NCBI GenBank assembly: GCA_029259715.1
Contig: JAJDEP010000005.1
Span: forward strand, 1-64,000
Direction of reading: 5' to 3'
DNA: 64,000 bases
DNA from: Planctomycetota bacterium
Lineage (GTDB): Bacteria; Planctomycetota; B15-G4
Translations under genes and position numbers: made by a program
Notes under the pieces: generated by a model
Told to the model about the DNA's origin: nothing
Seen by the model: the letters and a program-made list of their open reading frames with translations, nothing else
Database searches by the model: none
Shown here: piece after piece, positions 1 through 64,000 of the stretch
How the letters are laid out: the number at the start of each line of letters is the position of its first letter
Position numbering within the stretch: the stretch's first letter is position 1

Positions 1-760
1 GCGCGCGCTCGAGCAGCGGCCGCGCGCCCGACAGATCGCCTTGGTTCAGCAGCAGCAACCCGAGATCGTTCAGCGAGTTGGCCGTGATCGGGTGCTCGGG
101 ACCGAGCACCGCTTCCCGGATCGCCAGCGCGCGCTCGAGCAGCGGCCGCGCGCCCGACAGATCGCCCTGGATCTGAAGCAGCTTCCCGAGGTTGCTCAGC
201 GACTGGGCCGTGTCCGGGTGCTCGGGCCCGAGCACCGCTTCCCGGATCGCCAGCGCGCGCTCGTGCAGCGGCCGCGCGCCCGACGGGTCGTCCTGGTACT
301 GCAGCACGACGGCGAGTGAGTTCAGCGAGCTGGCCGTGACGGGATGCTCCGGGCCCCGCACCGACTCGTAGATCGCCAGCGCGCGCTCGAACAGCGGCCG
401 CGCGCCCGTCAGGTCGCCCTGGGCCTGCAGCAGCACAGCGAGGTTGGTCAGCAACGTGGCCGTGTGCGGGTGCTCGAGACCCCGCGCCGACTCAGAGATC
501 GACAGCGCGCGCTCGAGCGGCGGCCGTGCTCCCGACAGGTCGCCCTGGGACTGCAGCAGCAACCCGAGATCATTCAGCGCGATGGCCGTTGACATGTGTT
601 CGGGGCCCAGCACCGCTCCCCGGATCGCCACCGCGCGCTCAATCAGCGGCCGCGCGGCCGACAGGTCGCCCTGGGACTGCAGCAGCGCCCCCAGGTTCCT
701 CAGCGACGTGGCCGTTTCGGCGGCCTGCGGACCGTAGCGCGCCTCCGTCGCCTCCGCCCG
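1..760 (-). repeat. 126-bp in-frame tandem repeat array (42-aa TPR units)
   Basis: gcgcgctcg(a/t)(g/a)cagcggccgcgcgcccg recurs at about 3, 129, 255 and 381, with further diverged copies downstream. Confidence 0.85.
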
Positions 761-1285
761 ACGGCGCGCGTCGTGGAGCCGGGCGACGCCCAGGTCCCTC
801 GGCGTGCGGGCGGGGGCCGGCCCCGACCGCAGGCTCAGCTCGTACTTCCCGCGCTGCCCGTGCAACGCACAGGCCTGCACGCGGTAGTCCCGGCCGGCCT
901 CCAGGTCCACGACGACGCGGGAGTGCACGCCGATCCCGAACCCATCGTCGTCCTCGGCGAGCACGGTGCCGTCCGCGTCGAGCAGCACGAGGTAGGCGTC
1001 GAAGAACCAGCTCTGCACGTCGATGTGGTAGGGGCCCGAAGCGTCCACCTCGACGCGCCAGGTGCGTCCGACGACGGCGTGCTCGCTCGCGTAGCCGCCG
1101 GCGACCAGGGCCTGGGTGGTGACGACGGGTGCGTCGTCCTCGAGCGCGCTCTGGGCGGTCTCGCCGACGGTCAGGACGGGAAGCTCATCCGCGGCGGCGG
1201 GCGACGGCTGTGACGGCGCCGCCGCCGCTGCGCAGAGCGACAGGCATGCCACCGATACCACGACGCGCAACGTCGCCTCGATCAT
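1..1285 (-). CDS. Secreted kinesin-light-chain-type tetratricopeptide repeat protein with PPC-like N-terminal domain (truncated by window edge)
   Basis: Reverse-strand reading from ATG at 1285 is open to the window edge: MIEATLRVVVSVACLSLCAAAAA... signal-like start, then a beta-rich YHIDVQSWFFDAYLVLLDADGTVLAEDDDGFG segment, then repeats of the type RALAIREAVLGPEHPITANSLNDLGLLLLNQGDLSGARPLLE (42 aa/126 bp). Absent from the ORF track because it has no stop in the window. Confidence 0.88.
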   Translation of the reverse strand, partial: MIEATLRVVVSVACLSLCAAAAAPSQPSPAAADELPVLTVGETAQSALEDDAPVVTTQALVAGGYASEHAVVGRTWRVEVDASGPYHIDVQSWFFDAYLVLLDADGTVLAEDDDGFGIGVHSRVVVDLEAGRDYRVQACALHGQRGKYELSLRSGPAPARTPRDLGVARLHDARRRAEATEARYGPQAAETATSLRNLGALLQSQGDLSAARPLIERAVAIRGAVLGPEHMSTAIALNDLGLLLQSQGDLSGARPPLERALSISESARGLEHPHTATLLTNLAVLLQAQGDLTGARPLFERALAIYESVRGPEHPVTASSLNSLAVVLQYQDDPSGARPLHERALAIREAVLGPEHPDTAQSLSNLGKLLQIQGDLSGARPLLERALAIREAVLGPEHPITANSLNDLGLLLLNQGDLSGARPLLERA

Positions 1286-1368
1286 GACCTCCGATCTCCC
1301 CGGTCTTCCCGATTCCCCTGAAGGGATCCGATCCTAGCAAGCGCAGGTGATTGTGGCGGGCGAGCGGC

Positions 1369-2553
1369 CTACGGCTGAGGGATCACCACGCGCTGCCCGG
1401 TGGCGATGCGGTCGTGCGCCAGCCGGGGCGCCACCTTCACCATGTGCCGCGCCACCGCCGCTGCGCAACCCAGGCGCAGCGCGGCCCGACCCCGAACGTC
1501 TACAGGCACAGGCTCCAGGCCCAGCCGCTCGACCAGACCCTCCAGGCCGCCGCAGCGCGTGTGCGTCACGTTGGACCACAGCGCCTTGAGTGACAGGGCG
1601 GCGACCGCATCCGGGTCGAACCAACGCAGCATGCGCAACAGCGGGGTGTTCCAGGCGCAGAGCAGATCGTCCTCGCCGCGGAAGTCGCGCCAGGCCGCGA
1701 CCAACTCTTCGCGCGTGCAGCCTCGCAGCAGATCGTCGTGGCTCAGCCCCATGTGAGCCAGGTGGGCCGCCACGGGCGCGCGCCCCGCGGGCTCGAGGAC
1801 TCGCTCGAACACCTCGCCCGTGGCGGGACGCGCGGCGCTCCAGGTCACCAGCTGTCGTCGTGACCCGGAAGGCCCTGGCGGATCGATGGGGGCCGTCTCG
1901 CCATAGACGACGAGCAGGCGCTCGGGATGCTGGAGCAGCACCTCGGGCACGGCGCGCGACGGCCGGGGCTTGCGCACCGGGAAGCGCGCCTGACCGGCGG
2001 GATCGTCCCGGTGCACGATCTGGTCGTCGATCATGCTGTCGAAGACATCGAGCAGGCCGTCCAGGCCGGCCGTCTCGGGTTCGAGGATGCGCAGCGCCGC
2101 CACGATGGACTCGATGGTCGAGACGCAGTGGGCGGCCGGCTGCAGGCGGATGCGGTAGTTGCTGGGCGTCGTGGGCGCGAGTCGCACCTGGCGCAGCCCC
2201 GACAACCACGGGTTGTCGCGCAACATCTGCTTCGCATGCCGCCAGGTGCCGTCCAGCACGACCAGGTCCCGCGGGCGTTCGTGCGCCTGCAGTGTCGTCA
2301 GGTCGCGAGCAGCGGGCCCGGGGAAGAGCAGCGCGGCGTCGTCCGAGAGCGGTGGGCATGAGCCGCTGCCCGTGACCTCTTCGAGGCTCATGGAGCCCAG
2401 GCCCAGGCGGGCGATGCGCGCCGTGCCGACCGCATGGTCGCGCTCGCGCCGATGCTGGAGGATGACAACCCGCGTGCGGTTGGACACCGAACGCGTGCGA
2501 GCGCACAGGCAGAGCGCCTCGGGTTTGCGGCAGCGGTAGCAGTTGGCACGCAC
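1369..2553 (-). CDS. DTW domain protein (TapT/YfiP-like tRNA-uridine aminocarboxypropyltransferase) with C-terminal extension
   Basis: MRANCYRCRKPEALCLCARTR (Cys-rich N-terminus) and the hallmark VVLDGTWRHAKQML; about 200 extra residues C-terminal. Confidence 0.82.
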   Translation of the reverse strand: MRANCYRCRKPEALCLCARTRSVSNRTRVVILQHRRERDHAVGTARIARLGLGSMSLEEVTGSGSCPPLSDDAALLFPGPAARDLTTLQAHERPRDLVVLDGTWRHAKQMLRDNPWLSGLRQVRLAPTTPSNYRIRLQPAAHCVSTIESIVAALRILEPETAGLDGLLDVFDSMIDDQIVHRDDPAGQARFPVRKPRPSRAVPEVLLQHPERLLVVYGETAPIDPPGPSGSRRQLVTWSAARPATGEVFERVLEPAGRAPVAAHLAHMGLSHDDLLRGCTREELVAAWRDFRGEDDLLCAWNTPLLRMLRWFDPDAVAALSLKALWSNVTHTRCGGLEGLVERLGLEPVPVDVRGRAALRLGCAAAVARHMVKVAPRLAHDRIATGQRVVIPQP

Positions 2554-2562
2554 GTCGAGAGC

Positions 2563-3099
2563 TTAGTCCACGAGCGCCGCGAGCCGCGCGCGCGCCGAGC
2601 CCGACCCCAGGCAGTACCGCGTCTCGTCCACGGGGTGGCCTCCGAGCGTGCCGTGGCGGGTGCGATCGGGTTCGAAGCCGAGCGCTGCGTAGAAGGCCCG
2701 CGCCCGTTGGTTCCGGGTGAGCACCCAGAGCACGATCTGGGTGAAGCCACCCTCGCGCGCGGCGCGAACGGTCCGCTCGTGCAGCGCGCGTCCGATGCCG
2801 ATCCGCCACGAGTCGGGGTCGACGTACAGCATGCGCACGCCGAGCAGCGAGCGGCTCGGTCGGCCGTTGGCGCGCAAGGCACCGACCGAGGTGAAGCCAA
2901 GCAGTCGCCCGTCGTATTCGCAGACGTACGTCGACGTGCGCGGCGACGCGAGCCAGCGCGTCCAGTCCCGGGCGCGTCGGTCGATGGTCACGCCGGTGAG
3001 GACCGCGGCCGGGAGGATGTCGTGGCAGCCGCGGCGCCAGGCCGCGACGTGGAGCGCCGCGAGTTGCGCGGCGTCGGCGGGCTCGGCCGCCCGGATCAC
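2563..3099 (-). CDS. GNAT family N-acetyltransferase
   Basis: VIRAAEPADAAQLAALHVAAW...LYVDPDSWRIGIGRALHERTVRAAREGGFTQIVLWVLTRNQRARAFYAALGFEPD; likely GTG start at 3099 (longer ORF to 3228 in track). Confidence 0.85.
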   Translation of the reverse strand: MIRAAEPADAAQLAALHVAAWRRGCHDILPAAVLTGVTIDRRARDWTRWLASPRTSTYVCEYDGRLLGFTSVGALRANGRPSRSLLGVRMLYVDPDSWRIGIGRALHERTVRAAREGGFTQIVLWVLTRNQRARAFYAALGFEPDRTRHGTLGGHPVDETRYCLGSGSARARLAALVD

Positions 3100-3524
3100 G
3101 TCGCGCTCACGGGCATGTCGACGGCGTCCATCGGGGCATCGTACCGGCTGCCCTGGGGACCTGACCGTCGTGGGAGCACATTTTGAGGACAGCAACGCCA
3201 CGGGCGTGAACGGCGATCGGGGCGACAACAGCTTCCTTGCTGCCGGCGCGGCCTATGCGTGTGACCTCGACTTCGATGCGTGGACAGGCCTCGGTCAAGC
3301 CCTCGCTGGCAGGCATGGCAGCCCAAGCCTGCTCGGTTCCGGACCACTCACACCACTGACTGCCATGACTGTCGAACTCACCGACGCATTGGAGAGCACG
3401 CCAGCATTCCTCTTCGTCGGCTTCACCGCTCTTGCTCGGTCGAATGGTGCGGCTCGAGGTGCATGCAATCAGGGTCAATGCGACATAGGCGTCAGTCCCT
3501 CCCCAGCCGCCCGAGGTCTGCTCC

Positions 3525-4016
3525 ATGTCCGTCTCCCGTTTGCTCTGCATTGCCTTGCTCGCGATCACCCTCATCGGCGCGCTCTGGATCCGGAGTAGGC
3601 CGGTCGCGACGCCTCGCGCCACGCCACCCACCACCGTGTCGGCCGCTGCAACGCCGGATGACGACCAGCCCTCGGACGTGGCCGACGGCTCGTCGTTCAG
3701 GCCGGTGGCGAGTGTCGCCAGCCTCATGGCGGGCATCGGATCGGCATTCGGTCAGTTGAGCAAGGCCGTCCCACCGAGCGAGGAGGAGCACCGGCTCGGC
3801 GCCATCGCGACGTGGTCGGAGGTCCTCGCGGAGCTGTCAAACGTCAACACGCGGCATGGCCTCGAGCCGGACTACTTCGAGATGGCTGTCGACACACGTG
3901 TCATCGCCCTCGAACTGGCGCGCGCTGCCCGCGCCGAGACCCCGGACGAGGCCCGGATCACGACGTTGTTCGCGGACCTCGACAACTCCTGCGGCGCGTG
4001 CCACGACGTCTACTAG
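3525..4016 (+). CDS. Membrane-anchored c-type cytochrome, cytochrome c'/c556-like
   Basis: N-terminal hydrophobic segment MSVSRLLCIALLAITLIGALWI, helical middle, C-terminal heme motif CGACH (DNSCGACHDVY*). Confidence 0.6.
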   Translation: MSVSRLLCIALLAITLIGALWIRSRPVATPRATPPTTVSAAATPDDDQPSDVADGSSFRPVASVASLMAGIGSAFGQLSKAVPPSEEEHRLGAIATWSEVLAELSNVNTRHGLEPDYFEMAVDTRVIALELARAARAETPDEARITTLFADLDNSCGACHDVY

Positions 4017-4102
4017 TCGCGTGAGTCGGCGCTGAATCACGCCGGCAAGGGCTCTCGCAGGGACGTGCCGGTTCTCAGGGGATGCCGCGCCACGCTGACG
4101 AC

Positions 4103-4179
4103 TGGTCGGGGTGACTGGATTCGAACCAGCGACCTTCTGCTCCCAAAGCAGACGCGCTACCAAGCTGCGCCACACCCCG
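4103..4179 (-). tRNA. tRNA-Pro (anticodon TGG)
   Basis: Reverse strand CGGGGTGTGGCGCAGCTTGGTAGCGCGTCTGCTTTGGGAGCAGAAGGTCGCTGGTTCGAATCCAGTCACCCCGACCA: full cloverleaf, TTTGGGA anticodon loop, encoded CCA. Confidence 0.95.
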
Positions 4180-4290
4180 ATCGTGCTGAGCAAGCGCCGT
4201 CCGGCGGCGCGGCGGGGAGTCTAGCGAATCGCCACAGTCGAACGCGCCGCGGGCCGGCAGGCGTGGGGGACGGGGCGCCGTCAACGACGC

Positions 4291-4325
4291 GGGGGCGCCT
4301 CGCGACTCCGCCGCGAGGCGCCCCC
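4291..4325 (-). terminator. Hairpin terminator-like element (no U-tract)
   Basis: Perfect 14-bp stem GGGGGCGCCTCGCG-ACTCCGC-CGCGAGGCGCCCCC just downstream of the minus-strand gene ending at 4355. Confidence 0.5.
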
Positions 4326-4354
4326 GGTCTGTTCGGCTCGCGCCGCGGATCCGG

Positions 4355-5359
4355 TCAGTTGGGTCCGGTCTGGCCGTCGTCCTGCAGCCGGCAGAAGCCG
4401 AACTCGGCGAGCGAGCCGGAGCCGCTCAGGTCGATGGAGACCTTGGAGAAGCCCGGTGCGCCCACGTTCGCATTTACGAGGATGAGCGAGTTGTCGCCGA
4501 AGCCCGCGAATTCGAAGGGGCCTGCCTCGGCACCGTCGCCGAGGACGAAGTCGAGAGTGAAGGTCTCCTCGGCATCGATGTCGAGCAGGGCGAAGTCGAT
4601 GGACTCGATGGGCGGATCGAACTCGAGGCACAGCACGCCTCCCCAACCCTCGTCGCCCGGCTCGTCGACCAGGCCGTCGCCGCCGAGCAGGTCCTCGACG
4701 TTGTCGCCGATGACCAGGACGTTGCGCAGGTCGAAGGCGTTGAGCAGGCCGTAGCCGGGGGTGATGAGGTCGTCGTCACCGCCGGTGGGCGTGGCCGAGT
4801 TGAAGATGACGGCGGCGTCGGGACCGTCGGGGTTGCGGTTGTCGGCCGAGATGGTGATGCCGGGATACTGGCCGGCGAGGATGGTGCCGGCGGGGAACTC
4901 GTCGAACGTGGCGACGGCGCACTGCGGGTTGCCGAGCTGGGCCTGCCCGACGTTGGTGCCGCCGACGGTGCCGTTCTCGATGACCACGTTACGGGCGAAG
5001 ACCCGCATGTCGTCCTCGAACACCAGGTCGCTGGGGATCGTGCCCGTGAGCACCTGGGGGCCGTTGCCGATGACCGGCAGGAAGACCGGCGGAGCCCAGG
5101 GCGAGGTGACGGCGTCGGCGTCGGCGGTGCCGACGGCCCACGTCAGCAGCATGCCGTCGCCTCGGACGCCGGTGGTGGTGAGGGTGACGACGGTCTCGCC
5201 GTCGATCTCCTCGACCCCGACGTCGAGCCGGGCGTGGGTGGCCATGGGCACCAGGTCGAAGAAGTTGCCACTCGGCGTGGCCGTGGTGACGGTGACCTGC
5301 GCGGTGGCCTGCTGTGCGAGCAGTGCCAGGAGCAAGGCGGCGGTGGTCGTACGCAACAT
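4355..5359 (-). CDS. Hypothetical secreted protein
   Basis: MLRTTTAALLLALLAQQATAQ signal peptide; later half CAVATFDEFPAGTILAGQYPGITISADN...; ORF track start at 6664 runs over an opposite-strand gene and is not credible. Confidence 0.75.
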   Translation of the reverse strand: MLRTTTAALLLALLAQQATAQVTVTTATPSGNFFDLVPMATHARLDVGVEEIDGETVVTLTTTGVRGDGMLLTWAVGTADADAVTSPWAPPVFLPVIGNGPQVLTGTIPSDLVFEDDMRVFARNVVIENGTVGGTNVGQAQLGNPQCAVATFDEFPAGTILAGQYPGITISADNRNPDGPDAAVIFNSATPTGGDDDLITPGYGLLNAFDLRNVLVIGDNVEDLLGGDGLVDEPGDEGWGGVLCLEFDPPIESIDFALLDIDAEETFTLDFVLGDGAEAGPFEFAGFGDNSLILVNANVGAPGFSKVSIDLSGSGSLAEFGFCRLQDDGQTGPN

Positions 5360-5545
5360 GTTGAGTCCTCGGAGGTGGCCGGGACCGAACCGCGAGACGC
5401 GGTGGTCGCCCGGAGTGTCTGCCCGTTGCCGAGCGGCGAGTGTAGCCACGCTCACGAAGAGCGACAAGGGGACCACTCGTTGACGCCGAATCGTGTGTGG
5501 TCGAGAATCACCCGCTTGAGTCGATCCGTGGTTCCCGTTCCGTCG

Positions 5546-6712
5546 ATGCCAACGCTCGCCGCCCGGTCGCTGCTGATCCGAGGTCGAGGCCGCGTCCCCG
5601 TGCCCGTCGCGGGAGACAACACGACCTTCTGGTTCTCGGCGCGGGTGGCGCTCGGTCAGGCGATCCAGGGGTTGGGTTTGCGCCGGGGCGACCGCGTGGC
5701 CCTGCCGGCCTTCGCCTGCGGCTCCGAACTCGAGCCGTTCCTGCTGGCCGGGCTGCAGCCGCAGTTCTTCGGCGTCACCGACGAACTCGATCCGGATCCC
5801 GAGTCGTTCGATGCGGCGGTCGAGGGCGCGGCGGCGGCCCTCGTGACCCACTACTTCGGACGCCCCGCGGATCTCAGCCATGTACGGGCCGCGTGCCGGC
5901 AGAGAGGTGTCCGCCTGATCGAGGACGCCGCCCACGCGCTCTACTCGGAAGCTGAGCTGGGGGCGGGAGACGAGGCCGGTCCGCTGGGCTGGTCCGCGGA
6001 CGCTGCCGTCTACAGCTTCCCCAAGCTGCTGCCGGTGCCCGACGGCGGCGCGTTGGTCATGGGCGCCGAGTTCGACGCGGTGCCTGCCGCTCGCGAGCCC
6101 GCGCCCGCCGATGTCGTCTCCCGGCGCCTGCGGCGGCAGGTCGGGCTGGGGCTGCGCTCGAGTTCCCAGCCGTGGCTGCGCGCGGCCGTGCGGTTCGCCC
6201 TCGACCGGCGGGGACGGCGCGCGCCCGAGGGGTCGGAAGGGGAGCCGGAAGGGGGCGTCGAAGAGGAGAGCCAGGACGAGCTCTACGACCTGATCCGCTG
6301 CCGCAGCGAGTGGTCGCAGTGCGGCATGTCCCGGACGTCGGCGCGCCTGCTGGGCTCGGCCGACCACGCGTCGGTGGCGCGCCTCCGGCGCGAACACGCG
6401 GCGCACCTCGCCGAGGTCCTCTCCGACCGGCCGGCGATCCGGCCGGCGATCCCACGCTGGCCGCGAGGCGCCGTGCCGCTGTTCCTCCCGATCACCGTCG
6501 ACGACCCGCTGTCGCTGCGGCGTCACATGGCGGCGCGGGCCATCGGCGTCAAGCACATCTGGCCCTACCGGCACCCGGCCGTGCCGTGGGAGCGTTTCCC
6601 ACGCGAGGCATGGCTCAAGCAGAACCTGCTCGGGCTGCCGGTGCACCAGTCGCTGGGAGAGCATGGCCGGGCGCGCCTCGGGGAAGCCCTGCGCGGGTGG
6701 AGCGGGACATGA
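5546..6712 (+). CDS. DegT/DnrJ/EryC1/StrS-type aminotransferase-like protein
   Basis: MPTLAARSLLIRGRGRVPVPVAGDNTTFWFSARVALGQAIQGLGLRRGDRVALPAFACGSE...LIEDAAHAL...AVYSFPKLLPVPDGGALV (PLP lysine context retained). Confidence 0.8.
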   Translation: MPTLAARSLLIRGRGRVPVPVAGDNTTFWFSARVALGQAIQGLGLRRGDRVALPAFACGSELEPFLLAGLQPQFFGVTDELDPDPESFDAAVEGAAAALVTHYFGRPADLSHVRAACRQRGVRLIEDAAHALYSEAELGAGDEAGPLGWSADAAVYSFPKLLPVPDGGALVMGAEFDAVPAAREPAPADVVSRRLRRQVGLGLRSSSQPWLRAAVRFALDRRGRRAPEGSEGEPEGGVEEESQDELYDLIRCRSEWSQCGMSRTSARLLGSADHASVARLRREHAAHLAEVLSDRPAIRPAIPRWPRGAVPLFLPITVDDPLSLRRHMAARAIGVKHIWPYRHPAVPWERFPREAWLKQNLLGLPVHQSLGEHGRARLGEALRGWSGT

Positions 6713-7959
6713 CCGCCGCCCAGGCCCAGGCGACGAACGGCTTTCGCGTGGATCGGATCGCGACCCTCGAAGCCTTGGAGCAGATTGCGACCGATTGGGA
6801 CCGTGTGCAGGACGCCACGGCCAGCAAGCACGTCCTGCTCGACCACCGATGGATGTGCGCCTGGTGGCGCGCCTTCGGTGCGGGCAAGCAGCTGCACGTG
6901 CTGGTGCTCCGGCGCGGCGAACGGGTGGTCGGCATCGCGCCGATGATCCTGTCCCGCGGGTACGAAGCCTTCCCCCGCCGGGACACGCAGTATCACCTCG
7001 CCGAGGACGCCGCCTACCTGCGCGGCCCGAATTGGCGTGCGTTCGTGCCGATCCGCAAGGTGAGCTTCCCGGTCAACGTCGCCTCGCACAACGCGCGGGC
7101 CCACTTCCTGTTCCCCGAGGCCGGGCCCGAGGCCTTCGACGCCGTGTTCGCCTATTGGTGGGAGCGCCGCGGCGAGTGGGACCTGATGGTGTGCGAAGGG
7201 CTGCCCCTCGACAGCGAGCAGCCGGGGCAGGTGGCCGCGGCCGTGGTCCGGCAAGGCGGCCGCGTGCTCCCGAAGGGCCGCGAAGTGGAGCTCCAGTGCG
7301 CACACCTTCCGGAGACCATGGAGGGCTACCTGCGCACGCACAGCAGCGACTACCGCAGGCGCTACCGCAAGGCGCTGGCGGCCAACGCCCGCAAGGGCGC
7401 CATCGGCACCGACGAGTACCGCGGCGCCCGCCTGGAGGAGGGCATGGCGCTGCTGTTCGCGCTGGAGCAACGCTCGTGGAAGGTCGAGGGGCGGGCGGGC
7501 CAGGAGCTCCACCTCCCGCTCGACGACCGCCTGCGGGGGTTCCTCGGGGACGTGGCCGAGGGATTCGGGCGCCGCGACCAGGCCCACGTGACGAGCATGA
7601 CCTGCGACGGGAAGCCGGTGGCCGCGCTGCTCGGCCTCGAGCGTCAGGGCGTGCTGCTCTTGCTGGTGACGTACATGGACAGCCGCTTCCGCGGCGAGCT
7701 GACGACGACGTCCATGTTCAACGCGATCATCGAGGGGGCCATCGCTCGCGGCCTCGGCCAGATCGACTTCAACGGCAGCTCCCTGAACGTGCGCAAGATG
7801 GCGAACGCTTCCCACGTCCACGTGCGCCGCTCCATCTGCCACGGCGGGCTCTACTCGCGACTGCTCGGCGCCTCCAAGTCGGCGTCGATGCGCGTGTCGC
7901 AGGCGCTGCGCGCGGCGCGGGACAAGCTGCCGACGGGATCGGGAGGGGCCGGGTCATGA
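6709..7959 (+). CDS. CelD/BcsL (FemAB-like) GNAT family protein, copy 1
   Basis: MTAAQAQATNGFRVDRIATLEALEQIATDWDRVQDATASKHVLLDHRWMCAWWRAFGAGKQLHVLVLRRG...; C-terminal IDFNGSSLNVRKMANASHVHVRR; overlaps previous stop (ATGA). Confidence 0.8.
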   Translation: MTAAQAQATNGFRVDRIATLEALEQIATDWDRVQDATASKHVLLDHRWMCAWWRAFGAGKQLHVLVLRRGERVVGIAPMILSRGYEAFPRRDTQYHLAEDAAYLRGPNWRAFVPIRKVSFPVNVASHNARAHFLFPEAGPEAFDAVFAYWWERRGEWDLMVCEGLPLDSEQPGQVAAAVVRQGGRVLPKGREVELQCAHLPETMEGYLRTHSSDYRRRYRKALAANARKGAIGTDEYRGARLEEGMALLFALEQRSWKVEGRAGQELHLPLDDRLRGFLGDVAEGFGRRDQAHVTSMTCDGKPVAALLGLERQGVLLLLVTYMDSRFRGELTTTSMFNAIIEGAIARGLGQIDFNGSSLNVRKMANASHVHVRRSICHGGLYSRLLGASKSASMRVSQALRAARDKLPTGSGGAGS

Positions 7960-9884
7960 GCGGCCTCGCGGTGATCTTCCGCCCGGACGGGGGCCCCGTC
8001 GATCCGGCGCGGATCGCGACGATGCAGGCGGCCAGCGCCCATCGCGGCCGAGCCTCGAAGCCCTGGACCGGTGGGGGCGTGGGGCTGGGACATCAGCGCG
8101 GGGCGGCGTCCATGCCGGACGACCAGCCCGCGCACGCCCGCGACGGCGACCTGCACCTCGTGATGCACGGCCGGTTGTACAACCACGCCGAGGTGGTCCA
8201 GGCGCTGCGCGACGACGGTGCCGCGCTGGACGCGTCGGCCGCAGCGAGCACCACGGCGACGATCCTCGCGGCCTACGGCCGCTGGGGTCGGGACATGGCC
8301 GCCCGCCTCGACGGCGACTTCGCCCTGGCCTTGTACGACGGGCGCCGGGGCGGCCTGCTCTGCGTCCGGGACGCCCTGGGCGTCAAGCCGCTCTATCACG
8401 CCCGCTTGGGCGACGCCTTTCTCGCGGCCACGGAGCAGAAGCAGCTGCTGGCTGCCGGCGTCCCCTCGACGCCCGACGAGGGATCCATCGCCGGCTACCT
8501 CGCAATCCAGGCCGGTCTCGCCGACGGGCCGCGCACCTTCTACCGCGACATCCGGGCGCTGGAGCCGGGGCGGTGGCTGTGGGTCGATGGACAGGGCCAG
8601 CAGGAGGGCGTGCACTGGGAGGTGGACGTGGACGCGCGGCCGCAGGGCGCGACCTATGCCGACCGCGTCGAGGTGGTGCGCGAGCTGATGCTCGACGCGG
8701 TCCGGCGTCGACTGCCCGCCGAGCCCCCCTTCGCCTGCGCGCTGAGCGGGGGGCTCGACTCCTCGTCGGTCACGGGCCTGTGCCGCCGGGTGCTGGAGGA
8801 GCGCGGCCGGGACGACCCCTTGCTGACCTTCGCCTTCGAGTTTAACGACCCGGAGGCGGACGAACCCGAACTCATCCGGGCGGTGGCGGAGCGGGCGGGG
8901 GCCCGGCATGTCTCGGCCTATGTCGACACCGAGAACGTCTTCGATTGCCTGCCCCGCCTGATCCGGGCCGCGGACGAGCCGACCCGCGACATGGGCCTGA
9001 TGCTGCTCTGGCGCAAGAAGGAGCTGGCGGCCCGGGCCGGGGTCTCGGTGCTGTTGAGCGGGCTGGGCGGCGACGAACTGTTCCAGGGGCGGCACCAGTA
9101 CTTCGCCGACCTGCTCAAGGGCGGGCGCTGGCTGGCGTTGTGGCGCGAGATCGACGCCATCTACCCCGTGGACACGAGCACCGGGCGGCGCACCTCGCGA
9201 CGGCGCCTGTTCACGGCCCATGCGTTGGCGCCCCTGCTGTCGCGGCCGCTCAAGCACTGGTTGAGGCGTCGGCTGACGTCCGCGGGCACGGTGGGCGCGT
9301 GGGTCCACCCGGAATTCGCGCGGCGCGAAGGCCTCGCCGAACGTCTCGCGGCCGAACCGCCGCGGCGCTTCCGCGACCACTACCGGCACTATGCGCTGGA
9401 GGTGTTGCGCTGCGAGGTCCAGGCGATCACCTTCCCGATCCACGACGCGCTGAACGCAGCCTTCGGCCTCGACACGCGCTTCCCGATCCTCGACCGGAGG
9501 CTGGTGCAGCAGCAGTTCGCCTCGCCGCGGAAGGACAAACTCGCCATGGGGCGCTCGCGCATCATCCAACGCGAGGCCATGCAGGGATTCCTGCCGGCGG
9601 CCGTTCTGCAGGACCACGTGAAGAAGAACTTCCACCCGGCCCTCGAGCGACAGCAGCGAGAGCACTTCCGCGTCGAGATCGAGGCCCTGCTCGGCGCCGA
9701 CGACCTGGCGAGCGCAACTTACGTCGACTGGGACTTCGTCCGGCGCAGCTACGGGCAACAGCTCGAGCGGGGGGGGTGGTACCCGCTCTGGAACGTGCTG
9801 AATCTCGAGCACTGGCTGCGAGCGCTCGACGGCGGATCGCCCACGACGAGCGGGGACGAGGTGCGCCGTGTGGCTGGCCGATGA
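7956..9884 (+). CDS. Asparagine synthase-like amidotransferase (Cys2 replaced by Ser)
   Basis: MSGLAVIFRPDGGPVD..., Ntn-like domain, LCVRDALGVKPLYHA, PP-loop CALSGGLDSSSVTGL, LLSGLGGDELFQGRHQYF. Confidence 0.9.
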   Translation: MSGLAVIFRPDGGPVDPARIATMQAASAHRGRASKPWTGGGVGLGHQRGAASMPDDQPAHARDGDLHLVMHGRLYNHAEVVQALRDDGAALDASAAASTTATILAAYGRWGRDMAARLDGDFALALYDGRRGGLLCVRDALGVKPLYHARLGDAFLAATEQKQLLAAGVPSTPDEGSIAGYLAIQAGLADGPRTFYRDIRALEPGRWLWVDGQGQQEGVHWEVDVDARPQGATYADRVEVVRELMLDAVRRRLPAEPPFACALSGGLDSSSVTGLCRRVLEERGRDDPLLTFAFEFNDPEADEPELIRAVAERAGARHVSAYVDTENVFDCLPRLIRAADEPTRDMGLMLLWRKKELAARAGVSVLLSGLGGDELFQGRHQYFADLLKGGRWLALWREIDAIYPVDTSTGRRTSRRRLFTAHALAPLLSRPLKHWLRRRLTSAGTVGAWVHPEFARREGLAERLAAEPPRRFRDHYRHYALEVLRCEVQAITFPIHDALNAAFGLDTRFPILDRRLVQQQFASPRKDKLAMGRSRIIQREAMQGFLPAAVLQDHVKKNFHPALERQQREHFRVEIEALLGADDLASATYVDWDFVRRSYGQQLERGGWYPLWNVLNLEHWLRALDGGSPTTSGDEVRRVAGR

Positions 9885-9908
9885 GTCCGCGCTGTTGAGC
9901 CCGAACCC

Positions 9909-11159
9909 GTGAGCGCGGCGCACGACGCGGGAGAGCCTGCGGCCGGCGTGACCGTCGAGAGGATCGGCTCGGCGGAAGCGCTGGAGGCGTTGGGCCCCGA
10001 ATGGGAGCGCCTCCAGGATGCGACCCCGTGGAAGCACGTGCTCCTCGACCACCGGTGGATGTGTGCCTGGTGGCGGGCCTTCGGCGCGGGCAAGCAACTG
10101 CACGTCCTGGTGCTGCGCCGGGGCGGCGAGGTCGTCGGCATCGCGCCGATGATCGTGTCGCGGGGATGGGAGGCCTTCCCCGATCGTGACACGCGCTTCC
10201 ACCTGGCCGAGGACTACGCGCACATGGCCGGGTCCCGGTGGCGGCGCTGCGTCCCGATCCGACGCGTCAGCTTCCCGATCAACATCGCCTGTCACAACGA
10301 GCGGGCGCACTTCCTGTTTCCCGTGGAATCCGAGGCGCTGTATGCGGCCGTGTTCGACTATTGGCGCGAGCGGCGCGGGGAGTGGGACCTGATGGTGCTC
10401 GAGGGACTCCCGCGGGAGAGCGCCCAGCACGCCGCCGTCGCCGCGTCGGCCCGGGAGCGGGACTGGCGGGCCCTGCCGCAGGGCCGGACGGTGGAGTTGT
10501 TCTCGGCCGACATCGCGGGGACCATGGACGACTACCTCGCGTCGCGCAGCCGTCACTTCCGCAAGCGCCAACGCAGGGCGGTGCGTGCCAACGAGGATCA
10601 CGGGCGCATCGCGACGGAGGAGTATCGCGGGGAACGCATCGGTGCCGGTCTCGACCAACTCTTCGAACTCGAACGGCGCTCCTGGAAGGCCGATCCGCAA
10701 CAGGGGCGGGCGGTGTCCCTCACGCTCGACGACCGCATGCGGGCCTTCCTCAGGGACGTCGCCGGGGCGTTCGCGCGGTCGGACGACGCCCAGGTCCTCG
10801 TCATGACCTGCGACGGAGCGCCCTTTGCCGGCGTGCTGGCCCTCGGGCGGCAGACGACGCTGCTCACCCTGGTGACCTACATGGATGAGGCCCGGTCGGA
10901 GCAGCTCACGACGGCCACGCTGTGGTGGGACTTCGTCGAGCGCGCCCTGGCGGCCGGGTACGACCGCATCGACTTCAACGGCAACACGGTGGCGGCTCAG
11001 AAGCTCTCCAATGCCTCCGACGTGTACGTCCGCCGCACCGTCTTCCACGACGGCCCGTATGCACGGGTGCTCGGGGCGGCCAAGGCCGGCGCGACCTGGA
11101 TCTCGAGTCGGCGTCGCGCGGGGCGTGAGCGCAGGAAGGGGGGCCCCGGTGACGCGTGA
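9909..11159 (+). CDS. CelD/BcsL (FemAB-like) GNAT family protein, copy 2
   Basis: Close paralogue of 6709..7959: KHVLLDHRWMCAWWRAFGAGKQLHVLVLRRGGEVVGIAPMIVSRGWEAFPDRDTRFHLAEDYAHM. Confidence 0.8.
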   Translation: MSAAHDAGEPAAGVTVERIGSAEALEALGPEWERLQDATPWKHVLLDHRWMCAWWRAFGAGKQLHVLVLRRGGEVVGIAPMIVSRGWEAFPDRDTRFHLAEDYAHMAGSRWRRCVPIRRVSFPINIACHNERAHFLFPVESEALYAAVFDYWRERRGEWDLMVLEGLPRESAQHAAVAASARERDWRALPQGRTVELFSADIAGTMDDYLASRSRHFRKRQRRAVRANEDHGRIATEEYRGERIGAGLDQLFELERRSWKADPQQGRAVSLTLDDRMRAFLRDVAGAFARSDDAQVLVMTCDGAPFAGVLALGRQTTLLTLVTYMDEARSEQLTTATLWWDFVERALAAGYDRIDFNGNTVAAQKLSNASDVYVRRTVFHDGPYARVLGAAKAGATWISSRRRAGRERRKGGPGDA

Positions 11160-12198
11160 GCTCCGCAGGCTCGGCGTCACGGTGGTGATCCCCGTGCGCA
11201 ATGAGGCGAACCGGGTCGAGGCGACCATGGAGGGGCTGCTGCGGCAGACACGCCTGCCCGACGAGATCGTGGTGGCGGATGGGCAGTCCGACGATGCGAC
11301 CCTCGACAGGGTGCGACGCTTCGAGGAGCGGGGCGTGCCGGTCCGCATCGTGACGAACGCGACCTTGTTCGCCGGCGGCGGTCGCAATGCGGCGACCCGT
11401 GCGGCGCGCCACGAGGTGCTGGTGAATGCCGACGTCGGCAACGTCCCGGCGCCCGACTGGCTGGCCGAGATGGTGCGTCCGTTCGAGCAGGACCCCGCCC
11501 TCGACTTCCTGGGTGGGGCGCACCTGCCCCTGGCCGATTCGGCGCGGGAGCGCGTCTTCGCGGCCGTGGTCCATGCGGACGACTTCGCGCCCGGGGCCCT
11601 CGACGAAGCCCAGGTGCGCAGCCGCCTGGCGGACGACTTCGTGCCGGGTGGTATGTGCATGGCCTGGCGCCGCTCGGTGTGGGATCGCAGCGGCGGCTTC
11701 TGCGAGTGGGCGCGCAAGGGGCAGGACCGCCTGTTCGGCCACAGGGTCCGCCGGGTGGGCGGGAAGGTCGCCCTGACCTTTCACGCCGTCGTGCGCCATC
11801 ACATGGCCCGCACGCTGCCGGAGTTGTTCCGGCGACACTACTTCTACGCCCTGTGGTCGTCGCGGCTCGGACTCTCCCAGAAGGGCGTGCTGCGCCTGCT
11901 CCTTCTGGCCGGCCTGCTGGTCGGATCGCTCGCGGGCACGCTCGTGACGGGCTGGGCGTGGATCCCGTTTCTGGTCATCCTGCTCGCCTACCTGTGGGCG
12001 GGTGCGTGGCGCAAGCTGGCGCCGGCCGCCGCGGTGATGGGGGCGCGTTTCGGTCTGTGGGACCACGCCCGCGCCGCGGGGGTCCTGCTGACGCGGGACA
12101 CGGCGCTGCTTGCGGGAGGGCTGCTCGGGGCGCTGGACGCACGGGTGCGCCCGGTGTGGCGGCGTCGGACGCACGAGTACCTGGAGCACGGCCGATGA
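11149..12198 (+). CDS. Glycosyltransferase family 2
   Basis: GTG start: VTRELRRLGVTVVIPVRNEANRVEATMEGLLRQTRLPDEIVVADGQSDD...; hydrophobic segments near C-terminus; RBS-like aggaaggggg. Confidence 0.85.
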   Translation: MTRELRRLGVTVVIPVRNEANRVEATMEGLLRQTRLPDEIVVADGQSDDATLDRVRRFEERGVPVRIVTNATLFAGGGRNAATRAARHEVLVNADVGNVPAPDWLAEMVRPFEQDPALDFLGGAHLPLADSARERVFAAVVHADDFAPGALDEAQVRSRLADDFVPGGMCMAWRRSVWDRSGGFCEWARKGQDRLFGHRVRRVGGKVALTFHAVVRHHMARTLPELFRRHYFYALWSSRLGLSQKGVLRLLLLAGLLVGSLAGTLVTGWAWIPFLVILLAYLWAGAWRKLAPAAAVMGARFGLWDHARAAGVLLTRDTALLAGGLLGALDARVRPVWRRRTHEYLEHGR

Positions 12199-13241
12199 AG
12201 TCGACGTTGCGACGGGTGGCGGCCGGGGTGTTCGGCGGCGTCGGCGTGTTCGCCATGACGCGCCGGCGCCAGGCGGGCGAGCGGGCGGTGGTGCTCCGCT
12301 ACCACTCGGTGAGCGAGATGTCGTCGGCCAACGAGCGCTACCGCTGCCCGTCCATCGCCGTCGCGCCGCACACCTTCCGGCGGCAGATGGAGTTCCTGGC
12401 GTCGCGCTATCGGGTCGTGCCCGTGCAGCAGATCGTCGAGACGCTGCAGGCGGGGGAGCCCTTCCCCGAACGCTGCGCCGCGATCACCTTCGACGACGGG
12501 TACCGTGACAATCACCGGCACGCCCTGCCCGTCCTGCGCTCGCTGGGGCTGCCCGCGACGGTGTTCGTGGTGAGCGACGCCATCGGCGACGGGCGCCGCT
12601 TCTGGGTCGCGCGCATCCGCAGCGTGTTGCTGGGCGCGAAGCGCGATCGGATCGTGTCGTCCGTTCTCGGCGAGATCGACCTGCGAACCCTCGCGGCGCG
12701 TCGAGCGGCGGTGGACACATGCACGGCGGCGCTGTGCCGTCTGTCCGTCGAGGCCCGGGATGCCGAGCTCGAAGCGCTGGCCGGGGCGGCGGGGCTCAAC
12801 AGCGTCGCGGCCGGCCATGCCGTCGAGGGCGACATCATGCTGGACTGGGACGAGTTGCGGGAGTTGTCGGCGGCCGGCGTGGAGATCGGCGCCCACACGC
12901 GCACCCACCCGATCCTCACCGCGGTCTCTGACGACGTCGCGCGCGGGGAGATCCGCGCTTCCAAGCAGGCCCTCGAGCAGGGCCTGCAGCGTGAAGTGCG
13001 GCAATTTGCCTACCCGAACGGTCCCGGCGTTCCTCGCAACCACGACGCATCGACCATGACCATGGTCGAGGAAGCCGGCCTGGAGTCCGCCTGGACGTCC
13101 CGCAACGGGTGCCTCGGGCGGGGCGACGACCGCTACTCCCTGAAGCGCATCCCCATCAGCAACTGGCCCGGTCGAGCCTCCTTCGCCTTCGCTCTCGAAC
13201 GCGACCAGCTCCCGGGCCTGGGCTACGGGGAGCGGTCGTGA
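12195..13241 (+). CDS. Polysaccharide deacetylase family protein
   Basis: AVVLRYHSVSE...CAAITFDDGYRDNHRHALPVLRSLGLPATVFVVSDAI...VEIGAHTRTHPIL; NodB-homology motifs; ATGA overlap. Confidence 0.88.
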   Translation: MKSTLRRVAAGVFGGVGVFAMTRRRQAGERAVVLRYHSVSEMSSANERYRCPSIAVAPHTFRRQMEFLASRYRVVPVQQIVETLQAGEPFPERCAAITFDDGYRDNHRHALPVLRSLGLPATVFVVSDAIGDGRRFWVARIRSVLLGAKRDRIVSSVLGEIDLRTLAARRAAVDTCTAALCRLSVEARDAELEALAGAAGLNSVAAGHAVEGDIMLDWDELRELSAAGVEIGAHTRTHPILTAVSDDVARGEIRASKQALEQGLQREVRQFAYPNGPGVPRNHDASTMTMVEEAGLESAWTSRNGCLGRGDDRYSLKRIPISNWPGRASFAFALERDQLPGLGYGERS

Positions 13242-14377
13242 CGGTCTCGGTGGAGTGGCTCGACCTGGCCGCCTTGCGCGGGGACGTCGTGGAGCAGTGG
13301 GCGCACCTCGCAGACCACGCCCTCGAGCCCAACCCCTTCCTCGACCCGCTCTACCTCGTACCGGCCTTGCGGCATCTGGCGAGCGACGCGGGCGCCGTCG
13401 GTGTGGCGGCGGCCTGGCGGGAGGCCGGCGGCGAGCGGCGCCTGGTCGGCCTGATGCCCGTCGCTCGCGCCCGGCGCACGAAGCGGCTCCCCGTGGCGAG
13501 CGTGGGGACCTGGGACCACATCCACGCCATGCACGGCACCCCGCTGCTCGACGCCGATGACGCGGCCGATGCCTGCCAAGGGCTGCTGGAATGGCTGCTG
13601 CGCGGCCCGCGGCGCGCGCCGCTCGTGCGGCTCACGCGCATCTCCGGTGATGGTCCGTTCGCCGCGACCTTCGAGGCGGCCTGCGCGGCGTTGGGCGTGC
13701 AGCCCTGGGTCGACCGGACTTCGCTCCGGCCCGTGCTGATGCCCACGGGTTCGGCGGACGACTACATCAAGGGCGCGATGAAGGGCCGCAATCGCGGGAA
13801 CCTGGCCCGGCGGCTGCGGCGCCTGGCGGAGGAGGGGGCGGTGGACTTCGAGGCGGGCGTGGGGGCCTCGGCCGAGAGCGCGGCGCGGGCCCTGATGACC
13901 ATCGAGGCGGGCGGATGGAAGGGCGCCCACGGCACGGCCATGGCGCGGTCGGAGGCCGAGTCCGCGTTCTTCATCGAGGTCCTGCGCGGCTTCGAGGAGC
14001 AGGGCCGCCTGAGGTGCCTGTCGCTCCACCTCGATGGCGCCCCGATCGCCATGCGCACCAGCCTCGTCGCCGGCACCGAGGCGTTCACCTTCAAGCTCAC
14101 GTACGACGAGGCCTACGAGCGCTTCTCCCCCGGCACGCAGCTCGAGCTCGAGAGCATCCGCCGGACCTTCGCCGAGCCCGCCCTCACGCGCATGGACTCC
14201 TGCGCGTCGCTCGAATCGTCGCCCATGTTCCGCCTGTGGAAGGACCGGCGTGACGTGCGCACGGTGCTGATCCCGGCGAGCGCCGTGGGGCGCGCCGTGG
14301 TCCGGGCGATTCCCCTGCTCGAGCGCCTGCGCAGGTCCGCTTCCTCGTCGGCGGATTCTTCGGCGGAATCGTCGTGA
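13238..14377 (+). CDS. GNAT (CelD/BcsL-like) family protein, copy 3
   Basis: GTG start overlapping upstream TGA; ...ALMTIEAGGWKGAHGTAMA...LSLHLDGAPIAMRTSLVAGTEAFTFKLTYDEAYERFSPGTQLELESIR. Confidence 0.75.
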   Translation: MTVSVEWLDLAALRGDVVEQWAHLADHALEPNPFLDPLYLVPALRHLASDAGAVGVAAAWREAGGERRLVGLMPVARARRTKRLPVASVGTWDHIHAMHGTPLLDADDAADACQGLLEWLLRGPRRAPLVRLTRISGDGPFAATFEAACAALGVQPWVDRTSLRPVLMPTGSADDYIKGAMKGRNRGNLARRLRRLAEEGAVDFEAGVGASAESAARALMTIEAGGWKGAHGTAMARSEAESAFFIEVLRGFEEQGRLRCLSLHLDGAPIAMRTSLVAGTEAFTFKLTYDEAYERFSPGTQLELESIRRTFAEPALTRMDSCASLESSPMFRLWKDRRDVRTVLIPASAVGRAVVRAIPLLERLRRSASSSADSSAESS

Positions 14378-16440
14378 GGATCGCGTGGTATGCCCGGCGC
14401 CTCGCGACCATGTCGGCCGGCGAGATCGCCGGTCGCTGCGGTGATGCCGTGCGCAAGCGCGCCTGGCGCAAGCGCCGGGTGCGCGACGCCCGCGCGGATC
14501 CGCTCGAGGTCCCGCGCGATGGCATCGCCTTCGAACGCGGCTTCGGTCCCCCCGTGGGCATGGCGGGCAAGGTGGGCGACGTGGGTATGGCGGGCGACGT
14601 GGGCAACGCTGGCGACGTGGGCAGATCGGACGCCGCCAAAGCGCTGATCGAGGCGGCGGAATCGGTGCTCGCCGGGCGTTGGACGGCCCTCGGATGTACG
14701 TGGGAAGGCCTCGGTCCCGATCCGGATTGGTTCCTCGACCCGGGCCGCGGCCGGCGCGCCGACGACGAGGCCTGCGCGTTCGATATCGACATCCGGCATG
14801 CCCGCGACGGGGCACGGCCCAAGCACGCCTGGGAGCTCTCTCGGCAGGGTCACCTCACCGTGCTGGCGAGCGCGTATCACCTCACGGGCGACGTCCGCTA
14901 CGCCGAGCGCATCGCCGCGCAGCTGACATCCTGGTGGACACGCAACCCGTTCCTGACCGGGATGCAATGGACCAGCGGCATCGAGATCGGCCTGCGCCTG
15001 ATCGCGTGGGTCTGGATCCGACGCCTGCTCGACGGCTGGGAGGGGTGTCGTGAGTTGTTCGAGGGCAATCGCCTGTTCCTGCAGCAGTTCCACCACCACC
15101 AGGAATACCTCGCGACGTTTCCCAGCCGCGGCTCTTCCGCGAACAACCATGCCCTCGCCGAGGCGGCGGGGCTGCTCGTGGCGAGCAGCGCGCTGCCGTG
15201 CTTCGACGCTTCCGCCGGTTGGCGCGCCGCCGCGGCGGTGACGCTGCGACGCGAGCTCCCGCGACAGACCCTGGCGAGTGGCGTGAACGCCGAGCTCGCC
15301 ACCGAGTACCAGGGCTTCGTGCTGGAGGTGGCCCTGGTGTCGGGCCTCGAGGGGGAGGCCGCCGGCGAGTCGCTGGGTGAGGAGTTCTGGACGGCGACGC
15401 GGGCGCTGTGCGACGGGCTGGCGGCCCTGGTCGACATCCGCGGCGAGCCGCCGCGCCAGGGTGACGCCGACGACGCCTTCGCCCTGCTGGTGGATGCGCC
15501 GTCCTTCCACCGCTGGGCCTCGTTGCTCGCGACGGGCCGGGCCCTGTTCGGGGCGTGCGCGTGGTGGCCGGCGACACCGCCGGCGGACCTCCGCACCGCC
15601 CTGCTCGCGCGGCTGGCGTCGGCGCCCACCCTGTCGGCGTCGCGCCCCGAGTGTCGGCCTCAGGTGTTCGAGGACGCCGGGCTCTGCATCCTCCGATCGA
15701 GCCTCCCGAGCGGCGCGGAGGTCTGGTGTCGAGGCGACTTCGGGCCCCATGGCCTGCCGACGACCTACGGTCATGCCCACGCCGATGCCCTCGCGCTGGA
15801 GTTTCGGGTCGACGGCGTCGACGTGCTCGTCGATCCGGGGACTTTCGCCTACCAGGGCGAGCCGGCGTGGCGGGACTACTTCCGGTCGACCCGGGGGCAC
15901 AACACGCTGGAGCTCGCCGGCCAGGACCAGTCCGTGTCGGGCGGCGAATTCCTCTGGACGACGCCGGCCGTCACCACGCTCATCGCGCTCGAACCGGCCG
16001 AGGCCGGCGCCCTGCGCGGCTGGACGGCTCGCCACGACGGCTACGCTCGGCTGATCCCGCCGGCCATCCATCAGCGCACGGTCCGGCTCGAGGGCGGCGT
16101 GCTGACCATCGACGATGGGGTGGAGTCCACCGGCCGCCACGCCTGCCGGCTGTGCTTCCATCTCGGTCCGCAGGTCGAGTGCCGCCTGGAGGGGGCCCGC
16201 GCCGTGCTCCACTGGACGTCGTCCGGGGCCGCGTGGACGGCCGAGCTCGCCTTGCCGGAAGTGCTCGCTTGGCGCGCGGTGAAGGGCGAGGTCGACCCGC
16301 CGCTGGGCTGGTACTCCCCGTCGTTCGGCGTGAGGGTTCCGAGCACCACCCTGGTGGGCGCGGGACACGCGGGCGCCGGACCGCTCCTGCGGACCCGCCT
16401 GACCATCACACCTGCCGCGGCCGCGGGCCCGCAGGTATAG
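14374..16440 (+). CDS. Heparinase II/III family protein
   Basis: GTG start; WYARRLATMSAGEIAGR...GSSANNHALAEAAGLL...HAHADALALEFRVDGVDVLVDPGTFAYQGEPAWRDYFRSTRGHNTLELAGQDQ. Confidence 0.87.
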   Translation: MRIAWYARRLATMSAGEIAGRCGDAVRKRAWRKRRVRDARADPLEVPRDGIAFERGFGPPVGMAGKVGDVGMAGDVGNAGDVGRSDAAKALIEAAESVLAGRWTALGCTWEGLGPDPDWFLDPGRGRRADDEACAFDIDIRHARDGARPKHAWELSRQGHLTVLASAYHLTGDVRYAERIAAQLTSWWTRNPFLTGMQWTSGIEIGLRLIAWVWIRRLLDGWEGCRELFEGNRLFLQQFHHHQEYLATFPSRGSSANNHALAEAAGLLVASSALPCFDASAGWRAAAAVTLRRELPRQTLASGVNAELATEYQGFVLEVALVSGLEGEAAGESLGEEFWTATRALCDGLAALVDIRGEPPRQGDADDAFALLVDAPSFHRWASLLATGRALFGACAWWPATPPADLRTALLARLASAPTLSASRPECRPQVFEDAGLCILRSSLPSGAEVWCRGDFGPHGLPTTYGHAHADALALEFRVDGVDVLVDPGTFAYQGEPAWRDYFRSTRGHNTLELAGQDQSVSGGEFLWTTPAVTTLIALEPAEAGALRGWTARHDGYARLIPPAIHQRTVRLEGGVLTIDDGVESTGRHACRLCFHLGPQVECRLEGARAVLHWTSSGAAWTAELALPEVLAWRAVKGEVDPPLGWYSPSFGVRVPSTTLVGAGHAGAGPLLRTRLTITPAAAAGPQV

Positions 16441-16489
16441 TGCCCTCCCCGCGACGGTCGCGCGGCCACCACGGACGCAGGTTGCTCCC

Positions 16490-17806
16490 ATGAAGATCGC
16501 TGTCTTCGGAATCGGATACGTCGGCGCGGTGTCCGCCGCGTGCCTCAGCGATGAGGGTCACGAGGTCGTCTGCGTCGACACCAACGCGGACAAGGTCGAC
16601 GACCTGAACGCGGCGCGGCCGCCGATCATCGAGCCGGGCATCGAGGCGCTGGTGCAGCGCAACGTGGCCGACGGTCGGCTCCGGGGCACGACGGACGCCG
16701 CCGATGCGGTGGCGGCCAGCGAGCTCGTGCTCGTGTGCGTCGGGACGCCGAGCCGGTCCAACGGCGACCTCGACCTGACCTTCATCCGCCGCGTGAGCGA
16801 CGACATCGGTGCGGCCCTGCGCGCGGCGCCCGGCTTCGTGTCGGTGGTCTTCCGCAGCACCATGCTCCCGGGGACGACGCGGGGCGAGGTGATCCCGCGT
16901 CTCGAGGCGGCGTCGGGCCGGCGCGCCGGCGAAGACTTCGGCGTGTGTTTCTACCCGGAGTTCCTGCGCGAGGGCTGCGCCGTCGCGGACTTCAAGGCCC
17001 CGCCCAAGGTCGTCTTCGCGGCGACGGACGACCTGAGCGCCGATCGGTTGCGTGAGCTCAACGCGGGCCTGAATTGCGAGATCTTCCCGGTCGGGTTCGA
17101 GACGGCCGAGATGGTGAAGTACGCCGACAACACCTGGCACGCATTGAAGGTGGCGTTCGCCAACGAGATCGGCAGCCTCAGCCGGTCGCTCGACGTCGAC
17201 GGGCGCCGGGTGATGGAGGTGTTCTGCAAGGACACCAAGCTCAACATCTCGCCCAACTACCTGCGTCCGGGCTTCGCCTTCGGCGGGTCGTGCCTGCCGA
17301 AGGACGTGCGCGCGCTGAACTACTCGGCTCGCAAGCGCGACCTGAGCCTGCCGCTGATCGCGTCGATCCTGCCGAGCAACGAGCAGCACATCGAGCGGGC
17401 CCTCGAGACGATCCGCGCCGCGGGGCACGTGCGCATCGGCGTCCTCGGCCTGAGCTTCAAGGCCGACACCGACGATCTGCGCGAGAGCCCCATGGTGACG
17501 GTGGTGGAGCGGCTCATCGGCAAGGGGCACGAGGTGCGCATCTTCGACGACAACGTGCGCCTGTCGCAGCTCGTCGGGGCGAACCGCTCCTACGTCTACG
17601 AGCACCTGCCGCACATCGCCCGGCTCATGGCCCCGACGTGGCAGGAGGTGCTGGAGCACGGCGAGACCATCATCGTCGGCAACGAGGACGGCACCCTCGT
17701 CCCGGCGCTCGAGGCCCTCGGGCCCGAGCACGTGGTCATCGACCTGACCAGCCGCCGCAAGCCTCTGCCGGCGGCGCCGTCGCTGAAGGAGCAGGCGGGG
17801 CGGTGA
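16490..17806 (+). CDS. UDP-glucose/GDP-mannose dehydrogenase family, AlgD-like
   Basis: MKIAVFGIGYVGAVSAACLSDEGHEVVCVDTN...STMLPGTTRGEVIPRLEAASGRRAGEDFGVCFYPEFLREGCAVADF...FAFGGSCLPKDVRAL (catalytic Cys). Confidence 0.92.
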   Translation: MKIAVFGIGYVGAVSAACLSDEGHEVVCVDTNADKVDDLNAARPPIIEPGIEALVQRNVADGRLRGTTDAADAVAASELVLVCVGTPSRSNGDLDLTFIRRVSDDIGAALRAAPGFVSVVFRSTMLPGTTRGEVIPRLEAASGRRAGEDFGVCFYPEFLREGCAVADFKAPPKVVFAATDDLSADRLRELNAGLNCEIFPVGFETAEMVKYADNTWHALKVAFANEIGSLSRSLDVDGRRVMEVFCKDTKLNISPNYLRPGFAFGGSCLPKDVRALNYSARKRDLSLPLIASILPSNEQHIERALETIRAAGHVRIGVLGLSFKADTDDLRESPMVTVVERLIGKGHEVRIFDDNVRLSQLVGANRSYVYEHLPHIARLMAPTWQEVLEHGETIIVGNEDGTLVPALEALGPEHVVIDLTSRRKPLPAAPSLKEQAGR

Positions 17807-18609
17807 GCGCGACGGCCGAGCGCATCGAAGTGCTGGGTGTGCCCGTCGACCGGATCACCATGGAGCAGACTCTGGACGAGATCGCTCCTCTGCTCGAGGG
17901 CGATCGCTGTGAGCAGGTGTTCGCCATCAACCCCGAGAAGATCGTCAAGGCCCGGCGCGACCCTGTCCTCCTGGAGCGGCTGCGCAGCGCCAGGATCCTG
18001 ATCCCGGACGGGATCGGCGTGATCCACGCGGCGCGCATGCTGGGGCTCGGGCGCATGGTGCAGGTGTGCGGGTCGGACCTGATGCCCGCCCTGTGCCAGC
18101 GCGCGAGCCGCAACGGGCACGGCGTATTCCTGTTCGGCGCCAGCGAGGAGGTCAACCGGCTGGCGCGGGAGAAGCTGCCGTCGCTGTATCCGGGCCTGCG
18201 GGTCCTCGGCGGCGCCACGGCCCGGGTGGCGTCGGACGGATCGATCCCGGACGACCCGGGCGCAGACGACCCGGGTGCTGGCGCGCCGGGGGCGGGGGCC
18301 GAGCAGCGCTGCATCGACGCGATCAATGCGTCCGGCGCCGACATCCTGTTCGTCGCGCTGGGCAGTCCCAAGCAGGAGTTCTTCGTGGGGCGCGTGCGCG
18401 AGCGCCTGAAGGTGAAGGTCTGCGTCGGCGTCGGCGGCACCTTCGACTTCATCGCGGGCCGCGTGGCCCGGGCCCCGGCGGTCATGCGCCGGTTGCACCT
18501 CGAGTGGTTCTACCGCCTGCTGCGTGAGCCGCGGCGCATCGGGCGCCAGCGAGCCTGCGCCGACTTCGCGCTGCAGGTCCTGCGGGAGATGCGCAGCCGA
18601 CGCGCCTGA
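17803..18609 (+). CDS. WecG/TagA/CpsF family glycosyltransferase
   Basis: VEVLGVPVDRITMEQTLDEI-type start, FAINPEKIVKARRDPVL...LIPDGIGVIHAARML...DILFVALGSPKQEFFV...GVGGTFDFIAGRVARAPAVMRRLHLEWFYRLLREPRR; GTGA overlap. Confidence 0.92.
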   Translation: MSATAERIEVLGVPVDRITMEQTLDEIAPLLEGDRCEQVFAINPEKIVKARRDPVLLERLRSARILIPDGIGVIHAARMLGLGRMVQVCGSDLMPALCQRASRNGHGVFLFGASEEVNRLAREKLPSLYPGLRVLGGATARVASDGSIPDDPGADDPGAGAPGAGAEQRCIDAINASGADILFVALGSPKQEFFVGRVRERLKVKVCVGVGGTFDFIAGRVARAPAVMRRLHLEWFYRLLREPRRIGRQRACADFALQVLREMRSRRA

Positions 18610-18663
18610 GCGCTGTCTCGCTCCGCCTCGCTGCGACCTCGCGGCCGTGTCGGGCTGAGCCCG

Positions 18664-19836
18664 TCAGCGCCCGCCACGGGAGTCCGGCGCGGTCGTTGCC
18701 TGTGGTGCCTCCGAAGCTTCCGGCGCCCTCGGTGGGGACAGGGCGTCCCGGAGCACGGCGTGGACCGTTTCGGCCAGGATCGCGTTGCCGGCGGCGTCGT
18801 AGTGGCGATTGGCCGGGTGGACGACGAAGTCGTTGGGATCGCGGTCGCCGAAGGCGTCGAGGAGATCGTGGCAGGGGATCCCGGCGCTCGCGAGCGACGA
18901 CTGCAGGCGCGCGTGCTCGTCGCGGAACGGGTAGGCATCGAAGGCGGTGACGTCGGCCGGGGTGTCGAGCAGGTCGGGGATCAGCACCACGAGGAAGCGC
19001 ACCCCGGCCGCCGCGCAGGTCGCGGCCATCTCGCGGATGAGGGCGTCCACCCGGTCGGCGCCCCCCGACGTGACCGCCGCGCGGATCACGGCCGGCCCGT
19101 AACGCACGGGGGCGTCCCGCGCCGACCGCAGCGACGAGAGGTAACGATACAGGTGCAAGTGTTCGCGCAGACCGGCGCGCAGCTTTCCGACGAGGCCGGC
19201 GGGGCGCGTGTCCCGATTGACGCGGCCGTCAGCGTCGACGGTGTACGCCTGGCCCTTGCGCTGCATGCGCTCGAAGCGCGTCTCGGTCTCGAAGTGCATG
19301 TCGTTGACGTTGAAGCCGAGCACCACCGTGGTGGGAGCGAAGTCGCGCAGGACGTCGTGGAGCGTCGCTCGGTGATGGAGGGTGTTGGTCGCGTTCACGC
19401 CGGCGTTCAGCACCTCGTAGGCCGGGGGGCCGCCGAGCAGCGCTTCGAGGCGCTTCGGGTAGGTCGCGTCGTCGGGGACGCCCTCGCCCATGGTGTAGCT
19501 GTCCCCGAGGATCGCGATGCGCTCGGTGCCGCGGTTGGGACGGGACGTGAAGGGGCGGTCACGGAATCCATCACGGCTGATGCGCACCGGCGCGCCGCCG
19601 ATGGTGCCCTCCCAGCCGGGCGTCAGTCGGATCGGCCCGTCGGGGGATTCGTGGAACAGGTAGAGGGCGGTGTCCTGCGGTGGGTCGAAGGGTTGGGTCA
19701 GCCGCAGCACGCGCACGACGAGCTCGGCGGCGAGGACGGCCACGACGGTGAGGACCGCCAGCAGCGTGAGCCGGGAGATCCAGCTCCGGCGTCGTCGCTG
19801 TCGCCCGGAGGCGGGGGCGGGGGCGGGGGGCGTCAT
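18664..19836 (-). CDS. SGNH/GDSL hydrolase family protein (membrane anchored)
   Basis: TM segment SWISRLTLLAVLTVVAVLAAELVVRVL; RIAILGDSYTMGEGVPDDATYPKRLE...VVLGFNVNDM. Confidence 0.8.
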   Translation of the reverse strand: MTPPAPAPASGRQRRRRSWISRLTLLAVLTVVAVLAAELVVRVLRLTQPFDPPQDTALYLFHESPDGPIRLTPGWEGTIGGAPVRISRDGFRDRPFTSRPNRGTERIAILGDSYTMGEGVPDDATYPKRLEALLGGPPAYEVLNAGVNATNTLHHRATLHDVLRDFAPTTVVLGFNVNDMHFETETRFERMQRKGQAYTVDADGRVNRDTRPAGLVGKLRAGLREHLHLYRYLSSLRSARDAPVRYGPAVIRAAVTSGGADRVDALIREMAATCAAAGVRFLVVLIPDLLDTPADVTAFDAYPFRDEHARLQSSLASAGIPCHDLLDAFGDRDPNDFVVHPANRHYDAAGNAILAETVHAVLRDALSPPRAPEASEAPQATTAPDSRGGR

Positions 19837-19884
19837 GCCGCCGTGGCCGACGAGGCGTTCATGCCGCGGTGGGCCGCGAGGCAG

Positions 19885-21339
19885 TCATGCCGCCGCGCTC
19901 CGTGGCGGCGCACCGGAGCGGGCGCGATGGTGGATGCCGGCGACGATCCCCAACATCACGTAGAAGACGTTGCTCGCATAGGTGCAGAAGGCGAGGTCGA
20001 CGAACAACCCGTTGACCACGTACATGCCCGCCATGGCGAGGAACAGGAGCAGGGCGTCCCGGGACTCGTCGCTCAGGCCGGACGTTCGTCGGACCAGTGC
20101 CGAGCCCCAGCGCCAGCTGAGCCAGAAGGGCTGGAGGAACAGGACGAGGCCCACGAGTCCGAGCTGCACGAGCACGTGCAGGAACTCGTTGTGGGGGACG
20201 CCGGGGTCGATGGCGAACCAGGCGGGCACGCTCCCGAACGAAGTGATGTAGGGCCACTTCTCGGTCGCGAAGGTATGGCGCCCGAAGCCGCTCCCCAGGA
20301 CCGGGTGGGCCGTGGCCATGTTCAGAGCTGTCGCGCCGAGCGCGATGCGGTTGTAGACCGGCGAGACGGCCAGGACCCGCGTCTGCACGACGTCGGCGGT
20401 GCGGATGACGGACCACGAGAGTCCGGCGAGGACGACGAGGGTGATCCCCGCGACGAGCAACTTGCGCGGGAACCCCGGGCGGAACCGGGCCAGGATGACG
20501 ACGCCGACCGCGAGGCCGAACCAGACCGAGCGGGTCTCGGAGAGAGCCGCGGACACGAGACCGATGGCCATGACCGCCAGCAGGAAGGCCCGTGCGCCGA
20601 GGGTCCGCGCCCGGGTGAAGAGCACGATGGCGGCGAACACGGAGGCGGCCACGAGCATGCCGAACTCGGCCGGGGCCGTGAGCGTGCTGACCACGCGGCC
20701 GGTGTCGTCGGCCGAGCTGCGCGACGTCTCGGGGAGCAAGGTGGTGGACGTGACGTATTGCACGAGGCCGAGACCACCCACTGCGAGCCCGACGAGCATG
20801 ACGGTCACCACGGCGCGGTGGAGATCGCGGCGACTCTGCAGCAGCGACTTGGCGAAGATGGCTCCCGCGAAGGGGATCGCGTAGCCCTGGGCGAGGTAGA
20901 CGAGGTCCCTGCGGAGTCCGCCGGTGAGCGGGCCCAGGCGGTAGTCGCTGGTGGCCAGGATCGAGATCACCGCCAGGGTCACGAACGACAGCATGGACCA
21001 CTCGATGGGCCCGAACGGCGCGACCGACTGCGGGCGCACGGCCCAGCGCAGGAACAGGGCGCCGGCCAGGAGCGCGATGAGCAGGCGGTCGGGTGTCAGC
21101 GCGACGCCGGAGCCACCGATGCGGCCACCGATCGAGGAGTAGAACAGCGCCCCCACGAGCAGCCAGGCGAGCAAGCCGAGGTTCGGGGCCCGCAGGGCCA
21201 GCACGACACCCAGGGGAACGGCCACGACCAGGATCAGCGACAGCCACTGCGCGGCCGCCACTGAAAGGGCCATGAAGCAGATCACCGGCAGCAGGGCGCC
21301 GACGAGTGCCGTGCGCGTCAACGCGGACGATGCGATCAC
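19885..21339 (-). CDS. O-antigen ligase/polymerase family membrane protein
   Basis: Multi-TM protein; conserved tail region NMATAHPVLGSGFGRHTFATEKW...PGVPHNEFLHVLVQLGLVGLVLFL. Confidence 0.85.
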   Translation of the reverse strand: MIASSALTRTALVGALLPVICFMALSVAAAQWLSLILVVAVPLGVVLALRAPNLGLLAWLLVGALFYSSIGGRIGGSGVALTPDRLLIALLAGALFLRWAVRPQSVAPFGPIEWSMLSFVTLAVISILATSDYRLGPLTGGLRRDLVYLAQGYAIPFAGAIFAKSLLQSRRDLHRAVVTVMLVGLAVGGLGLVQYVTSTTLLPETSRSSADDTGRVVSTLTAPAEFGMLVAASVFAAIVLFTRARTLGARAFLLAVMAIGLVSAALSETRSVWFGLAVGVVILARFRPGFPRKLLVAGITLVVLAGLSWSVIRTADVVQTRVLAVSPVYNRIALGATALNMATAHPVLGSGFGRHTFATEKWPYITSFGSVPAWFAIDPGVPHNEFLHVLVQLGLVGLVLFLQPFWLSWRWGSALVRRTSGLSDESRDALLLFLAMAGMYVVNGLFVDLAFCTYASNVFYVMLGIVAGIHHRARSGAPPRSAAA

Positions 21340-23819
21340 GGCGCCTCGGCGAGAGGGGTCAAGGCTCGCGGGCTGTTGCGGAACTTCATGGCGAACGACT
21401 TGACGTCGGTTTCACCGTCTCGCTCGACCGTGCCGAGGACCTGCCGTGCGCGGGCCGCGAGTTCGGGCTCATCGCCGTGGGTCGCGGCGTAGGCCAGGCC
21501 GTGGAGCACGAGCCCCGACAGCGACGGCCAGCCGCCGTCGGCGCTGTCCTTCGTGTAGTTGAAGGCCTGACGCTTGTCGTTCCACTGTTCGCGGGACCAG
21601 TAGCGCATGAGCCGCACGAGCGCTTCGAGGGCCCGCTCGTCGCCTGTCTCCTCGTGCAAGCGGGCGAGCGCCTCACCGACGACGCCGACGTGGATGGCGC
21701 CCTGATACTGCCGCGGAGGGATGGCGACCAGGGTCTCGAGCAACGACTCGATGGCTCGGTCGATGCGCCCATCGAGACCGGGGTCGACGCCCATGGTGAG
21801 CAGCTTGAGCGTGATCAGGTTGATCAGCGGCCAGCCCACCTTGCGGGCGGCCACGGGCTCACCGTCGGACATCTCGCCACGGACGCTCTCGATGCCTCGA
21901 TCCACCACACCGCCCGACAGGTGATGCTCGGCCACGTTCAGCGCCGCGCGGCGCAGCGACGCGTCGCCGGTGGCGAGGTGACCCCAGACGAGCATCTCCG
22001 CCAGGACGTGGCTGGGGGAGTGCACGAGGGATGCGTCCGGAAGGTCGTGGAAGTGGAAAGCCGGGAAGTCGTCCCAGCCCCCGCCGTAGCGGGCGAAGAA
22101 GGGCGCGAAGAGGGCGTCCACCGGCGGGAGGTCGAAGGCCGCGAGCAGCTCGGACTCGAGCAGGAAGGCGGCGTAGTCCCGCGGGCGGGCGTCACCCTCT
22201 CCGAGGGCCCGGGCGGCGGCTGACCCGCGCTGGTTGGCCGCGTCGCGGGCGGCCTCCACGAGGGCATAGGCGAAGCGCTCCGCGACGAGGCGCTCCTGGT
22301 CTGCCGGAGGCTGCGCGGCCAGCTCTCCCAGCCATGCGCCGACGCGGTTACCGGTCGAGGAGCCGTACTCGTCGCGCACCCACAGCGCGATTTCGAGCGG
22401 CGGGGGGGGCGACGCCGACCCTCGGCGCCAGCGCGTGGTGAGCCGCTCGGCCAGGGCGCGGGCGAGCTGATGCTCCAGAGCGTGCAGGGTCGCGCGGTGC
22501 TGGTAGACGCCGCCGTCGAGTCCCACCGCGTTGTCGGCGAACTGTCGCGCCATGGCGAGGGCCAGGTCGAGAGCGGAGGCGTCCCCCGTGCGGGCCGCGT
22601 GGATGAAGAACGCGGTCGCCGGGTCGTACTCCTGGTTCAGGTAGCCGAGATACGCGAGACCCTGGCCGCGGACGTCGAAGTCGCCCCAGGCCGTCGGACC
22701 GCGATTGCGCGGCGAGCGCTGCTGCTCCCGGATCGCCTCCCACGACTGCGCGAAGGCCGCGTCGAAGCGGCGCGTGGACTCGCCGGCGAATCCCAACCGG
22801 CCCATGGCCCGCGTCGCGTCGACGTATCCGGCGGGGAACCCGAGCCGCAGCGGTGAGTCGATGCGGCGGGCGAGGTCGCGGGCCTCGGCTTTCCGTTCGA
22901 GGATGAACTCGTGCGTGACATGGAAGCCTTCGTCCGCGGCGAGGGGGCGCTTCCCGGCGGGCAGCAGCCGCAGCCAGGCCGCGCCGTCGGCCGTCGAGAC
23001 GTCCACGGGCCCACGGGCCACGGGGTCGCGCACGGCGAGGGACCAGCCGGCCGCGGAGACCGCGCCCGATCCCGGGGCGAGGGTGATGCCGTCCGGAGCG
23101 TCCATGCGGATCGAGAGCGAGCGCCAGGTGCCGTCGCCGCGGACCTGGGCCGTCTGGATGCGGACGCGCACGCGCCTCTTCGTGAGCGGCTCGACGTCGA
23201 CGAACACCTGCTGGTCACCGCGAGACTGCAGGCCCGCCGCGGCGATGGGGAAGACGGTGGTGCCGTCGGCGTCCTCGAGGTGCAGGGCGAGCGCCGGGGT
23301 GCCGGGCAGCGCCGGGCTCCACGGAGCCGGGGTCCCCGCGTCGATGGAGAAGCGGAACGTCTCGCCGGCGTCGAGGGCGACGGGGAGCACCAGTCGGGCC
23401 CAGCGGATCGACCGGTCGGGCCAGAGGGCCAGCGGCTCCCACCGGCAGGGGAGCACAGCCCCGTCGGCGCGGACTTGCAGGCGATCGGTCGAGGCAACCT
23501 GGCCCCGCGCGAAGGGGACGCCGGCTTCGAGCAGCCCGTCGGGACGCGCGACGCCGGCCCGCTCGTCGATGGCGCAGGCGAGCGGGAGCCCGGTCGAGGT
23601 GACGGCATCCCCCGGCGAGGTGGACCCAGGGCTCGACGGCCCCGTGGATGGCTTTGAAGGCGAGGCAGGCGGCGGGCCGTCGTGGGAGTTGCCCGAGCAA
23701 CCGCCCGGCAGGGCAACGCACAGCGCGGCCGTCAAGGTCGCCATGAGGGACCACGAGGTCGCTCCGCCCCTGCTGCGGCCGGGCTGTCTCTCGGCGCGTA
23801 GCCGGCGCGTCCGCCTCAT
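21336..23819 (-). CDS. Lipoprotein with PcRGLX/YetA-like N-terminal region; possible polysaccharide-active protein
   Basis: Lipobox-like LPGGCSGN; GVPFARGQVASTDRLQVRADGAVLPCRWEPLALWPDRSIRWARLVLPV resembles exo-rhamnogalacturonan-lyase/YetA-like N-termini; ATG overlaps upstream stop. Confidence 0.6.
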   Translation of the reverse strand: MRRTRRLRAERQPGRSRGGATSWSLMATLTAALCVALPGGCSGNSHDGPPPASPSKPSTGPSSPGSTSPGDAVTSTGLPLACAIDERAGVARPDGLLEAGVPFARGQVASTDRLQVRADGAVLPCRWEPLALWPDRSIRWARLVLPVALDAGETFRFSIDAGTPAPWSPALPGTPALALHLEDADGTTVFPIAAAGLQSRGDQQVFVDVEPLTKRRVRVRIQTAQVRGDGTWRSLSIRMDAPDGITLAPGSGAVSAAGWSLAVRDPVARGPVDVSTADGAAWLRLLPAGKRPLAADEGFHVTHEFILERKAEARDLARRIDSPLRLGFPAGYVDATRAMGRLGFAGESTRRFDAAFAQSWEAIREQQRSPRNRGPTAWGDFDVRGQGLAYLGYLNQEYDPATAFFIHAARTGDASALDLALAMARQFADNAVGLDGGVYQHRATLHALEHQLARALAERLTTRWRRGSASPPPPLEIALWVRDEYGSSTGNRVGAWLGELAAQPPADQERLVAERFAYALVEAARDAANQRGSAAARALGEGDARPRDYAAFLLESELLAAFDLPPVDALFAPFFARYGGGWDDFPAFHFHDLPDASLVHSPSHVLAEMLVWGHLATGDASLRRAALNVAEHHLSGGVVDRGIESVRGEMSDGEPVAARKVGWPLINLITLKLLTMGVDPGLDGRIDRAIESLLETLVAIPPRQYQGAIHVGVVGEALARLHEETGDERALEALVRLMRYWSREQWNDKRQAFNYTKDSADGGWPSLSGLVLHGLAYAATHGDEPELAARARQVLGTVERDGETDVKSFAMKFRNSPRALTPLAEAP

Positions 23820-24970
23820 GACGCCAGCACCGCTTGTTTGCGCGCGTGCGCCAGGTCGCGTACCCGCCGGGCGGAAGGCTTCAACCAGCCCTCGACCCAC
23901 CGCAGCCCCCGGCCGCGCCAGGAGGGGCCGGGGATCAGCCAGCGCACGTGGGTGCGTGCGTCCGGAGTCCAGTCAGCGAGCAGGTGGGGGGCCACCAGGC
24001 TTCCCCGGGACGCGTCGACGGCGGCCAACCCCTCCCGCTGGGCATCGCGGATGATCTCGTCGAGCAGCAGCCGCCCGGGACTGAGGCGTTGGAACTCGGG
24101 ATCCTGCGCGAGATTGTAGTCGAGGAACGCGCCGTGAAAGCGGAAGCCCAGCCGGTAGGCGGCGAGGCGCGCACCGCTCGAGAGGGTGGCCACGTCGAGC
24201 CAGCCCTTCGCCGCGAACAGCGCGCACGACTCCTGGAAGAAGGCCCAGCGGTCCGTCGGGGTGAGCACGCCGTCTCCCCTTTGCCCGCTCGCGTGGCGCG
24301 CCGCGATCTTGAGCGTCTCGACGGCGCGCAGACGCACCAGGAGGTCGGGGACTTCTTCCGGCTGAGGGCGCCAGCGCCGGAACTCGAGACCGCCGGCCGC
24401 TTCGACGCGCTTGCGAGCGCGACGCAGGCGCGTGCGCAAGGACTTGGGGTAGGCGGCCTCCTGGTCCGGGAGCGATGGTTGCAGGGTCAGGACGGGCGCG
24501 CGACCGCACGTCCGGCGGAGGCCCCGCACGCCGCGACGTTGTAGTCCGCGGTCGAGGGCTTTGTCGGTGGGGGAATCGGCCACGATCTCGTCCAACCGGG
24601 CGAAGTCGACTCCACCGGCGCGATCGAGCACGGCTGCGACCAGAGCGTCGAGCGTCTTGGCGTCGCCGCCGGCGGCGAGGAGCCCGAGGCGATCGGCCTC
24701 CGGCTCGCCCGCGAAGCGCAGGGCCCGGGCGGGCAGGCCGACCACGGTGGCGTCGGTCTCGCACATCGGCGCGAGGCCGACGAGGGTGCCGCTCTCGCGG
24801 GCCGTCGCGATGACCAGGCGCCCGCGGCCGAGGTGTCGCCACCAGGTCATGACCCATTCGGGCGTCATGAACAGCGAGGCGTCCGGATCGGCCTCCACCA
24901 ACTCCGTCCAAGCCGCGAGCAGCCCCGGGTCCACTCCGGACTCCTCGACCCAATCGACCGTGGGGGTCAT
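23816..24970 (-). CDS. CelD/FemAB-like GNAT family protein, copy 4
   Basis: MTPTVDWVEESGVDPGLLAAWTELVEADPDASLFMTPEWVMTWWRHLGRGRLVIATARESGTLVGLAPM...AAYRLGFRFHGAFLDYNLAQDPEFQRLSPGRLLLDEIIRDAQ. Confidence 0.8.
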   Translation of the reverse strand: MTPTVDWVEESGVDPGLLAAWTELVEADPDASLFMTPEWVMTWWRHLGRGRLVIATARESGTLVGLAPMCETDATVVGLPARALRFAGEPEADRLGLLAAGGDAKTLDALVAAVLDRAGGVDFARLDEIVADSPTDKALDRGLQRRGVRGLRRTCGRAPVLTLQPSLPDQEAAYPKSLRTRLRRARKRVEAAGGLEFRRWRPQPEEVPDLLVRLRAVETLKIAARHASGQRGDGVLTPTDRWAFFQESCALFAAKGWLDVATLSSGARLAAYRLGFRFHGAFLDYNLAQDPEFQRLSPGRLLLDEIIRDAQREGLAAVDASRGSLVAPHLLADWTPDARTHVRWLIPGPSWRGRGLRWVEGWLKPSARRVRDLAHARKQAVLAS

Positions 24971-26091
24971 CCCTGCCGGGACTCCGCGTCGGAGTGGGCG
25001 CCGGGCTCCGCGCGGGCATCGGGCACGCCACCGTGCTGCGGGGCCTCGCGCCGGCCGCGGGTGTAGGCGCGCGCGGCCCGGCTCTTGCGCACGGTCGCCA
25101 GCACCGGAAACGAGGTCATGCCATCGAGATCGGAGGGGACGTAGACGCGGCTGTCGAGGTGCTCCCGCAGCAACGCGACCGCGAGGGCGAAGACCGCGCC
25201 CGCGAAGAGGCCGACGAGGATCTGGAACAGGCGCGTGTGCTGGGGTCTGAGCGGCAGGCGGGGGAGGTCGACGATGCGGATGTTCACCAGGGACTCGTCG
25301 CTGAGCGTGGCCGCCCGGGCGCGATCCCACTTCTCGCTGTAGAAGAGGAATGACTCCTCGAGCGCCCGGATCTGGAGCCGGATCGGGTCGCCCGCGAGGG
25401 GGTCCGTCTCGCGCTGCAGGGTCGTGCGCAGGGCTTGGAGCTCGTCGGTGACCTGCTTGACGCGCTGCTCATAGAAGTTGGCGGTGTTGTCGGAGTAGAT
25501 CTCGCGGTGCCGCTGGATGTAGGCCTCGACGATGGCCGACGCGATCCTGTGGGCGAGCACCGGATCGTCGTGGGTGAAGCGGATGGCGAGCATGTCCGAC
25601 CGGGCGGGCTGATCGACGACGAGGGCGTCACCGAGCCCGCGGATGCGGCGCTCACGCACGTCGAGCCGCGCGATCAGACCCCAACGGTTGAGCGCTTCGT
25701 AGAACGACTCGAAGAGCTTCGACGAGCCGGTGCGCAGCGGCTCATCGTCGGAGAATCCGAGCCGGTCGATGACCTGCTCGGCCACACCCCGCGAGTAGAT
25801 GATCTCGATCTCGGAGCGGATGATGGTGTCGAGCTCCGCCCGGTAGGCGATCGGGTCGGAGCGCAGCGTCGGGTTCTTCGCGCGCTCGACGAGGACGATG
25901 CCCTCGGAGACATAGGTCTGCGGCAGCAGGAACACGGCCAGGGCCGTCAGGATCGTGACCGCCGCCGTGGTGACCAGCATGAAGGGCAGGTACTTGAACA
26001 CGAACCGTGCGATGTCGCGCTTCGAGGACGGGGACGGTTCGTCCCGGGCGAACGGGAGCGGGGCTTCTGAATCGTGGAACGGATCGCTCAT
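24967..26091 (-). CDS. Wzz/GumC-type polysaccharide chain-length determinant protein
   Basis: N-terminal TM (YLPFMLVTTAAVTILTALAVFLLPQTYVSEGIVLVER), periplasmic coiled region, C-terminal TM (LFQILVGLFAGAVFALAVALLREHLDSRVY). Confidence 0.85.
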   Translation of the reverse strand: MSDPFHDSEAPLPFARDEPSPSSKRDIARFVFKYLPFMLVTTAAVTILTALAVFLLPQTYVSEGIVLVERAKNPTLRSDPIAYRAELDTIIRSEIEIIYSRGVAEQVIDRLGFSDDEPLRTGSSKLFESFYEALNRWGLIARLDVRERRIRGLGDALVVDQPARSDMLAIRFTHDDPVLAHRIASAIVEAYIQRHREIYSDNTANFYEQRVKQVTDELQALRTTLQRETDPLAGDPIRLQIRALEESFLFYSEKWDRARAATLSDESLVNIRIVDLPRLPLRPQHTRLFQILVGLFAGAVFALAVALLREHLDSRVYVPSDLDGMTSFPVLATVRKSRAARAYTRGRREAPQHGGVPDARAEPGAHSDAESRQG

Positions 26092-26134
26092 CGAATGACC
26101 TTTGTGCGCGCCGAGCCGAGCGTGGCGGCGGGGC

Positions 26135-27613
26135 TCAGGATCTCCACGAGGGCAGCAGCCGCTTGCGGATCGAATTCGCCAGGGAGACGAAGGTAGACCG
26201 CTCTTCGGGAGTGAACAAGGGCAACACCAAGATGGAGACGGGGAAGGCAGCGCACAAGGCCAGCCGGGTGACGAGTCCGAACGGGGCGGTCATGTCCAAG
26301 GTGGCCATCCCGAGGGCGTAGGCGCCCAGGCCGATGCCCAGGATCGCGGCCAGCCGGTTCCACTCGGGCTGCGGTCCGGGCAGTCCGCGGGAGAGGCGTT
26401 GCGTCGCGATGAGCTTCGCGAGGGCCGCGGCGCACGCGGCGGCCGCGGCACCGGCGGCGCCGAACCGCTCGACCAGCAGCCAGCACAGCGGGACGTGGAC
26501 GGCAAGCATGACCAGGCTCGCCATGAGCAGGCGTCGTCCCTGCTTGCTGTAGAAGATGCCCATCTGGGCGATGAGCAACACCGAGTGGATCACCTGGCTC
26601 AAGGCGAGCAGCGGCACGACCGTCGCGGCCTCGGCGTACTCGGCGGCCGCGCCCAACGCGATGATCTCCGGCGCGAGCAGTGCGAGGGCGAGGGCCGCGG
26701 CGACCATGACCGCGAAGAAGTAGGTGAACACGCGGCCGGCCTCGGGATCGTCGGCCCGACCGCCGAAGGCCTCGAGCCGGCGGGTCACGTAGATCTGTCC
26801 GAAGGGGACGATGAGCAGGGCGTAGAGCAAGGTGCCCAGGCGGAATCCTAGGAAGTACACACCGACCGCCGTCAACGAGGCGAAGTGCGCGAGCAGGTAC
26901 CGGTCGACGAAGGCGATGGAGAACTCGGCGAGCGAGCCCGGGAGGACCGGCAAGCCGAAGCGCAACATGGCCTTGAGCTTGGTCCGGGAGAAGCGCATGC
27001 CGGCCCGGACGAGGATCGGGATGAGCAGCACCGCCCCTGCGATGGCGTTGGCGGTGAGGATTCCGAGCAGGGCACCGCGAACGCCCCACTCGAGGCCCAC
27101 CACGAACCACGCGTTGAGGCCCAGGTACAGCACCGAACGCAGGGTCGAGGCCAGCAGGAACGAGACCGAGCGCTGCCGCACTCGCAGCGACTGGAGCCCG
27201 ATGGTCAGCAGGCTGTTGAGCAACAGCCCGGTGGCCCCGAGGAACATGAGCTCGCCGTGACCGGGCTGCTTCAGGACCAGGCGGGAGAGGGCCTCGGCGT
27301 TGAACCAGAACACCGCCAGGAAGGCCGCGGCGACGGCGCCGAAGAAGAGCACCGTGGTCGAGACCACCTCGCTCCGCTCGCGCTCGTCCTTGTAGTCGAA
27401 GTAGATGCGGGTCATGGCCAGGCCCAGGCCGAGGCCCAGCACCGTGCCGATGATCTCGCTCGCCACGTTGATCAGGCCGAGGACGCCGTACTCCGCCGGA
27501 TCGAAGGCGCGGGTGTACAGCGGGATGAGCAGAAAGGCCGCCCCGCGGTTCAGCAGAGAAGCGAATCCGTAGATCCCACTGTGGCGGGCGACGGTGCGGA
27601 GTTCTGAACTCAT
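26135..27613 (-). CDS. Lipopolysaccharide/oligosaccharide flippase (Wzx-like, MATE/MOP superfamily)
   Basis: MSSELRTVARHSGIYGFASLLNRGAAFLLIPLYTRAFDPAEYGVLGLINVASEIIGTVLGLGLGLAMTRIYFDYKDE..., many TM segments. Confidence 0.9.
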   Translation of the reverse strand: MSSELRTVARHSGIYGFASLLNRGAAFLLIPLYTRAFDPAEYGVLGLINVASEIIGTVLGLGLGLAMTRIYFDYKDERERSEVVSTTVLFFGAVAAAFLAVFWFNAEALSRLVLKQPGHGELMFLGATGLLLNSLLTIGLQSLRVRQRSVSFLLASTLRSVLYLGLNAWFVVGLEWGVRGALLGILTANAIAGAVLLIPILVRAGMRFSRTKLKAMLRFGLPVLPGSLAEFSIAFVDRYLLAHFASLTAVGVYFLGFRLGTLLYALLIVPFGQIYVTRRLEAFGGRADDPEAGRVFTYFFAVMVAAALALALLAPEIIALGAAAEYAEAATVVPLLALSQVIHSVLLIAQMGIFYSKQGRRLLMASLVMLAVHVPLCWLLVERFGAAGAAAAACAAALAKLIATQRLSRGLPGPQPEWNRLAAILGIGLGAYALGMATLDMTAPFGLVTRLALCAAFPVSILVLPLFTPEERSTFVSLANSIRKRLLPSWRS

Positions 27614-27778
27614 GTCCCCGTCGTCAGCAGAGGTGATCGCGTCCGACGCACGCGTGTTTCCGAGTGCAGCATCCGATGACCCGGGGGCGGACCGGGCACC
27701 CGGCGATTCCCGTTTGAGCGGACGATGAACAAGGGGTGAACGGGGATGGCGGCCTGTCGGTCTCGCCGCTGACCTGTG

Positions 27779-27807
27779 TTGCGTGCGTGCAACTTCGCGC
27801 CTAGGAT
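27779..27807 (+). promoter_or_regulatory. Candidate sigma70-type promoter
   Basis: TTGCGT - 17 nt - TAGGAT in the divergent intergenic region ahead of the sugar transferase gene. Confidence 0.45.
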
Positions 27808-27825
27808 ATCACGCGCGATCAGGAC

Positions 27826-27927
27826 CGGATGAGGCAGGCATCCGAGCGAAGCAAGCATCCGAGCAGCTCGGATCCTCCCCCCGAAAAATATCGGGGCAAT
27901 CTGGCGGGCGACGGCAACGGATGTCGC
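27826..27927 (+). promoter_or_regulatory. Structured 5' leader with several hairpins, possible cis-regulatory RNA
   Basis: CGGATG-N7-CATCCG (27826-27844), ATCCGAG-CAG-CTCGGAT (27857-27873), CCCCGA-AAAATA-TCGGGG (27879-27896), GCGAC-N10-GTCGC around the ATG at 27921. Confidence 0.45.
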
Positions 27928-28997
27928 TCTTAGAGATGGCGGCATCAGAGCCCGTCAATCGACAACCGGGGAAGCACTCGATGGGTCAGGACTGGGAGTG
28001 GGGACGACGAGACGGTAGCGGTGTCTCGCTCGATGAGGCCACCGAAGCACCAGCGCCCGTCGGCCCCGCTGTCGTGGACGACGGCCTGACCGCATCCAAC
28101 AGGGCGCGCCCTCAGGCTTTGCAGCCGTCGAAGGACCATCGGACCGGCGCCGGCACGCCGGCCGGCGATGTCTCGCAGGCGGGATATCACCGCAGACCGG
28201 CCCGACGTGAGGCTCCCTTCCCGGGAGGTGCCGTCCGGGTCATCGACATGCCGAAGGCCGTCACAGTGCCTGATCCTGCGCGTCCGGCGCCGATTCCGGA
28301 GTCGCCGCTGAACGAGACCGAGGACCGGGCCCTGGCCCTCGCCGAGGGCATGGCGACCCCCGAGCAGGCCCTGTCGGGCCGGGCTGCGGCAGGACGGTGG
28401 AGCAATGCCATCCGGCGGGCGATCAGCCTGGTGGTGGGAGGCGTCGGCTTGCTCGTCACGGGCGTGTTGCTCTGGGTCCCCATCGCCATCGGCATCAAGC
28501 TGGACTCCCGCGGCCCCGTGTTCCACACGCAGAAGCGGGTGGGGCGGGACGGTCGCCTGTTCACCCTGCTGAAGTTTCGTTCGATGCGCGCAGACGAGGG
28601 GGACGAGGGCGATGTCTGGAATCGCAGCGACGAGCACCGGATCACCCGCTTCGGTCGCTTCCTGCGCAAGTTCTACCTGGACGAGCTCCCGCAGTTCCTG
28701 AACGTGCTGCGCGGCGACATGAACATCGTCGGTCCCCGACCGGAGCTGGCGCGCAACGTGCCGGCGATGACCCAGGAGATTCCCCACTTCGGGTTGCGCA
28801 CGCTGCAGCGGCCGGGACTGACGGGCTGGGCGCAGATCAAGCAAGGCTACGCCGTCGACAAGATCGCGGTGACCGAGAAGGTCGATTACGACCTGTACTA
28901 CATCGCGCATGCCTCGCCGCAGTTCGACCTGAAGATCATGCTGCGGACGATCGGCGTCGTGCTGTTCGGCTGGCACGGAGGAGACGCCTCGCGTTGA
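27921..28997 (+). CDS. Polyprenyl-phosphate sugar-1-phosphate transferase (initiating sugar transferase)
   Basis: RRAISLVVGGVGLLVTGVLLWVPIAIGIKLDSRGPVFHTQKRVGRDGRLFTLLKFRSMR...YLDELPQFLNVLRGDMNIVGPRPE...RPGLTGWAQIKQGY. Start uncertain. Confidence 0.92.
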   Translation: MSLLEMAASEPVNRQPGKHSMGQDWEWGRRDGSGVSLDEATEAPAPVGPAVVDDGLTASNRARPQALQPSKDHRTGAGTPAGDVSQAGYHRRPARREAPFPGGAVRVIDMPKAVTVPDPARPAPIPESPLNETEDRALALAEGMATPEQALSGRAAAGRWSNAIRRAISLVVGGVGLLVTGVLLWVPIAIGIKLDSRGPVFHTQKRVGRDGRLFTLLKFRSMRADEGDEGDVWNRSDEHRITRFGRFLRKFYLDELPQFLNVLRGDMNIVGPRPELARNVPAMTQEIPHFGLRTLQRPGLTGWAQIKQGYAVDKIAVTEKVDYDLYYIAHASPQFDLKIMLRTIGVVLFGWHGGDASR

Positions 28998-30226
28998 GTG
29001 AGAGCCGGGCGGGGCCGGTCCGCAAGCCGCGCGTGCTCATGGTCGGCCCCTTTCCTCCACCGATCGGAGGGGGCGTCGCCACCTTCATGCTCAACGTCGA
29101 AGGCTCGGCGCTGAGTGACCGCTACGAGTACGTCCGCTTCACGACGTCCCGCCCCGAGAAGCAGAACGTCTCGGCCAACACGGGCTATGCGGCGCTGCTC
29201 AACGCCGGCGTGGGCCGCATGCTCCGAGGCGCGGCCGTGACGCTGTGGCACCTGGTGAAGTTCCCGTTCCGTGTCGTCTTCGGGCGCATCGATCTGGTGC
29301 AGGTCCAGGCCTCCGTCTACATGACCTTCTGGGAGTCCGCTTGCTACGTGGCGCTGGCCCGGGCCCTCGGCCGCCCGACGTTGATGCGCATCGGCGGGGC
29401 CACGGACGTGTTCTACGAGGTCTCGTCCGCGCGGGGGCGTCGTGGCATCGAACGGGTGCTGGGGTGGCCCGACGGCCTGATCGTCCAATCGGAGTACTGG
29501 CGTTCCTTCGTGGCCGACCGCGGCCGGCGTGAGGGCGTGTTCGTCGTCCACAACTTCGTCGGGGACGCCTGGGTGGGTGGGGTCGGGGCCGGCAACGCCG
29601 GGGTCGGTGACGCCGGGGAGCCCGGAAGGGCCCCCGAACAGGTCGGCGCCGAGGCCCGTGCACAGGCGCTTGGAATCCCCCTGTTTCTGTTCTCCGCCGG
29701 CACCGAGGCGGTGCGCAAGGGGCTGCCCGAGGTGCTCGAGGCCATCACCCGGATCAAGCAGGCTGGCGTGTCCGTCCGCTTCCGCATCATCGCGGCGTCC
29801 GCATCGGTGGTCGAGGAGATCGACCGCCGGGAACTCGGAGACCTGGTCGAGGTGCGCGGCTTCGTGCCCCGGTCCGAGATGCGCGCCCAGTACCTCGACT
29901 GCGATGCGTTCCTGTTGCCGACCCGCGGCGAGGGCTTCCCCAATGCCCTGCTCGAGGCCATGGCTTGCGGGCTCGCCGTCATCGCGACGCCGGTGGGAGC
30001 CATCCCGGAGGTGGTGGAGGAGGGTCACAACGGTTTGCTGGTGCCCGTCGGCGACGTGGATGCGCTCACCCGGGCCATCGTCGCGCTGGTGGAGGCGCCC
30101 ACCGCTCGCCGGGACATGGGGCGTCGCAACCGCGATCTCGTTGCCGACGCCTACTCCGCCGGGACCGTGCTGCCCATGCTGGAAGAGGCCTACCTAGCCG
30201 TGCTCGAGCGGCGCTCGAAATCGTGA
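28994..30226 (+). CDS. Glycosyltransferase family 4
   Basis: TTG start overlapping TGA; PRVLMVGPFPPPIGGGVATFMLNVEGS...FLLPTRGEGFPNALLEAMACGLAVIATPVGAIPEVVEEGHNGLLVPVGD. Confidence 0.88.
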   Translation: MSESRAGPVRKPRVLMVGPFPPPIGGGVATFMLNVEGSALSDRYEYVRFTTSRPEKQNVSANTGYAALLNAGVGRMLRGAAVTLWHLVKFPFRVVFGRIDLVQVQASVYMTFWESACYVALARALGRPTLMRIGGATDVFYEVSSARGRRGIERVLGWPDGLIVQSEYWRSFVADRGRREGVFVVHNFVGDAWVGGVGAGNAGVGDAGEPGRAPEQVGAEARAQALGIPLFLFSAGTEAVRKGLPEVLEAITRIKQAGVSVRFRIIAASASVVEEIDRRELGDLVEVRGFVPRSEMRAQYLDCDAFLLPTRGEGFPNALLEAMACGLAVIATPVGAIPEVVEEGHNGLLVPVGDVDALTRAIVALVEAPTARRDMGRRNRDLVADAYSAGTVLPMLEEAYLAVLERRSKS

Positions 30227-30229
30227 TGC

Positions 30230-30260
30230 CGGCACACCCGCACCGGAGGCGGGCGTGCCG
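30230..30260. terminator. Hairpin between convergent genes (no U-tract)
   Basis: CGGCACaCCCGC-ACCGGAG-GCGGGcGTGCCG, 11 of 12 pairs. Confidence 0.4.
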
Positions 30261-30303
30261 TCAGCAGGTGCGCCCGGCCGGGGCGGTCACGCGATCCGTC
30301 GCG

Positions 30304-31440
30304 TCACCGGAGCACCTCCGCATGTTCCAGTCCCTGCATCAGGGACTGGGCGAACAGGCGCGACCCGAGCGGCGAGAAGTGTCCGGCGGAGTTGCGGTTG
30401 GTCCAGGGCGCGGACTCCACCTCGGGGAAAGCCGAGGTCGGATCGAGGAACGGGATCCCCGCCTCCTGGCAGTGCTGCCGAACGGCCTCGGCATCCGACG
30501 AGAAGCGGGTGCCCTGGGTGCCGCCGGATGACCCGAATCCGACCGTGGTGACGAAGAAGCGGGCGCCGCGTTCGGTGCACATGCGCATCAAGTCGTCGAG
30601 GGCGCCGCAGGTCAGGTCCCGGGCGCGCTGCCACTCCCGCCCGACGTCGGAGACCAGCGCTCCCTCGCCCTCGCCTTCGAAGCGGACGTTGTTGTTGTGG
30701 GCGCCGAACAGCGCCAGCACCTCCACGGCGGCCTTCGAGAGCACGTGGTAGGCCGCCGAGTGCTCGCGCAGGAACTGACGGCCGGGGATCGCATTGCGGA
30801 TGCGGCGATAGGTGCCGCGGCTGAAGCGCAGGTCGTCGGCGAAGTCGTTCCCGCAATGGGTGTAGACGACGATGTCCGGTCGGACGCGATCCCAGTGCCG
30901 GAGGGCCAGGAGCTTGGCCTGCAAGGCACCGTAGCCGTAGACGCCGGCATTGACCGTCGCGGCGTGCTCCCGCCCGGACTCGGTGAGCAGGCGTTCGAGG
31001 TGCACCGCGATGGTGTGTTCGTCGTCGACGCCCTGGCCGAAGGTGTAGGAGTCGCCGATGAGCAGGACGCGTGGGTCGGCGTCGGGGGCCAGCTCGTCAC
31101 CGCGCAGGCCGTGGGAGTTGATGCGCACGTGATAGCGGAAGTCGCGCCCGCGGACCTCCACGTCCGCTCCGGGCTTGTTGACCCAGGACAGCTCGGGGTC
31201 GGGCATGGCGAAGGCGTTGCCGCGGTAGCCTGCGTATCCGCCGAACACCCGGAGCACGACTTCCGCCAGGGGGAGCACGATCGCGAACGACAGGCAGGCG
31301 GCCGCGAGCTTCGGCAGCAGCCGTGCCACCAGGCCCCGGGGCGGTCGCGGGCTGCGTCCCGGGTCGTGGTGCTCGGCGTCGCCGACGTCCGCTGCCATGG
31401 TGTCCCGCTCCGCCGTCCCCCAGGCCACGACGGGGAGCAT
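30304..31440 (-). CDS. SGNH/GDSL hydrolase family protein (membrane anchored)
   Basis: TM LAAACLSFAIVLPLAEVVLRVFGGY; DPRVLLIGDSYTFGQGVDDEHTIAVHLERLL...YTHCGNDFADD. Alternative start at 31398. Confidence 0.8.
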   Translation of the reverse strand: MLPVVAWGTAERDTMAADVGDAEHHDPGRSPRPPRGLVARLLPKLAAACLSFAIVLPLAEVVLRVFGGYAGYRGNAFAMPDPELSWVNKPGADVEVRGRDFRYHVRINSHGLRGDELAPDADPRVLLIGDSYTFGQGVDDEHTIAVHLERLLTESGREHAATVNAGVYGYGALQAKLLALRHWDRVRPDIVVYTHCGNDFADDLRFSRGTYRRIRNAIPGRQFLREHSAAYHVLSKAAVEVLALFGAHNNNVRFEGEGEGALVSDVGREWQRARDLTCGALDDLMRMCTERGARFFVTTVGFGSSGGTQGTRFSSDAEAVRQHCQEAGIPFLDPTSAFPEVESAPWTNRNSAGHFSPLGSRLFAQSLMQGLEHAEVLR

Positions 31441-31687
31441 GTCGATGCCCCGGATCCGCGTGACGGCCGGTGATGATACTCAGGGCTCAGGCCGAGGGCT
31501 CCCGATTCGGGCCCTCGCGCCGGTGGCCTGGGGCCCGTCGGTGGCGTGGCGGGGGAGTCCCGGCTTCGGTCCTTCGGTGGCAACGGTGTAGACTGGGAGG
31601 TTTGCCGGTGCGTCCCGGATTCGGGCCTCGGTGGTGAGAACACGTGTGTCCGTCACAGCCGACCTGACCGAGAGCCTGCCGATCGCC

Positions 31688-32722
31688 ATGCCCCGTCCCC
31701 ACCCGTGCCGTCGCCGCGACGACCGTCTTCCGATCGCGTCCCGCTGGCTCCTGGCGGTGCTCGCGCTGGTCATGGCAACCGCGGCCTGCAAGGCCCCGCC
31801 GGACTCGCACGTGGTGCCGCCCCCGGACCTGAGCGCGGTCATGCGCAACCGGGACGTGGCGCTGATCTCCGGCGACGTCCTCGAGGTGTCCTACTTCAAG
31901 GCCTACTTCGACGAGTCTCCCTATCTGCTGGACGTCCGCGACGAGCTGCGCGTGACGGTGGCCCATCGCCCCGACCTGGCCCATGACACGGCCATCCTCC
32001 CCGACGGCACCTGCACCCTTCCGCTGATCGGCACGGTGCATGCCCGGGGGAAGACGGCGAGCGAGTTGAAGCAGCACCTCGTCAAGCTCTACAGCGAGCA
32101 CTTCACCACGCCCGAGGTCGACGTGCTGATCCTGCGCGCGCGGGAGCGGCTGGAGGACTTCTTCGCCATCCTGCTGACGACGTCCGGGGGGCCTGTGCGA
32201 GAGGCGGTCGTGACCGAGGGCATGTTGCAGCTCCCGCTGATCCCGCGGCTCGACGTGGACGGCTGGCCCCTCTCGAAGCTCCAGGAGACCGTCCAGCTGG
32301 CCTACCAGTCGGTGATGCCCGAACTGCGCACGACGGTCCGGCTCAAGCATCGCGAGGCCCGGGAAGTGATCGTCCTGGGCGAGGTGAGGGCCCCCGGCGC
32401 GTACACGGTCAAGGACTCCATGAGCGTGATGCGAGCCCTGGCCGTGGCCGGCGGCGTGACCGTGTCGGCCTGGCTCGAGAGCGCGCTGCTGGTGCGCATG
32501 GAGGACGACGGTTCGCTGTCCGTCACGGTTCACGACCTGCGGCAGACCTACGAGGGCAAGGACGCGAGCGGCTGGGTGACCCACCTGCGCCCCGACGATC
32601 TGCTCTACATCCCCTCGACGCCGATCTCCGACGCCAACGAGTTCGTGCGGCAGTATTTCCGCGACCTGTTCCCGCTGCCCATCGGCGTGGGCCTGGGGTA
32701 CCGACTGGACGACAACAACTGA
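31688..32722 (+). CDS. Polysaccharide biosynthesis/export (Wza-like) lipoprotein
   Basis: Lipobox-like MATAACKAPPD; ISGDVLEVSYF...DELRVTV...AILPDGTCTLPLIGTVHARGKTASELKQHL; REVIVLGEVRAPGAYTVKDSMSVMRALAVAGG (SLBB). Longer ORF from 31631 possible. Confidence 0.87.
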   Translation: MPRPHPCRRRDDRLPIASRWLLAVLALVMATAACKAPPDSHVVPPPDLSAVMRNRDVALISGDVLEVSYFKAYFDESPYLLDVRDELRVTVAHRPDLAHDTAILPDGTCTLPLIGTVHARGKTASELKQHLVKLYSEHFTTPEVDVLILRARERLEDFFAILLTTSGGPVREAVVTEGMLQLPLIPRLDVDGWPLSKLQETVQLAYQSVMPELRTTVRLKHREAREVIVLGEVRAPGAYTVKDSMSVMRALAVAGGVTVSAWLESALLVRMEDDGSLSVTVHDLRQTYEGKDASGWVTHLRPDDLLYIPSTPISDANEFVRQYFRDLFPLPIGVGLGYRLDDNN

Positions 32723-33141
32723 TGACAGGGAACCGACAAGCCGGTCCGGCACGGCGCAAGCCGGGCTTCGACACCGACATCGATGCGCTGCGCCTGGCCC
32801 TGGTGGCGGAGACCAAGCGGACCGGGGCCCGCTCGGTGGCGTTCATCGGCATCGGGCGGTCGGCCGGCGTCACGACCATCACCGAGGCCCTGCGTGAGGA
32901 CATGGCCGCCGGGCAGGACGCGCCCGAGCTGATCGACGTCGGGTCGCTCGACTCCCCCGATGCCATCGCGTCCGCGGTGGGTGCCGATCTGACCGTGCTG
33001 GTGGTGGCCGCGGGCGCGGTGAGGCGCGAGGCCCTGCGGGACGGGGCCGCGAAGCTGCGGACGCTGGGGGCCCGCGTGCTCGGCGTCGTGATCAACAAAC
33101 GGCGCTTCCCGATTCCTGGAGCGGTCTACCGCAGGCTGTAG
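32722..33141 (+). CDS. Short, degenerate BY-kinase/CapB-like P-loop protein
   Basis: ARSVAFIGIGRSAGVTTITEALREDM...TVLVVAAGAVRREALRDGAAKLRTLGARVLGVVINKRRFPIPGAVYRRL: C-terminal half typical of Wzc/CapB kinase domains, Walker A lysine absent. Confidence 0.65.
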   Translation: MTGNRQAGPARRKPGFDTDIDALRLALVAETKRTGARSVAFIGIGRSAGVTTITEALREDMAAGQDAPELIDVGSLDSPDAIASAVGADLTVLVVAAGAVRREALRDGAAKLRTLGARVLGVVINKRRFPIPGAVYRRL

Positions 33142-33144
33142 TCC

Positions 33145-34305
33145 GTGCGACCGCTCAGAGTCCTCCATATCGTCTACGACCTGGAAGTGGCAGGCGTCCA
33201 GACCGTGGTGTCGCTGCTGGTCCGCCATACCGAGCGCCAGCGGGTCGTGCCCGTCGTCTGCGCGTGGAAGGGGGGCGGCCCGATCCGCGACGAGATCGAG
33301 GCGGCCGGCGTCGAGACCCACGTCCCCGCGCCCGGCACCGGATTGTGGTCGGTGTACCGGCTGCTCAAGACCTTGATCGCGACCCACCGGATCGACGTGA
33401 TCCATGGCCACATGTCGGACGGAGCCTTCTGGGGGGGACTCTTGTCCCGGCGGACGGGCTTGCCGCTGGTGTTGAGCTTCTACAGCAACAGCCTGCTCTC
33501 GCACCGCATCAACCGGGCCTCTCTCCGCGGACGGGTGCGCTTCCAGATGCTCAAGCGGGGGGCCCATCGCGCCCGGGTCAACATCGCCTGCGCCGATTCG
33601 GTCAAGCAGCAGGTCATGGATGAGCTGGGGCTGAGCGAGGAGCGCGTGCAGGTCATTCCCAACGGAGTCCCGTTGCCCACGGACGACGCGGTGCGGCAGG
33701 CGGCGTCGGAGCGCGGGAGGCCCGGGGCCGAGGCCGGCCGGCCCTTCCGTCTCGTCACGGTCGGACGGCTGGACGAGGTCAAGAGCCAGGACGTGCTCAT
33801 CCGGGCCGCGCCCCTCGTCCTCGAAGAGATTCCGGACCTGCAGTTCGTGATCGTCGGTGACGGCGCCCGACTGGACGACTGGCAGGCCCTGGCCCGAGAG
33901 CTGGGGGTCGACGGGCGCATCGAGTTCACCGGGCGCGTCAAGGACTCCGAGCCCTTCTTCACGGGTGCGGACGCCTATGTCTCGACGTCGCGCTACGAGG
34001 GGACCTCCCTGGCCGTCCTGGAGGCGATGGGATGGGGGCTGCCCGTCATCGCCAGCGACGTGGTCGGCAACCGGGACGCCGTCGAGCACGGTGAGACCGG
34101 CATGTTGTTCCCCTATGGTGACGAGCGCGCGCTCGCGGCGGCGATCGTCGCCCTCGCGCGGGACGAGGGGGCGCGGAGTCGGGTGGCGGCGAACGGGCGC
34201 GAGCAAGTCTTGCGCCGCTTCAGCGTCGCCCGGATGATCGACAACTGCGAGGCGGTGTACCGCCGCGTCGTGGGGGCCGATGCGCGGCCGCCGGAGACCG
34301 GTTGA
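33145..34305 (+). CDS. Glycosyltransferase family 4
   Basis: GTG start; RVLHIVYDLEVAGVQTVVSLLVRHTERQ...VIPNGVPLP...VTVGRLDEVKSQDVLIRAA...VSTSRYEGTSLAVLEAMGWGLPVIASDVVGNRDAVEHGETGMLFPYGD. Confidence 0.9.
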   Translation: MRPLRVLHIVYDLEVAGVQTVVSLLVRHTERQRVVPVVCAWKGGGPIRDEIEAAGVETHVPAPGTGLWSVYRLLKTLIATHRIDVIHGHMSDGAFWGGLLSRRTGLPLVLSFYSNSLLSHRINRASLRGRVRFQMLKRGAHRARVNIACADSVKQQVMDELGLSEERVQVIPNGVPLPTDDAVRQAASERGRPGAEAGRPFRLVTVGRLDEVKSQDVLIRAAPLVLEEIPDLQFVIVGDGARLDDWQALARELGVDGRIEFTGRVKDSEPFFTGADAYVSTSRYEGTSLAVLEAMGWGLPVIASDVVGNRDAVEHGETGMLFPYGDERALAAAIVALARDEGARSRVAANGREQVLRRFSVARMIDNCEAVYRRVVGADARPPETG

Positions 34306-35324
34306 ACGTGAGTCAGACCATGCACGAATTCGATGACTACTCCGGAGTGCGCGTGCTCCTGACGGGGGCCGGCGGCTTCATCGGCAGTCATCTGTGCGAG
34401 GCCCTGTGCCGTGCCGGCGCCGAGGTGCGCGCCCTCGTGCGCTACAACAGCCGCAGCGATCAGGGGCTGCTGGCCCAGCTGCCGGCGGACGTCCTCGCTC
34501 AGGTCGAAGTCGTCTCCGGCGACGTCCGCGATGCGGGCCAGATGGCCAGCATGGCCGCCGATCGCGAGGTCATCTTCCACCTCGCGGCGTTGATCGGCAT
34601 CCCCTACTCCTACGAGGCGCCCGAGAGCTACGTCGACACGAACGTCCGGGGCACGCTCAACGTGCTCGAGGCGGGCAAGGCGGCGGGGGTCGGGCGCATC
34701 GTGCTGACCTCCACCTCGGAGGTCTACGGCACGGCGTTGCACACGCCCATGGGCGAGGACCACCCGCTGCAGGCCCAGTCGCCCTACTCGGCCTCGAAGA
34801 TCGCCGCCGACAAGCTGGGCGAGAGTTATCACCTCTCGTTCGAACTGCCCGTGGCCGTCCTGCGCCCGTTCAACACCTACGGTCCGCGCCAATCGGCCCG
34901 GGCCATCATCCCGACCATCGTTTCGCAACTTGTCGCCGGGTGTGACGTGCTCAAGATCGGTTCGGTGGAGCCGGTGCGCGACTTCTGCTTCGTCGCGGAC
35001 ACCGTGCGCGGCTTCCTGCGGGCCGGGCGGGCGCCCGGAGCGGTCGGGCAGGTCACCAACGTGGGCACAGGCGTGGGCGTCTCCATCGGCGCCCTCGCGG
35101 AGACGGCCATGCAGGCGCTGGGCCGGCAGGTTCCCATCGAGACCGACGCCTCGCGCGTCCGGCCGGCACGCAGCGAGGTGATGGAGCTGGTGGCCGGGGT
35201 CGAGCGGGCCCGCGACGTCCTGCAATGGACGCCGGAGGTCGCCCTGGCCGAAGGGCTCACGGCCGTCATCGAGCACGTGACGGCCCACCAGGGCGACTAC
35301 GCCACGTCGACCTACGCCGTCTGA
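34302..35324 (+). CDS. NAD-dependent epimerase/dehydratase, LegB-like 4,6-dehydratase family
   Basis: VLLTGAGGFIGSHLCEALCRAG...AALIGIPYSYEAPESYVDTNVRGTLNVLEAGK...YSASKIAADKLGESYHLSF. Starts TTG 34302 or GTG 34308. Confidence 0.87.
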   Translation: MNVSQTMHEFDDYSGVRVLLTGAGGFIGSHLCEALCRAGAEVRALVRYNSRSDQGLLAQLPADVLAQVEVVSGDVRDAGQMASMAADREVIFHLAALIGIPYSYEAPESYVDTNVRGTLNVLEAGKAAGVGRIVLTSTSEVYGTALHTPMGEDHPLQAQSPYSASKIAADKLGESYHLSFELPVAVLRPFNTYGPRQSARAIIPTIVSQLVAGCDVLKIGSVEPVRDFCFVADTVRGFLRAGRAPGAVGQVTNVGTGVGVSIGALAETAMQALGRQVPIETDASRVRPARSEVMELVAGVERARDVLQWTPEVALAEGLTAVIEHVTAHQGDYATSTYAV

Positions 35325-35334
35325 CGTCGCGCGC

Positions 35335-36048
35335 ATGCAAGCGATCATCCTCGCCGGTGGAAAGGGCGCGCGGCTGCGGCCGTACAGTCAGGTGTTGCCC
35401 AAGCCGCTCATGCCCATCGGCGACATGCCCATCCTCGAGGTGATCGTGCGGCAGTTGGCGGCCGCCGGGTTCGACGACCTGGTGGTGTCGGCGGGCTACC
35501 TCGCCGATCTGCTGCGGGCCTTCGTCGGTGACGGTGAGCGCTTCGGCGTGCCGATCCGCTTCGTCACCGAGACCGAGCCCCTGGGGACCGCCGGGGCTCT
35601 GGCTCTGGTGCCGGACCTCGCCGACGAGTTCCTCGTGATCAACGGCGACACCCTGACGACCCTCGACTACGCCGCCCTCGTCCAGGCCCACCGCGACGGG
35701 GGCGCCCTGGCCACCGTGGCCATGCACGAGCGCGAGGAGCAGGTCGACTTCGGCGTGCTGGAGACGGACGCCCAGGGCGCGCTGGTGAGCTACTCGGAGA
35801 AGCCCGTGCACCGCTATCGCGTGAGCATGGGCGTGACCGTCTTCCGGGCCGAGGCCGTGCGGCAACTCGCGCGCGGTCAGCGCAAGGACATGCCCGATCT
35901 GCTGCTGGACATCGTGGCGGCGGGCGGGCGCGTGCAGTGCGTCGATCTCGGATGCTACTGGCTCGACATCGGACGCCTCCCGGACTACGAGCGGGCCGTC
36001 GAGGTGTTCGAGCAGCGCCGGCACGAGTTCCTGCCGCGCGCGCCATGA
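35335..36048 (+). CDS. Sugar nucleotidyltransferase (NTP_transferase family)
   Basis: MQAIILAGGKGARLRPYSQVLPKPLMPIGDMPILEVIVRQLAAAGF...FLVINGDTLTTLDY...CYWLDIGRLPDYERA. Confidence 0.92.
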   Translation: MQAIILAGGKGARLRPYSQVLPKPLMPIGDMPILEVIVRQLAAAGFDDLVVSAGYLADLLRAFVGDGERFGVPIRFVTETEPLGTAGALALVPDLADEFLVINGDTLTTLDYAALVQAHRDGGALATVAMHEREEQVDFGVLETDAQGALVSYSEKPVHRYRVSMGVTVFRAEAVRQLARGQRKDMPDLLLDIVAAGGRVQCVDLGCYWLDIGRLPDYERAVEVFEQRRHEFLPRAP

Positions 36049-36929
36049 GGCTGCTGGTCACCGGCGGCACGGGCTTTCTGGGGCGACGTCTCGTGGCCGC
36101 CCTCGGGCGCACGGCGGCCGGGACGAGCGTGCATGCCCTGGGGCGGCGCGAGTGCGACCTGTCGGAGTCGGTCGCGGTGGTGGCCGCGCTGCTCGGCCGT
36201 GTGCGGCCGGACGCCGTGATCCACCTCGCCGGGAGCCTGGAACCGGACGCGGCCCTCTGTCGGCGGCACAACGTGGAGGCGACGCGGCACCTGCTGGGAG
36301 CCGTCGCGACGGAGTGTCCCGGCGCCATGGTCGTGATCGCGGGCTCGACGGCCGTCTACGGTCGCGGCGGGAGCGAGGCGGAGCCGCTCGACGAGTCGGC
36401 GACGTGCACACCCAAGGGTCCGTATGCCGAGAGCAAATGGGTGTGCGAGCAGCTCGCACAGGAGGCTGCGAGCCGGGGCCTGCGGGTCGTCGTCGCGCGC
36501 ATCAGCAACCCGGTGGGGCCGGGGATGCGACCCGACCTGCTCGCCGGCAGCGTGGCCCGTCAGGTCGCCGCCATCGAGCGGGACGAGCAATCACCGGTAC
36601 TCGACCTCGGAGACACCTCGACGAGCCGGGACTTCCTCCACGTCGATGACGTGGTGAGCGCCCTGTGGACACTGTCGCAAGCGGACGTGAGCGGCCGGGT
36701 CTTCAACGTGGCCAGCGGTGCGCCGACCGTCGTGACCAAACTCATCGATTTGTTCCTGCAGGCCTCGACCCGTCGGGACATCACGCTGGAGGCACACCCC
36801 GAACGGGCGAGCCGGTCCGCCATCAAGGAGCAATGGCTCTCGAGCGCGCGCCTCCGGGCGCTGGGGTGGGCGCCGAGGCTGTCCTTGCAGGCGGCCGTCG
36901 AGGAGACGCTGAGCGCGGCCCGGACCTGA
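36045..36929 (+). CDS. NAD-dependent epimerase/dehydratase (extended SDR)
   Basis: MRLLVTGGTGFLGRRLVAAL...VIHLAGSLEPDA...GSTAVYGRGG...GPYAESKWVCEQLA...RDFLHVDDVVSALW; ATGA overlap. Confidence 0.9.
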   Translation: MRLLVTGGTGFLGRRLVAALGRTAAGTSVHALGRRECDLSESVAVVAALLGRVRPDAVIHLAGSLEPDAALCRRHNVEATRHLLGAVATECPGAMVVIAGSTAVYGRGGSEAEPLDESATCTPKGPYAESKWVCEQLAQEAASRGLRVVVARISNPVGPGMRPDLLAGSVARQVAAIERDEQSPVLDLGDTSTSRDFLHVDDVVSALWTLSQADVSGRVFNVASGAPTVVTKLIDLFLQASTRRDITLEAHPERASRSAIKEQWLSSARLRALGWAPRLSLQAAVEETLSAART

Positions 36930-36959
36930 ACACCCGGACCTGAGTGGCGCGGACCTGAG

Positions 36960-36981
36960 CGGCGCCTGCCAAGGGGCGCCG
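36960..36981. terminator. Hairpin between convergent genes (no U-tract)
   Basis: CGGCGCC-TGCCAAGG-GGCGCCG perfect 7-bp stem. Confidence 0.4.
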
Positions 36982-36982
36982 T

Positions 36983-38575
36983 CTACCGGCGCGCGTCGAG
37001 GCGCCGCAGGCGCGCGGACGCCACCTGGCTGCGGCCCATGTCCTGCACGACGACCCAGCGCTCGGGGCGCAGGCGCACCTCGAAGGGCCGCCCGCTTCCG
37101 GCCAGGTCGGCGGGCAGCGGGATCGAGGGCGGGCGGTTGAGCTGCTCCCTGACGACGACGAGCCCGGCGGGCTGTCCGTCGATGTCGACCTCCACGCGCA
37201 GCGGGTAGAGGTCGGCGCGACCGGGCAGCGGCTCGAGGAACAGGCGCAGGGTGTCGCCCTCGGCGGTGAGCAGGGCGGCGGTGTGCATGCGCAGGCTGCC
37301 GTCGAGGTTCAGGCCGCCGAAGACCTGCCGGAAGCCGGTGCCCGCGGCGAGATCGATGACGGGTTGCAGCTCCTCGCGGGCCCGCTCCCGGGAGCGCATC
37401 GCGGCGTCCTGAAGCGCGGCCACGTCCATGTCCGGGGTGAGCAGCTCGCGCCAGGCGTCGGGCCGTTCGGGGAGTGCGTGCCCCGCGCCGGCATCGAGCC
37501 AGCCGTTCCCAAGCAGCCAGTGGGCGAGGTGGATGGCTCGCGCACGGAGCGTCTCGGCGTTGGGGTGGTTGTTGACCACCAGCGTCATGTCCACCGGGAG
37601 CGAGCGTTCGAGGAAGAGCACGGGCAGCTTGGGCGTCCGTTCGGCGATGCGCAGGGCGAGGTGCCGTGCGTACTCGCCGAAGCCCGACTGGGCCACCACG
37701 AGCCGGCCGCCCTGACGCAGGAGGAAGCGGTGCAGGGCGGCGATGCTGTCGGCGTTCTCGTCGTACCGCCGCGACGACTCGGGCGTCAGGTCGGCTTCGA
37801 CGGCCCGCGGCCCGAGGGCGACGTCTTCGTCCCACAGCGGGCGCAGGCGGTTCTCCAGCGATGCGGTCTGGCTGCGGCTGACGATGAGCCACGGGTCGGC
37901 CGCGGACGGGTCGGGGGCCAGGTGCATGTCGCCCGTCTCGTAGACGGCCGCCTGGTCGGAGAGATCGTTGACCACGGGGACGTAGATCACGATGTCGGGC
38001 CGGAGCGCGTCGTAGTGGTCGCGCAGGTAGTTGAGGGCGGAGCGGTGGTTCCAGCTCGGCACGGCGACGGTGAAGGCGGCCACGGGGCGGGCATCCGCGC
38101 CGCGGGACGCGTTCAGGAGCTGCTCGAGCCGGGCGGCGATGGTCTCGTCGTCCGCGACGCCGAAGCCGAAGGCGATGGAGTCGCCCAGGACGACCAGGCG
38201 CAGCGCGTCGGGGGCGGGAGGTGGGCCGGGCCGCACGCGCATCCCTGTGGCATCCGTACGAGCGACCGTGCCCACGTAGCTCAGCTCGGCGTCCGGGCGG
38301 TGCACGTAGCGCACGAGCGGATCCTCGTGCGTCACGTAGAACTGGCTCGTGAGGCCCGCTCGGCGCTCCTCGTCGGTGAGGGGCTGGGGCGTGCTGCGCG
38401 GCGGCACGAGCACGGCGCCCCGGTCACCGAGCAGCGAGCGACCCGCCGTGAGCGAGATGGCGCCCTCGATCACCAGCAGTCCGATCACCGCAGCGATCAA
38501 CGCCAACAAAAACCTCTTCAGCAGCACCCGCTCCTCCCGTCCTGCGCTCGCGAGGCTCTCGTCCCCGCGAGGCAC
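36983..38575 (-). CDS. SGNH/GDSL hydrolase family protein (membrane anchored)
   Basis: LLKRFLLALIAAVIGLLVIEGAISL TM; LRLVVLGDSIAFGFGVADDETIAARLEQLL. Start uncertain. Confidence 0.75.
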   Translation of the reverse strand: MPRGDESLASAGREERVLLKRFLLALIAAVIGLLVIEGAISLTAGRSLLGDRGAVLVPPRSTPQPLTDEERRAGLTSQFYVTHEDPLVRYVHRPDAELSYVGTVARTDATGMRVRPGPPPAPDALRLVVLGDSIAFGFGVADDETIAARLEQLLNASRGADARPVAAFTVAVPSWNHRSALNYLRDHYDALRPDIVIYVPVVNDLSDQAAVYETGDMHLAPDPSAADPWLIVSRSQTASLENRLRPLWDEDVALGPRAVEADLTPESSRRYDENADSIAALHRFLLRQGGRLVVAQSGFGEYARHLALRIAERTPKLPVLFLERSLPVDMTLVVNNHPNAETLRARAIHLAHWLLGNGWLDAGAGHALPERPDAWRELLTPDMDVAALQDAAMRSRERAREELQPVIDLAAGTGFRQVFGGLNLDGSLRMHTAALLTAEGDTLRLFLEPLPGRADLYPLRVEVDIDGQPAGLVVVREQLNRPPSIPLPADLAGSGRPFEVRLRPERWVVVQDMGRSQVASARLRRLDARR

Positions 38576-38613
38576 ATGCCCCCGCGAAGCTAGAAACAGA
38601 GCCTGGGAGGATC

Positions 38614-39228
38614 CTAGACGGTGGGGCGCACGACTCCCACGACGCGTCCCTTGATCACCACCTCACGGACCCGGATCGGGTCCATGGTGGCGTTGGACGG
38701 TTGCAGGCGGACATGGTCCTTCTCGCGGAAGAAGCGCTTGAGGGTGGCCTTGAGGCCGCCGGTGGACTCGTCGGGCAGCATGGCCACGACGATGTCATTG
38801 TCCCGGGCCGTGTCGACGGGCTCGACGATGACCAGATCGCCCGGGCAGATGTGGTCGTCGATCATCGATTCGCCTTCGACCCGGAGCATGTAGTGGCTCT
38901 CGTCGGGGGAAGCCAGGCTGTCGAAGGTGAAGGCTTCGTCGCTCTCGACGGCCTCGATGGCGGCGCCGGCCGCGATGCGCCCCTTGATGGCGAGGGAGGC
39001 GGGGGCAGGAGCCGCGGGTTCGTCTTCGACGAGTTGGATCGAGCGCGCCATGTTCGGCGTCTTGCGGATGGCGCCCTTCTTCTCGAGGGCGTTGACGTGC
39101 TCGTAGATCGTGATCTTGGAGACGCTGAAGTACTGCGACATCTCATCGAGGGTGGGCGAGATGCCCTTGTCGCTGATGAAGTCGCGGATGAAGGTGAGGA
39201 CGGCGAGCTGCTTCTCGGTCAGGAACAT
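38614..39228 (-). CDS. lexA: LexA repressor
   Basis: MFLTEKQLAVLTFIRDFISDKGISPTLDEMSQYFSVSKITIYEHVNALEKKGAI (wHTH); AAG cleavage site IKGRIAAGAAIEAVE; GESMIDDHI serine; LKATLKRFF lysine. Confidence 0.93.
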   Translation of the reverse strand: MFLTEKQLAVLTFIRDFISDKGISPTLDEMSQYFSVSKITIYEHVNALEKKGAIRKTPNMARSIQLVEDEPAAPAPASLAIKGRIAAGAAIEAVESDEAFTFDSLASPDESHYMLRVEGESMIDDHICPGDLVIVEPVDTARDNDIVVAMLPDESTGGLKATLKRFFREKDHVRLQPSNATMDPIRVREVVIKGRVVGVVRPTV

Positions 39229-39240
39229 AGGCGCCTTCGT

Positions 39241-39321
39241 CTACGCGTAGAGGAAGGCGACGAACATCGCGACCATGGCGCTCACGGCGGCCAGCTCTTT
39301 GCTCAGGATCTCTCGATACAT
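39241..39321 (-). CDS. Candidate 26-aa single-TM microprotein directly upstream of lexA
   Basis: ATG TAT CGA GAG ... TAG = MYREILSKELAAVSAMVAMFVAFLYA*; SD-like GGAGAG 7 nt before ATG; ends 12 nt before lexA ATG. Too short for the provided ORF track. Confidence 0.55.
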   Translation of the reverse strand: MYREILSKELAAVSAMVAMFVAFLYA

Positions 39322-39393
39322 CGTTCTGCTCTCCAAGGCGCTCGGGGGTGGCTTGCAGCGGCACGTTTCTTCCGCCCGCGCCCCGCCCGAGTC

Positions 39394-39415
39394 GTTAGGT
39401 CCACGTTACCCTAAC
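39394..39415. promoter_or_regulatory. Candidate operator palindrome GTTAGG-N10-CCTAAC
   Basis: GTTAGGTCCACGTTACCCTAAC; 6-bp inverted arms upstream of the microprotein-lexA pair; further GTTAGG at 39448-39453. Confidence 0.45.
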
Positions 39416-39793
39416 ATCGGCTGAAAACGACCGGACTTTTGGGGCTTGTTAGGATTCTTCGCTGGGCTGGCGAATTCGGCGTCGTGGGGCGGAAAGGACG
39501 CGGCGGTGTTGGCACGGGGAGTCGCCGTTCGGGCGGGCCTCGGGCGGATGTTCGGTGGAGCGGCCAGGGGGCCGGTCGGGAACCGGATCGGCATGACCGG
39601 TCGGAGGCGGTCGTCGCGGAGGCTCCCTGGGGTCGCGGCGCTTCGACGGGGCGACAGGCTGACGGCCCCGGTGTCCGATAGGAGCAGCGTGGGCGTGGCC
39701 CTTACAGGGGCATGGGCAATAGGATCATGGAGATCGCCGCAGGCGACGTGCGTGACGTCGCGCGGTCGGTGGTCAGAAGCTAAGCAGAGGAGC

Positions 39794-41461
39794 GTGAGCG
39801 TGACCGAGACGGCAAGCCGGGAGTCGGGATCCGAGGCCCTGCCTCAGGAGCTGCGCCCCGGACTCGAGGTGCCGCGGTACCTCTCGCCCCTCAACCCGCT
39901 GCACCTGCCGCGACGCACCACGGACGTGCTGATCATCGGCGGGGGCGTGGCGGGCCTGTCAGCCGCCATCACGGCCGGCGCCGAACGCGAAGTGCTCGTG
40001 TTGCTCAAGGGCGCGCGCCGTGACACGGCCACGAACTATGCCCAGGGTGGCATGGCGGTGGTCTGGGCCGACGACGACACGACGGCGGAGCACGTCGCCG
40101 ACACCGAACGCGTCGCGGCCGGCCTCGGTCACGACGACATCGTCGCCAACGTCGTGGGCTCGGGGCCCGACCTGCTCGAGCGCTGGCTGAGCTGGGGCGC
40201 GCGCTTCAACCAGGAAGCCGACCATCTCGCGCTCGCCATGGAAGGCGGGCACAGCAAGCACCGCATCGTCTACGCGGGCGACCAGACCGGCGCCGAGATC
40301 CAGCGCTTCCTCATCGCCAAGGCGGCCTCGATGCCCAACATCGGCGTGATGGAGAGCACCTTCGTGCTCGACCTGATCACCGAGGGCAACCGCGTGCGCG
40401 GCGCCATCGCCTGGTCGTCCAGCCAGGGCTACTTCTGCGTGTGGGCCCGCGCGACGATCCTCTCGACCGGGGGCGTGGGCCAGCTCTACCGCGAGACCAC
40501 CAATCCGGCCGGCGCCACGGGCGACGGCATCGCCATGGCCTACCGGGCCGGGGCGCAGCTGCGCGGCATGGAGTTCGTGCAGTTCCACCCCACCGTGCTG
40601 TACGTGGCCGGCATGTCGCGCTTCCTGGTGAGCGAGACGGCCCGGGGTGAGGGCGCCTACCTGGTCGACCGCAACGAACACCGCTTCATGCCGGAGTACC
40701 ACCCCGACGCCGAGCTGGCGCCGCGCGACGTGGTCTCGCGTTCCATCGTGCGGCACCTGGGCAAGGTGCGGGACACCAGCGTCTACCTCGACATGCGGCA
40801 CCTCGGCGCCGAGCACGTGAAGACGCGCTTCCCCGTGATCTACAAGTCGTGCCTCGAGTTCGGCATCGACATGACGTCCGAGCTGATCCCGGTGCACCCC
40901 GCCTGCCACTACATGGTAGGGGGCGTGGCCACGGACAGCCAGGGCCGCACGACGCTGCAGGGGCTGTGGGCCGCGGGCGAAGTCGGCTCGACGGGCTTCC
41001 ACGGCGCCAACCGCATGGGCAGCAACTCGCTGCTCGAGGGCGCGGTGCTCGGAGACCGGGCCGGCGCGGATGCGGCCGCGGTGGACGACGAGATCGTCTT
41101 CGCGTCCGACGACGGTCTGCCCGAGGCGCGGGCCTGGGACGCGGGCATGGTCGATCTCAGCGACCTCGACAACGCCGTGCGCGCCATGATGTGGCGCCGC
41201 GTCGGCATCGAGCGCGAGGGCACGGGCCTCGAGACCGCCCTGTCGCGCTTCGCCGCCTGGAACCGCCTGCTCTACCACCGCGTGTTCGCCGACGAGAAGG
41301 GCTGGGTGCTCACCAACAAGGCGCAGGTGAGCTGGCTCATCGCCCAGGCGGCCGCCACGCGCAAGGAGAGTCGCGGCACGCACTACCGCCACGACTTCCC
41401 CGAGACCGACGATGTGAACTGGCGCAAGGACGTCGTGTTCGTGAGGCCGGACCTGGCTTGA
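39794..41461 (+). CDS. nadB: L-aspartate oxidase
   Basis: TDVLIIGGGVAGLSAAITAGAEREVLVLLKGARRDTATNYAQGGMAVVW...HPTVLYV...HPACHYMVGGVATDSQGRTTLQGLWAAGEVGSTGFHGANRMGSNSLLEGAVLG; GTG start with gcagaggagc SD. Confidence 0.93.
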   Translation: MSVTETASRESGSEALPQELRPGLEVPRYLSPLNPLHLPRRTTDVLIIGGGVAGLSAAITAGAEREVLVLLKGARRDTATNYAQGGMAVVWADDDTTAEHVADTERVAAGLGHDDIVANVVGSGPDLLERWLSWGARFNQEADHLALAMEGGHSKHRIVYAGDQTGAEIQRFLIAKAASMPNIGVMESTFVLDLITEGNRVRGAIAWSSSQGYFCVWARATILSTGGVGQLYRETTNPAGATGDGIAMAYRAGAQLRGMEFVQFHPTVLYVAGMSRFLVSETARGEGAYLVDRNEHRFMPEYHPDAELAPRDVVSRSIVRHLGKVRDTSVYLDMRHLGAEHVKTRFPVIYKSCLEFGIDMTSELIPVHPACHYMVGGVATDSQGRTTLQGLWAAGEVGSTGFHGANRMGSNSLLEGAVLGDRAGADAAAVDDEIVFASDDGLPEARAWDAGMVDLSDLDNAVRAMMWRRVGIEREGTGLETALSRFAAWNRLLYHRVFADEKGWVLTNKAQVSWLIAQAAATRKESRGTHYRHDFPETDDVNWRKDVVFVRPDLA

Positions 41462-42810
41462 GCCGGCTCCCGGTCGACAACGTCGCACCCGTCGAGCGGG
41501 CGGTGCTCTTTGGCGCCCTGATCGGCGGCGCGGGCACCAACGGCCGCACCCCCGGCTCGGCCGGCGATCCCGAGGCGGCCCTCGACGAACTGGCCGGCCT
41601 GGCGGAGGCCGTGGACGTCGAGGTGGTCGGCCGCATGGTGCAGCGCCTGGCGCGGCCGGTGTCGGCGACGCACATCGGCTCGGGCAAGGTCGCCGAGCTC
41701 AAGACGTTGATCAAAGCGGAGGGCGCGAACCTGGCCCTGGCGGACATGGACCTCAGCCCCGCCCAGGCGCGCAACCTGACCGAGGCGCTGGGCGTGCGCG
41801 TCATCGACCGCTCCGAGCTGATCATGGACATCTTCGCCCGGCGGGCGCGCACGTCGCAGGCGAAGCTGCAGGTGGAGCTGGCCCAACTCGAGTACGCGCT
41901 GCCGCGCCTGCGCGGTCAATGGACCCACCTCGACCGCTACGGCGGCGGCGGCGTCGGCACGCGTGGTCCGGGTGAGAAGCAGATCGAGACGGACCGGCGC
42001 ATCGTGAACCTGCGCATCCGCGACCTGAAGCGGCGCCTGACGGTGTTCGAGCGGCGCAAGCAGGTCACGCTGGCCGGGCGGGCCGCGGTGCGCAAGGTGG
42101 CGCTCGCCGGGTACACGAACACGGGCAAGTCCACGTTGTTCAACCGGCTCACCGGCGCCGAGACCTACGTGGCCGACCGCCTCTTCGCCACCCTCGACAC
42201 TCGCACGCGGCGCTGGGCGCTTCCCCAGGGCCCCCTGCCACAGGGCGGCGAGGTGTTGTTGTCGGACACGGTCGGCTTCATCCGCGACCTGCCGCACCAC
42301 CTGGTGGCCTCCTTCCACGCGACCCTCGAAGAGGTCATCGAGGCCGATCTGATCCTCCACGTGGTGGATGCCAGCGATCCGGAGGCCCACCGGCACATGG
42401 AGACGGTGCGCCGGGTCATGCAGGAGATCGGGGCCGGCGAGATCCCCACCATCCTGGTGGTCAACAAAGTCGATCGCGTGAGCGACCGCATGGAACTGCA
42501 GGCCCTGCTCAACGGCCTGCCCGGCGCGCTGCCCATCTCCGCGGCCACGGGCGAGGGCCTCGACCTGCTAGCCGAGCGGGTGGCGCGGGCCTTCCGCGGC
42601 GTCCAGCGGCGCTACCGCGTGTCGGTGCCTCTCGCCAGCGGGCGGGCGTTGGCCCAGGTGCGCGCGCTCGCCGACGTGATCCAGGACGACGTGGTCGAGG
42701 ATGGGGGCAGCGGCGGTCGCATCGACATGGTGCTGCAGGTCGAGCAGCGGCATGTGGGGCGGCTAAAGGCATGGGCCGAGGACGAGGGTCTCGACCTCCA
42801 GCGGGCCTGA
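41458..42810 (+). CDS. hflX: GTPase HflX
   Basis: THIGSGKVAELK...ELIMDIFARRARTSQAKLQVELAQLEYALPRLRG...GGGGVGTRGPGEKQIETDRR...ALAGYTNTGKSTLFNRLTG; TTG start overlapping nadB stop. Confidence 0.95.
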   Translation: MSRLPVDNVAPVERAVLFGALIGGAGTNGRTPGSAGDPEAALDELAGLAEAVDVEVVGRMVQRLARPVSATHIGSGKVAELKTLIKAEGANLALADMDLSPAQARNLTEALGVRVIDRSELIMDIFARRARTSQAKLQVELAQLEYALPRLRGQWTHLDRYGGGGVGTRGPGEKQIETDRRIVNLRIRDLKRRLTVFERRKQVTLAGRAAVRKVALAGYTNTGKSTLFNRLTGAETYVADRLFATLDTRTRRWALPQGPLPQGGEVLLSDTVGFIRDLPHHLVASFHATLEEVIEADLILHVVDASDPEAHRHMETVRRVMQEIGAGEIPTILVVNKVDRVSDRMELQALLNGLPGALPISAATGEGLDLLAERVARAFRGVQRRYRVSVPLASGRALAQVRALADVIQDDVVEDGGSGGRIDMVLQVEQRHVGRLKAWAEDEGLDLQRA

Positions 42811-42893
42811 CGGCGCCGAAGGCCCCGCCATCGAACGGTCGGCGCGGAAATCGCGCTTCCGCTGCCTCGCGCGGGGGGCGATCATGACCGGCC

Positions 42894-45332
42894 ATGGATG
42901 AACTGCGACTGTCCGCCGAGCAATTGCGCTGGATCTGCGATCCCGCCGACCTGCCCTTCGAGAGCACCGCGGACGTCGAGCCGATCTCAGGCATCTCGGG
43001 CCAGGAGCATGCGGTCGAGGCCCTGCGCTTCGGTCTCGAGATCAACGCCGTCGGGCAGAACATCTACGTGAGCGGGCTGCCGGGCACCGGCCGCGAGTCC
43101 CTGCTCAAGCAACTGCTCGAGGAGATCCGCCCGGCGTGCCCGCTGGCGCCCGATCGCTGCTTCGTCCACAACTTCGAGCAGCCCGACCGGCCCAGCCTGA
43201 TCTCGTTGCCCCGGGGGCAGGGGCTGCTCTTCGCCCGGCGCATGGACACGGCCATCGAGTTCATCCGCGATGACCTCGGCGCCGCCCTCCAGGCAGAGAC
43301 GGTGACCCGGCGGCGCAAGGCCATCGAGACCGAGGCGGGCGAAGCCATCGATGCCATCGGCGGACCCTTCGATGCCGAACTGCGCGCGGCCGACCTGACC
43401 CTCACGACCCAGCAGGTGGGTGAGCTCGTGCGGCCCGCCATCGTCCCGGTCATCGACGGGGAAGCGGTGACCCCCGAAGACATCGAGCGGATGCAGGCCG
43501 AGGGCAAGCTCAGCGACGAGCAGCTGGCCGACATGGAGGCGCGCATGGCCGAATTCGGCGAGCGCCTCGGCGACATCGCGACGCGCATCCAGGCGGTGCG
43601 GCGCAAGGCCGTCGAACGCACGCGCAAGCTGTTCACCGGCGAGGCGCGGTCGCTGCTGATGAGCGCCACCGGCGACATCGTCGATCAATTCGGCGACGCC
43701 GCCGTGGGCGGCTTTATCAGCGCCGTCATCGACGACGTGGTCCGGCGCATGGCCGGCGACGGAGCGGGCGACGGCGACTTCACCCGTCGCTACCGGGTCA
43801 ACCTGGTCCAGGGGCATCGTGAGGACGAGTCGTGCCCGGTCATCGTCGAGAACGTGCCCACCATGCGCACGCTGCTCGGTGGCATCGACGTGGAGATCGC
43901 CCCCAACGACCAGGCCGAGGCGAGCCACATGACGGTGCGCGCCGGATCGCTGCTGCGCGCCGATGGCGGCTACCTCGTGCTCGAGGCCAAGGACCTCGTC
44001 ACCGACGCCAACGCCTGGCGGGCGCTCATGCGCGTGTTGCGCATCGGCCGCCTCGACATCGTGCCGCCTGAGTTCGAGGGGCCGTTCCCTTCGCCGACGC
44101 TCAAACCCGAGGCGATCCCGATCAACGTCAAGGTCGTGCTCATCGGCGGGCCGGCCATGTACCAGGCCCTCGACAACAGCGACATGGACTTCAGCAACCT
44201 GTTCAAGGTGCTGGCGGTCTTCGAGAGCGAGCGGCCGCGCGACGAGGAGGCGGCGCGCATGTACGCGGGCGTGCTGGCGCGGGTCGCGCAGACCGAGCGG
44301 TTGCTGCCCTTCCACCGCACGGCCGTGGCGGCCCTGCTCGAACACGGCACGCGCATTGCGGCCATGCAGGGCAAGGTCTCGTTGCGCTTCGGTCGCCTGG
44401 CGGACATCGCCCGGGAGGCCGCCTTCCTGGCGTCGAAGGAGTACGCGCAGCAGGTCACCGGCGACCACGTGCGCGCGGCCGTGCAGCGCACCAAGAAGCG
44501 CGCCGACCTGCCGTCGCGTCGCTTCCTCGAGTTGGTCGAGTCGGGCACCATCCGCGTCGCCGTGACGGGCGGGGTGGTGGGCCAGGTCAACGGGCTGGCC
44601 ACGAGCCAGGCCGGACCGCTGACCTACGGTTTCCCGGCGCGTATCACCGCGACCATCGGCGCCGGGACCGCGGGCACCATCGACGTCGAGTCGGCCTCCG
44701 AGCTCTCGGGCAGCATCCACACCAAGGGCTTCCACATCCTGGGCGGACTGCTGCGACACTTGCTGCGCACCGAACACCCGCTGACGTTCAGCGCCTCGCT
44801 TGCCTTCGAGCAGAGCTACGGCGGCATCGACGGCGACTCCGCGAGCGGAGCCGAGGCCTGCTGTCTGCTCTCGGCGCTCACCAACGTGCCGCTGCGCCAG
44901 GACCTGGCCATGACCGGGGCCATCGACCAGCACGGGCACATCCAGCCCATCGGCGGGGTCAACGAGAAGATCGAGGGCTTCTTCGACGTGTGTCGCGACG
45001 CCGGGCTCACGGGCACGCAGGGCGTGATCATCCCGCGGTCCAATGCGGGCGACCTGATGTTGCGCCATGATGTCGTGGAGGCCTGCCGCGAGGGGCGCTT
45101 CGGCGTCTACGCCATCGACACGATCCAGGAGGCTCTGGCCCTGTTCACCGGCGAGGAGGCAGGTGCCATGGACACCAACGGCGAGTATCCGGCCCACACC
45201 CTCTTGGGCCGCGCCACCGAGCGCGCCCACAGATTCTGGAGCCAGGCGCGCAGCGCGACCACGGACACGACCACGCGGGGCGCCCGGGAGCGTGCGCAGG
45301 GCACGAACGGATCCGGGGCGGCGACATCGTGA
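42894..45332 (+). CDS. Lon-related (S16) AAA ATP-dependent protease
   Basis: ISGQEHAVEALRFGLEINAVGQNIYVSGLPGTGRESLLKQLL...; C-terminal protease domain FEQSYGGIDGDSASGAEACCLLSALTNVPLRQDLAMTGAIDQHGHIQPIGGVNEKIEGFFDVC. Confidence 0.92.
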   Translation: MDELRLSAEQLRWICDPADLPFESTADVEPISGISGQEHAVEALRFGLEINAVGQNIYVSGLPGTGRESLLKQLLEEIRPACPLAPDRCFVHNFEQPDRPSLISLPRGQGLLFARRMDTAIEFIRDDLGAALQAETVTRRRKAIETEAGEAIDAIGGPFDAELRAADLTLTTQQVGELVRPAIVPVIDGEAVTPEDIERMQAEGKLSDEQLADMEARMAEFGERLGDIATRIQAVRRKAVERTRKLFTGEARSLLMSATGDIVDQFGDAAVGGFISAVIDDVVRRMAGDGAGDGDFTRRYRVNLVQGHREDESCPVIVENVPTMRTLLGGIDVEIAPNDQAEASHMTVRAGSLLRADGGYLVLEAKDLVTDANAWRALMRVLRIGRLDIVPPEFEGPFPSPTLKPEAIPINVKVVLIGGPAMYQALDNSDMDFSNLFKVLAVFESERPRDEEAARMYAGVLARVAQTERLLPFHRTAVAALLEHGTRIAAMQGKVSLRFGRLADIAREAAFLASKEYAQQVTGDHVRAAVQRTKKRADLPSRRFLELVESGTIRVAVTGGVVGQVNGLATSQAGPLTYGFPARITATIGAGTAGTIDVESASELSGSIHTKGFHILGGLLRHLLRTEHPLTFSASLAFEQSYGGIDGDSASGAEACCLLSALTNVPLRQDLAMTGAIDQHGHIQPIGGVNEKIEGFFDVCRDAGLTGTQGVIIPRSNAGDLMLRHDVVEACREGRFGVYAIDTIQEALALFTGEEAGAMDTNGEYPAHTLLGRATERAHRFWSQARSATTDTTTRGARERAQGTNGSGAATS

Positions 45333-46891
45333 CGCGCGCTCGACGCCGGTGCCTGGCAGGCGGCCTGTTCGCGCTGGTTCTGTGCGCCGGGAGTGTCCGG
45401 GCCCAGGAGATCCGGCCCGTCGTGCGCATCAACGACGCCTCGAGTCGCTCGCGCACGAACCCGACGCCCGAGATCCTCGCGGCGGAGCTGCAGGCCCACG
45501 TCGAGACCCTCGCGGGCGACGACCTGGAAGGGCGCGAGACGGGCTCGCTCGGCGGGCTGCGGGCCGCCCTCTACATCGCCCAGAGCCTGGCGCAGGCCGG
45601 CGTGGCGCCGGCGCTGCCGGTGGCGCCCGAGGGCTCGACGTTGTCGGGCTACCTGGCGGACATCGGCTACGTCGGCTTCCCGCTGCGCACCGAGCCGCGC
45701 CTGATGGTCACCACCGATGCCCCCGAGATCGACGGCGAGGCGGTCTTCACCGGGGCCCACGGCGTCGACTTCGACTATGTGGTGGGGGCGCCGGCGGAGG
45801 GCGAGCTCGAATTGTTCGTGGTGTCGAGCCGGGCCCAGGCCGAGGCGGTCAAGCCCCTGCGCCACGCGGCTCTGTACATCCACGGCTCCTACGGCGACCG
45901 GCAGCAATGGCTCGAGGTGATGGGCAGCCCGGGCGGCCGCGGTTGGGGCGCCTTGCTGCTGCCGGGCTGGCCGACGCCGGGCGATCACCGTCCGCTGCCC
46001 CTGCACGGCGTGGCCTCCTCGGTGGACGCGACGTTGCCGGTGATGCTGCGCGTGCGCGGTCCGCTGCGGAAGCAGCTCTCCGAGGCCACTGGGGGCACGA
46101 TCAAGCTGGGCATCGAGGGCCTCGAGACGACGCCGGCCTACAACGTCATCGGCGTCATTCCGGGGCAGGGCACGCCCGACCGCCCCGAGTTGGCGCGCGA
46201 GGTGATCGTCTTCACCGCCCACTACGACCACATCGGCATCCGCGGGCGCGCGGCGACGAGCCCGCGTGAGCCCGACGACCCGGCCCCCGACGACCTGGTC
46301 TTCAACGGCGCCGACGACGATGCCTCCGGCGTGGCCGGCGTGCTCGAGTTGGCCCACGCCTTCGCCCACGAGGGGGCGCCGGCGCGCACGCTGGTGTTCC
46401 TGCTGGTGACCGGCGAGGAGAAGGGGCTGCTCGGCACCGAGCACTACCTCGACCACCCCGTATTCCCGCTCGCGGACACGGTCTACAACCTCAACCTCGA
46501 GATGATCGGGCGGCCCGACCCGACCGTGGGGGGGCCGGGACGGCTGTGGGTGACCGGCCCCGAACGCACCAACGTCATGGGGGCCATGGAAGCGGCCGGG
46601 ATCGGCGTGGGGGCGGACATGCGGCCCGAGCAGAATTTCTTCCAGCGCAGCGACAACATCGCCTTCGTGCGTCGCGGCGTGCCGGCCCAGACCTTCTCCA
46701 GCTATGCGCTCCACGAGGACTACCACCGCGTCACCGATGAGGCGGCGACCCTCGACCCGGACCACATGCAGGCGGCCCTGCGGGAACTCTTGCGGGGCGC
46801 GCGGATGCTGGCGCAGGGCGAGCTCGATCCGGTGTGGCTCCCCGGCGGCAATCCCTACGCACCCGCGGACGCCGGCGCCGCGGGGCGCTGA
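45329..46891 (+). CDS. Secreted M28 family metallopeptidase
   Basis: GTG start; signal RRRCLAGGLFALVLCAGSVRAQ; metal motifs TAHYDHIG, NGADDDASGVAGVLELA, LVTGEEKGLLGTEHYL. Confidence 0.9.
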   Translation: MTRARRRCLAGGLFALVLCAGSVRAQEIRPVVRINDASSRSRTNPTPEILAAELQAHVETLAGDDLEGRETGSLGGLRAALYIAQSLAQAGVAPALPVAPEGSTLSGYLADIGYVGFPLRTEPRLMVTTDAPEIDGEAVFTGAHGVDFDYVVGAPAEGELELFVVSSRAQAEAVKPLRHAALYIHGSYGDRQQWLEVMGSPGGRGWGALLLPGWPTPGDHRPLPLHGVASSVDATLPVMLRVRGPLRKQLSEATGGTIKLGIEGLETTPAYNVIGVIPGQGTPDRPELAREVIVFTAHYDHIGIRGRAATSPREPDDPAPDDLVFNGADDDASGVAGVLELAHAFAHEGAPARTLVFLLVTGEEKGLLGTEHYLDHPVFPLADTVYNLNLEMIGRPDPTVGGPGRLWVTGPERTNVMGAMEAAGIGVGADMRPEQNFFQRSDNIAFVRRGVPAQTFSSYALHEDYHRVTDEAATLDPDHMQAALRELLRGARMLAQGELDPVWLPGGNPYAPADAGAAGR

Positions 46892-46904
46892 GTCGAGGCG
46901 TCCG

Positions 46905-47978
46905 GTGGGCTTCGGCGCCGGGGATCCCGAGGTCTCGGTGCTCATGCCGGCGCGGGACGCCGAGGCGACCCTCGATGCGACACTGCGTTCGGTGCGCCGG
47001 CAGCGGGGTGTTCATTGGGAATGCATCGTCGTCGATGACGGTTCGGACGACGCCACCGCGGACGTGGTGCGGCGCCACGCGCGCGCTGATCCGCGCGTAC
47101 ACCTGATCGTCCAGGAGCGCCTCGGGCTGGTGCCCGCCCTCGAGCGGGGACGCGCCGCCTGCCGCGCACCCTTCGTGGCCCGCATGGACGCCGACGACGT
47201 CATGCACCGAGACCGCCTGGCGATCCAGCGCGCCGCCCTGCTCGACGCGGGCGACCTGGCGGGCGTCGGTTGTCGGGTGCGCCTGTTCCCCCAGGCGTCA
47301 CGGGGGCCGGGCATGGCCCGCTACGAGCGCTGGATCAACGCCGTGGCCGGCCGCGACGACGCGGGGCGCCTGGATGCCGAGGCCGTCGCGCGCGAGGCCT
47401 TCGTCGAGTGCCCGCTGGCCCACCCGACGTGGATGCTGCGGCGCGCGGTCCTCGACGCCCACGGCTATCGCGACCGTGGCTGGCCCGAGGACTACGACCT
47501 GTTGCTGCGCCTGCTGGCGGCGGGCGAACGCCTCGCGTCCGTCCCGCGCCGGCTGCTGGCGTGGCGGCTGGGGGCCGGCGCCCACTCGCGCACCGATGCG
47601 CGCTACGGGCTCGATCGCTTCACCGCCTGCAAGGCGGCTTTCCTGGCGCAGGGGCTGCTCGCCGCCAGCCCGGCGTGGGTGCTGTGGGGACACGGTGACA
47701 CGGGACGAGCGCTGCGGTCGGCGCTGGCCGCCCACGGCCGGACGCCGGCGGCCATCGTGGAGGTGCACCCGGGGCGCATCGGGCAGGTCATCGGCGGCGC
47801 CCCCGTGATCGCACCGGCGCAGCTGCCGGGAGAGCGGGCCCGGCTGTCGGCAGCCGGGGACGGCAGCGCCGTGCCGGTGATCGCCTCGGTGTCGGGAGCC
47901 GCGGCGCGCGGACAGATCCGCGTCGCCCTCGACGGCATGGGCCTGGCCGAGACCCTCGACTACATCATGGCCGCGTGA
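46905..47978 (+). CDS. Glycosyltransferase family 2 with C-terminal Rossmann-like domain
   Basis: VSVLMPARDAEATLDATLRSVRRQRGVHWECIVVDDGSDDATADVV...FVARMDADDVMHRDRL; C-terminal WVLWGHGDTGRALRSALAAHGRTPAAIVEVHPGRIGQVIGGAPVIAPAQL. Confidence 0.87.
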   Translation: MGFGAGDPEVSVLMPARDAEATLDATLRSVRRQRGVHWECIVVDDGSDDATADVVRRHARADPRVHLIVQERLGLVPALERGRAACRAPFVARMDADDVMHRDRLAIQRAALLDAGDLAGVGCRVRLFPQASRGPGMARYERWINAVAGRDDAGRLDAEAVAREAFVECPLAHPTWMLRRAVLDAHGYRDRGWPEDYDLLLRLLAAGERLASVPRRLLAWRLGAGAHSRTDARYGLDRFTACKAAFLAQGLLAASPAWVLWGHGDTGRALRSALAAHGRTPAAIVEVHPGRIGQVIGGAPVIAPAQLPGERARLSAAGDGSAVPVIASVSGAAARGQIRVALDGMGLAETLDYIMAA

Positions 47979-48027
47979 GCGCGAGCGATGGCCACGCGGT
48001 CACGTGCGCCGCGCCCGCGGACCCGCT

Positions 48028-49302
48028 CTACTCGTGGCGCAGCGCGACCACGGGATCGAGGGCCGCGGCCCGGCGCGCGGGGTAGATCCCGAACACCACG
48101 CCGGTGAGGCACGAGACGCCGAACGACAACAGCACCGACCAGGGCGTGATGATCGCGTCCCAGTCGGTGGCCGAACGCAGGATGGTGGTGCCGAGGATGC
48201 CCAGGGCGATGCCGAGCATGCCCCCGATGCCTGACAGCGTCACCGTCTCCACCAGGAATTGCAGGGTGATGTCACGGCCGGTGGCGCCCACGGCCCGGCG
48301 CAGCCCGATCTCCGGGGTGCGCTCGGTGACCGTCGCCAGCATGATGTTGAGGATGCCGATGCCGCCCACGAGCAGGGAGATGCCGGCCAGGATGGGCAGC
48401 ACGATGTTGAACACCTTCTGGGTCCGCTCGCGGGACTCGAGCAGCTCGAGCGGCACCGTGACCTCGTAGTCCTTCTTGTCGTGGAAGGAGCTGAGGATCG
48501 CGCGGATGCCCCGGGCTGCGTCGAGGACGTCGTCCTCGGCGGCGATGGTGCAGACGATCTGGTGCAGCTCGACCCGGGTGCGCTCGTAGGTGCCGGCCCG
48601 GGCCACGGTGTTCTCGAGGCCGAAGCGGTCGACCACCGCCTGGAACGGCACGTAGACTTCCATGGCCCGGTCGTCGATGCCCAGCACGGCCTTGTTGGGG
48701 CTCTGGAACTCGAAGTCGGGCAGCACGCCCACGACCCGGAAGTACTCGGTGCCGATCTTCAGGTCGAGCTTGAGCGGGTCGCCGAAGTACTTGGCTTCAT
48801 GCAGGAGTCGCGGCCGCACCACGCAAACCCGCTTGGCCTCGCGGTCGTCGGCGGGGAGCAGCGGTCGCCCGATGATGGGCTGGAGCTTGAGATGGACGAA
48901 GTACTCCGAGGTGACGCCGCGCACCTTCGACTCGATGCGCTGGCTGCGGTTCCAGATCCATTGGTCGACGTCGTGCACCTGCAGGACCTGGTCGACCAGG
49001 GGCAGGGTCTCGGCGATCTGGTCGGCGTCGGCGAAGGTGAGTCCGTAGCGCGCGGTGCTGTCGGTGGCCTCGTCCTGGACGTTCTGCTCGGCGGGCGGCT
49101 TGCGCGCGTTGATGATCACGTTGCGCGTGCCGAGCTGGCTGATCTGCGCCAGGATCGCCTGGCGCGCGCCCTCACCGGTCGAGATCATCGACATGACGGA
49201 CGCCACGCCGAAGATGATGCCCAGCGCCGTCAGGAAGGTGCGCAGCTTGTGCCGGGCGAGGTTGCCGAGGGCTTCGCGGACGAGCTCGAGGATGTATCCC
49301 AC
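48028..49302 (-). CDS. ABC transporter permease, MacB/FtsX type
   Basis: MGYILELVREALGNLARHKLRTFLTALGIIFGVASVMSMISTGEGARQ...GGIGILNIMLATVTERTPEIGLRRAVGAT...GIYPARRAAALDPVVALRHE. Confidence 0.93.
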   Translation of the reverse strand: MGYILELVREALGNLARHKLRTFLTALGIIFGVASVMSMISTGEGARQAILAQISQLGTRNVIINARKPPAEQNVQDEATDSTARYGLTFADADQIAETLPLVDQVLQVHDVDQWIWNRSQRIESKVRGVTSEYFVHLKLQPIIGRPLLPADDREAKRVCVVRPRLLHEAKYFGDPLKLDLKIGTEYFRVVGVLPDFEFQSPNKAVLGIDDRAMEVYVPFQAVVDRFGLENTVARAGTYERTRVELHQIVCTIAAEDDVLDAARGIRAILSSFHDKKDYEVTVPLELLESRERTQKVFNIVLPILAGISLLVGGIGILNIMLATVTERTPEIGLRRAVGATGRDITLQFLVETVTLSGIGGMLGIALGILGTTILRSATDWDAIITPWSVLLSFGVSCLTGVVFGIYPARRAAALDPVVALRHE

Positions 49303-49311
49303 GGGCGCCGG

Positions 49312-50871
49312 CTACTCGGCGTCGGCGGCGTCGGGCGACGCGCCGGACGCTGAGCCGTCCGCCCCGTCGCCGTCGGCCTGCTCACCGTCGTCGGCGCCGA
49401 ACACGGTGGCGGCGCCCGGAAGGTTCGGGTTGTAGAGCAGCACCCGGTCGCCTTCGCCGAGGCCGTCGAGGATCTGCCGGTGGGTGTCGCTGCTGGAGCC
49501 GGGGCTGACGCGCCGCCGCATGGGATCGCCGTTGTCGTCGAGGGCGTAGACGAAGTGCTCGCTGTCCTCGAGGAACACGCACTGCAGCGGGACGTAGAGC
49601 ACGTCGGGCAACTCCTCGACGAAGATCTCGGCCTTGGCGCTGATGCCCGGCTTGAGCTCGATGCCCGCGTCGGCGGTGATGGTCACGTCGACCTCGAAGC
49701 GCTTCACCTCGGGGTTGCTGTCCCAGCGGTCGGGGCTGCCGGCGATGCGCGAGATCTTGGAGACCTCGGCGCCGAGGATCACCCCCGGGTAGGTGTCCAT
49801 GGTCACCGTGGTGGTGAGGCCCACGGAGAGCTTGTTGATGTCCGCTTCGTGGATCCACAGCTTCACGATCATCACGCGCAGGTCGGGGATGGTGAAGATG
49901 GTGTCGCGCCCGTGGACGGTGCCGCCGACCTTGATGTCGTTGCGCCGCCAGGGCTCCTCGGGATCGCCGTAGAGCACGATGCCCGGTGACGGCGACCGGA
50001 CCGTCATCTTCGCGATCTCCTCGGTGACCTCCACCAGCTCCCGCTCCTGGTTGGCGAGGATCTTCTCGGACTTCTCGACCGAGACCTGCCGCTGACGGAG
50101 TGTCGAGGTGGAGCGCTTCTCGGCGTTCTCGACTTCACGCTGGGCGTCGGTGAGGGCGTTCTTGCGCTCGGCCTGGGTCAGCGGGTCGGTGAAGCGCTCG
50201 AAGATCTGCAGGTCGAGCTTGGCGCCTTCGAATTCGACGTCGGCCTTCTCGAAGTTGATCTCGTCCTCTTCGTACTGCGCCTTGTTGATGTACTCGAGGT
50301 CGAACAGCTCCTGGCTGTCCTCGAAGCGCTTCTTCATGCGGGTGTACTCGGTCTCCTTCTGCTTGACCTCGACCTCGAGGCGGCGCTTCTGGTTGGGACC
50401 GTCGCCCTGCAGGTACTTCTCCAGTTCCTTCTCGGCCTTGAGCCGGGCGAAGGCCGCCTTCTCGATCGCGGCGGCCGAGTCGGTCTTCTGGATGTCGAGG
50501 TCGGTTTGGGCGGTGAGCAGGTTGGCCTTGGTCGAGGCGATGTCGCGCTCGAGCTGGTCCTGCTCCTTCTCGAGGTCGGAGGTGTTGAGGCGGCCGATGA
50601 CCTCGCCCTGCTCGACCATCTCGCCTTCGTCGGTGAGGAAGGTGATCTCGGCCCGACGCTGGCTGCCCGAGGAGATCTTCTGGCTGTCCTTGGCGACGAG
50701 GGTGCCGTTCTCGGTGATGGTCACGTTGAGGCGACCGCGGCGGGCCTCGAACAGGAGCTCCGGGCGGATCGGGTCGGACCCGGAGTCGGCCCCGTCACCC
50801 TTGAGGAAGTAGCCGCCGGCGGCGACGACGGCGAGCACGGTTACGAGAACGGCGGGTTTCACGTCTGCCAC
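49312..50871 (-). CDS. Efflux periplasmic adaptor (HlyD/MFP family)
   Basis: N-terminal TM, long coiled-coil hairpin, RRAEITFLTDEGEMVEQGEVIGRLNTSDLEKEQDQLERD, MTVRSPSPGIVLYGDPEEPWRRNDIKVGGTV. Confidence 0.9.
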   Translation of the reverse strand: MADVKPAVLVTVLAVVAAGGYFLKGDGADSGSDPIRPELLFEARRGRLNVTITENGTLVAKDSQKISSGSQRRAEITFLTDEGEMVEQGEVIGRLNTSDLEKEQDQLERDIASTKANLLTAQTDLDIQKTDSAAAIEKAAFARLKAEKELEKYLQGDGPNQKRRLEVEVKQKETEYTRMKKRFEDSQELFDLEYINKAQYEEDEINFEKADVEFEGAKLDLQIFERFTDPLTQAERKNALTDAQREVENAEKRSTSTLRQRQVSVEKSEKILANQERELVEVTEEIAKMTVRSPSPGIVLYGDPEEPWRRNDIKVGGTVHGRDTIFTIPDLRVMIVKLWIHEADINKLSVGLTTTVTMDTYPGVILGAEVSKISRIAGSPDRWDSNPEVKRFEVDVTITADAGIELKPGISAKAEIFVEELPDVLYVPLQCVFLEDSEHFVYALDDNGDPMRRRVSPGSSSDTHRQILDGLGEGDRVLLYNPNLPGAATVFGADDGEQADGDGADGSASGASPDAADAE

Positions 50872-52610
50872 ATCCCTCGGGAGTCGATGAACAGGATACC
50901 GAGGTTTCGCATCAGGCGAAGCCGCGCGATGAAGTGTTCGGCTTTGAGATCGATGAACGAGTTCTCGGCGTCCACCAGCCCCTGGCGCGCTTCGAGGAGG
51001 TCGCGGTTGTCGGCGTCGCCGGCCTCGTAGCGGATCTCGGTGACGGCGACGGCCCGGCGCTCCTGGGCGACCTGTTCGGTCTGGATGGCGATGCGATCCT
51101 CGAGCTGGCGCAGGTTGCGCAGCTGGTTGCGCACGCCGCTCTCGACGCCGTCACGGCTGAGCTCGAGCTGGCGCTCGGCCTGGTCGCGGGCGATGAGCGC
51201 CTCGCGGTAGCGGTTGCGCTCGGCCTGGCGGTTGACCGGCAGGCCCACGACGAGGCCCGCGGTGGCCGACCACTCGTCCGGCGCGGCGCGGTGGAAGCTG
51301 GTGCCGGTGCCGCCTTGTCCCGCGGTGAGCGTCAGGTCGGTGTCGGTGCGCAGGCCGTCAGCCGCCACGCGCACGCCCCGCTCGGCGTCGTCGAGCCGGC
51401 CCGCGGCGGTGAGCAGGTCGAGACGATTGTGCAGCGCCACCTCGACGGCGGAGTCCTCGTCGAGACGCACCGATTCGAAGGGCGGCTCCATGTCGACCAG
51501 CTCGATGGCGACGGAAACGTCGAGGCCGAGCCGCACCTTGAAGTCGTCCAGCGAGCGCTCCAGGTTCGCGCGGGCCACGAGCAGGTCGTTCTCCTCGCTG
51601 ACCTCACGCCGTCGGGCGAGGAACACGTCCTCGTCCTTGTTGCGGTCGACGCGGCGCAGGGCTTCGGAGCGTTCGCGGTCGAACAGCGCCTGCTGGTAGG
51701 AGGCCTCGCGGATGGTGAGGCGCTGGCGCTGGCTCAGGATGTCGAAGAAGTCCTGGGCGATGCCGATGGCGAAGTCCTCGCGGAACAGCTCGAACGCACG
51801 CACCTCGTAGACCACGTCCTGCTCGGCCTGGGTGAGGGCGTCGTGGGAGACCTCGTAGCCGGCGCCGCGCATGAGTGGTTGCGTGAAGGTCATGTCCACG
51901 GAGGTATCGAAGCTGCGCTTCGAGCCCGTGGCGCGCCCGGCGCTCGCCGCGGCGGTGAAGGACATGCTCCCGCCCGAGTCGAGGATCTGGCTGGCGCTGA
52001 ACGCGGGGGCGAGGGACCAGTCGGACAGCCCCGTCTCGGAGTCGCTCCAGAGGTAGGCGATGGTGGCGTCGAGGATCGGGCCGAACGCGAAGCGCGTGAG
52101 GGTCAGGTCGAGCCCCTCGAGGTAGACCTGCTCGCGGCGCGTGAGGAATTCGCGGCCCTGGCCCACCGCGAGGGCGAGGGCCTCGGCCAGGTCGATGCGG
52201 CGCGTCGGCGGCGCCTCGGAGGCGTCATCGCCAGCATCGTCACCCGCGGACTCGGTGTCGGCGTCCGCGTCGTCCGGCGGCGCGAGCACCTCGGGTTGCT
52301 CGACCCACGCGTCGCGGTTGCCGAGCTCGCGCGCGGAGACCTCGCCCAGCAGGGCGCCCACTTCGCGGTCGGCGTCGTCGCGCCAGGCGTCGGGGCTCCA
52401 GAGGCAGCCCGTGGTGCTCAGGGCGGCGACCAGCGTGAGCAGTGTGAACAGCCTCAGGATCCTGGACCTCTTCTCGGATTCATCAGCGGGCACCACGGCC
52501 TGGCAGGCGGTCGGGCGTCCCGGGGCAGGGGTAACGGGGGTGGTGCGACGGTTGGGTCGGACAGGGTGGCCGACGGGGCTGCCCGGCAGGGATGGGCGGT
52601 GACCGCTCAT
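50859..52610 (-). CDS. TolC-like outer membrane efflux lipoprotein
   Basis: Lipobox-like LSTTGCLWSP; repeated long helices (AEQDVVYEVRAFELFREDFAIGIAQDFFDILSQRQRLTIREASYQQALFDRERSEALRRV). Start ambiguous (GTG 52496 also plausible). Confidence 0.85.
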   Translation of the reverse strand: MSGHRPSLPGSPVGHPVRPNRRTTPVTPAPGRPTACQAVVPADESEKRSRILRLFTLLTLVAALSTTGCLWSPDAWRDDADREVGALLGEVSARELGNRDAWVEQPEVLAPPDDADADTESAGDDAGDDASEAPPTRRIDLAEALALAVGQGREFLTRREQVYLEGLDLTLTRFAFGPILDATIAYLWSDSETGLSDWSLAPAFSASQILDSGGSMSFTAAASAGRATGSKRSFDTSVDMTFTQPLMRGAGYEVSHDALTQAEQDVVYEVRAFELFREDFAIGIAQDFFDILSQRQRLTIREASYQQALFDRERSEALRRVDRNKDEDVFLARRREVSEENDLLVARANLERSLDDFKVRLGLDVSVAIELVDMEPPFESVRLDEDSAVEVALHNRLDLLTAAGRLDDAERGVRVAADGLRTDTDLTLTAGQGGTGTSFHRAAPDEWSATAGLVVGLPVNRQAERNRYREALIARDQAERQLELSRDGVESGVRNQLRNLRQLEDRIAIQTEQVAQERRAVAVTEIRYEAGDADNRDLLEARQGLVDAENSFIDLKAEHFIARLRLMRNLGILFIDSRGMWQT

Positions 52611-52878
52611 CATACGGCTCCGACCCCGTGCCCGGCGCCCCCGACGCGGACCCGGGGCGTGCCCCTCAGACGCCGGCCGAGCGGCCACTGTGAACCTGAA
52701 ATCCCCGGAGCAGGCCGGCGGCGGCTCGGCGAGGTCCCCGAGCCGCCCGTGGGTGAGACGTCGTTCGGTCGTCGCCGGGTTGCCCCTCATCGTCACGGCG
52801 ATGAAGGGCTCAGCCCGGAGCGCCAAGAGACCACCACACGGCCGTCAGAGAACGGCCCCAGAAAGAGGAGGAAGGACA

Positions 52879-53568
52879 ATGTTCGCCACCAAGACGCTGA
52901 TCATCACGCTCGCGCTCGGGGCGACGACCCTGGCCCAGACCGAAGCCCAGCCCTCTACGGGCGCGGCGGGACAGGTCGGAGCCGGGCAAGCCGTTGCTGA
53001 TCTCGATGACGAGGTCGCGCAGGCACCGAGTCGGCTGCCGGGGCCCGAAGGGTTCGCCGAGCGCCTGCTCGAGCTGGATCCGGGCGAGAAGCTGACGCGA
53101 TCCGGAGTCACCGTCCAGAATGACCCCGAGTCTTCGGGGCCGATCCTGCTCGGTCCGCTGACCGGCGAGACCTTCGAGTCGGTCGAGATCCGCGCCGGAC
53201 GCAAGGCCGCCATCCACATCGACGAAGGCGCCGGCGGTCTCGAGTACCTGCAGGCTCGCGTCATCGGTCGCGCCTGGTTGACCGTGACCGGGGACCAGGG
53301 GCTGGGCCACTACGACATGCGTGAGCCCTACCTGACCATGGCCGGGATCGTGGTCGAGGGCCAGGGCAAGAGCGCCCTGCCGGCCGACGAAGCCGCGACC
53401 ATCGAAGTGCACAGCTCGCGCAACGTCATCGAGACCCAGTTCGGCTCGCGGGACCACGAGATCGTGCTGCACGGATCCGAGAACCTGGTGCGCATGCGCG
53501 GTGACGACGCCGTCATCGCCATGACCGGACCGAACCGGATCCTCTCGATGTGGGCGCTGATGCCCTGA
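52879..53568 (+). CDS. Hypothetical secreted protein
   Basis: Strong SD aggaggaagg; MFATKTLIITLALGATTLAQTEAQ signal peptide; beta-rich remainder. Confidence 0.75.
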   Translation: MFATKTLIITLALGATTLAQTEAQPSTGAAGQVGAGQAVADLDDEVAQAPSRLPGPEGFAERLLELDPGEKLTRSGVTVQNDPESSGPILLGPLTGETFESVEIRAGRKAAIHIDEGAGGLEYLQARVIGRAWLTVTGDQGLGHYDMREPYLTMAGIVVEGQGKSALPADEAATIEVHSSRNVIETQFGSRDHEIVLHGSENLVRMRGDDAVIAMTGPNRILSMWALMP

Positions 53569-53631
53569 GGCTCGCGCCGGCAGGAGGAGCCCTTGGGAGA
53601 GGGCAGAGGGAAGGACAAGGGACATTTGGGT

Positions 53632-53670
53632 GGCCGGGCAGGGAGCGATCCCTGCCCGGCCTTTTTTCTT
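53632..53670 (+). terminator. Rho-independent terminator
   Basis: GGCCGGGCAGGGA-GCGA-TCCCTGCCCGGCC perfect 13-bp stem followed by TTTTTTCTT. Confidence 0.95.
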
Positions 53671-53815
53671 GGGGAGTGCCGCGGGATCCGTTCGGTCGTC
53701 CGCCCCGCGCCCCTGAGAGAGGAGTCGGGGACGGCGTCGTGCCGCGCCCTTCGACGACGAACGGTGTTCGGGGCGGGGGTCACAGCCCGTCCGGCCGGAG
53801 CGAGAGGGACTTTCC

Positions 53816-54502
53816 ATGCGCGACCGCACCACAGCGATCTGGGGCCTGTTCGGTCTCCTCGCGGCTTTTGCCGGGCTCGCCGGTGTGGTCGGTGCCATGG
53901 GGGAGCCGGGAGACTCCGTCCGGGAAGCCGGGGGGCCGGCTGTCCTCGTCCAGCACCATTCGTCCGTCGAAGCGCGTCGGCCGGCGCCGCTCCCGGCTCC
54001 TGACCGGCCGGACCCGGTCGAGATCCCCCGCCCCGCGCCGGGTGCCGCCCGCAACGCCGGGCCGGACGGCGCCATCGAGCTGGCCATGATGCGGGCCAAG
54101 TGTTCGGGGCTGGCTGCCGAGAACGAGCAGCTGCGCGCCGAGGTCGAAGCGTTGCGCGGGCGCCTGGAGCAGGCCCGGGCCCGGGCGTCGCGGGACCTGT
54201 CGACCCAGGTCTCCCGCTGGCTCGAGCAGGGTTTCGTCCCCGCGGACTTCTCCCTGCCCACGAGCGAGGGTGTGCTCGACCTGCGGCCCGACGTCCACGC
54301 GATCCTGATGAGTGCGGCCGCGTCCCTCGAGACCGATGAGATCGAGGTGTTGCAGCGCCGCGTCGACCGGGGCCACGTGCACGGTGTCACGCGCCAGCTG
54401 GCGCTGTGGTACGAGGCCTCGCTGGCCAGCGGTCGTCAGGACTGGGACGACCGTCGCCTGCGCGTGCAGGCCGCGCTGGGCCTGCGCCTCGGGGATTCGT
54501 AG
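53816..54502 (+). CDS. Hypothetical membrane-anchored protein with coiled coil
   Basis: MRDRTTAIWGLFGLLAAFAGLAGVVGAMG TM; CSGLAAENEQLRAEVEALRGRLEQARARASRDLS coiled coil. Confidence 0.6.
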   Translation: MRDRTTAIWGLFGLLAAFAGLAGVVGAMGEPGDSVREAGGPAVLVQHHSSVEARRPAPLPAPDRPDPVEIPRPAPGAARNAGPDGAIELAMMRAKCSGLAAENEQLRAEVEALRGRLEQARARASRDLSTQVSRWLEQGFVPADFSLPTSEGVLDLRPDVHAILMSAAASLETDEIEVLQRRVDRGHVHGVTRQLALWYEASLASGRQDWDDRRLRVQAALGLRLGDS

Positions 54503-54547
54503 GCGCGACGAGGGGGGGGGGCCGTCGACGGAGCGGTCGTCGGGATC

Positions 54548-54727
54548 CTACCGGTCGTCGGCACCCTCGGGGGCGGCGCCGATGCGCACGTGCATCACGT
54601 CCCCCTCGCCGGAGGAGCCCGCGCCGCCGTCCTGTGACGTCGTGCCTTCGAGGGACTCGATGAACACGATGCCCAGGGCCACGAGGCCCGCGAAGATCAC
54701 GAAGATCAGCAGGCGTCGACGGTTCAG
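54548..54727 (-). CDS. Candidate 59-aa single-TM protein downstream of secDF (non-ATG start)
   Basis: CTG-initiated frame LNRRRLLIFVIFAGLVALGIVFIESLEGTTSQDGGAGSSGEGDVMHVRIGAAPEGADDR*; CTGA overlap with secDF stop. Confidence 0.4.
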   Translation of the reverse strand: MNRRRLLIFVIFAGLVALGIVFIESLEGTTSQDGGAGSSGEGDVMHVRIGAAPEGADDR

Positions 54728-57456
54728 TGCGCGGCTCCGGCCGCCTGGGCATCAGCGCGGCGGGCGAGCCAGGCCACCACCGGGCTGGCGACGAAGATCG
54801 ACGAGTAGGTGCCGACCAGCACGCCCACGATCATGGCGAAGGCGAAGCCTTCGAGCACCGGCTGGGTGCCGTAGCTGAAGTAGAAGATGACCACGAGCAC
54901 GAGCATCGTGGTGATCGACGTCAGCAAGGTGCGCGAGAGGCACTGGTTGACCGAGATGTCGAGCACTTCGTCGAGGGGCTTGTCGAGCCGCGGCAGGTTC
55001 TCGCGGACACGGTCGAAGAGCACGATGGTGTCATTGAGCGAGTAGCCGACGATGGTCAGGAAGGCGGCGATCATGGCCAGGTCGATCTCGATGTCGACGA
55101 AGCCGATGCTGTGCACGAGCGCCACGAGGCCGAGGGTGATGGCCACGTCGTGGAACAGCGCCACGATGGCCGCGATGCCGTAGCGGAACTCGCGGAAGCG
55201 CACGCGGATGTACAGCACGATGGCCACGAAGGCGAGGATGATGGCTTGGATGGCCGAGTCACGCAGCTCGACGCCCACGCGGGATCCGATGGTCGTCGAC
55301 TGCAGGAACGGCTTGTTCACCGCCGGCAGGCCGTCGGCCCGTTGCAGGGCGTTGGCGAGACGCTGGACGATCTCCTGATCGCCGAAGCCGGTTCCGGCCA
55401 ATGTGCCGCTCACGGACACGCCGCCGTCGGCGGTGGGGGCCACGGCCAGGTCGGCGATGAATCCGAGTCGTTCGGCGACGGCATCGGCGGACACCGTGTC
55501 CTGGAAGTTGAGCGTCGCGGAGAGGGCGCTGGTCGCCGCCGCCGCGTCCTCGGTGATGACCAGGTCGGTGACGAAGTCACGCTCGAGCATCTCGCCCAGG
55601 CTCGCGCGCAGGCGCGCCTCGTAGCGGGCGGTCATGTCGTCGGCGGACTCGCCGTCGGCGGCCGAGGCGGTCTCCTCGCCCTTGATCTTGATCACGTACT
55701 GGCTCGACGTGCCGGCCGGGGCGTCCTCGTCGACGACCGAGATGACCTGGGCGCCGGCGAAGGTCTGCTTGATGGCCTCGCGCACTTCGCCCTGGGCAAT
55801 GGGCCGGTTGAGCTGCACCTGTGCCTTGTAACCGCCGAGGAAGTCGAGGCCGTAGGCGTCGTGACCGAGTCCCACGAAGGCCACCAGGCTGACGACCACG
55901 GCGACGATGGAGATCTTGGTGGCGACCCGGGCCTTGCTCATGAAGGCGATGGCCGTCTCCTGCTTGACCAGGCGCGCCATGGTCACGGACGGCAGCCACT
56001 CCTTGGCGATCAGGAACAGGTAGGCGGTCTTGCCGAACACGAGCACTGAGAAGACCGACGTGAGGATGCCGAGCATGAGCACCACCGCGAAACCCTTCAC
56101 CGGGCCGGTGCCCAGCTTGTAGAGGATGAACGCGGTGAGGAAGGTCGTGACGTTGGCGTCGATGATGGTCGAGGTGGCCTTCTCGAAGCCGAGCTTGACC
56201 GACTGCGCCAGGCCCTTGGCCCGATCGGTCTCCTCACGCAGGCGCTCGAACACCAGGATGTTGGCGTCGATGGCCATGCCGATGGTGAGCACGAGGCCGG
56301 CGAGGCCCGGCAGCGTCAACGTGGCCTGCAAGGCCAGCAGGAAACCGGCCAGCATGAGCAGGTTGATGCTCAGGCACGCCACGGCGATGAGGCCGTTGAC
56401 GCGGTAGTAGAAGACCGTGAACAGCAGCACCACAATCACGCCCCACAGGGCGGACTGCGTGCCGGCCTCGATGGACGACTCGCCCAGCGACGGCCCGATG
56501 GTGTTCTCGAACAGCAGCCGCGGCTTCATCTGCAGGCTGCCCGAGCGGATGATCGTGAGGTAGTTGCGGATCTCGTCGGGGGTAAAGCCCGTCGCCGAGC
56601 CCGACTGGATCACGAAGCTGCCGTCGAGGCGCGAGTTGATCGTCGCCGGCGGCTGGGCCATGCGTCCGTCGAGCACGATGCCGAGGTAGCGGCCGACGTT
56701 CTCCTCGGTCCAGTCGCCGAACTCGGACTGGCGGCTGAGGTGCATGGTGATGCCCACCGCCGGGCTGCCGCGGTCGTCGGACGACTGGCGCACGTTGCCG
56801 ATGTCGGCGCCGGTGAAGAGGTGCCCCGAACCCTGCTCGAGGCGCACCAGCAGGAAATCGTTGGCCGTCAGCGGCGCGTCGACGAAGGCGTTCTCGTTGT
56901 CGACCAGGGTCTCGAGGCCGCGGCGTTCGGCCAGCACCTGATTCGAGTAGGGCAGCCAGCGGTAGCGCACCCCGGGGAAGGCCCGGTCGAGGCTGGTGAT
57001 GTCGATCTCGCCGGCGCCCTTGCCGACGTGCTGCGCCAGCAGCTCGTCGAGGCGCGCGGTCTCGTCGGCCACGCTGAGGCCGTTGGCCAGGTCGTCGTAG
57101 GCGGCGATGCGCCACTCGAGCCGGCCCACGCGGGAGACCAGCGTCTTGACCGATCCCGCCTCTTCGGCGCCCGAACCCGGGAGTTCGATGACGATCTCGT
57201 TGGTGCCCTGTCGGGTGATCGACGACTCGCGGATGCCGTAGGCATCGATTCTCTTCCGGAGCGTGGCGATGGTCGAGGCGATGGCGTCGACCTCCACCGA
57301 GCCCGTGCCCAGGTCGGGCTCCTCGAGCTCGTAGCGCAGCGTGACGCCGCCCTGCAGGTCGAGGCCGAGGATGACGTCATTGCTGGTGATGGACCAGACG
57401 CTGAACGCAGCCAGCAGGATGATCCAGAACAGCGGCTTCGCGATGTCGGAGCTCAT
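54724..57456 (-). CDS. secDF: Fused protein translocase subunit SecD/SecF
   Basis: NDVILGLDLQGGVTLRYELE...LTIGMAIDANILVFERLREE (SecD) and GLDFLGGYKAQVQLNRPIAQGEVREAIK...YSLNDTIVLFDRVREN (SecF) in one ORF. Confidence 0.95.
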   Translation of the reverse strand: MSSDIAKPLFWIILLAAFSVWSITSNDVILGLDLQGGVTLRYELEEPDLGTGSVEVDAIASTIATLRKRIDAYGIRESSITRQGTNEIVIELPGSGAEEAGSVKTLVSRVGRLEWRIAAYDDLANGLSVADETARLDELLAQHVGKGAGEIDITSLDRAFPGVRYRWLPYSNQVLAERRGLETLVDNENAFVDAPLTANDFLLVRLEQGSGHLFTGADIGNVRQSSDDRGSPAVGITMHLSRQSEFGDWTEENVGRYLGIVLDGRMAQPPATINSRLDGSFVIQSGSATGFTPDEIRNYLTIIRSGSLQMKPRLLFENTIGPSLGESSIEAGTQSALWGVIVVLLFTVFYYRVNGLIAVACLSINLLMLAGFLLALQATLTLPGLAGLVLTIGMAIDANILVFERLREETDRAKGLAQSVKLGFEKATSTIIDANVTTFLTAFILYKLGTGPVKGFAVVLMLGILTSVFSVLVFGKTAYLFLIAKEWLPSVTMARLVKQETAIAFMSKARVATKISIVAVVVSLVAFVGLGHDAYGLDFLGGYKAQVQLNRPIAQGEVREAIKQTFAGAQVISVVDEDAPAGTSSQYVIKIKGEETASAADGESADDMTARYEARLRASLGEMLERDFVTDLVITEDAAAATSALSATLNFQDTVSADAVAERLGFIADLAVAPTADGGVSVSGTLAGTGFGDQEIVQRLANALQRADGLPAVNKPFLQSTTIGSRVGVELRDSAIQAIILAFVAIVLYIRVRFREFRYGIAAIVALFHDVAITLGLVALVHSIGFVDIEIDLAMIAAFLTIVGYSLNDTIVLFDRVRENLPRLDKPLDEVLDISVNQCLSRTLLTSITTMLVLVVIFYFSYGTQPVLEGFAFAMIVGVLVGTYSSIFVASPVVAWLARRADAQAAGAAH

Positions 57457-57462
57457 GGGCCG

Positions 57463-57942
57463 TCAGGAATCCTGTGCTTCGCCGCCGTCGGCGGGTGCGG
57501 CCTCGGTGGCCGGTGCCTCGGGAGCCGGCGTCGGCTTCGGCGTGGCCTTGCGGCCCTTGGTGCTGCCGCTGTGCTGGCGCTCCTTGATGCGCGCCGCCTT
57601 GCCGGTTTTCTTGCGCAGCACGTAGAGCTTCGCGCGACGCACGACGCCCTTGCGCTGCACGTCGATCTCGGTCACGAGCGGCGAGTGCACGGGGAAGGTG
57701 CGCTCGATGCCCTCGCCCTGCGTCACCCGACGCACGGTGAAGGAGCGGCCGAGCCCCTTGCCGGAGATGGCGATGACGTCACCGATGAACTGCTGGATGC
57801 GCGTCTTCTCCTCCTCCTTGCCCTTGGCGCCCTTGGTGAGCTCGCGAATGAGCACGCCCACAGCGACGCGGTCACCGACCTCGAAGTCGGGCACCGACTC
57901 TTTCCTGTAGCTCTGCTCAATGTCCGAAACGGGTGTGCTCAT
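57463..57942 (-). CDS. rplS: 50S ribosomal protein L19 with C-terminal Pro/Ala-rich tail
   Basis: VPDFEVGDRVAVGVLIRE...RIQQFIGDVIAISGKGLGRSFTVRRVTQGEGIERTFPVHSPLVTEIDVQRKGVVRRAKLYVLRKKTGKAARIKE. Confidence 0.95.
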   Translation of the reverse strand: MSTPVSDIEQSYRKESVPDFEVGDRVAVGVLIRELTKGAKGKEEEKTRIQQFIGDVIAISGKGLGRSFTVRRVTQGEGIERTFPVHSPLVTEIDVQRKGVVRRAKLYVLRKKTGKAARIKERQHSGSTKGRKATPKPTPAPEAPATEAAPADGGEAQDS

Positions 57943-58628
57943 CGCTGGTCTTCCCGCAGGGCCTTCCAAACGGTGGTCCTCTCCTCGGCCTGGGCCCTGC
58001 GCCAGGCGGAGATCTCTTCGTGGTTCCCGCTCAGCAGCACCTCGGGGACCTCTTGGCCCCGGAAGCTGCGCGGACGTGTGTAGTGGGGGTGGTCGAGCAT
58101 GCCGTCGACGAAGCTGTCCTGACGGGCCGACTCGTCGTCGCCGAGGACGCCCGGGATCAGGCGCGTGGCGGCCTCGATGGTGGCCATCGCCGCCAGCTCT
58201 CCGCCGGACAGCACGAAGTCGCCGATGGAGACCTCGATCCAATCGAAGCTCTGGTGGATGCGCTCGTCGAAGCCTTCGTAGCGCCCGCACAGTCCGAGCC
58301 AGCGGGGCTGCTGCGCCAACCAGGCCGCGCGCTCCTGGTCGAGGGGCGCGCCCTGTGGCGTGAACAGGAGCTTGGGCATGCCATCGAATCCGCCGTCCCG
58401 TGCCGCGAGGGACTCCATCGCGGCGAACACCGGCTCGGGCTTGATGACCATGCCCGGTCCGCCGCCGAAGGGGCGGTCGTCGACGCTGCGGTGGGGATCG
58501 CTGGTCTGCTCGCGGAAGTCGTGCAACGTGACATCGAGCAGGCCCTTGCGGCGCGCGATGCCCACGATGCTCTCGTCGAGGAAGTTCTCGAAGAGCCGCG
58601 GGAAGAGGGTGAGGATCTGGACCTGCAC
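57939..58628 (-). CDS. trmD: tRNA (guanine37-N1)-methyltransferase
   Basis: VQVQILTLFPRLFENFLDESIVGIARRKGLLDVTLHDFREQTSDPHRSVDDRPFGGGPGMVIKPEPVFAA...CGRYEGFDERI...IGDFVLSGGELAAM. GTG start assumed; ORF track extends to 58682. Confidence 0.95.
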   Translation of the reverse strand: MQVQILTLFPRLFENFLDESIVGIARRKGLLDVTLHDFREQTSDPHRSVDDRPFGGGPGMVIKPEPVFAAMESLAARDGGFDGMPKLLFTPQGAPLDQERAAWLAQQPRWLGLCGRYEGFDERIHQSFDWIEVSIGDFVLSGGELAAMATIEAATRLIPGVLGDDESARQDSFVDGMLDHPHYTRPRSFRGQEVPEVLLSGNHEEISAWRRAQAEERTTVWKALREDQR

Positions 58629-58892
58629 GTCGGAAACCTGCGGAACGAGTGCCGAAGAGTGAGAAGCCCGTGGGGGCCGCACGTCCTCGCCGGGACGCGC
58701 ACCTCGCGCTCGCCGCGGGTCCCAAATCCATGGGACTTCGCAGGTTACGCAGAACCGCCTAGTGTAAATTCGCCCCTGACGAGGTCAACCCGTGAGCAGG
58801 GCCCTCCTGGCCTGAATTCGGCCGGGGCGCTGCCCACCCCGGTCGAACCGCTTCCGCGCCACCCCGAACCCCGTAAAGTCCTGACCCGAACC

Positions 58893-59516
58893 ATGTTCAG
58901 CGGCATCGTCGAGACCACCTGCAGCGTCACAGCCGTCGAGGATCGGGGGGCCAGCCGCCGGTTGCGCCTCGACCTCGATCCCTTGACCGTCCTCGACGGG
59001 GCCGACCCGGGCGGACCCGTGGGCCTCGGCGACAGCGTGGCCATCAACGGCGTCTGCCTCACCGTGGCGGCTCTGGAAGGCGGATCGGCGGACTTCGATG
59101 TGGTCTCCGAGACCCTCGCCTGCACCAGCCTGGGCACCCTCGCCGTCGGCGATCGGGTCAACGTCGAGCGGGCCTTGCGCTACGGCCAGCGGGTCGACGG
59201 GCACCTGGTCCAGGGGCACGTGGAGAGCACCGGCCGGGTGCAGTCGGTGGAGGTCCAGGCGGGCCAGACCTGGTTCACCGTCCGTTGCGGTCCCGAGTTC
59301 GCAGCCCGCTGCCTGCCCAAGGGGTCGGTGGCCATCGACGGGGTCAGCCTGACCATCGCCGAACTGGGCGACGAGACCGTGTCGGTGGCGCTCGTGCCGC
59401 ACACGTTGCAGCGCACCAGCCTCGGAGCGCGGGCGTCCGGCGATACGGTCAACCTCGAGGCCGACCTGATGGGACAGTGGGTGCTCGCCGCGGTGGCGCG
59501 CGGCGGCGTCGGCTAG
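58893..59516 (+). CDS. ribE: Riboflavin synthase alpha subunit
   Basis: MFSGIVETTCSVTAVEDRG...GDSVAINGVCLTV...DVVSETLACTSLGTLAVGDRVNVERALRYGQRVDGHLVQGHVESTG duplicated lumazine-binding domains. Confidence 0.95.
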   Translation: MFSGIVETTCSVTAVEDRGASRRLRLDLDPLTVLDGADPGGPVGLGDSVAINGVCLTVAALEGGSADFDVVSETLACTSLGTLAVGDRVNVERALRYGQRVDGHLVQGHVESTGRVQSVEVQAGQTWFTVRCGPEFAARCLPKGSVAIDGVSLTIAELGDETVSVALVPHTLQRTSLGARASGDTVNLEADLMGQWVLAAVARGGVG

Positions 59517-59530
59517 CCGCACCGCCCGGG

Positions 59531-59555
59531 CCCGCCGACGGAGGCTGTCGGCGGG
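59531..59555. terminator. Hairpin between convergent genes (no U-tract)
   Basis: CCCGCCGAC-GGAGGCT-GTCGGCGGG perfect 9-bp stem. Confidence 0.45.
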
Positions 59556-59584
59556 GCGCGGCGACCCAGCGCCGCTTGCAGGAC

Positions 59585-60487
59585 TCAGCGCCGCGCGAAA
59601 GTGGCGGTGAGTCCCTGCTTGAGCGACCGCGGGGCGTAGCCGAGCTCTTCGATGGCCTCGCTGCTGTCGACGGAGTGATCGGCCAGGTGGAAGTGCAGCA
59701 CCGAGAGGGGACGGTGCTTACCCACCAGGGCGAGGGCCCGGGCCACGAGTCCCCACAGGAACAGCGGCACCGAGCGGATGCGTCCGGCGCCGCCGCTCGC
59801 GTCGCGCACGGCGTAGCGGAAGTTGCACACCGACAGAGGGGTCGAGCCGCCGAGGCGGAAGGTGCGCCCTTCGAGGCCGTCGCCCTCGGCTGCGGCCACC
59901 AGGGCCGCGGCGACGTCGTCGACGTACGCGGGCTGGATCAGGGCCGAGCCGCCGTCGGGCAACCACATGGTCCCCTCGCGCATGCGCCGCACGAGGTTCG
60001 GCGTGTGGTTGGGATCGCCGGCGCCGTAGATCAGGGTCGGTCGCATGATCACGAAGGGCAGCTCGGAGGCCCGCACGACGGCCTCGGCCTCCAGCTTCGA
60101 CTCGCTGTAGGGCGTCGGCGGGATGTCCTCCACCGAGAAGGACGACACGAACACGAGCCGGGCCGGATCGGTGCCGGATTCCAGGGCGAGCTGCTCGAGG
60201 GCGGCCACCAGGTTGGCGGTGCCGGTGACGTTGACGTTGTGCAGGTGCGGGTCGGTGTCGCTCACCACCGCCGCCGCGTGGATGACCACGTCGGGCTGGG
60301 CCACGGACAGGTGTCGCGGCAGCGAGGCCGTGTCGGTGATGTCGCCCTCGACCCACTCGACGGCTGGCGTCAGGTCAGCCGGGCGCTCGCCCCGACTGAG
60401 CACGACCACCTCGTGACCACGGGCGAGCGCCTGCTCGACCGTGCGACGGCCCAGAAATCCCGATCCTCCGGTGACGAACACTCTCAC
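59585..60487 (-). CDS. NAD(P)-dependent epimerase/dehydratase (extended SDR)
   Basis: VRVFVTGGSGFLGRRTVEQALARGHEVVVLSRGERP...PYSESKLEAEAVVRASELPFVIMRPTLIYGAGD; GTG start assumed. Confidence 0.88.
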   Translation of the reverse strand: MRVFVTGGSGFLGRRTVEQALARGHEVVVLSRGERPADLTPAVEWVEGDITDTASLPRHLSVAQPDVVIHAAAVVSDTDPHLHNVNVTGTANLVAALEQLALESGTDPARLVFVSSFSVEDIPPTPYSESKLEAEAVVRASELPFVIMRPTLIYGAGDPNHTPNLVRRMREGTMWLPDGGSALIQPAYVDDVAAALVAAAEGDGLEGRTFRLGGSTPLSVCNFRYAVRDASGGAGRIRSVPLFLWGLVARALALVGKHRPLSVLHFHLADHSVDSSEAIEELGYAPRSLKQGLTATFARR

Positions 60488-60679
60488 GCCCACATGGCCG
60501 CGCTGTCGCCGGCGCCTCCTCCCGTCAGGGTTCCTCGGTGATTGGATCACCGCAGGGGTGCTGCTAGCCTCATCCTCACATCAGCTTGCCAAAAAGCCCG
60601 GATTCGCCCCCAGCCCGAATGGGCGCCGCACCGTCCCGGCGAGCCGGATGCGGGACGCAGCAACCCCGGGAGGAATGAC

Positions 60680-61852
60680 GTGCGAGTGTTGCAGGTCATG
60701 GAGTGCACCATCGGGGGCACGCGGCGCCACCTGCGCGATCTGTGCCACGGTCTGCTCCGACGCGGCGTGCAGCTGCAGGTGGCCTGCGCCGCCCTGCGCG
60801 AGCCGGCGGTGCGGAAGGACATGGCGGGTTGGGCAGCCGCCGGCGCCGAGGTCACCGAGGTGCCCATGGTGCGGGCCATCCGGCCCCTCACCGATCTGAG
60901 CCACGCCGCCCACCTGGGCCGACTCATGGCCGGGCGGGACCTCGACGTGGTCCACACCCATTCGAGCAAGGCGGGAGCCCTGGGACGCGTCGCGGCCCTG
61001 ATGCGCAGCGGCGCGGCCCGGATCCACACGCCCCACACCTTCGCCTTCGCCTTCGAGGGCGGGGTCGGGCAGGGGGGCGAGGCGGCCGGGCCCCGGGGCC
61101 TGATCCTCTCGACGGAGCGGCTCCTCGGTCGTTTCACCCAACGCATGCTGCACGTCTCCGAAGGCGAGCGGGAGGACGGTCAGCAGCTCGGCATCATCGC
61201 TCGGGGTCGCACCCGGGTGGTGCCCAACGGCATCGATCCGACGGAATTCGCCCGGCCGACGGGGGGGCCGGCCCTGCGCGCCGAGCTGGGCATCCCCGAC
61301 GGCGCGCCGGTGGTGGGATCGGTGGGGCTGCTCAACGACGCCAAGGGCTACGACGTGCTGCTCGATGCCCTCGCGCTCATGGACCGCGACGTCCATGCCG
61401 TCGTGCTCGGCCACGGGGAGCGGGAGCAGGCCCTCACCGAGCGGGCGCACCGACTCGGGCTGGCCGAGCGCTGGCACCTGGCCGGTTGGCGTGACGAGGT
61501 GCACTCAGCCCACGACGCCTTCGACGTGTTCGTGCTCAGCTCGCGTTGGGAAGGCATGAGCTACGCCCTGATGGAGGCCATGGCCGCCGGACTGCCCTGC
61601 GTCTCCACTGCGGTCAACGGGAGCGACACTTTGCTGGGCGGCGAGGACGGGCGCGACCCGCCGTGCGGCGCACTCGTCCCGCGGGAGGACCCGGCGGCGT
61701 TGGCCGCAGCCCTCACCGGTCTGCTGGCCGACCGCGCGCGGGCCGCCGAGTGGGGCAGCCGTTCTGCCGCGCGCATCGCGCAGCGCTTCACCCTCGAGCA
61801 CATGCTCGACCGGACCCTCGCTGTTTACGAGGACGTGGCGACGAGCTCATGA
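60680..61852 (+). CDS. Glycosyltransferase family 4
   Basis: GTG start with gggagga SD; VRVLQVMECTIGGTRRHLRDLCHGLLRRGVQ...VVPNGIDPTEFARP...FVLSSRWEGMSYALMEAMAAGLPCVST. Confidence 0.9.
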   Translation: MRVLQVMECTIGGTRRHLRDLCHGLLRRGVQLQVACAALREPAVRKDMAGWAAAGAEVTEVPMVRAIRPLTDLSHAAHLGRLMAGRDLDVVHTHSSKAGALGRVAALMRSGAARIHTPHTFAFAFEGGVGQGGEAAGPRGLILSTERLLGRFTQRMLHVSEGEREDGQQLGIIARGRTRVVPNGIDPTEFARPTGGPALRAELGIPDGAPVVGSVGLLNDAKGYDVLLDALALMDRDVHAVVLGHGEREQALTERAHRLGLAERWHLAGWRDEVHSAHDAFDVFVLSSRWEGMSYALMEAMAAGLPCVSTAVNGSDTLLGGEDGRDPPCGALVPREDPAALAAALTGLLADRARAAEWGSRSAARIAQRFTLEHMLDRTLAVYEDVATSS

Positions 61853-61865
61853 AGGGCCGACCGAC

Positions 61866-62990
61866 GTGAAGATCCTGCACGTGATCACGACCCTCGGCGT
61901 GGGCGGCGCCGAGAAGCACCTGCTCTGGCTGGTGGGCGGGCAGCTGGATGCCGGACACGACGTCAGCGTGATCTACCTGAAGGGCGGCGGCGAGCTGGCC
62001 GGCGGCTTCTCCGCGCTGGGTGTGTCGCTGAGGATGGTGCCCTGGGATCGCCCCGACCCCTTCTCCCTGCGGCGCGCGGTGAAGGAGCTGGCGGTGTTCA
62101 TCGATCAGTGGCAGCCGGACATCGTGCACACCCATCTGCTCAAAGCCGACACGGTGGGCACCCTCGCCGCCCGCCGCGCTGGCGTGGACGCCATCGTCTC
62201 GAGCAAGCACAACGACGAGCGGGCCCTGCTGCGTTGGCCGGTGGGGGCCATCCACGGGTGGCTCGCCAAGCGCATGGTGCGCACCATCGCCCTGTCCGAT
62301 TGCGTCGCCGCATTCACGGCGGAGCACGGGCGGGTCGACCCCGGGCGGATCCGGCGCATCTACTACGGCGTCGACGCCGAGCGGCTGCAGCCGACCCACG
62401 ACCGCGCCGCCGTGCGTCGCCTGATCGGCCTCGACGACGACGCGCCCGTGGCGATCTGCGTCGGCCGGCTCGCGCTCCAGAAGGACCACGCCACGCTGCT
62501 GGCCGCCCTGGCCGAGGGGCCGCCCCAGCTCGTGCTGCTGCTGGTGGGCGGCGACCCGTTCGGTGACGGCATGCCGCGCCTGCAGGAGCGGGCCGAGGAG
62601 CTCGGCGTCGTGGACCGGGTGCGCTTCCTGGGCATCCGCCACGACGTGCCCGACCTGCTGGGGGCCAGCGACGTCTTCGTGCTCTCGTCCCTGTGGGAGG
62701 GGCTCGGGCTCGTGTTGCTCGAGGCCATGGCGGTGGGACTGCCCATCGTCGCCACCGGTGTCTCCGCCATCCCCGAGGTGGTGCAAGACGGCGTGACCGG
62801 CTGGCTGGTCCCGCCCGCGGACCCGGCGGCTCTGGCCGCGGCCCTGGAGACCAGCCTCGCCGATCCGGCGGAGCGGCGACGGCGCGGCGAGGCCGGCCGC
62901 CAACGACTGCTGGAACACTTCGCCCTGCCCCGGATGATGGCGGAGATCGAGGCGGTCTATGTCGAGGTCCTGGACGAGGTGGCACGGTGA
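61866..62990 (+). CDS. Glycosyltransferase family 4
   Basis: MKILHVITTLGVGGAEKHLLWLVGGQLDAGHDVSVIYLKGGGEL...FVLSSLWEGLGLVLLEAMAVGLPIVATGVSAIPEVVQDGVTGWLV. Confidence 0.92.
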   Translation: MKILHVITTLGVGGAEKHLLWLVGGQLDAGHDVSVIYLKGGGELAGGFSALGVSLRMVPWDRPDPFSLRRAVKELAVFIDQWQPDIVHTHLLKADTVGTLAARRAGVDAIVSSKHNDERALLRWPVGAIHGWLAKRMVRTIALSDCVAAFTAEHGRVDPGRIRRIYYGVDAERLQPTHDRAAVRRLIGLDDDAPVAICVGRLALQKDHATLLAALAEGPPQLVLLLVGGDPFGDGMPRLQERAEELGVVDRVRFLGIRHDVPDLLGASDVFVLSSLWEGLGLVLLEAMAVGLPIVATGVSAIPEVVQDGVTGWLVPPADPAALAAALETSLADPAERRRRGEAGRQRLLEHFALPRMMAEIEAVYVEVLDEVAR

Positions 62991-63526
62991 GCAACAGCGA
63001 CGACGCAGCCCGGCGGGGCGATGAGGTGCCGATCCAGGCGGCCGCGGCCCGGCGCTCGGTGATCACCGTGTGCTCGGGCAACATCTGCCGCTCGCCCATG
63101 GCGTCGGCCTTCCTGCGTGTGCACCTGGCGGACCGGGGCTTCTCCAATGTCGAGGTCATCTCGGCGGGGACCCACGCCCTGGTGGGCCGCCCGGCCATGC
63201 GCGAGGCCCGCTCGGCGGTGGCGGGCATCCGGGGCGAGGCCGAGTCCCACGAGGCCCGGCAGCTTGACATCGGCATGGCCTCCGACGCGTCCATGATCCT
63301 GTGCGCGACGACGGCGCACCGTCGGCACATCCTTTCGTGGTGGCCCGACCTGCCGCCCGAGAAGGTGCGGCTGTTCAACGACACCATCCGCGGCTCGGCG
63401 CCCCTCGACGTCGACGATCCCTACGGCTGGGATCAGGAGGTGTTCAACCTCGCGGCGCGGGTCATCGACCGCGCCATGGAGTCGTGGGCCGACGTGCTGT
63501 CCACCCAGTGGGGCAACGGCCGCTGA
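62987..63526 (+). CDS. Low-molecular-weight protein-tyrosine phosphatase
   Basis: SVITVCSGNICRSPMASAFL (CX5R signature), distal DPYGWDQEVFNLAARVIDRA; GTGA overlap. Confidence 0.9.
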   Translation: MSNSDDAARRGDEVPIQAAAARRSVITVCSGNICRSPMASAFLRVHLADRGFSNVEVISAGTHALVGRPAMREARSAVAGIRGEAESHEARQLDIGMASDASMILCATTAHRRHILSWWPDLPPEKVRLFNDTIRGSAPLDVDDPYGWDQEVFNLAARVIDRAMESWADVLSTQWGNGR

Positions 63527-63567
63527 GCCTGGCGTCCGCGGAATCGGTGCTCGCCACCGCCTGGCCG

Positions 63568-64000
63568 ATGGCCAGGGGACCGCTCTTCACAATCATCGTC
63601 ATGACCGTGGTCATGGGGCTGTGGCTCCTGGTCCTCAAGCAGGTGTATCCGCGGCTGGTGGCGTCGAGGCGTTATGGCGTGCCGCCTACGTATGACTCGG
63701 TCACACCGACCCACACCGGTCTCTTCGATCAACGCAGAGGCCTGACGTTTTGCGCCCTTGGTTGCGTGGGCGTGGCACTCGTTACGACCGATGTCCTCGG
63801 GTGGGTCACCGGGGCATCAGTCGCGTCGTTCGAGATCACGGGTGAGGACACGCTTGTCGTCTACGGTTCGCCGTTCATCCAATACCTGCTGGCATTGCTC
63901 GTTGGCGTCCTCTTTGCCCCGGCCCTGACAGCGATGCTGCTCGGTCGCGTTTCCGGCGGTGCCCTGCTCGAGGACGCGCGCGCCGTCTGTTGGCGTACTG
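63568..64000 (+). CDS. Hypothetical membrane protein (truncated by window edge)
   Basis: Open frame from ATG 63568 to edge: MARGPLFTIIVMTVVMGLWLLVLKQVYPRLVASRRYGVPPTYD...FIQYLLALLVGVLFAPALTAMLLGRVSG. Confidence 0.55.
   Translation, partial: MARGPLFTIIVMTVVMGLWLLVLKQVYPRLVASRRYGVPPTYDSVTPTHTGLFDQRRGLTFCALGCVGVALVTTDVLGWVTGASVASFEITGEDTLVVYGSPFIQYLLALLVGVLFAPALTAMLLGRVSGGALLEDARAVCWRT

Follow-up and report, generated by a model that had tools for sequence, protein, structure and literature searches.

A conserved single-helix microprotein encoded ahead of lexA in Planctomycetota: a candidate SOS membrane effector

Immediately upstream of lexA in a 64-kb stretch of planctomycete DNA, the whole of which was analysed here and is referred to as the window, lies a reading frame of only 26 codons, raising the question of whether so short a frame encodes a protein and what that protein might do when DNA is damaged. 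The frame runs from 39241 to 39321 on the minus strand, ends in TAG and has the product MYREILSKELAAVSAMVAMFVAFLYA. Judged by sequence, it is served by a Shine-Dalgarno-like GGAGAG (39329..39334, minus strand) 7 nt upstream of the ATG, and its stop codon lies 12 nt from the lexA ATG at 39228. The product has a short, polar N-terminus (R3, E4, K8, E9) followed by a single C-terminal transmembrane segment; the last 17 residues are hydrophobic and uncharged, so that the open reading frame finishes with the helix. These details, including the coordinates, agree with those given in the initial annotation of the locus, whose direct observations were correct throughout. An apolar 15-residue segment, LAAVSAMVAMFVAFL, passes two hydrophobicity scales on sequence, and a microprotein with a single transmembrane helix is predicted with high confidence. 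Initiation at an upstream in-frame TTG (39336) could lengthen the product by five residues, the conserved start being the ATG. By a fixed rule requiring initiation at ATG, a length of 19-36 aa and a mean Kyte-Doolittle value >= 2.2 over the C-terminal 14 residues, this is the sole qualifying frame on either strand of the window. No model in Pfam or NCBIfam matches the microprotein, the only hits being weak and far under cut-off.

The downstream gene, the second cistron, is lexA (38614..39228, minus strand; TIGR00498, E=2.6e-48), encoding a 204-aa protein with a DNA-binding domain (PF01726) and an S24 peptidase domain (PF00717). A PF01726 search found this to be the only lexA in the window's genome, and no terminator was detectable in the window between the microprotein frame and lexA. 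In many other genomes of the phylum lexA is present two or three times (G006, G010, G011, G014, G038 and others); in G006 and G010 the microprotein is present in just one of the two lexA leaders read.

Comparison with relatives indicates that the frame is almost certainly coding and conserved. A lexA gene was found in four of the five other genomes of the same family, and all four have a microprotein orthologue upstream of it: MIREILTGETAAVAAMLVMLAAVLFV (G004), MIREILAKESLTVATMLMMLLAFLYI (G005), MIRQIVSSDTLALLAMLVMFLACLFI (G001) and MIRHMIPEDSLSLFGSVAAMALIFLAAVMV (G003). The orthologous core is 26-30 codons long in these genomes, with alternative upstream starts that have better ribosome-binding sites and would give 46 residues in G001 and 41 in G003. 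The DNA alignment of the five leaders contains two conserved islands only, namely the microprotein frame and an operator stretch, CCGATGTTAGGGTAA, that is identical in all five. An f1 profile built from these five sequences was run against 300 whole genomes and gave five clear matches, every one of them in a lexA leader (E 4e-14 to 1.5e-11), with the next best at 0.002; since the matches are the sequences behind the profile, the search contributes the absence of any second copy. Weaker matches elsewhere (E >= 0.002) were short stretches, mostly within longer open frames, and were discarded. In the remaining family member (G002; L100, L164, L168), operators were seen before recA, imuA and dnaE2, while lexA and the microprotein went undetected, probably owing to an assembly gap.

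Coding selection was assessed with a column-permutation test on the alignments that preserves nucleotide identity. Permutation p values were 0.0004 (f1), 0.0002 (f30 and f16 alike), 0.006 (f2) and 0.008 (f10); the close pairs f33 (0.055) and f87 (0.09) did not reach significance by themselves. Codon differences in f30 comprise 38 synonymous versus 13 nonsynonymous changes, and all eight differences in an f33 pair fall at third codon positions. The initial annotation had proposed examining relatives for conservation of the frame and its start; both are conserved, in four of four family orthologues and with the permutation values given above.

The second conserved island bears on whether the microprotein belongs to the SOS regulon. 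This contains the direct repeat TTTTCAG-CCGA-TGTTAGG (39410..39427, minus strand), which has the general form TGTTMRG-N4-TGTTAGG and lies 88 nt upstream of the microprotein start codon. An inverted half-site, CCTAAC (39394..39399, minus strand), forms GTTAGG-N10-CCTAAC together with the operator; it reads CCTAAC in four of the five family genomes and CCGAAC in the fifth. This palindrome was considered as the LexA box and rejected, since in the window's genome the exact sequence is unique to the lexA leader, and the direct repeat derived from recA upstream regions took its place. All six family genomes have GTTAR-N6-GTTAG upstream of recA (GTTAG-N6-GTTAG in G003), and a search of the six with TGTTARGNNNNTGTTAGG, allowing one mismatch, gave 14 sites versus one for the reversed pattern. 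Sites besides those at recA precede imuA (G000, G002, G003) and dnaE2 (G002) and occur in the lexA leader of G003, with ImuA identified from matches under the family cut-off in G000 and G002, and from position and a RecA-like match in G003; the dnaE2 assignment is backed by an error-prone polymerase match. Among 30 leaders scored, one of which encodes a longer f28 protein, about two thirds contain a site that outscores nearly all shuffles (p <= 0.02). The operator ends 15 nt upstream of the microprotein ATG in all three f30 genomes, although the site is weak in one. The repeat has a period of 11, as does the alphaproteobacterial operator GTTC-N7-GTTC (PMC3323433).

We therefore regard the direct repeat upstream of the microprotein as a predicted LexA operator with high confidence. 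Because the same repeat also precedes recA, imuA and dnaE2, the microprotein gene very probably belongs to the SOS regulon under LexA control and opens the lexA operon as its first cistron. A second, weaker operator may be present on the plus strand (CTTTTGG-GGCT-TGTTAGG, 39436..39453), facing the opposite way; its TGTTAGG half occurs in all five genomes. Several further features of operators in the phylum were observed. Upstream of imuA and dnaE2 the direct repeat lies a few nucleotides before the likely start codons (L165:1501-1525, L164:1501-1528, L168:1501-1524, and L163 on the reverse strand), a closeness that suggests nearly leaderless SOS transcripts for these genes. The lexA leaders of f27 (L072, L074, L079, L082, L089) carry a different palindrome near GGTGAACA-TGTTCACC, directly upstream of the gene, and given this palindrome the operator type may differ among LexA branches of the phylum. 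Leaders from the same order that do not encode the microprotein (L031, L133, L135, L136, L153, L154) have GTTCG-N6-GTTCG boxes near lexA.

Similar microproteins precede lexA in many uncultured Planctomycetota outside this family as well. Of 100 Planctomycetota lexA leaders, 22 contain a frame that satisfies the fixed rule, where first-order shuffles would give 0.32; the reverse strand gave one, and only 6 of 978 control windows (0.6%) qualified. Allowing looser starts and adding 20 leaders brought the survey to 120 leaders, which represent about 60 families; 30 of them, in 11 families, encode a microprotein whose C-terminal end is a membrane helix. As related genomes are non-independent, a binomial figure for the enrichment is not to be read literally and the 11 families are the safer count, among which the single-leader cases f50, f76 and f86, with hydrophobicity as their sole basis, are the least certain. 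Examples are MKRNILGRDGAAALAMTIILALLLFL (f2, same order), MLRLIVCELPVFFCLVGVVAGALLL (f30), MWRSRVLTELPLVLSAVTLFLLVFFL (f16), MNHTNAMICELTQTALLVGIVLLAFL (f10), MRKVLGEIGSFLGIVLAVFFALLAA (f87) and MSLKNLMNEILLTCGVAALMLLALAL (f76). The usual layout consists of a few polar N-terminal residues, frequently an acidic residue right ahead of the helix, and the helix as the end of the protein. Clear matches to the ELP-type profile are likewise confined to lexA leaders. A branch with 92/94 support divides a 60-sequence LexA tree: the 11 lexA genes that have the microprotein all lie to one side of it, and the 32 sequences on the other side include none. Profile comparison with hhalign aligned f1 and f2 over their full length (90%) and linked f1 to the ELP type (A1 vs A2) weakly (35%). 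Sequence comparison thus makes common descent of all the groups plausible, and owing to the weak link to the ELP type a single origin across them is not claimed. A possible long version was noticed in f18, where a frame of about 200 aa lies directly before lexA (L018:2156-2773, minus strand, with a matching frame in L025); its product has one membrane helix, at the C-terminus, and contains a stretch, near GAxGAWxRV, that the two genomes share.

What such a protein might act on is constrained by the division machinery of its hosts. Planctomycetes have been described as lacking FtsZ (PMC6952346), and among 300 Planctomycetota genomes none had FtsZ above cut-off; there were 11 weak matches, none of them in the window's family. 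Since standard FtsZ is absent, SulA-type action on FtsZ is excluded. Possible targets do exist in the two SEDS proteins (FtsW/RodA) present in most genomes; the SEDS protein examined in G000 matched FtsW better than RodA. An association between the microprotein and SEDS proteins was rejected because nearly all genomes have two.

The best overall explanation, which we hold with about even confidence, is that the microprotein is a SidA-like membrane checkpoint effector whose gene comes first in the lexA operon. The lexA promoter, repressed by LexA, would drive this gene; the product would be a small protein crossing the inner membrane once; and LexA self-cleavage after DNA damage would lead to the joint production of microprotein and fresh LexA. 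Inserted in the membrane, most likely with its N-terminus in the cytoplasm, its helix would bind a membrane-embedded cell-wall or division protein, the first candidates being the SEDS proteins FtsW/RodA, FtsI and FtsK, and division or envelope growth would be held until LexA re-represses the promoter. The checkpoint reading is favoured because there is precedent in the membrane-bound SOS division inhibitors YneA, SosA and SidA. The genes of the Gram-positive inhibitors SosA and YneA adjoin lexA (PMC6851548), YneA acts via FtsW (PMC13396833), and SidA, an inner-membrane protein of 29 residues, also acts on FtsW (PMC4211646). By analogy, a checkpoint role is a realistic possibility, while FtsW/FtsI as the particular target is doubtful: ftsW and ftsI are dispensable in Planctopirus limnophila (PMC6952346), which weakens the case for FtsW there, and two SEDS proteins also occur in most lineages without the microprotein, so that its presence does not track theirs. 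Outside close families, moreover, the microprotein sequences are too short and divergent for common descent to be proved. Of the co-transcribed SOS microprotein put forward in the initial annotation, a conserved coding frame co-oriented with lexA behind a predicted LexA operator is strongly supported; the suggested action as a division checkpoint or membrane effector, which fits by position and anatomy, is a candidate role.

Among the closest counterparts is the SOS-induced, 29-aa protein SidA of Caulobacter crescentus, which resembles the 26-aa microprotein, as read from sequence, in size, single membrane helix and LexA control; the planctomycete operator is, moreover, a direct repeat with the period of the alphaproteobacterial GTTC-N7-GTTC. 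The likeness drawn here concerns size, anatomy and control, and unlike SidA the planctomycete protein is encoded by a first cistron before lexA in hosts without FtsZ. YneA, SosA and ChiZ are also SOS-controlled membrane proteins, with yneA and sosA sharing the position next to lexA, but they are longer and have an extracytoplasmic LysM domain or extension where the microprotein has its helix only; sosA is, in addition, divergent from lexA, whereas the microprotein gene is co-directional with it. SulA is an SOS-induced checkpoint protein, the function proposed here for the microprotein, but it is soluble and blocks FtsZ, which microprotein-bearing genomes lack above cut-off.

Among the alternatives, a membrane-acting SOS toxin or dormancy peptide, which would oligomerise, lower the membrane potential and slow growth during damage, accommodates the SOS control, the size and the single membrane helix. 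TisB and DinQ of E. coli are SOS-regulated single-helix peptides of similar length, typically with a polar helix face and a charged C-terminus. The microprotein segment is instead uniformly apolar, with neither an amphipathic nor a charged C-terminal part, and its gene lies before lexA. Rfam yielded no family, and hence no known structured leader RNA, in the region, and no antisense RNA partner emerged from this search or from a search for sigma-70-type antisense promoters at the locus, although a sigma-70 model says little in this phylum. A self-harming toxin would also be an odd partner for co-produced LexA, and we consider this reading unlikely.

Many bacterial single-helix microproteins are regulatory subunits of membrane complexes, and a KdpF/CydX-like subunit that during SOS adjusts some other complex (a transporter, a protease or an enzyme of respiration) would be in keeping with the frequent acidic residue before the helix and the small residues within it. 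Such a subunit is likewise unlikely, given that lexA is the only conserved neighbour seen, the upstream gene varying among genomes of the same family, and that Pfam and NCBIfam gave no match above cut-off.

The initial annotation had offered, as its alternative, a leader peptide that controls lexA translation through coupling or ribosome stalling and has no other job. The short distances between the microprotein stop and lexA, 12 nt in the window and 3 nt in G003, with a stop/start overlap in G076, would suit such a role, but within the same family the gap can also be 154, 164 or about 330 nt, it is 281 nt in f30, and the gap sequence is unconserved. Because the spacing varies this widely while the amino-acid sequence and hydrophobicity of the peptide are conserved, this alternative is improbable. 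A chance frame inside a conserved regulatory leader, conceivable in that short frames may arise by chance in GC-rich DNA, is refuted in practice by the conserved frame, the enrichment in leaders (22/100 vs 0.32) and the codon-position pattern of selection.

SOS membrane microproteins are already known as a kind of system; what appears to be new is this microprotein family, its first-cistron place before lexA and its FtsZ-less setting, and we found no report of such a microprotein in the open-access literature. The survey also yields a LexA operator for the lineage, supported at recA, imuA, dnaE2 and lexA, and illustrates that current family libraries miss frames of this size beside a master regulator. 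The microprotein offers a small and specific handle on how the FtsZ-less Planctomycetota divide and on whether they pause division once DNA is damaged, its binding partner being a candidate control point of FtsZ-less division. We tentatively suggest that the lexA-leader microproteins could form an ancient family serving as the SOS checkpoint of many Planctomycetota by stopping an FtsZ-independent division or envelope-growth machine; if so, whatever they target would point to a part through which that machine is controlled.
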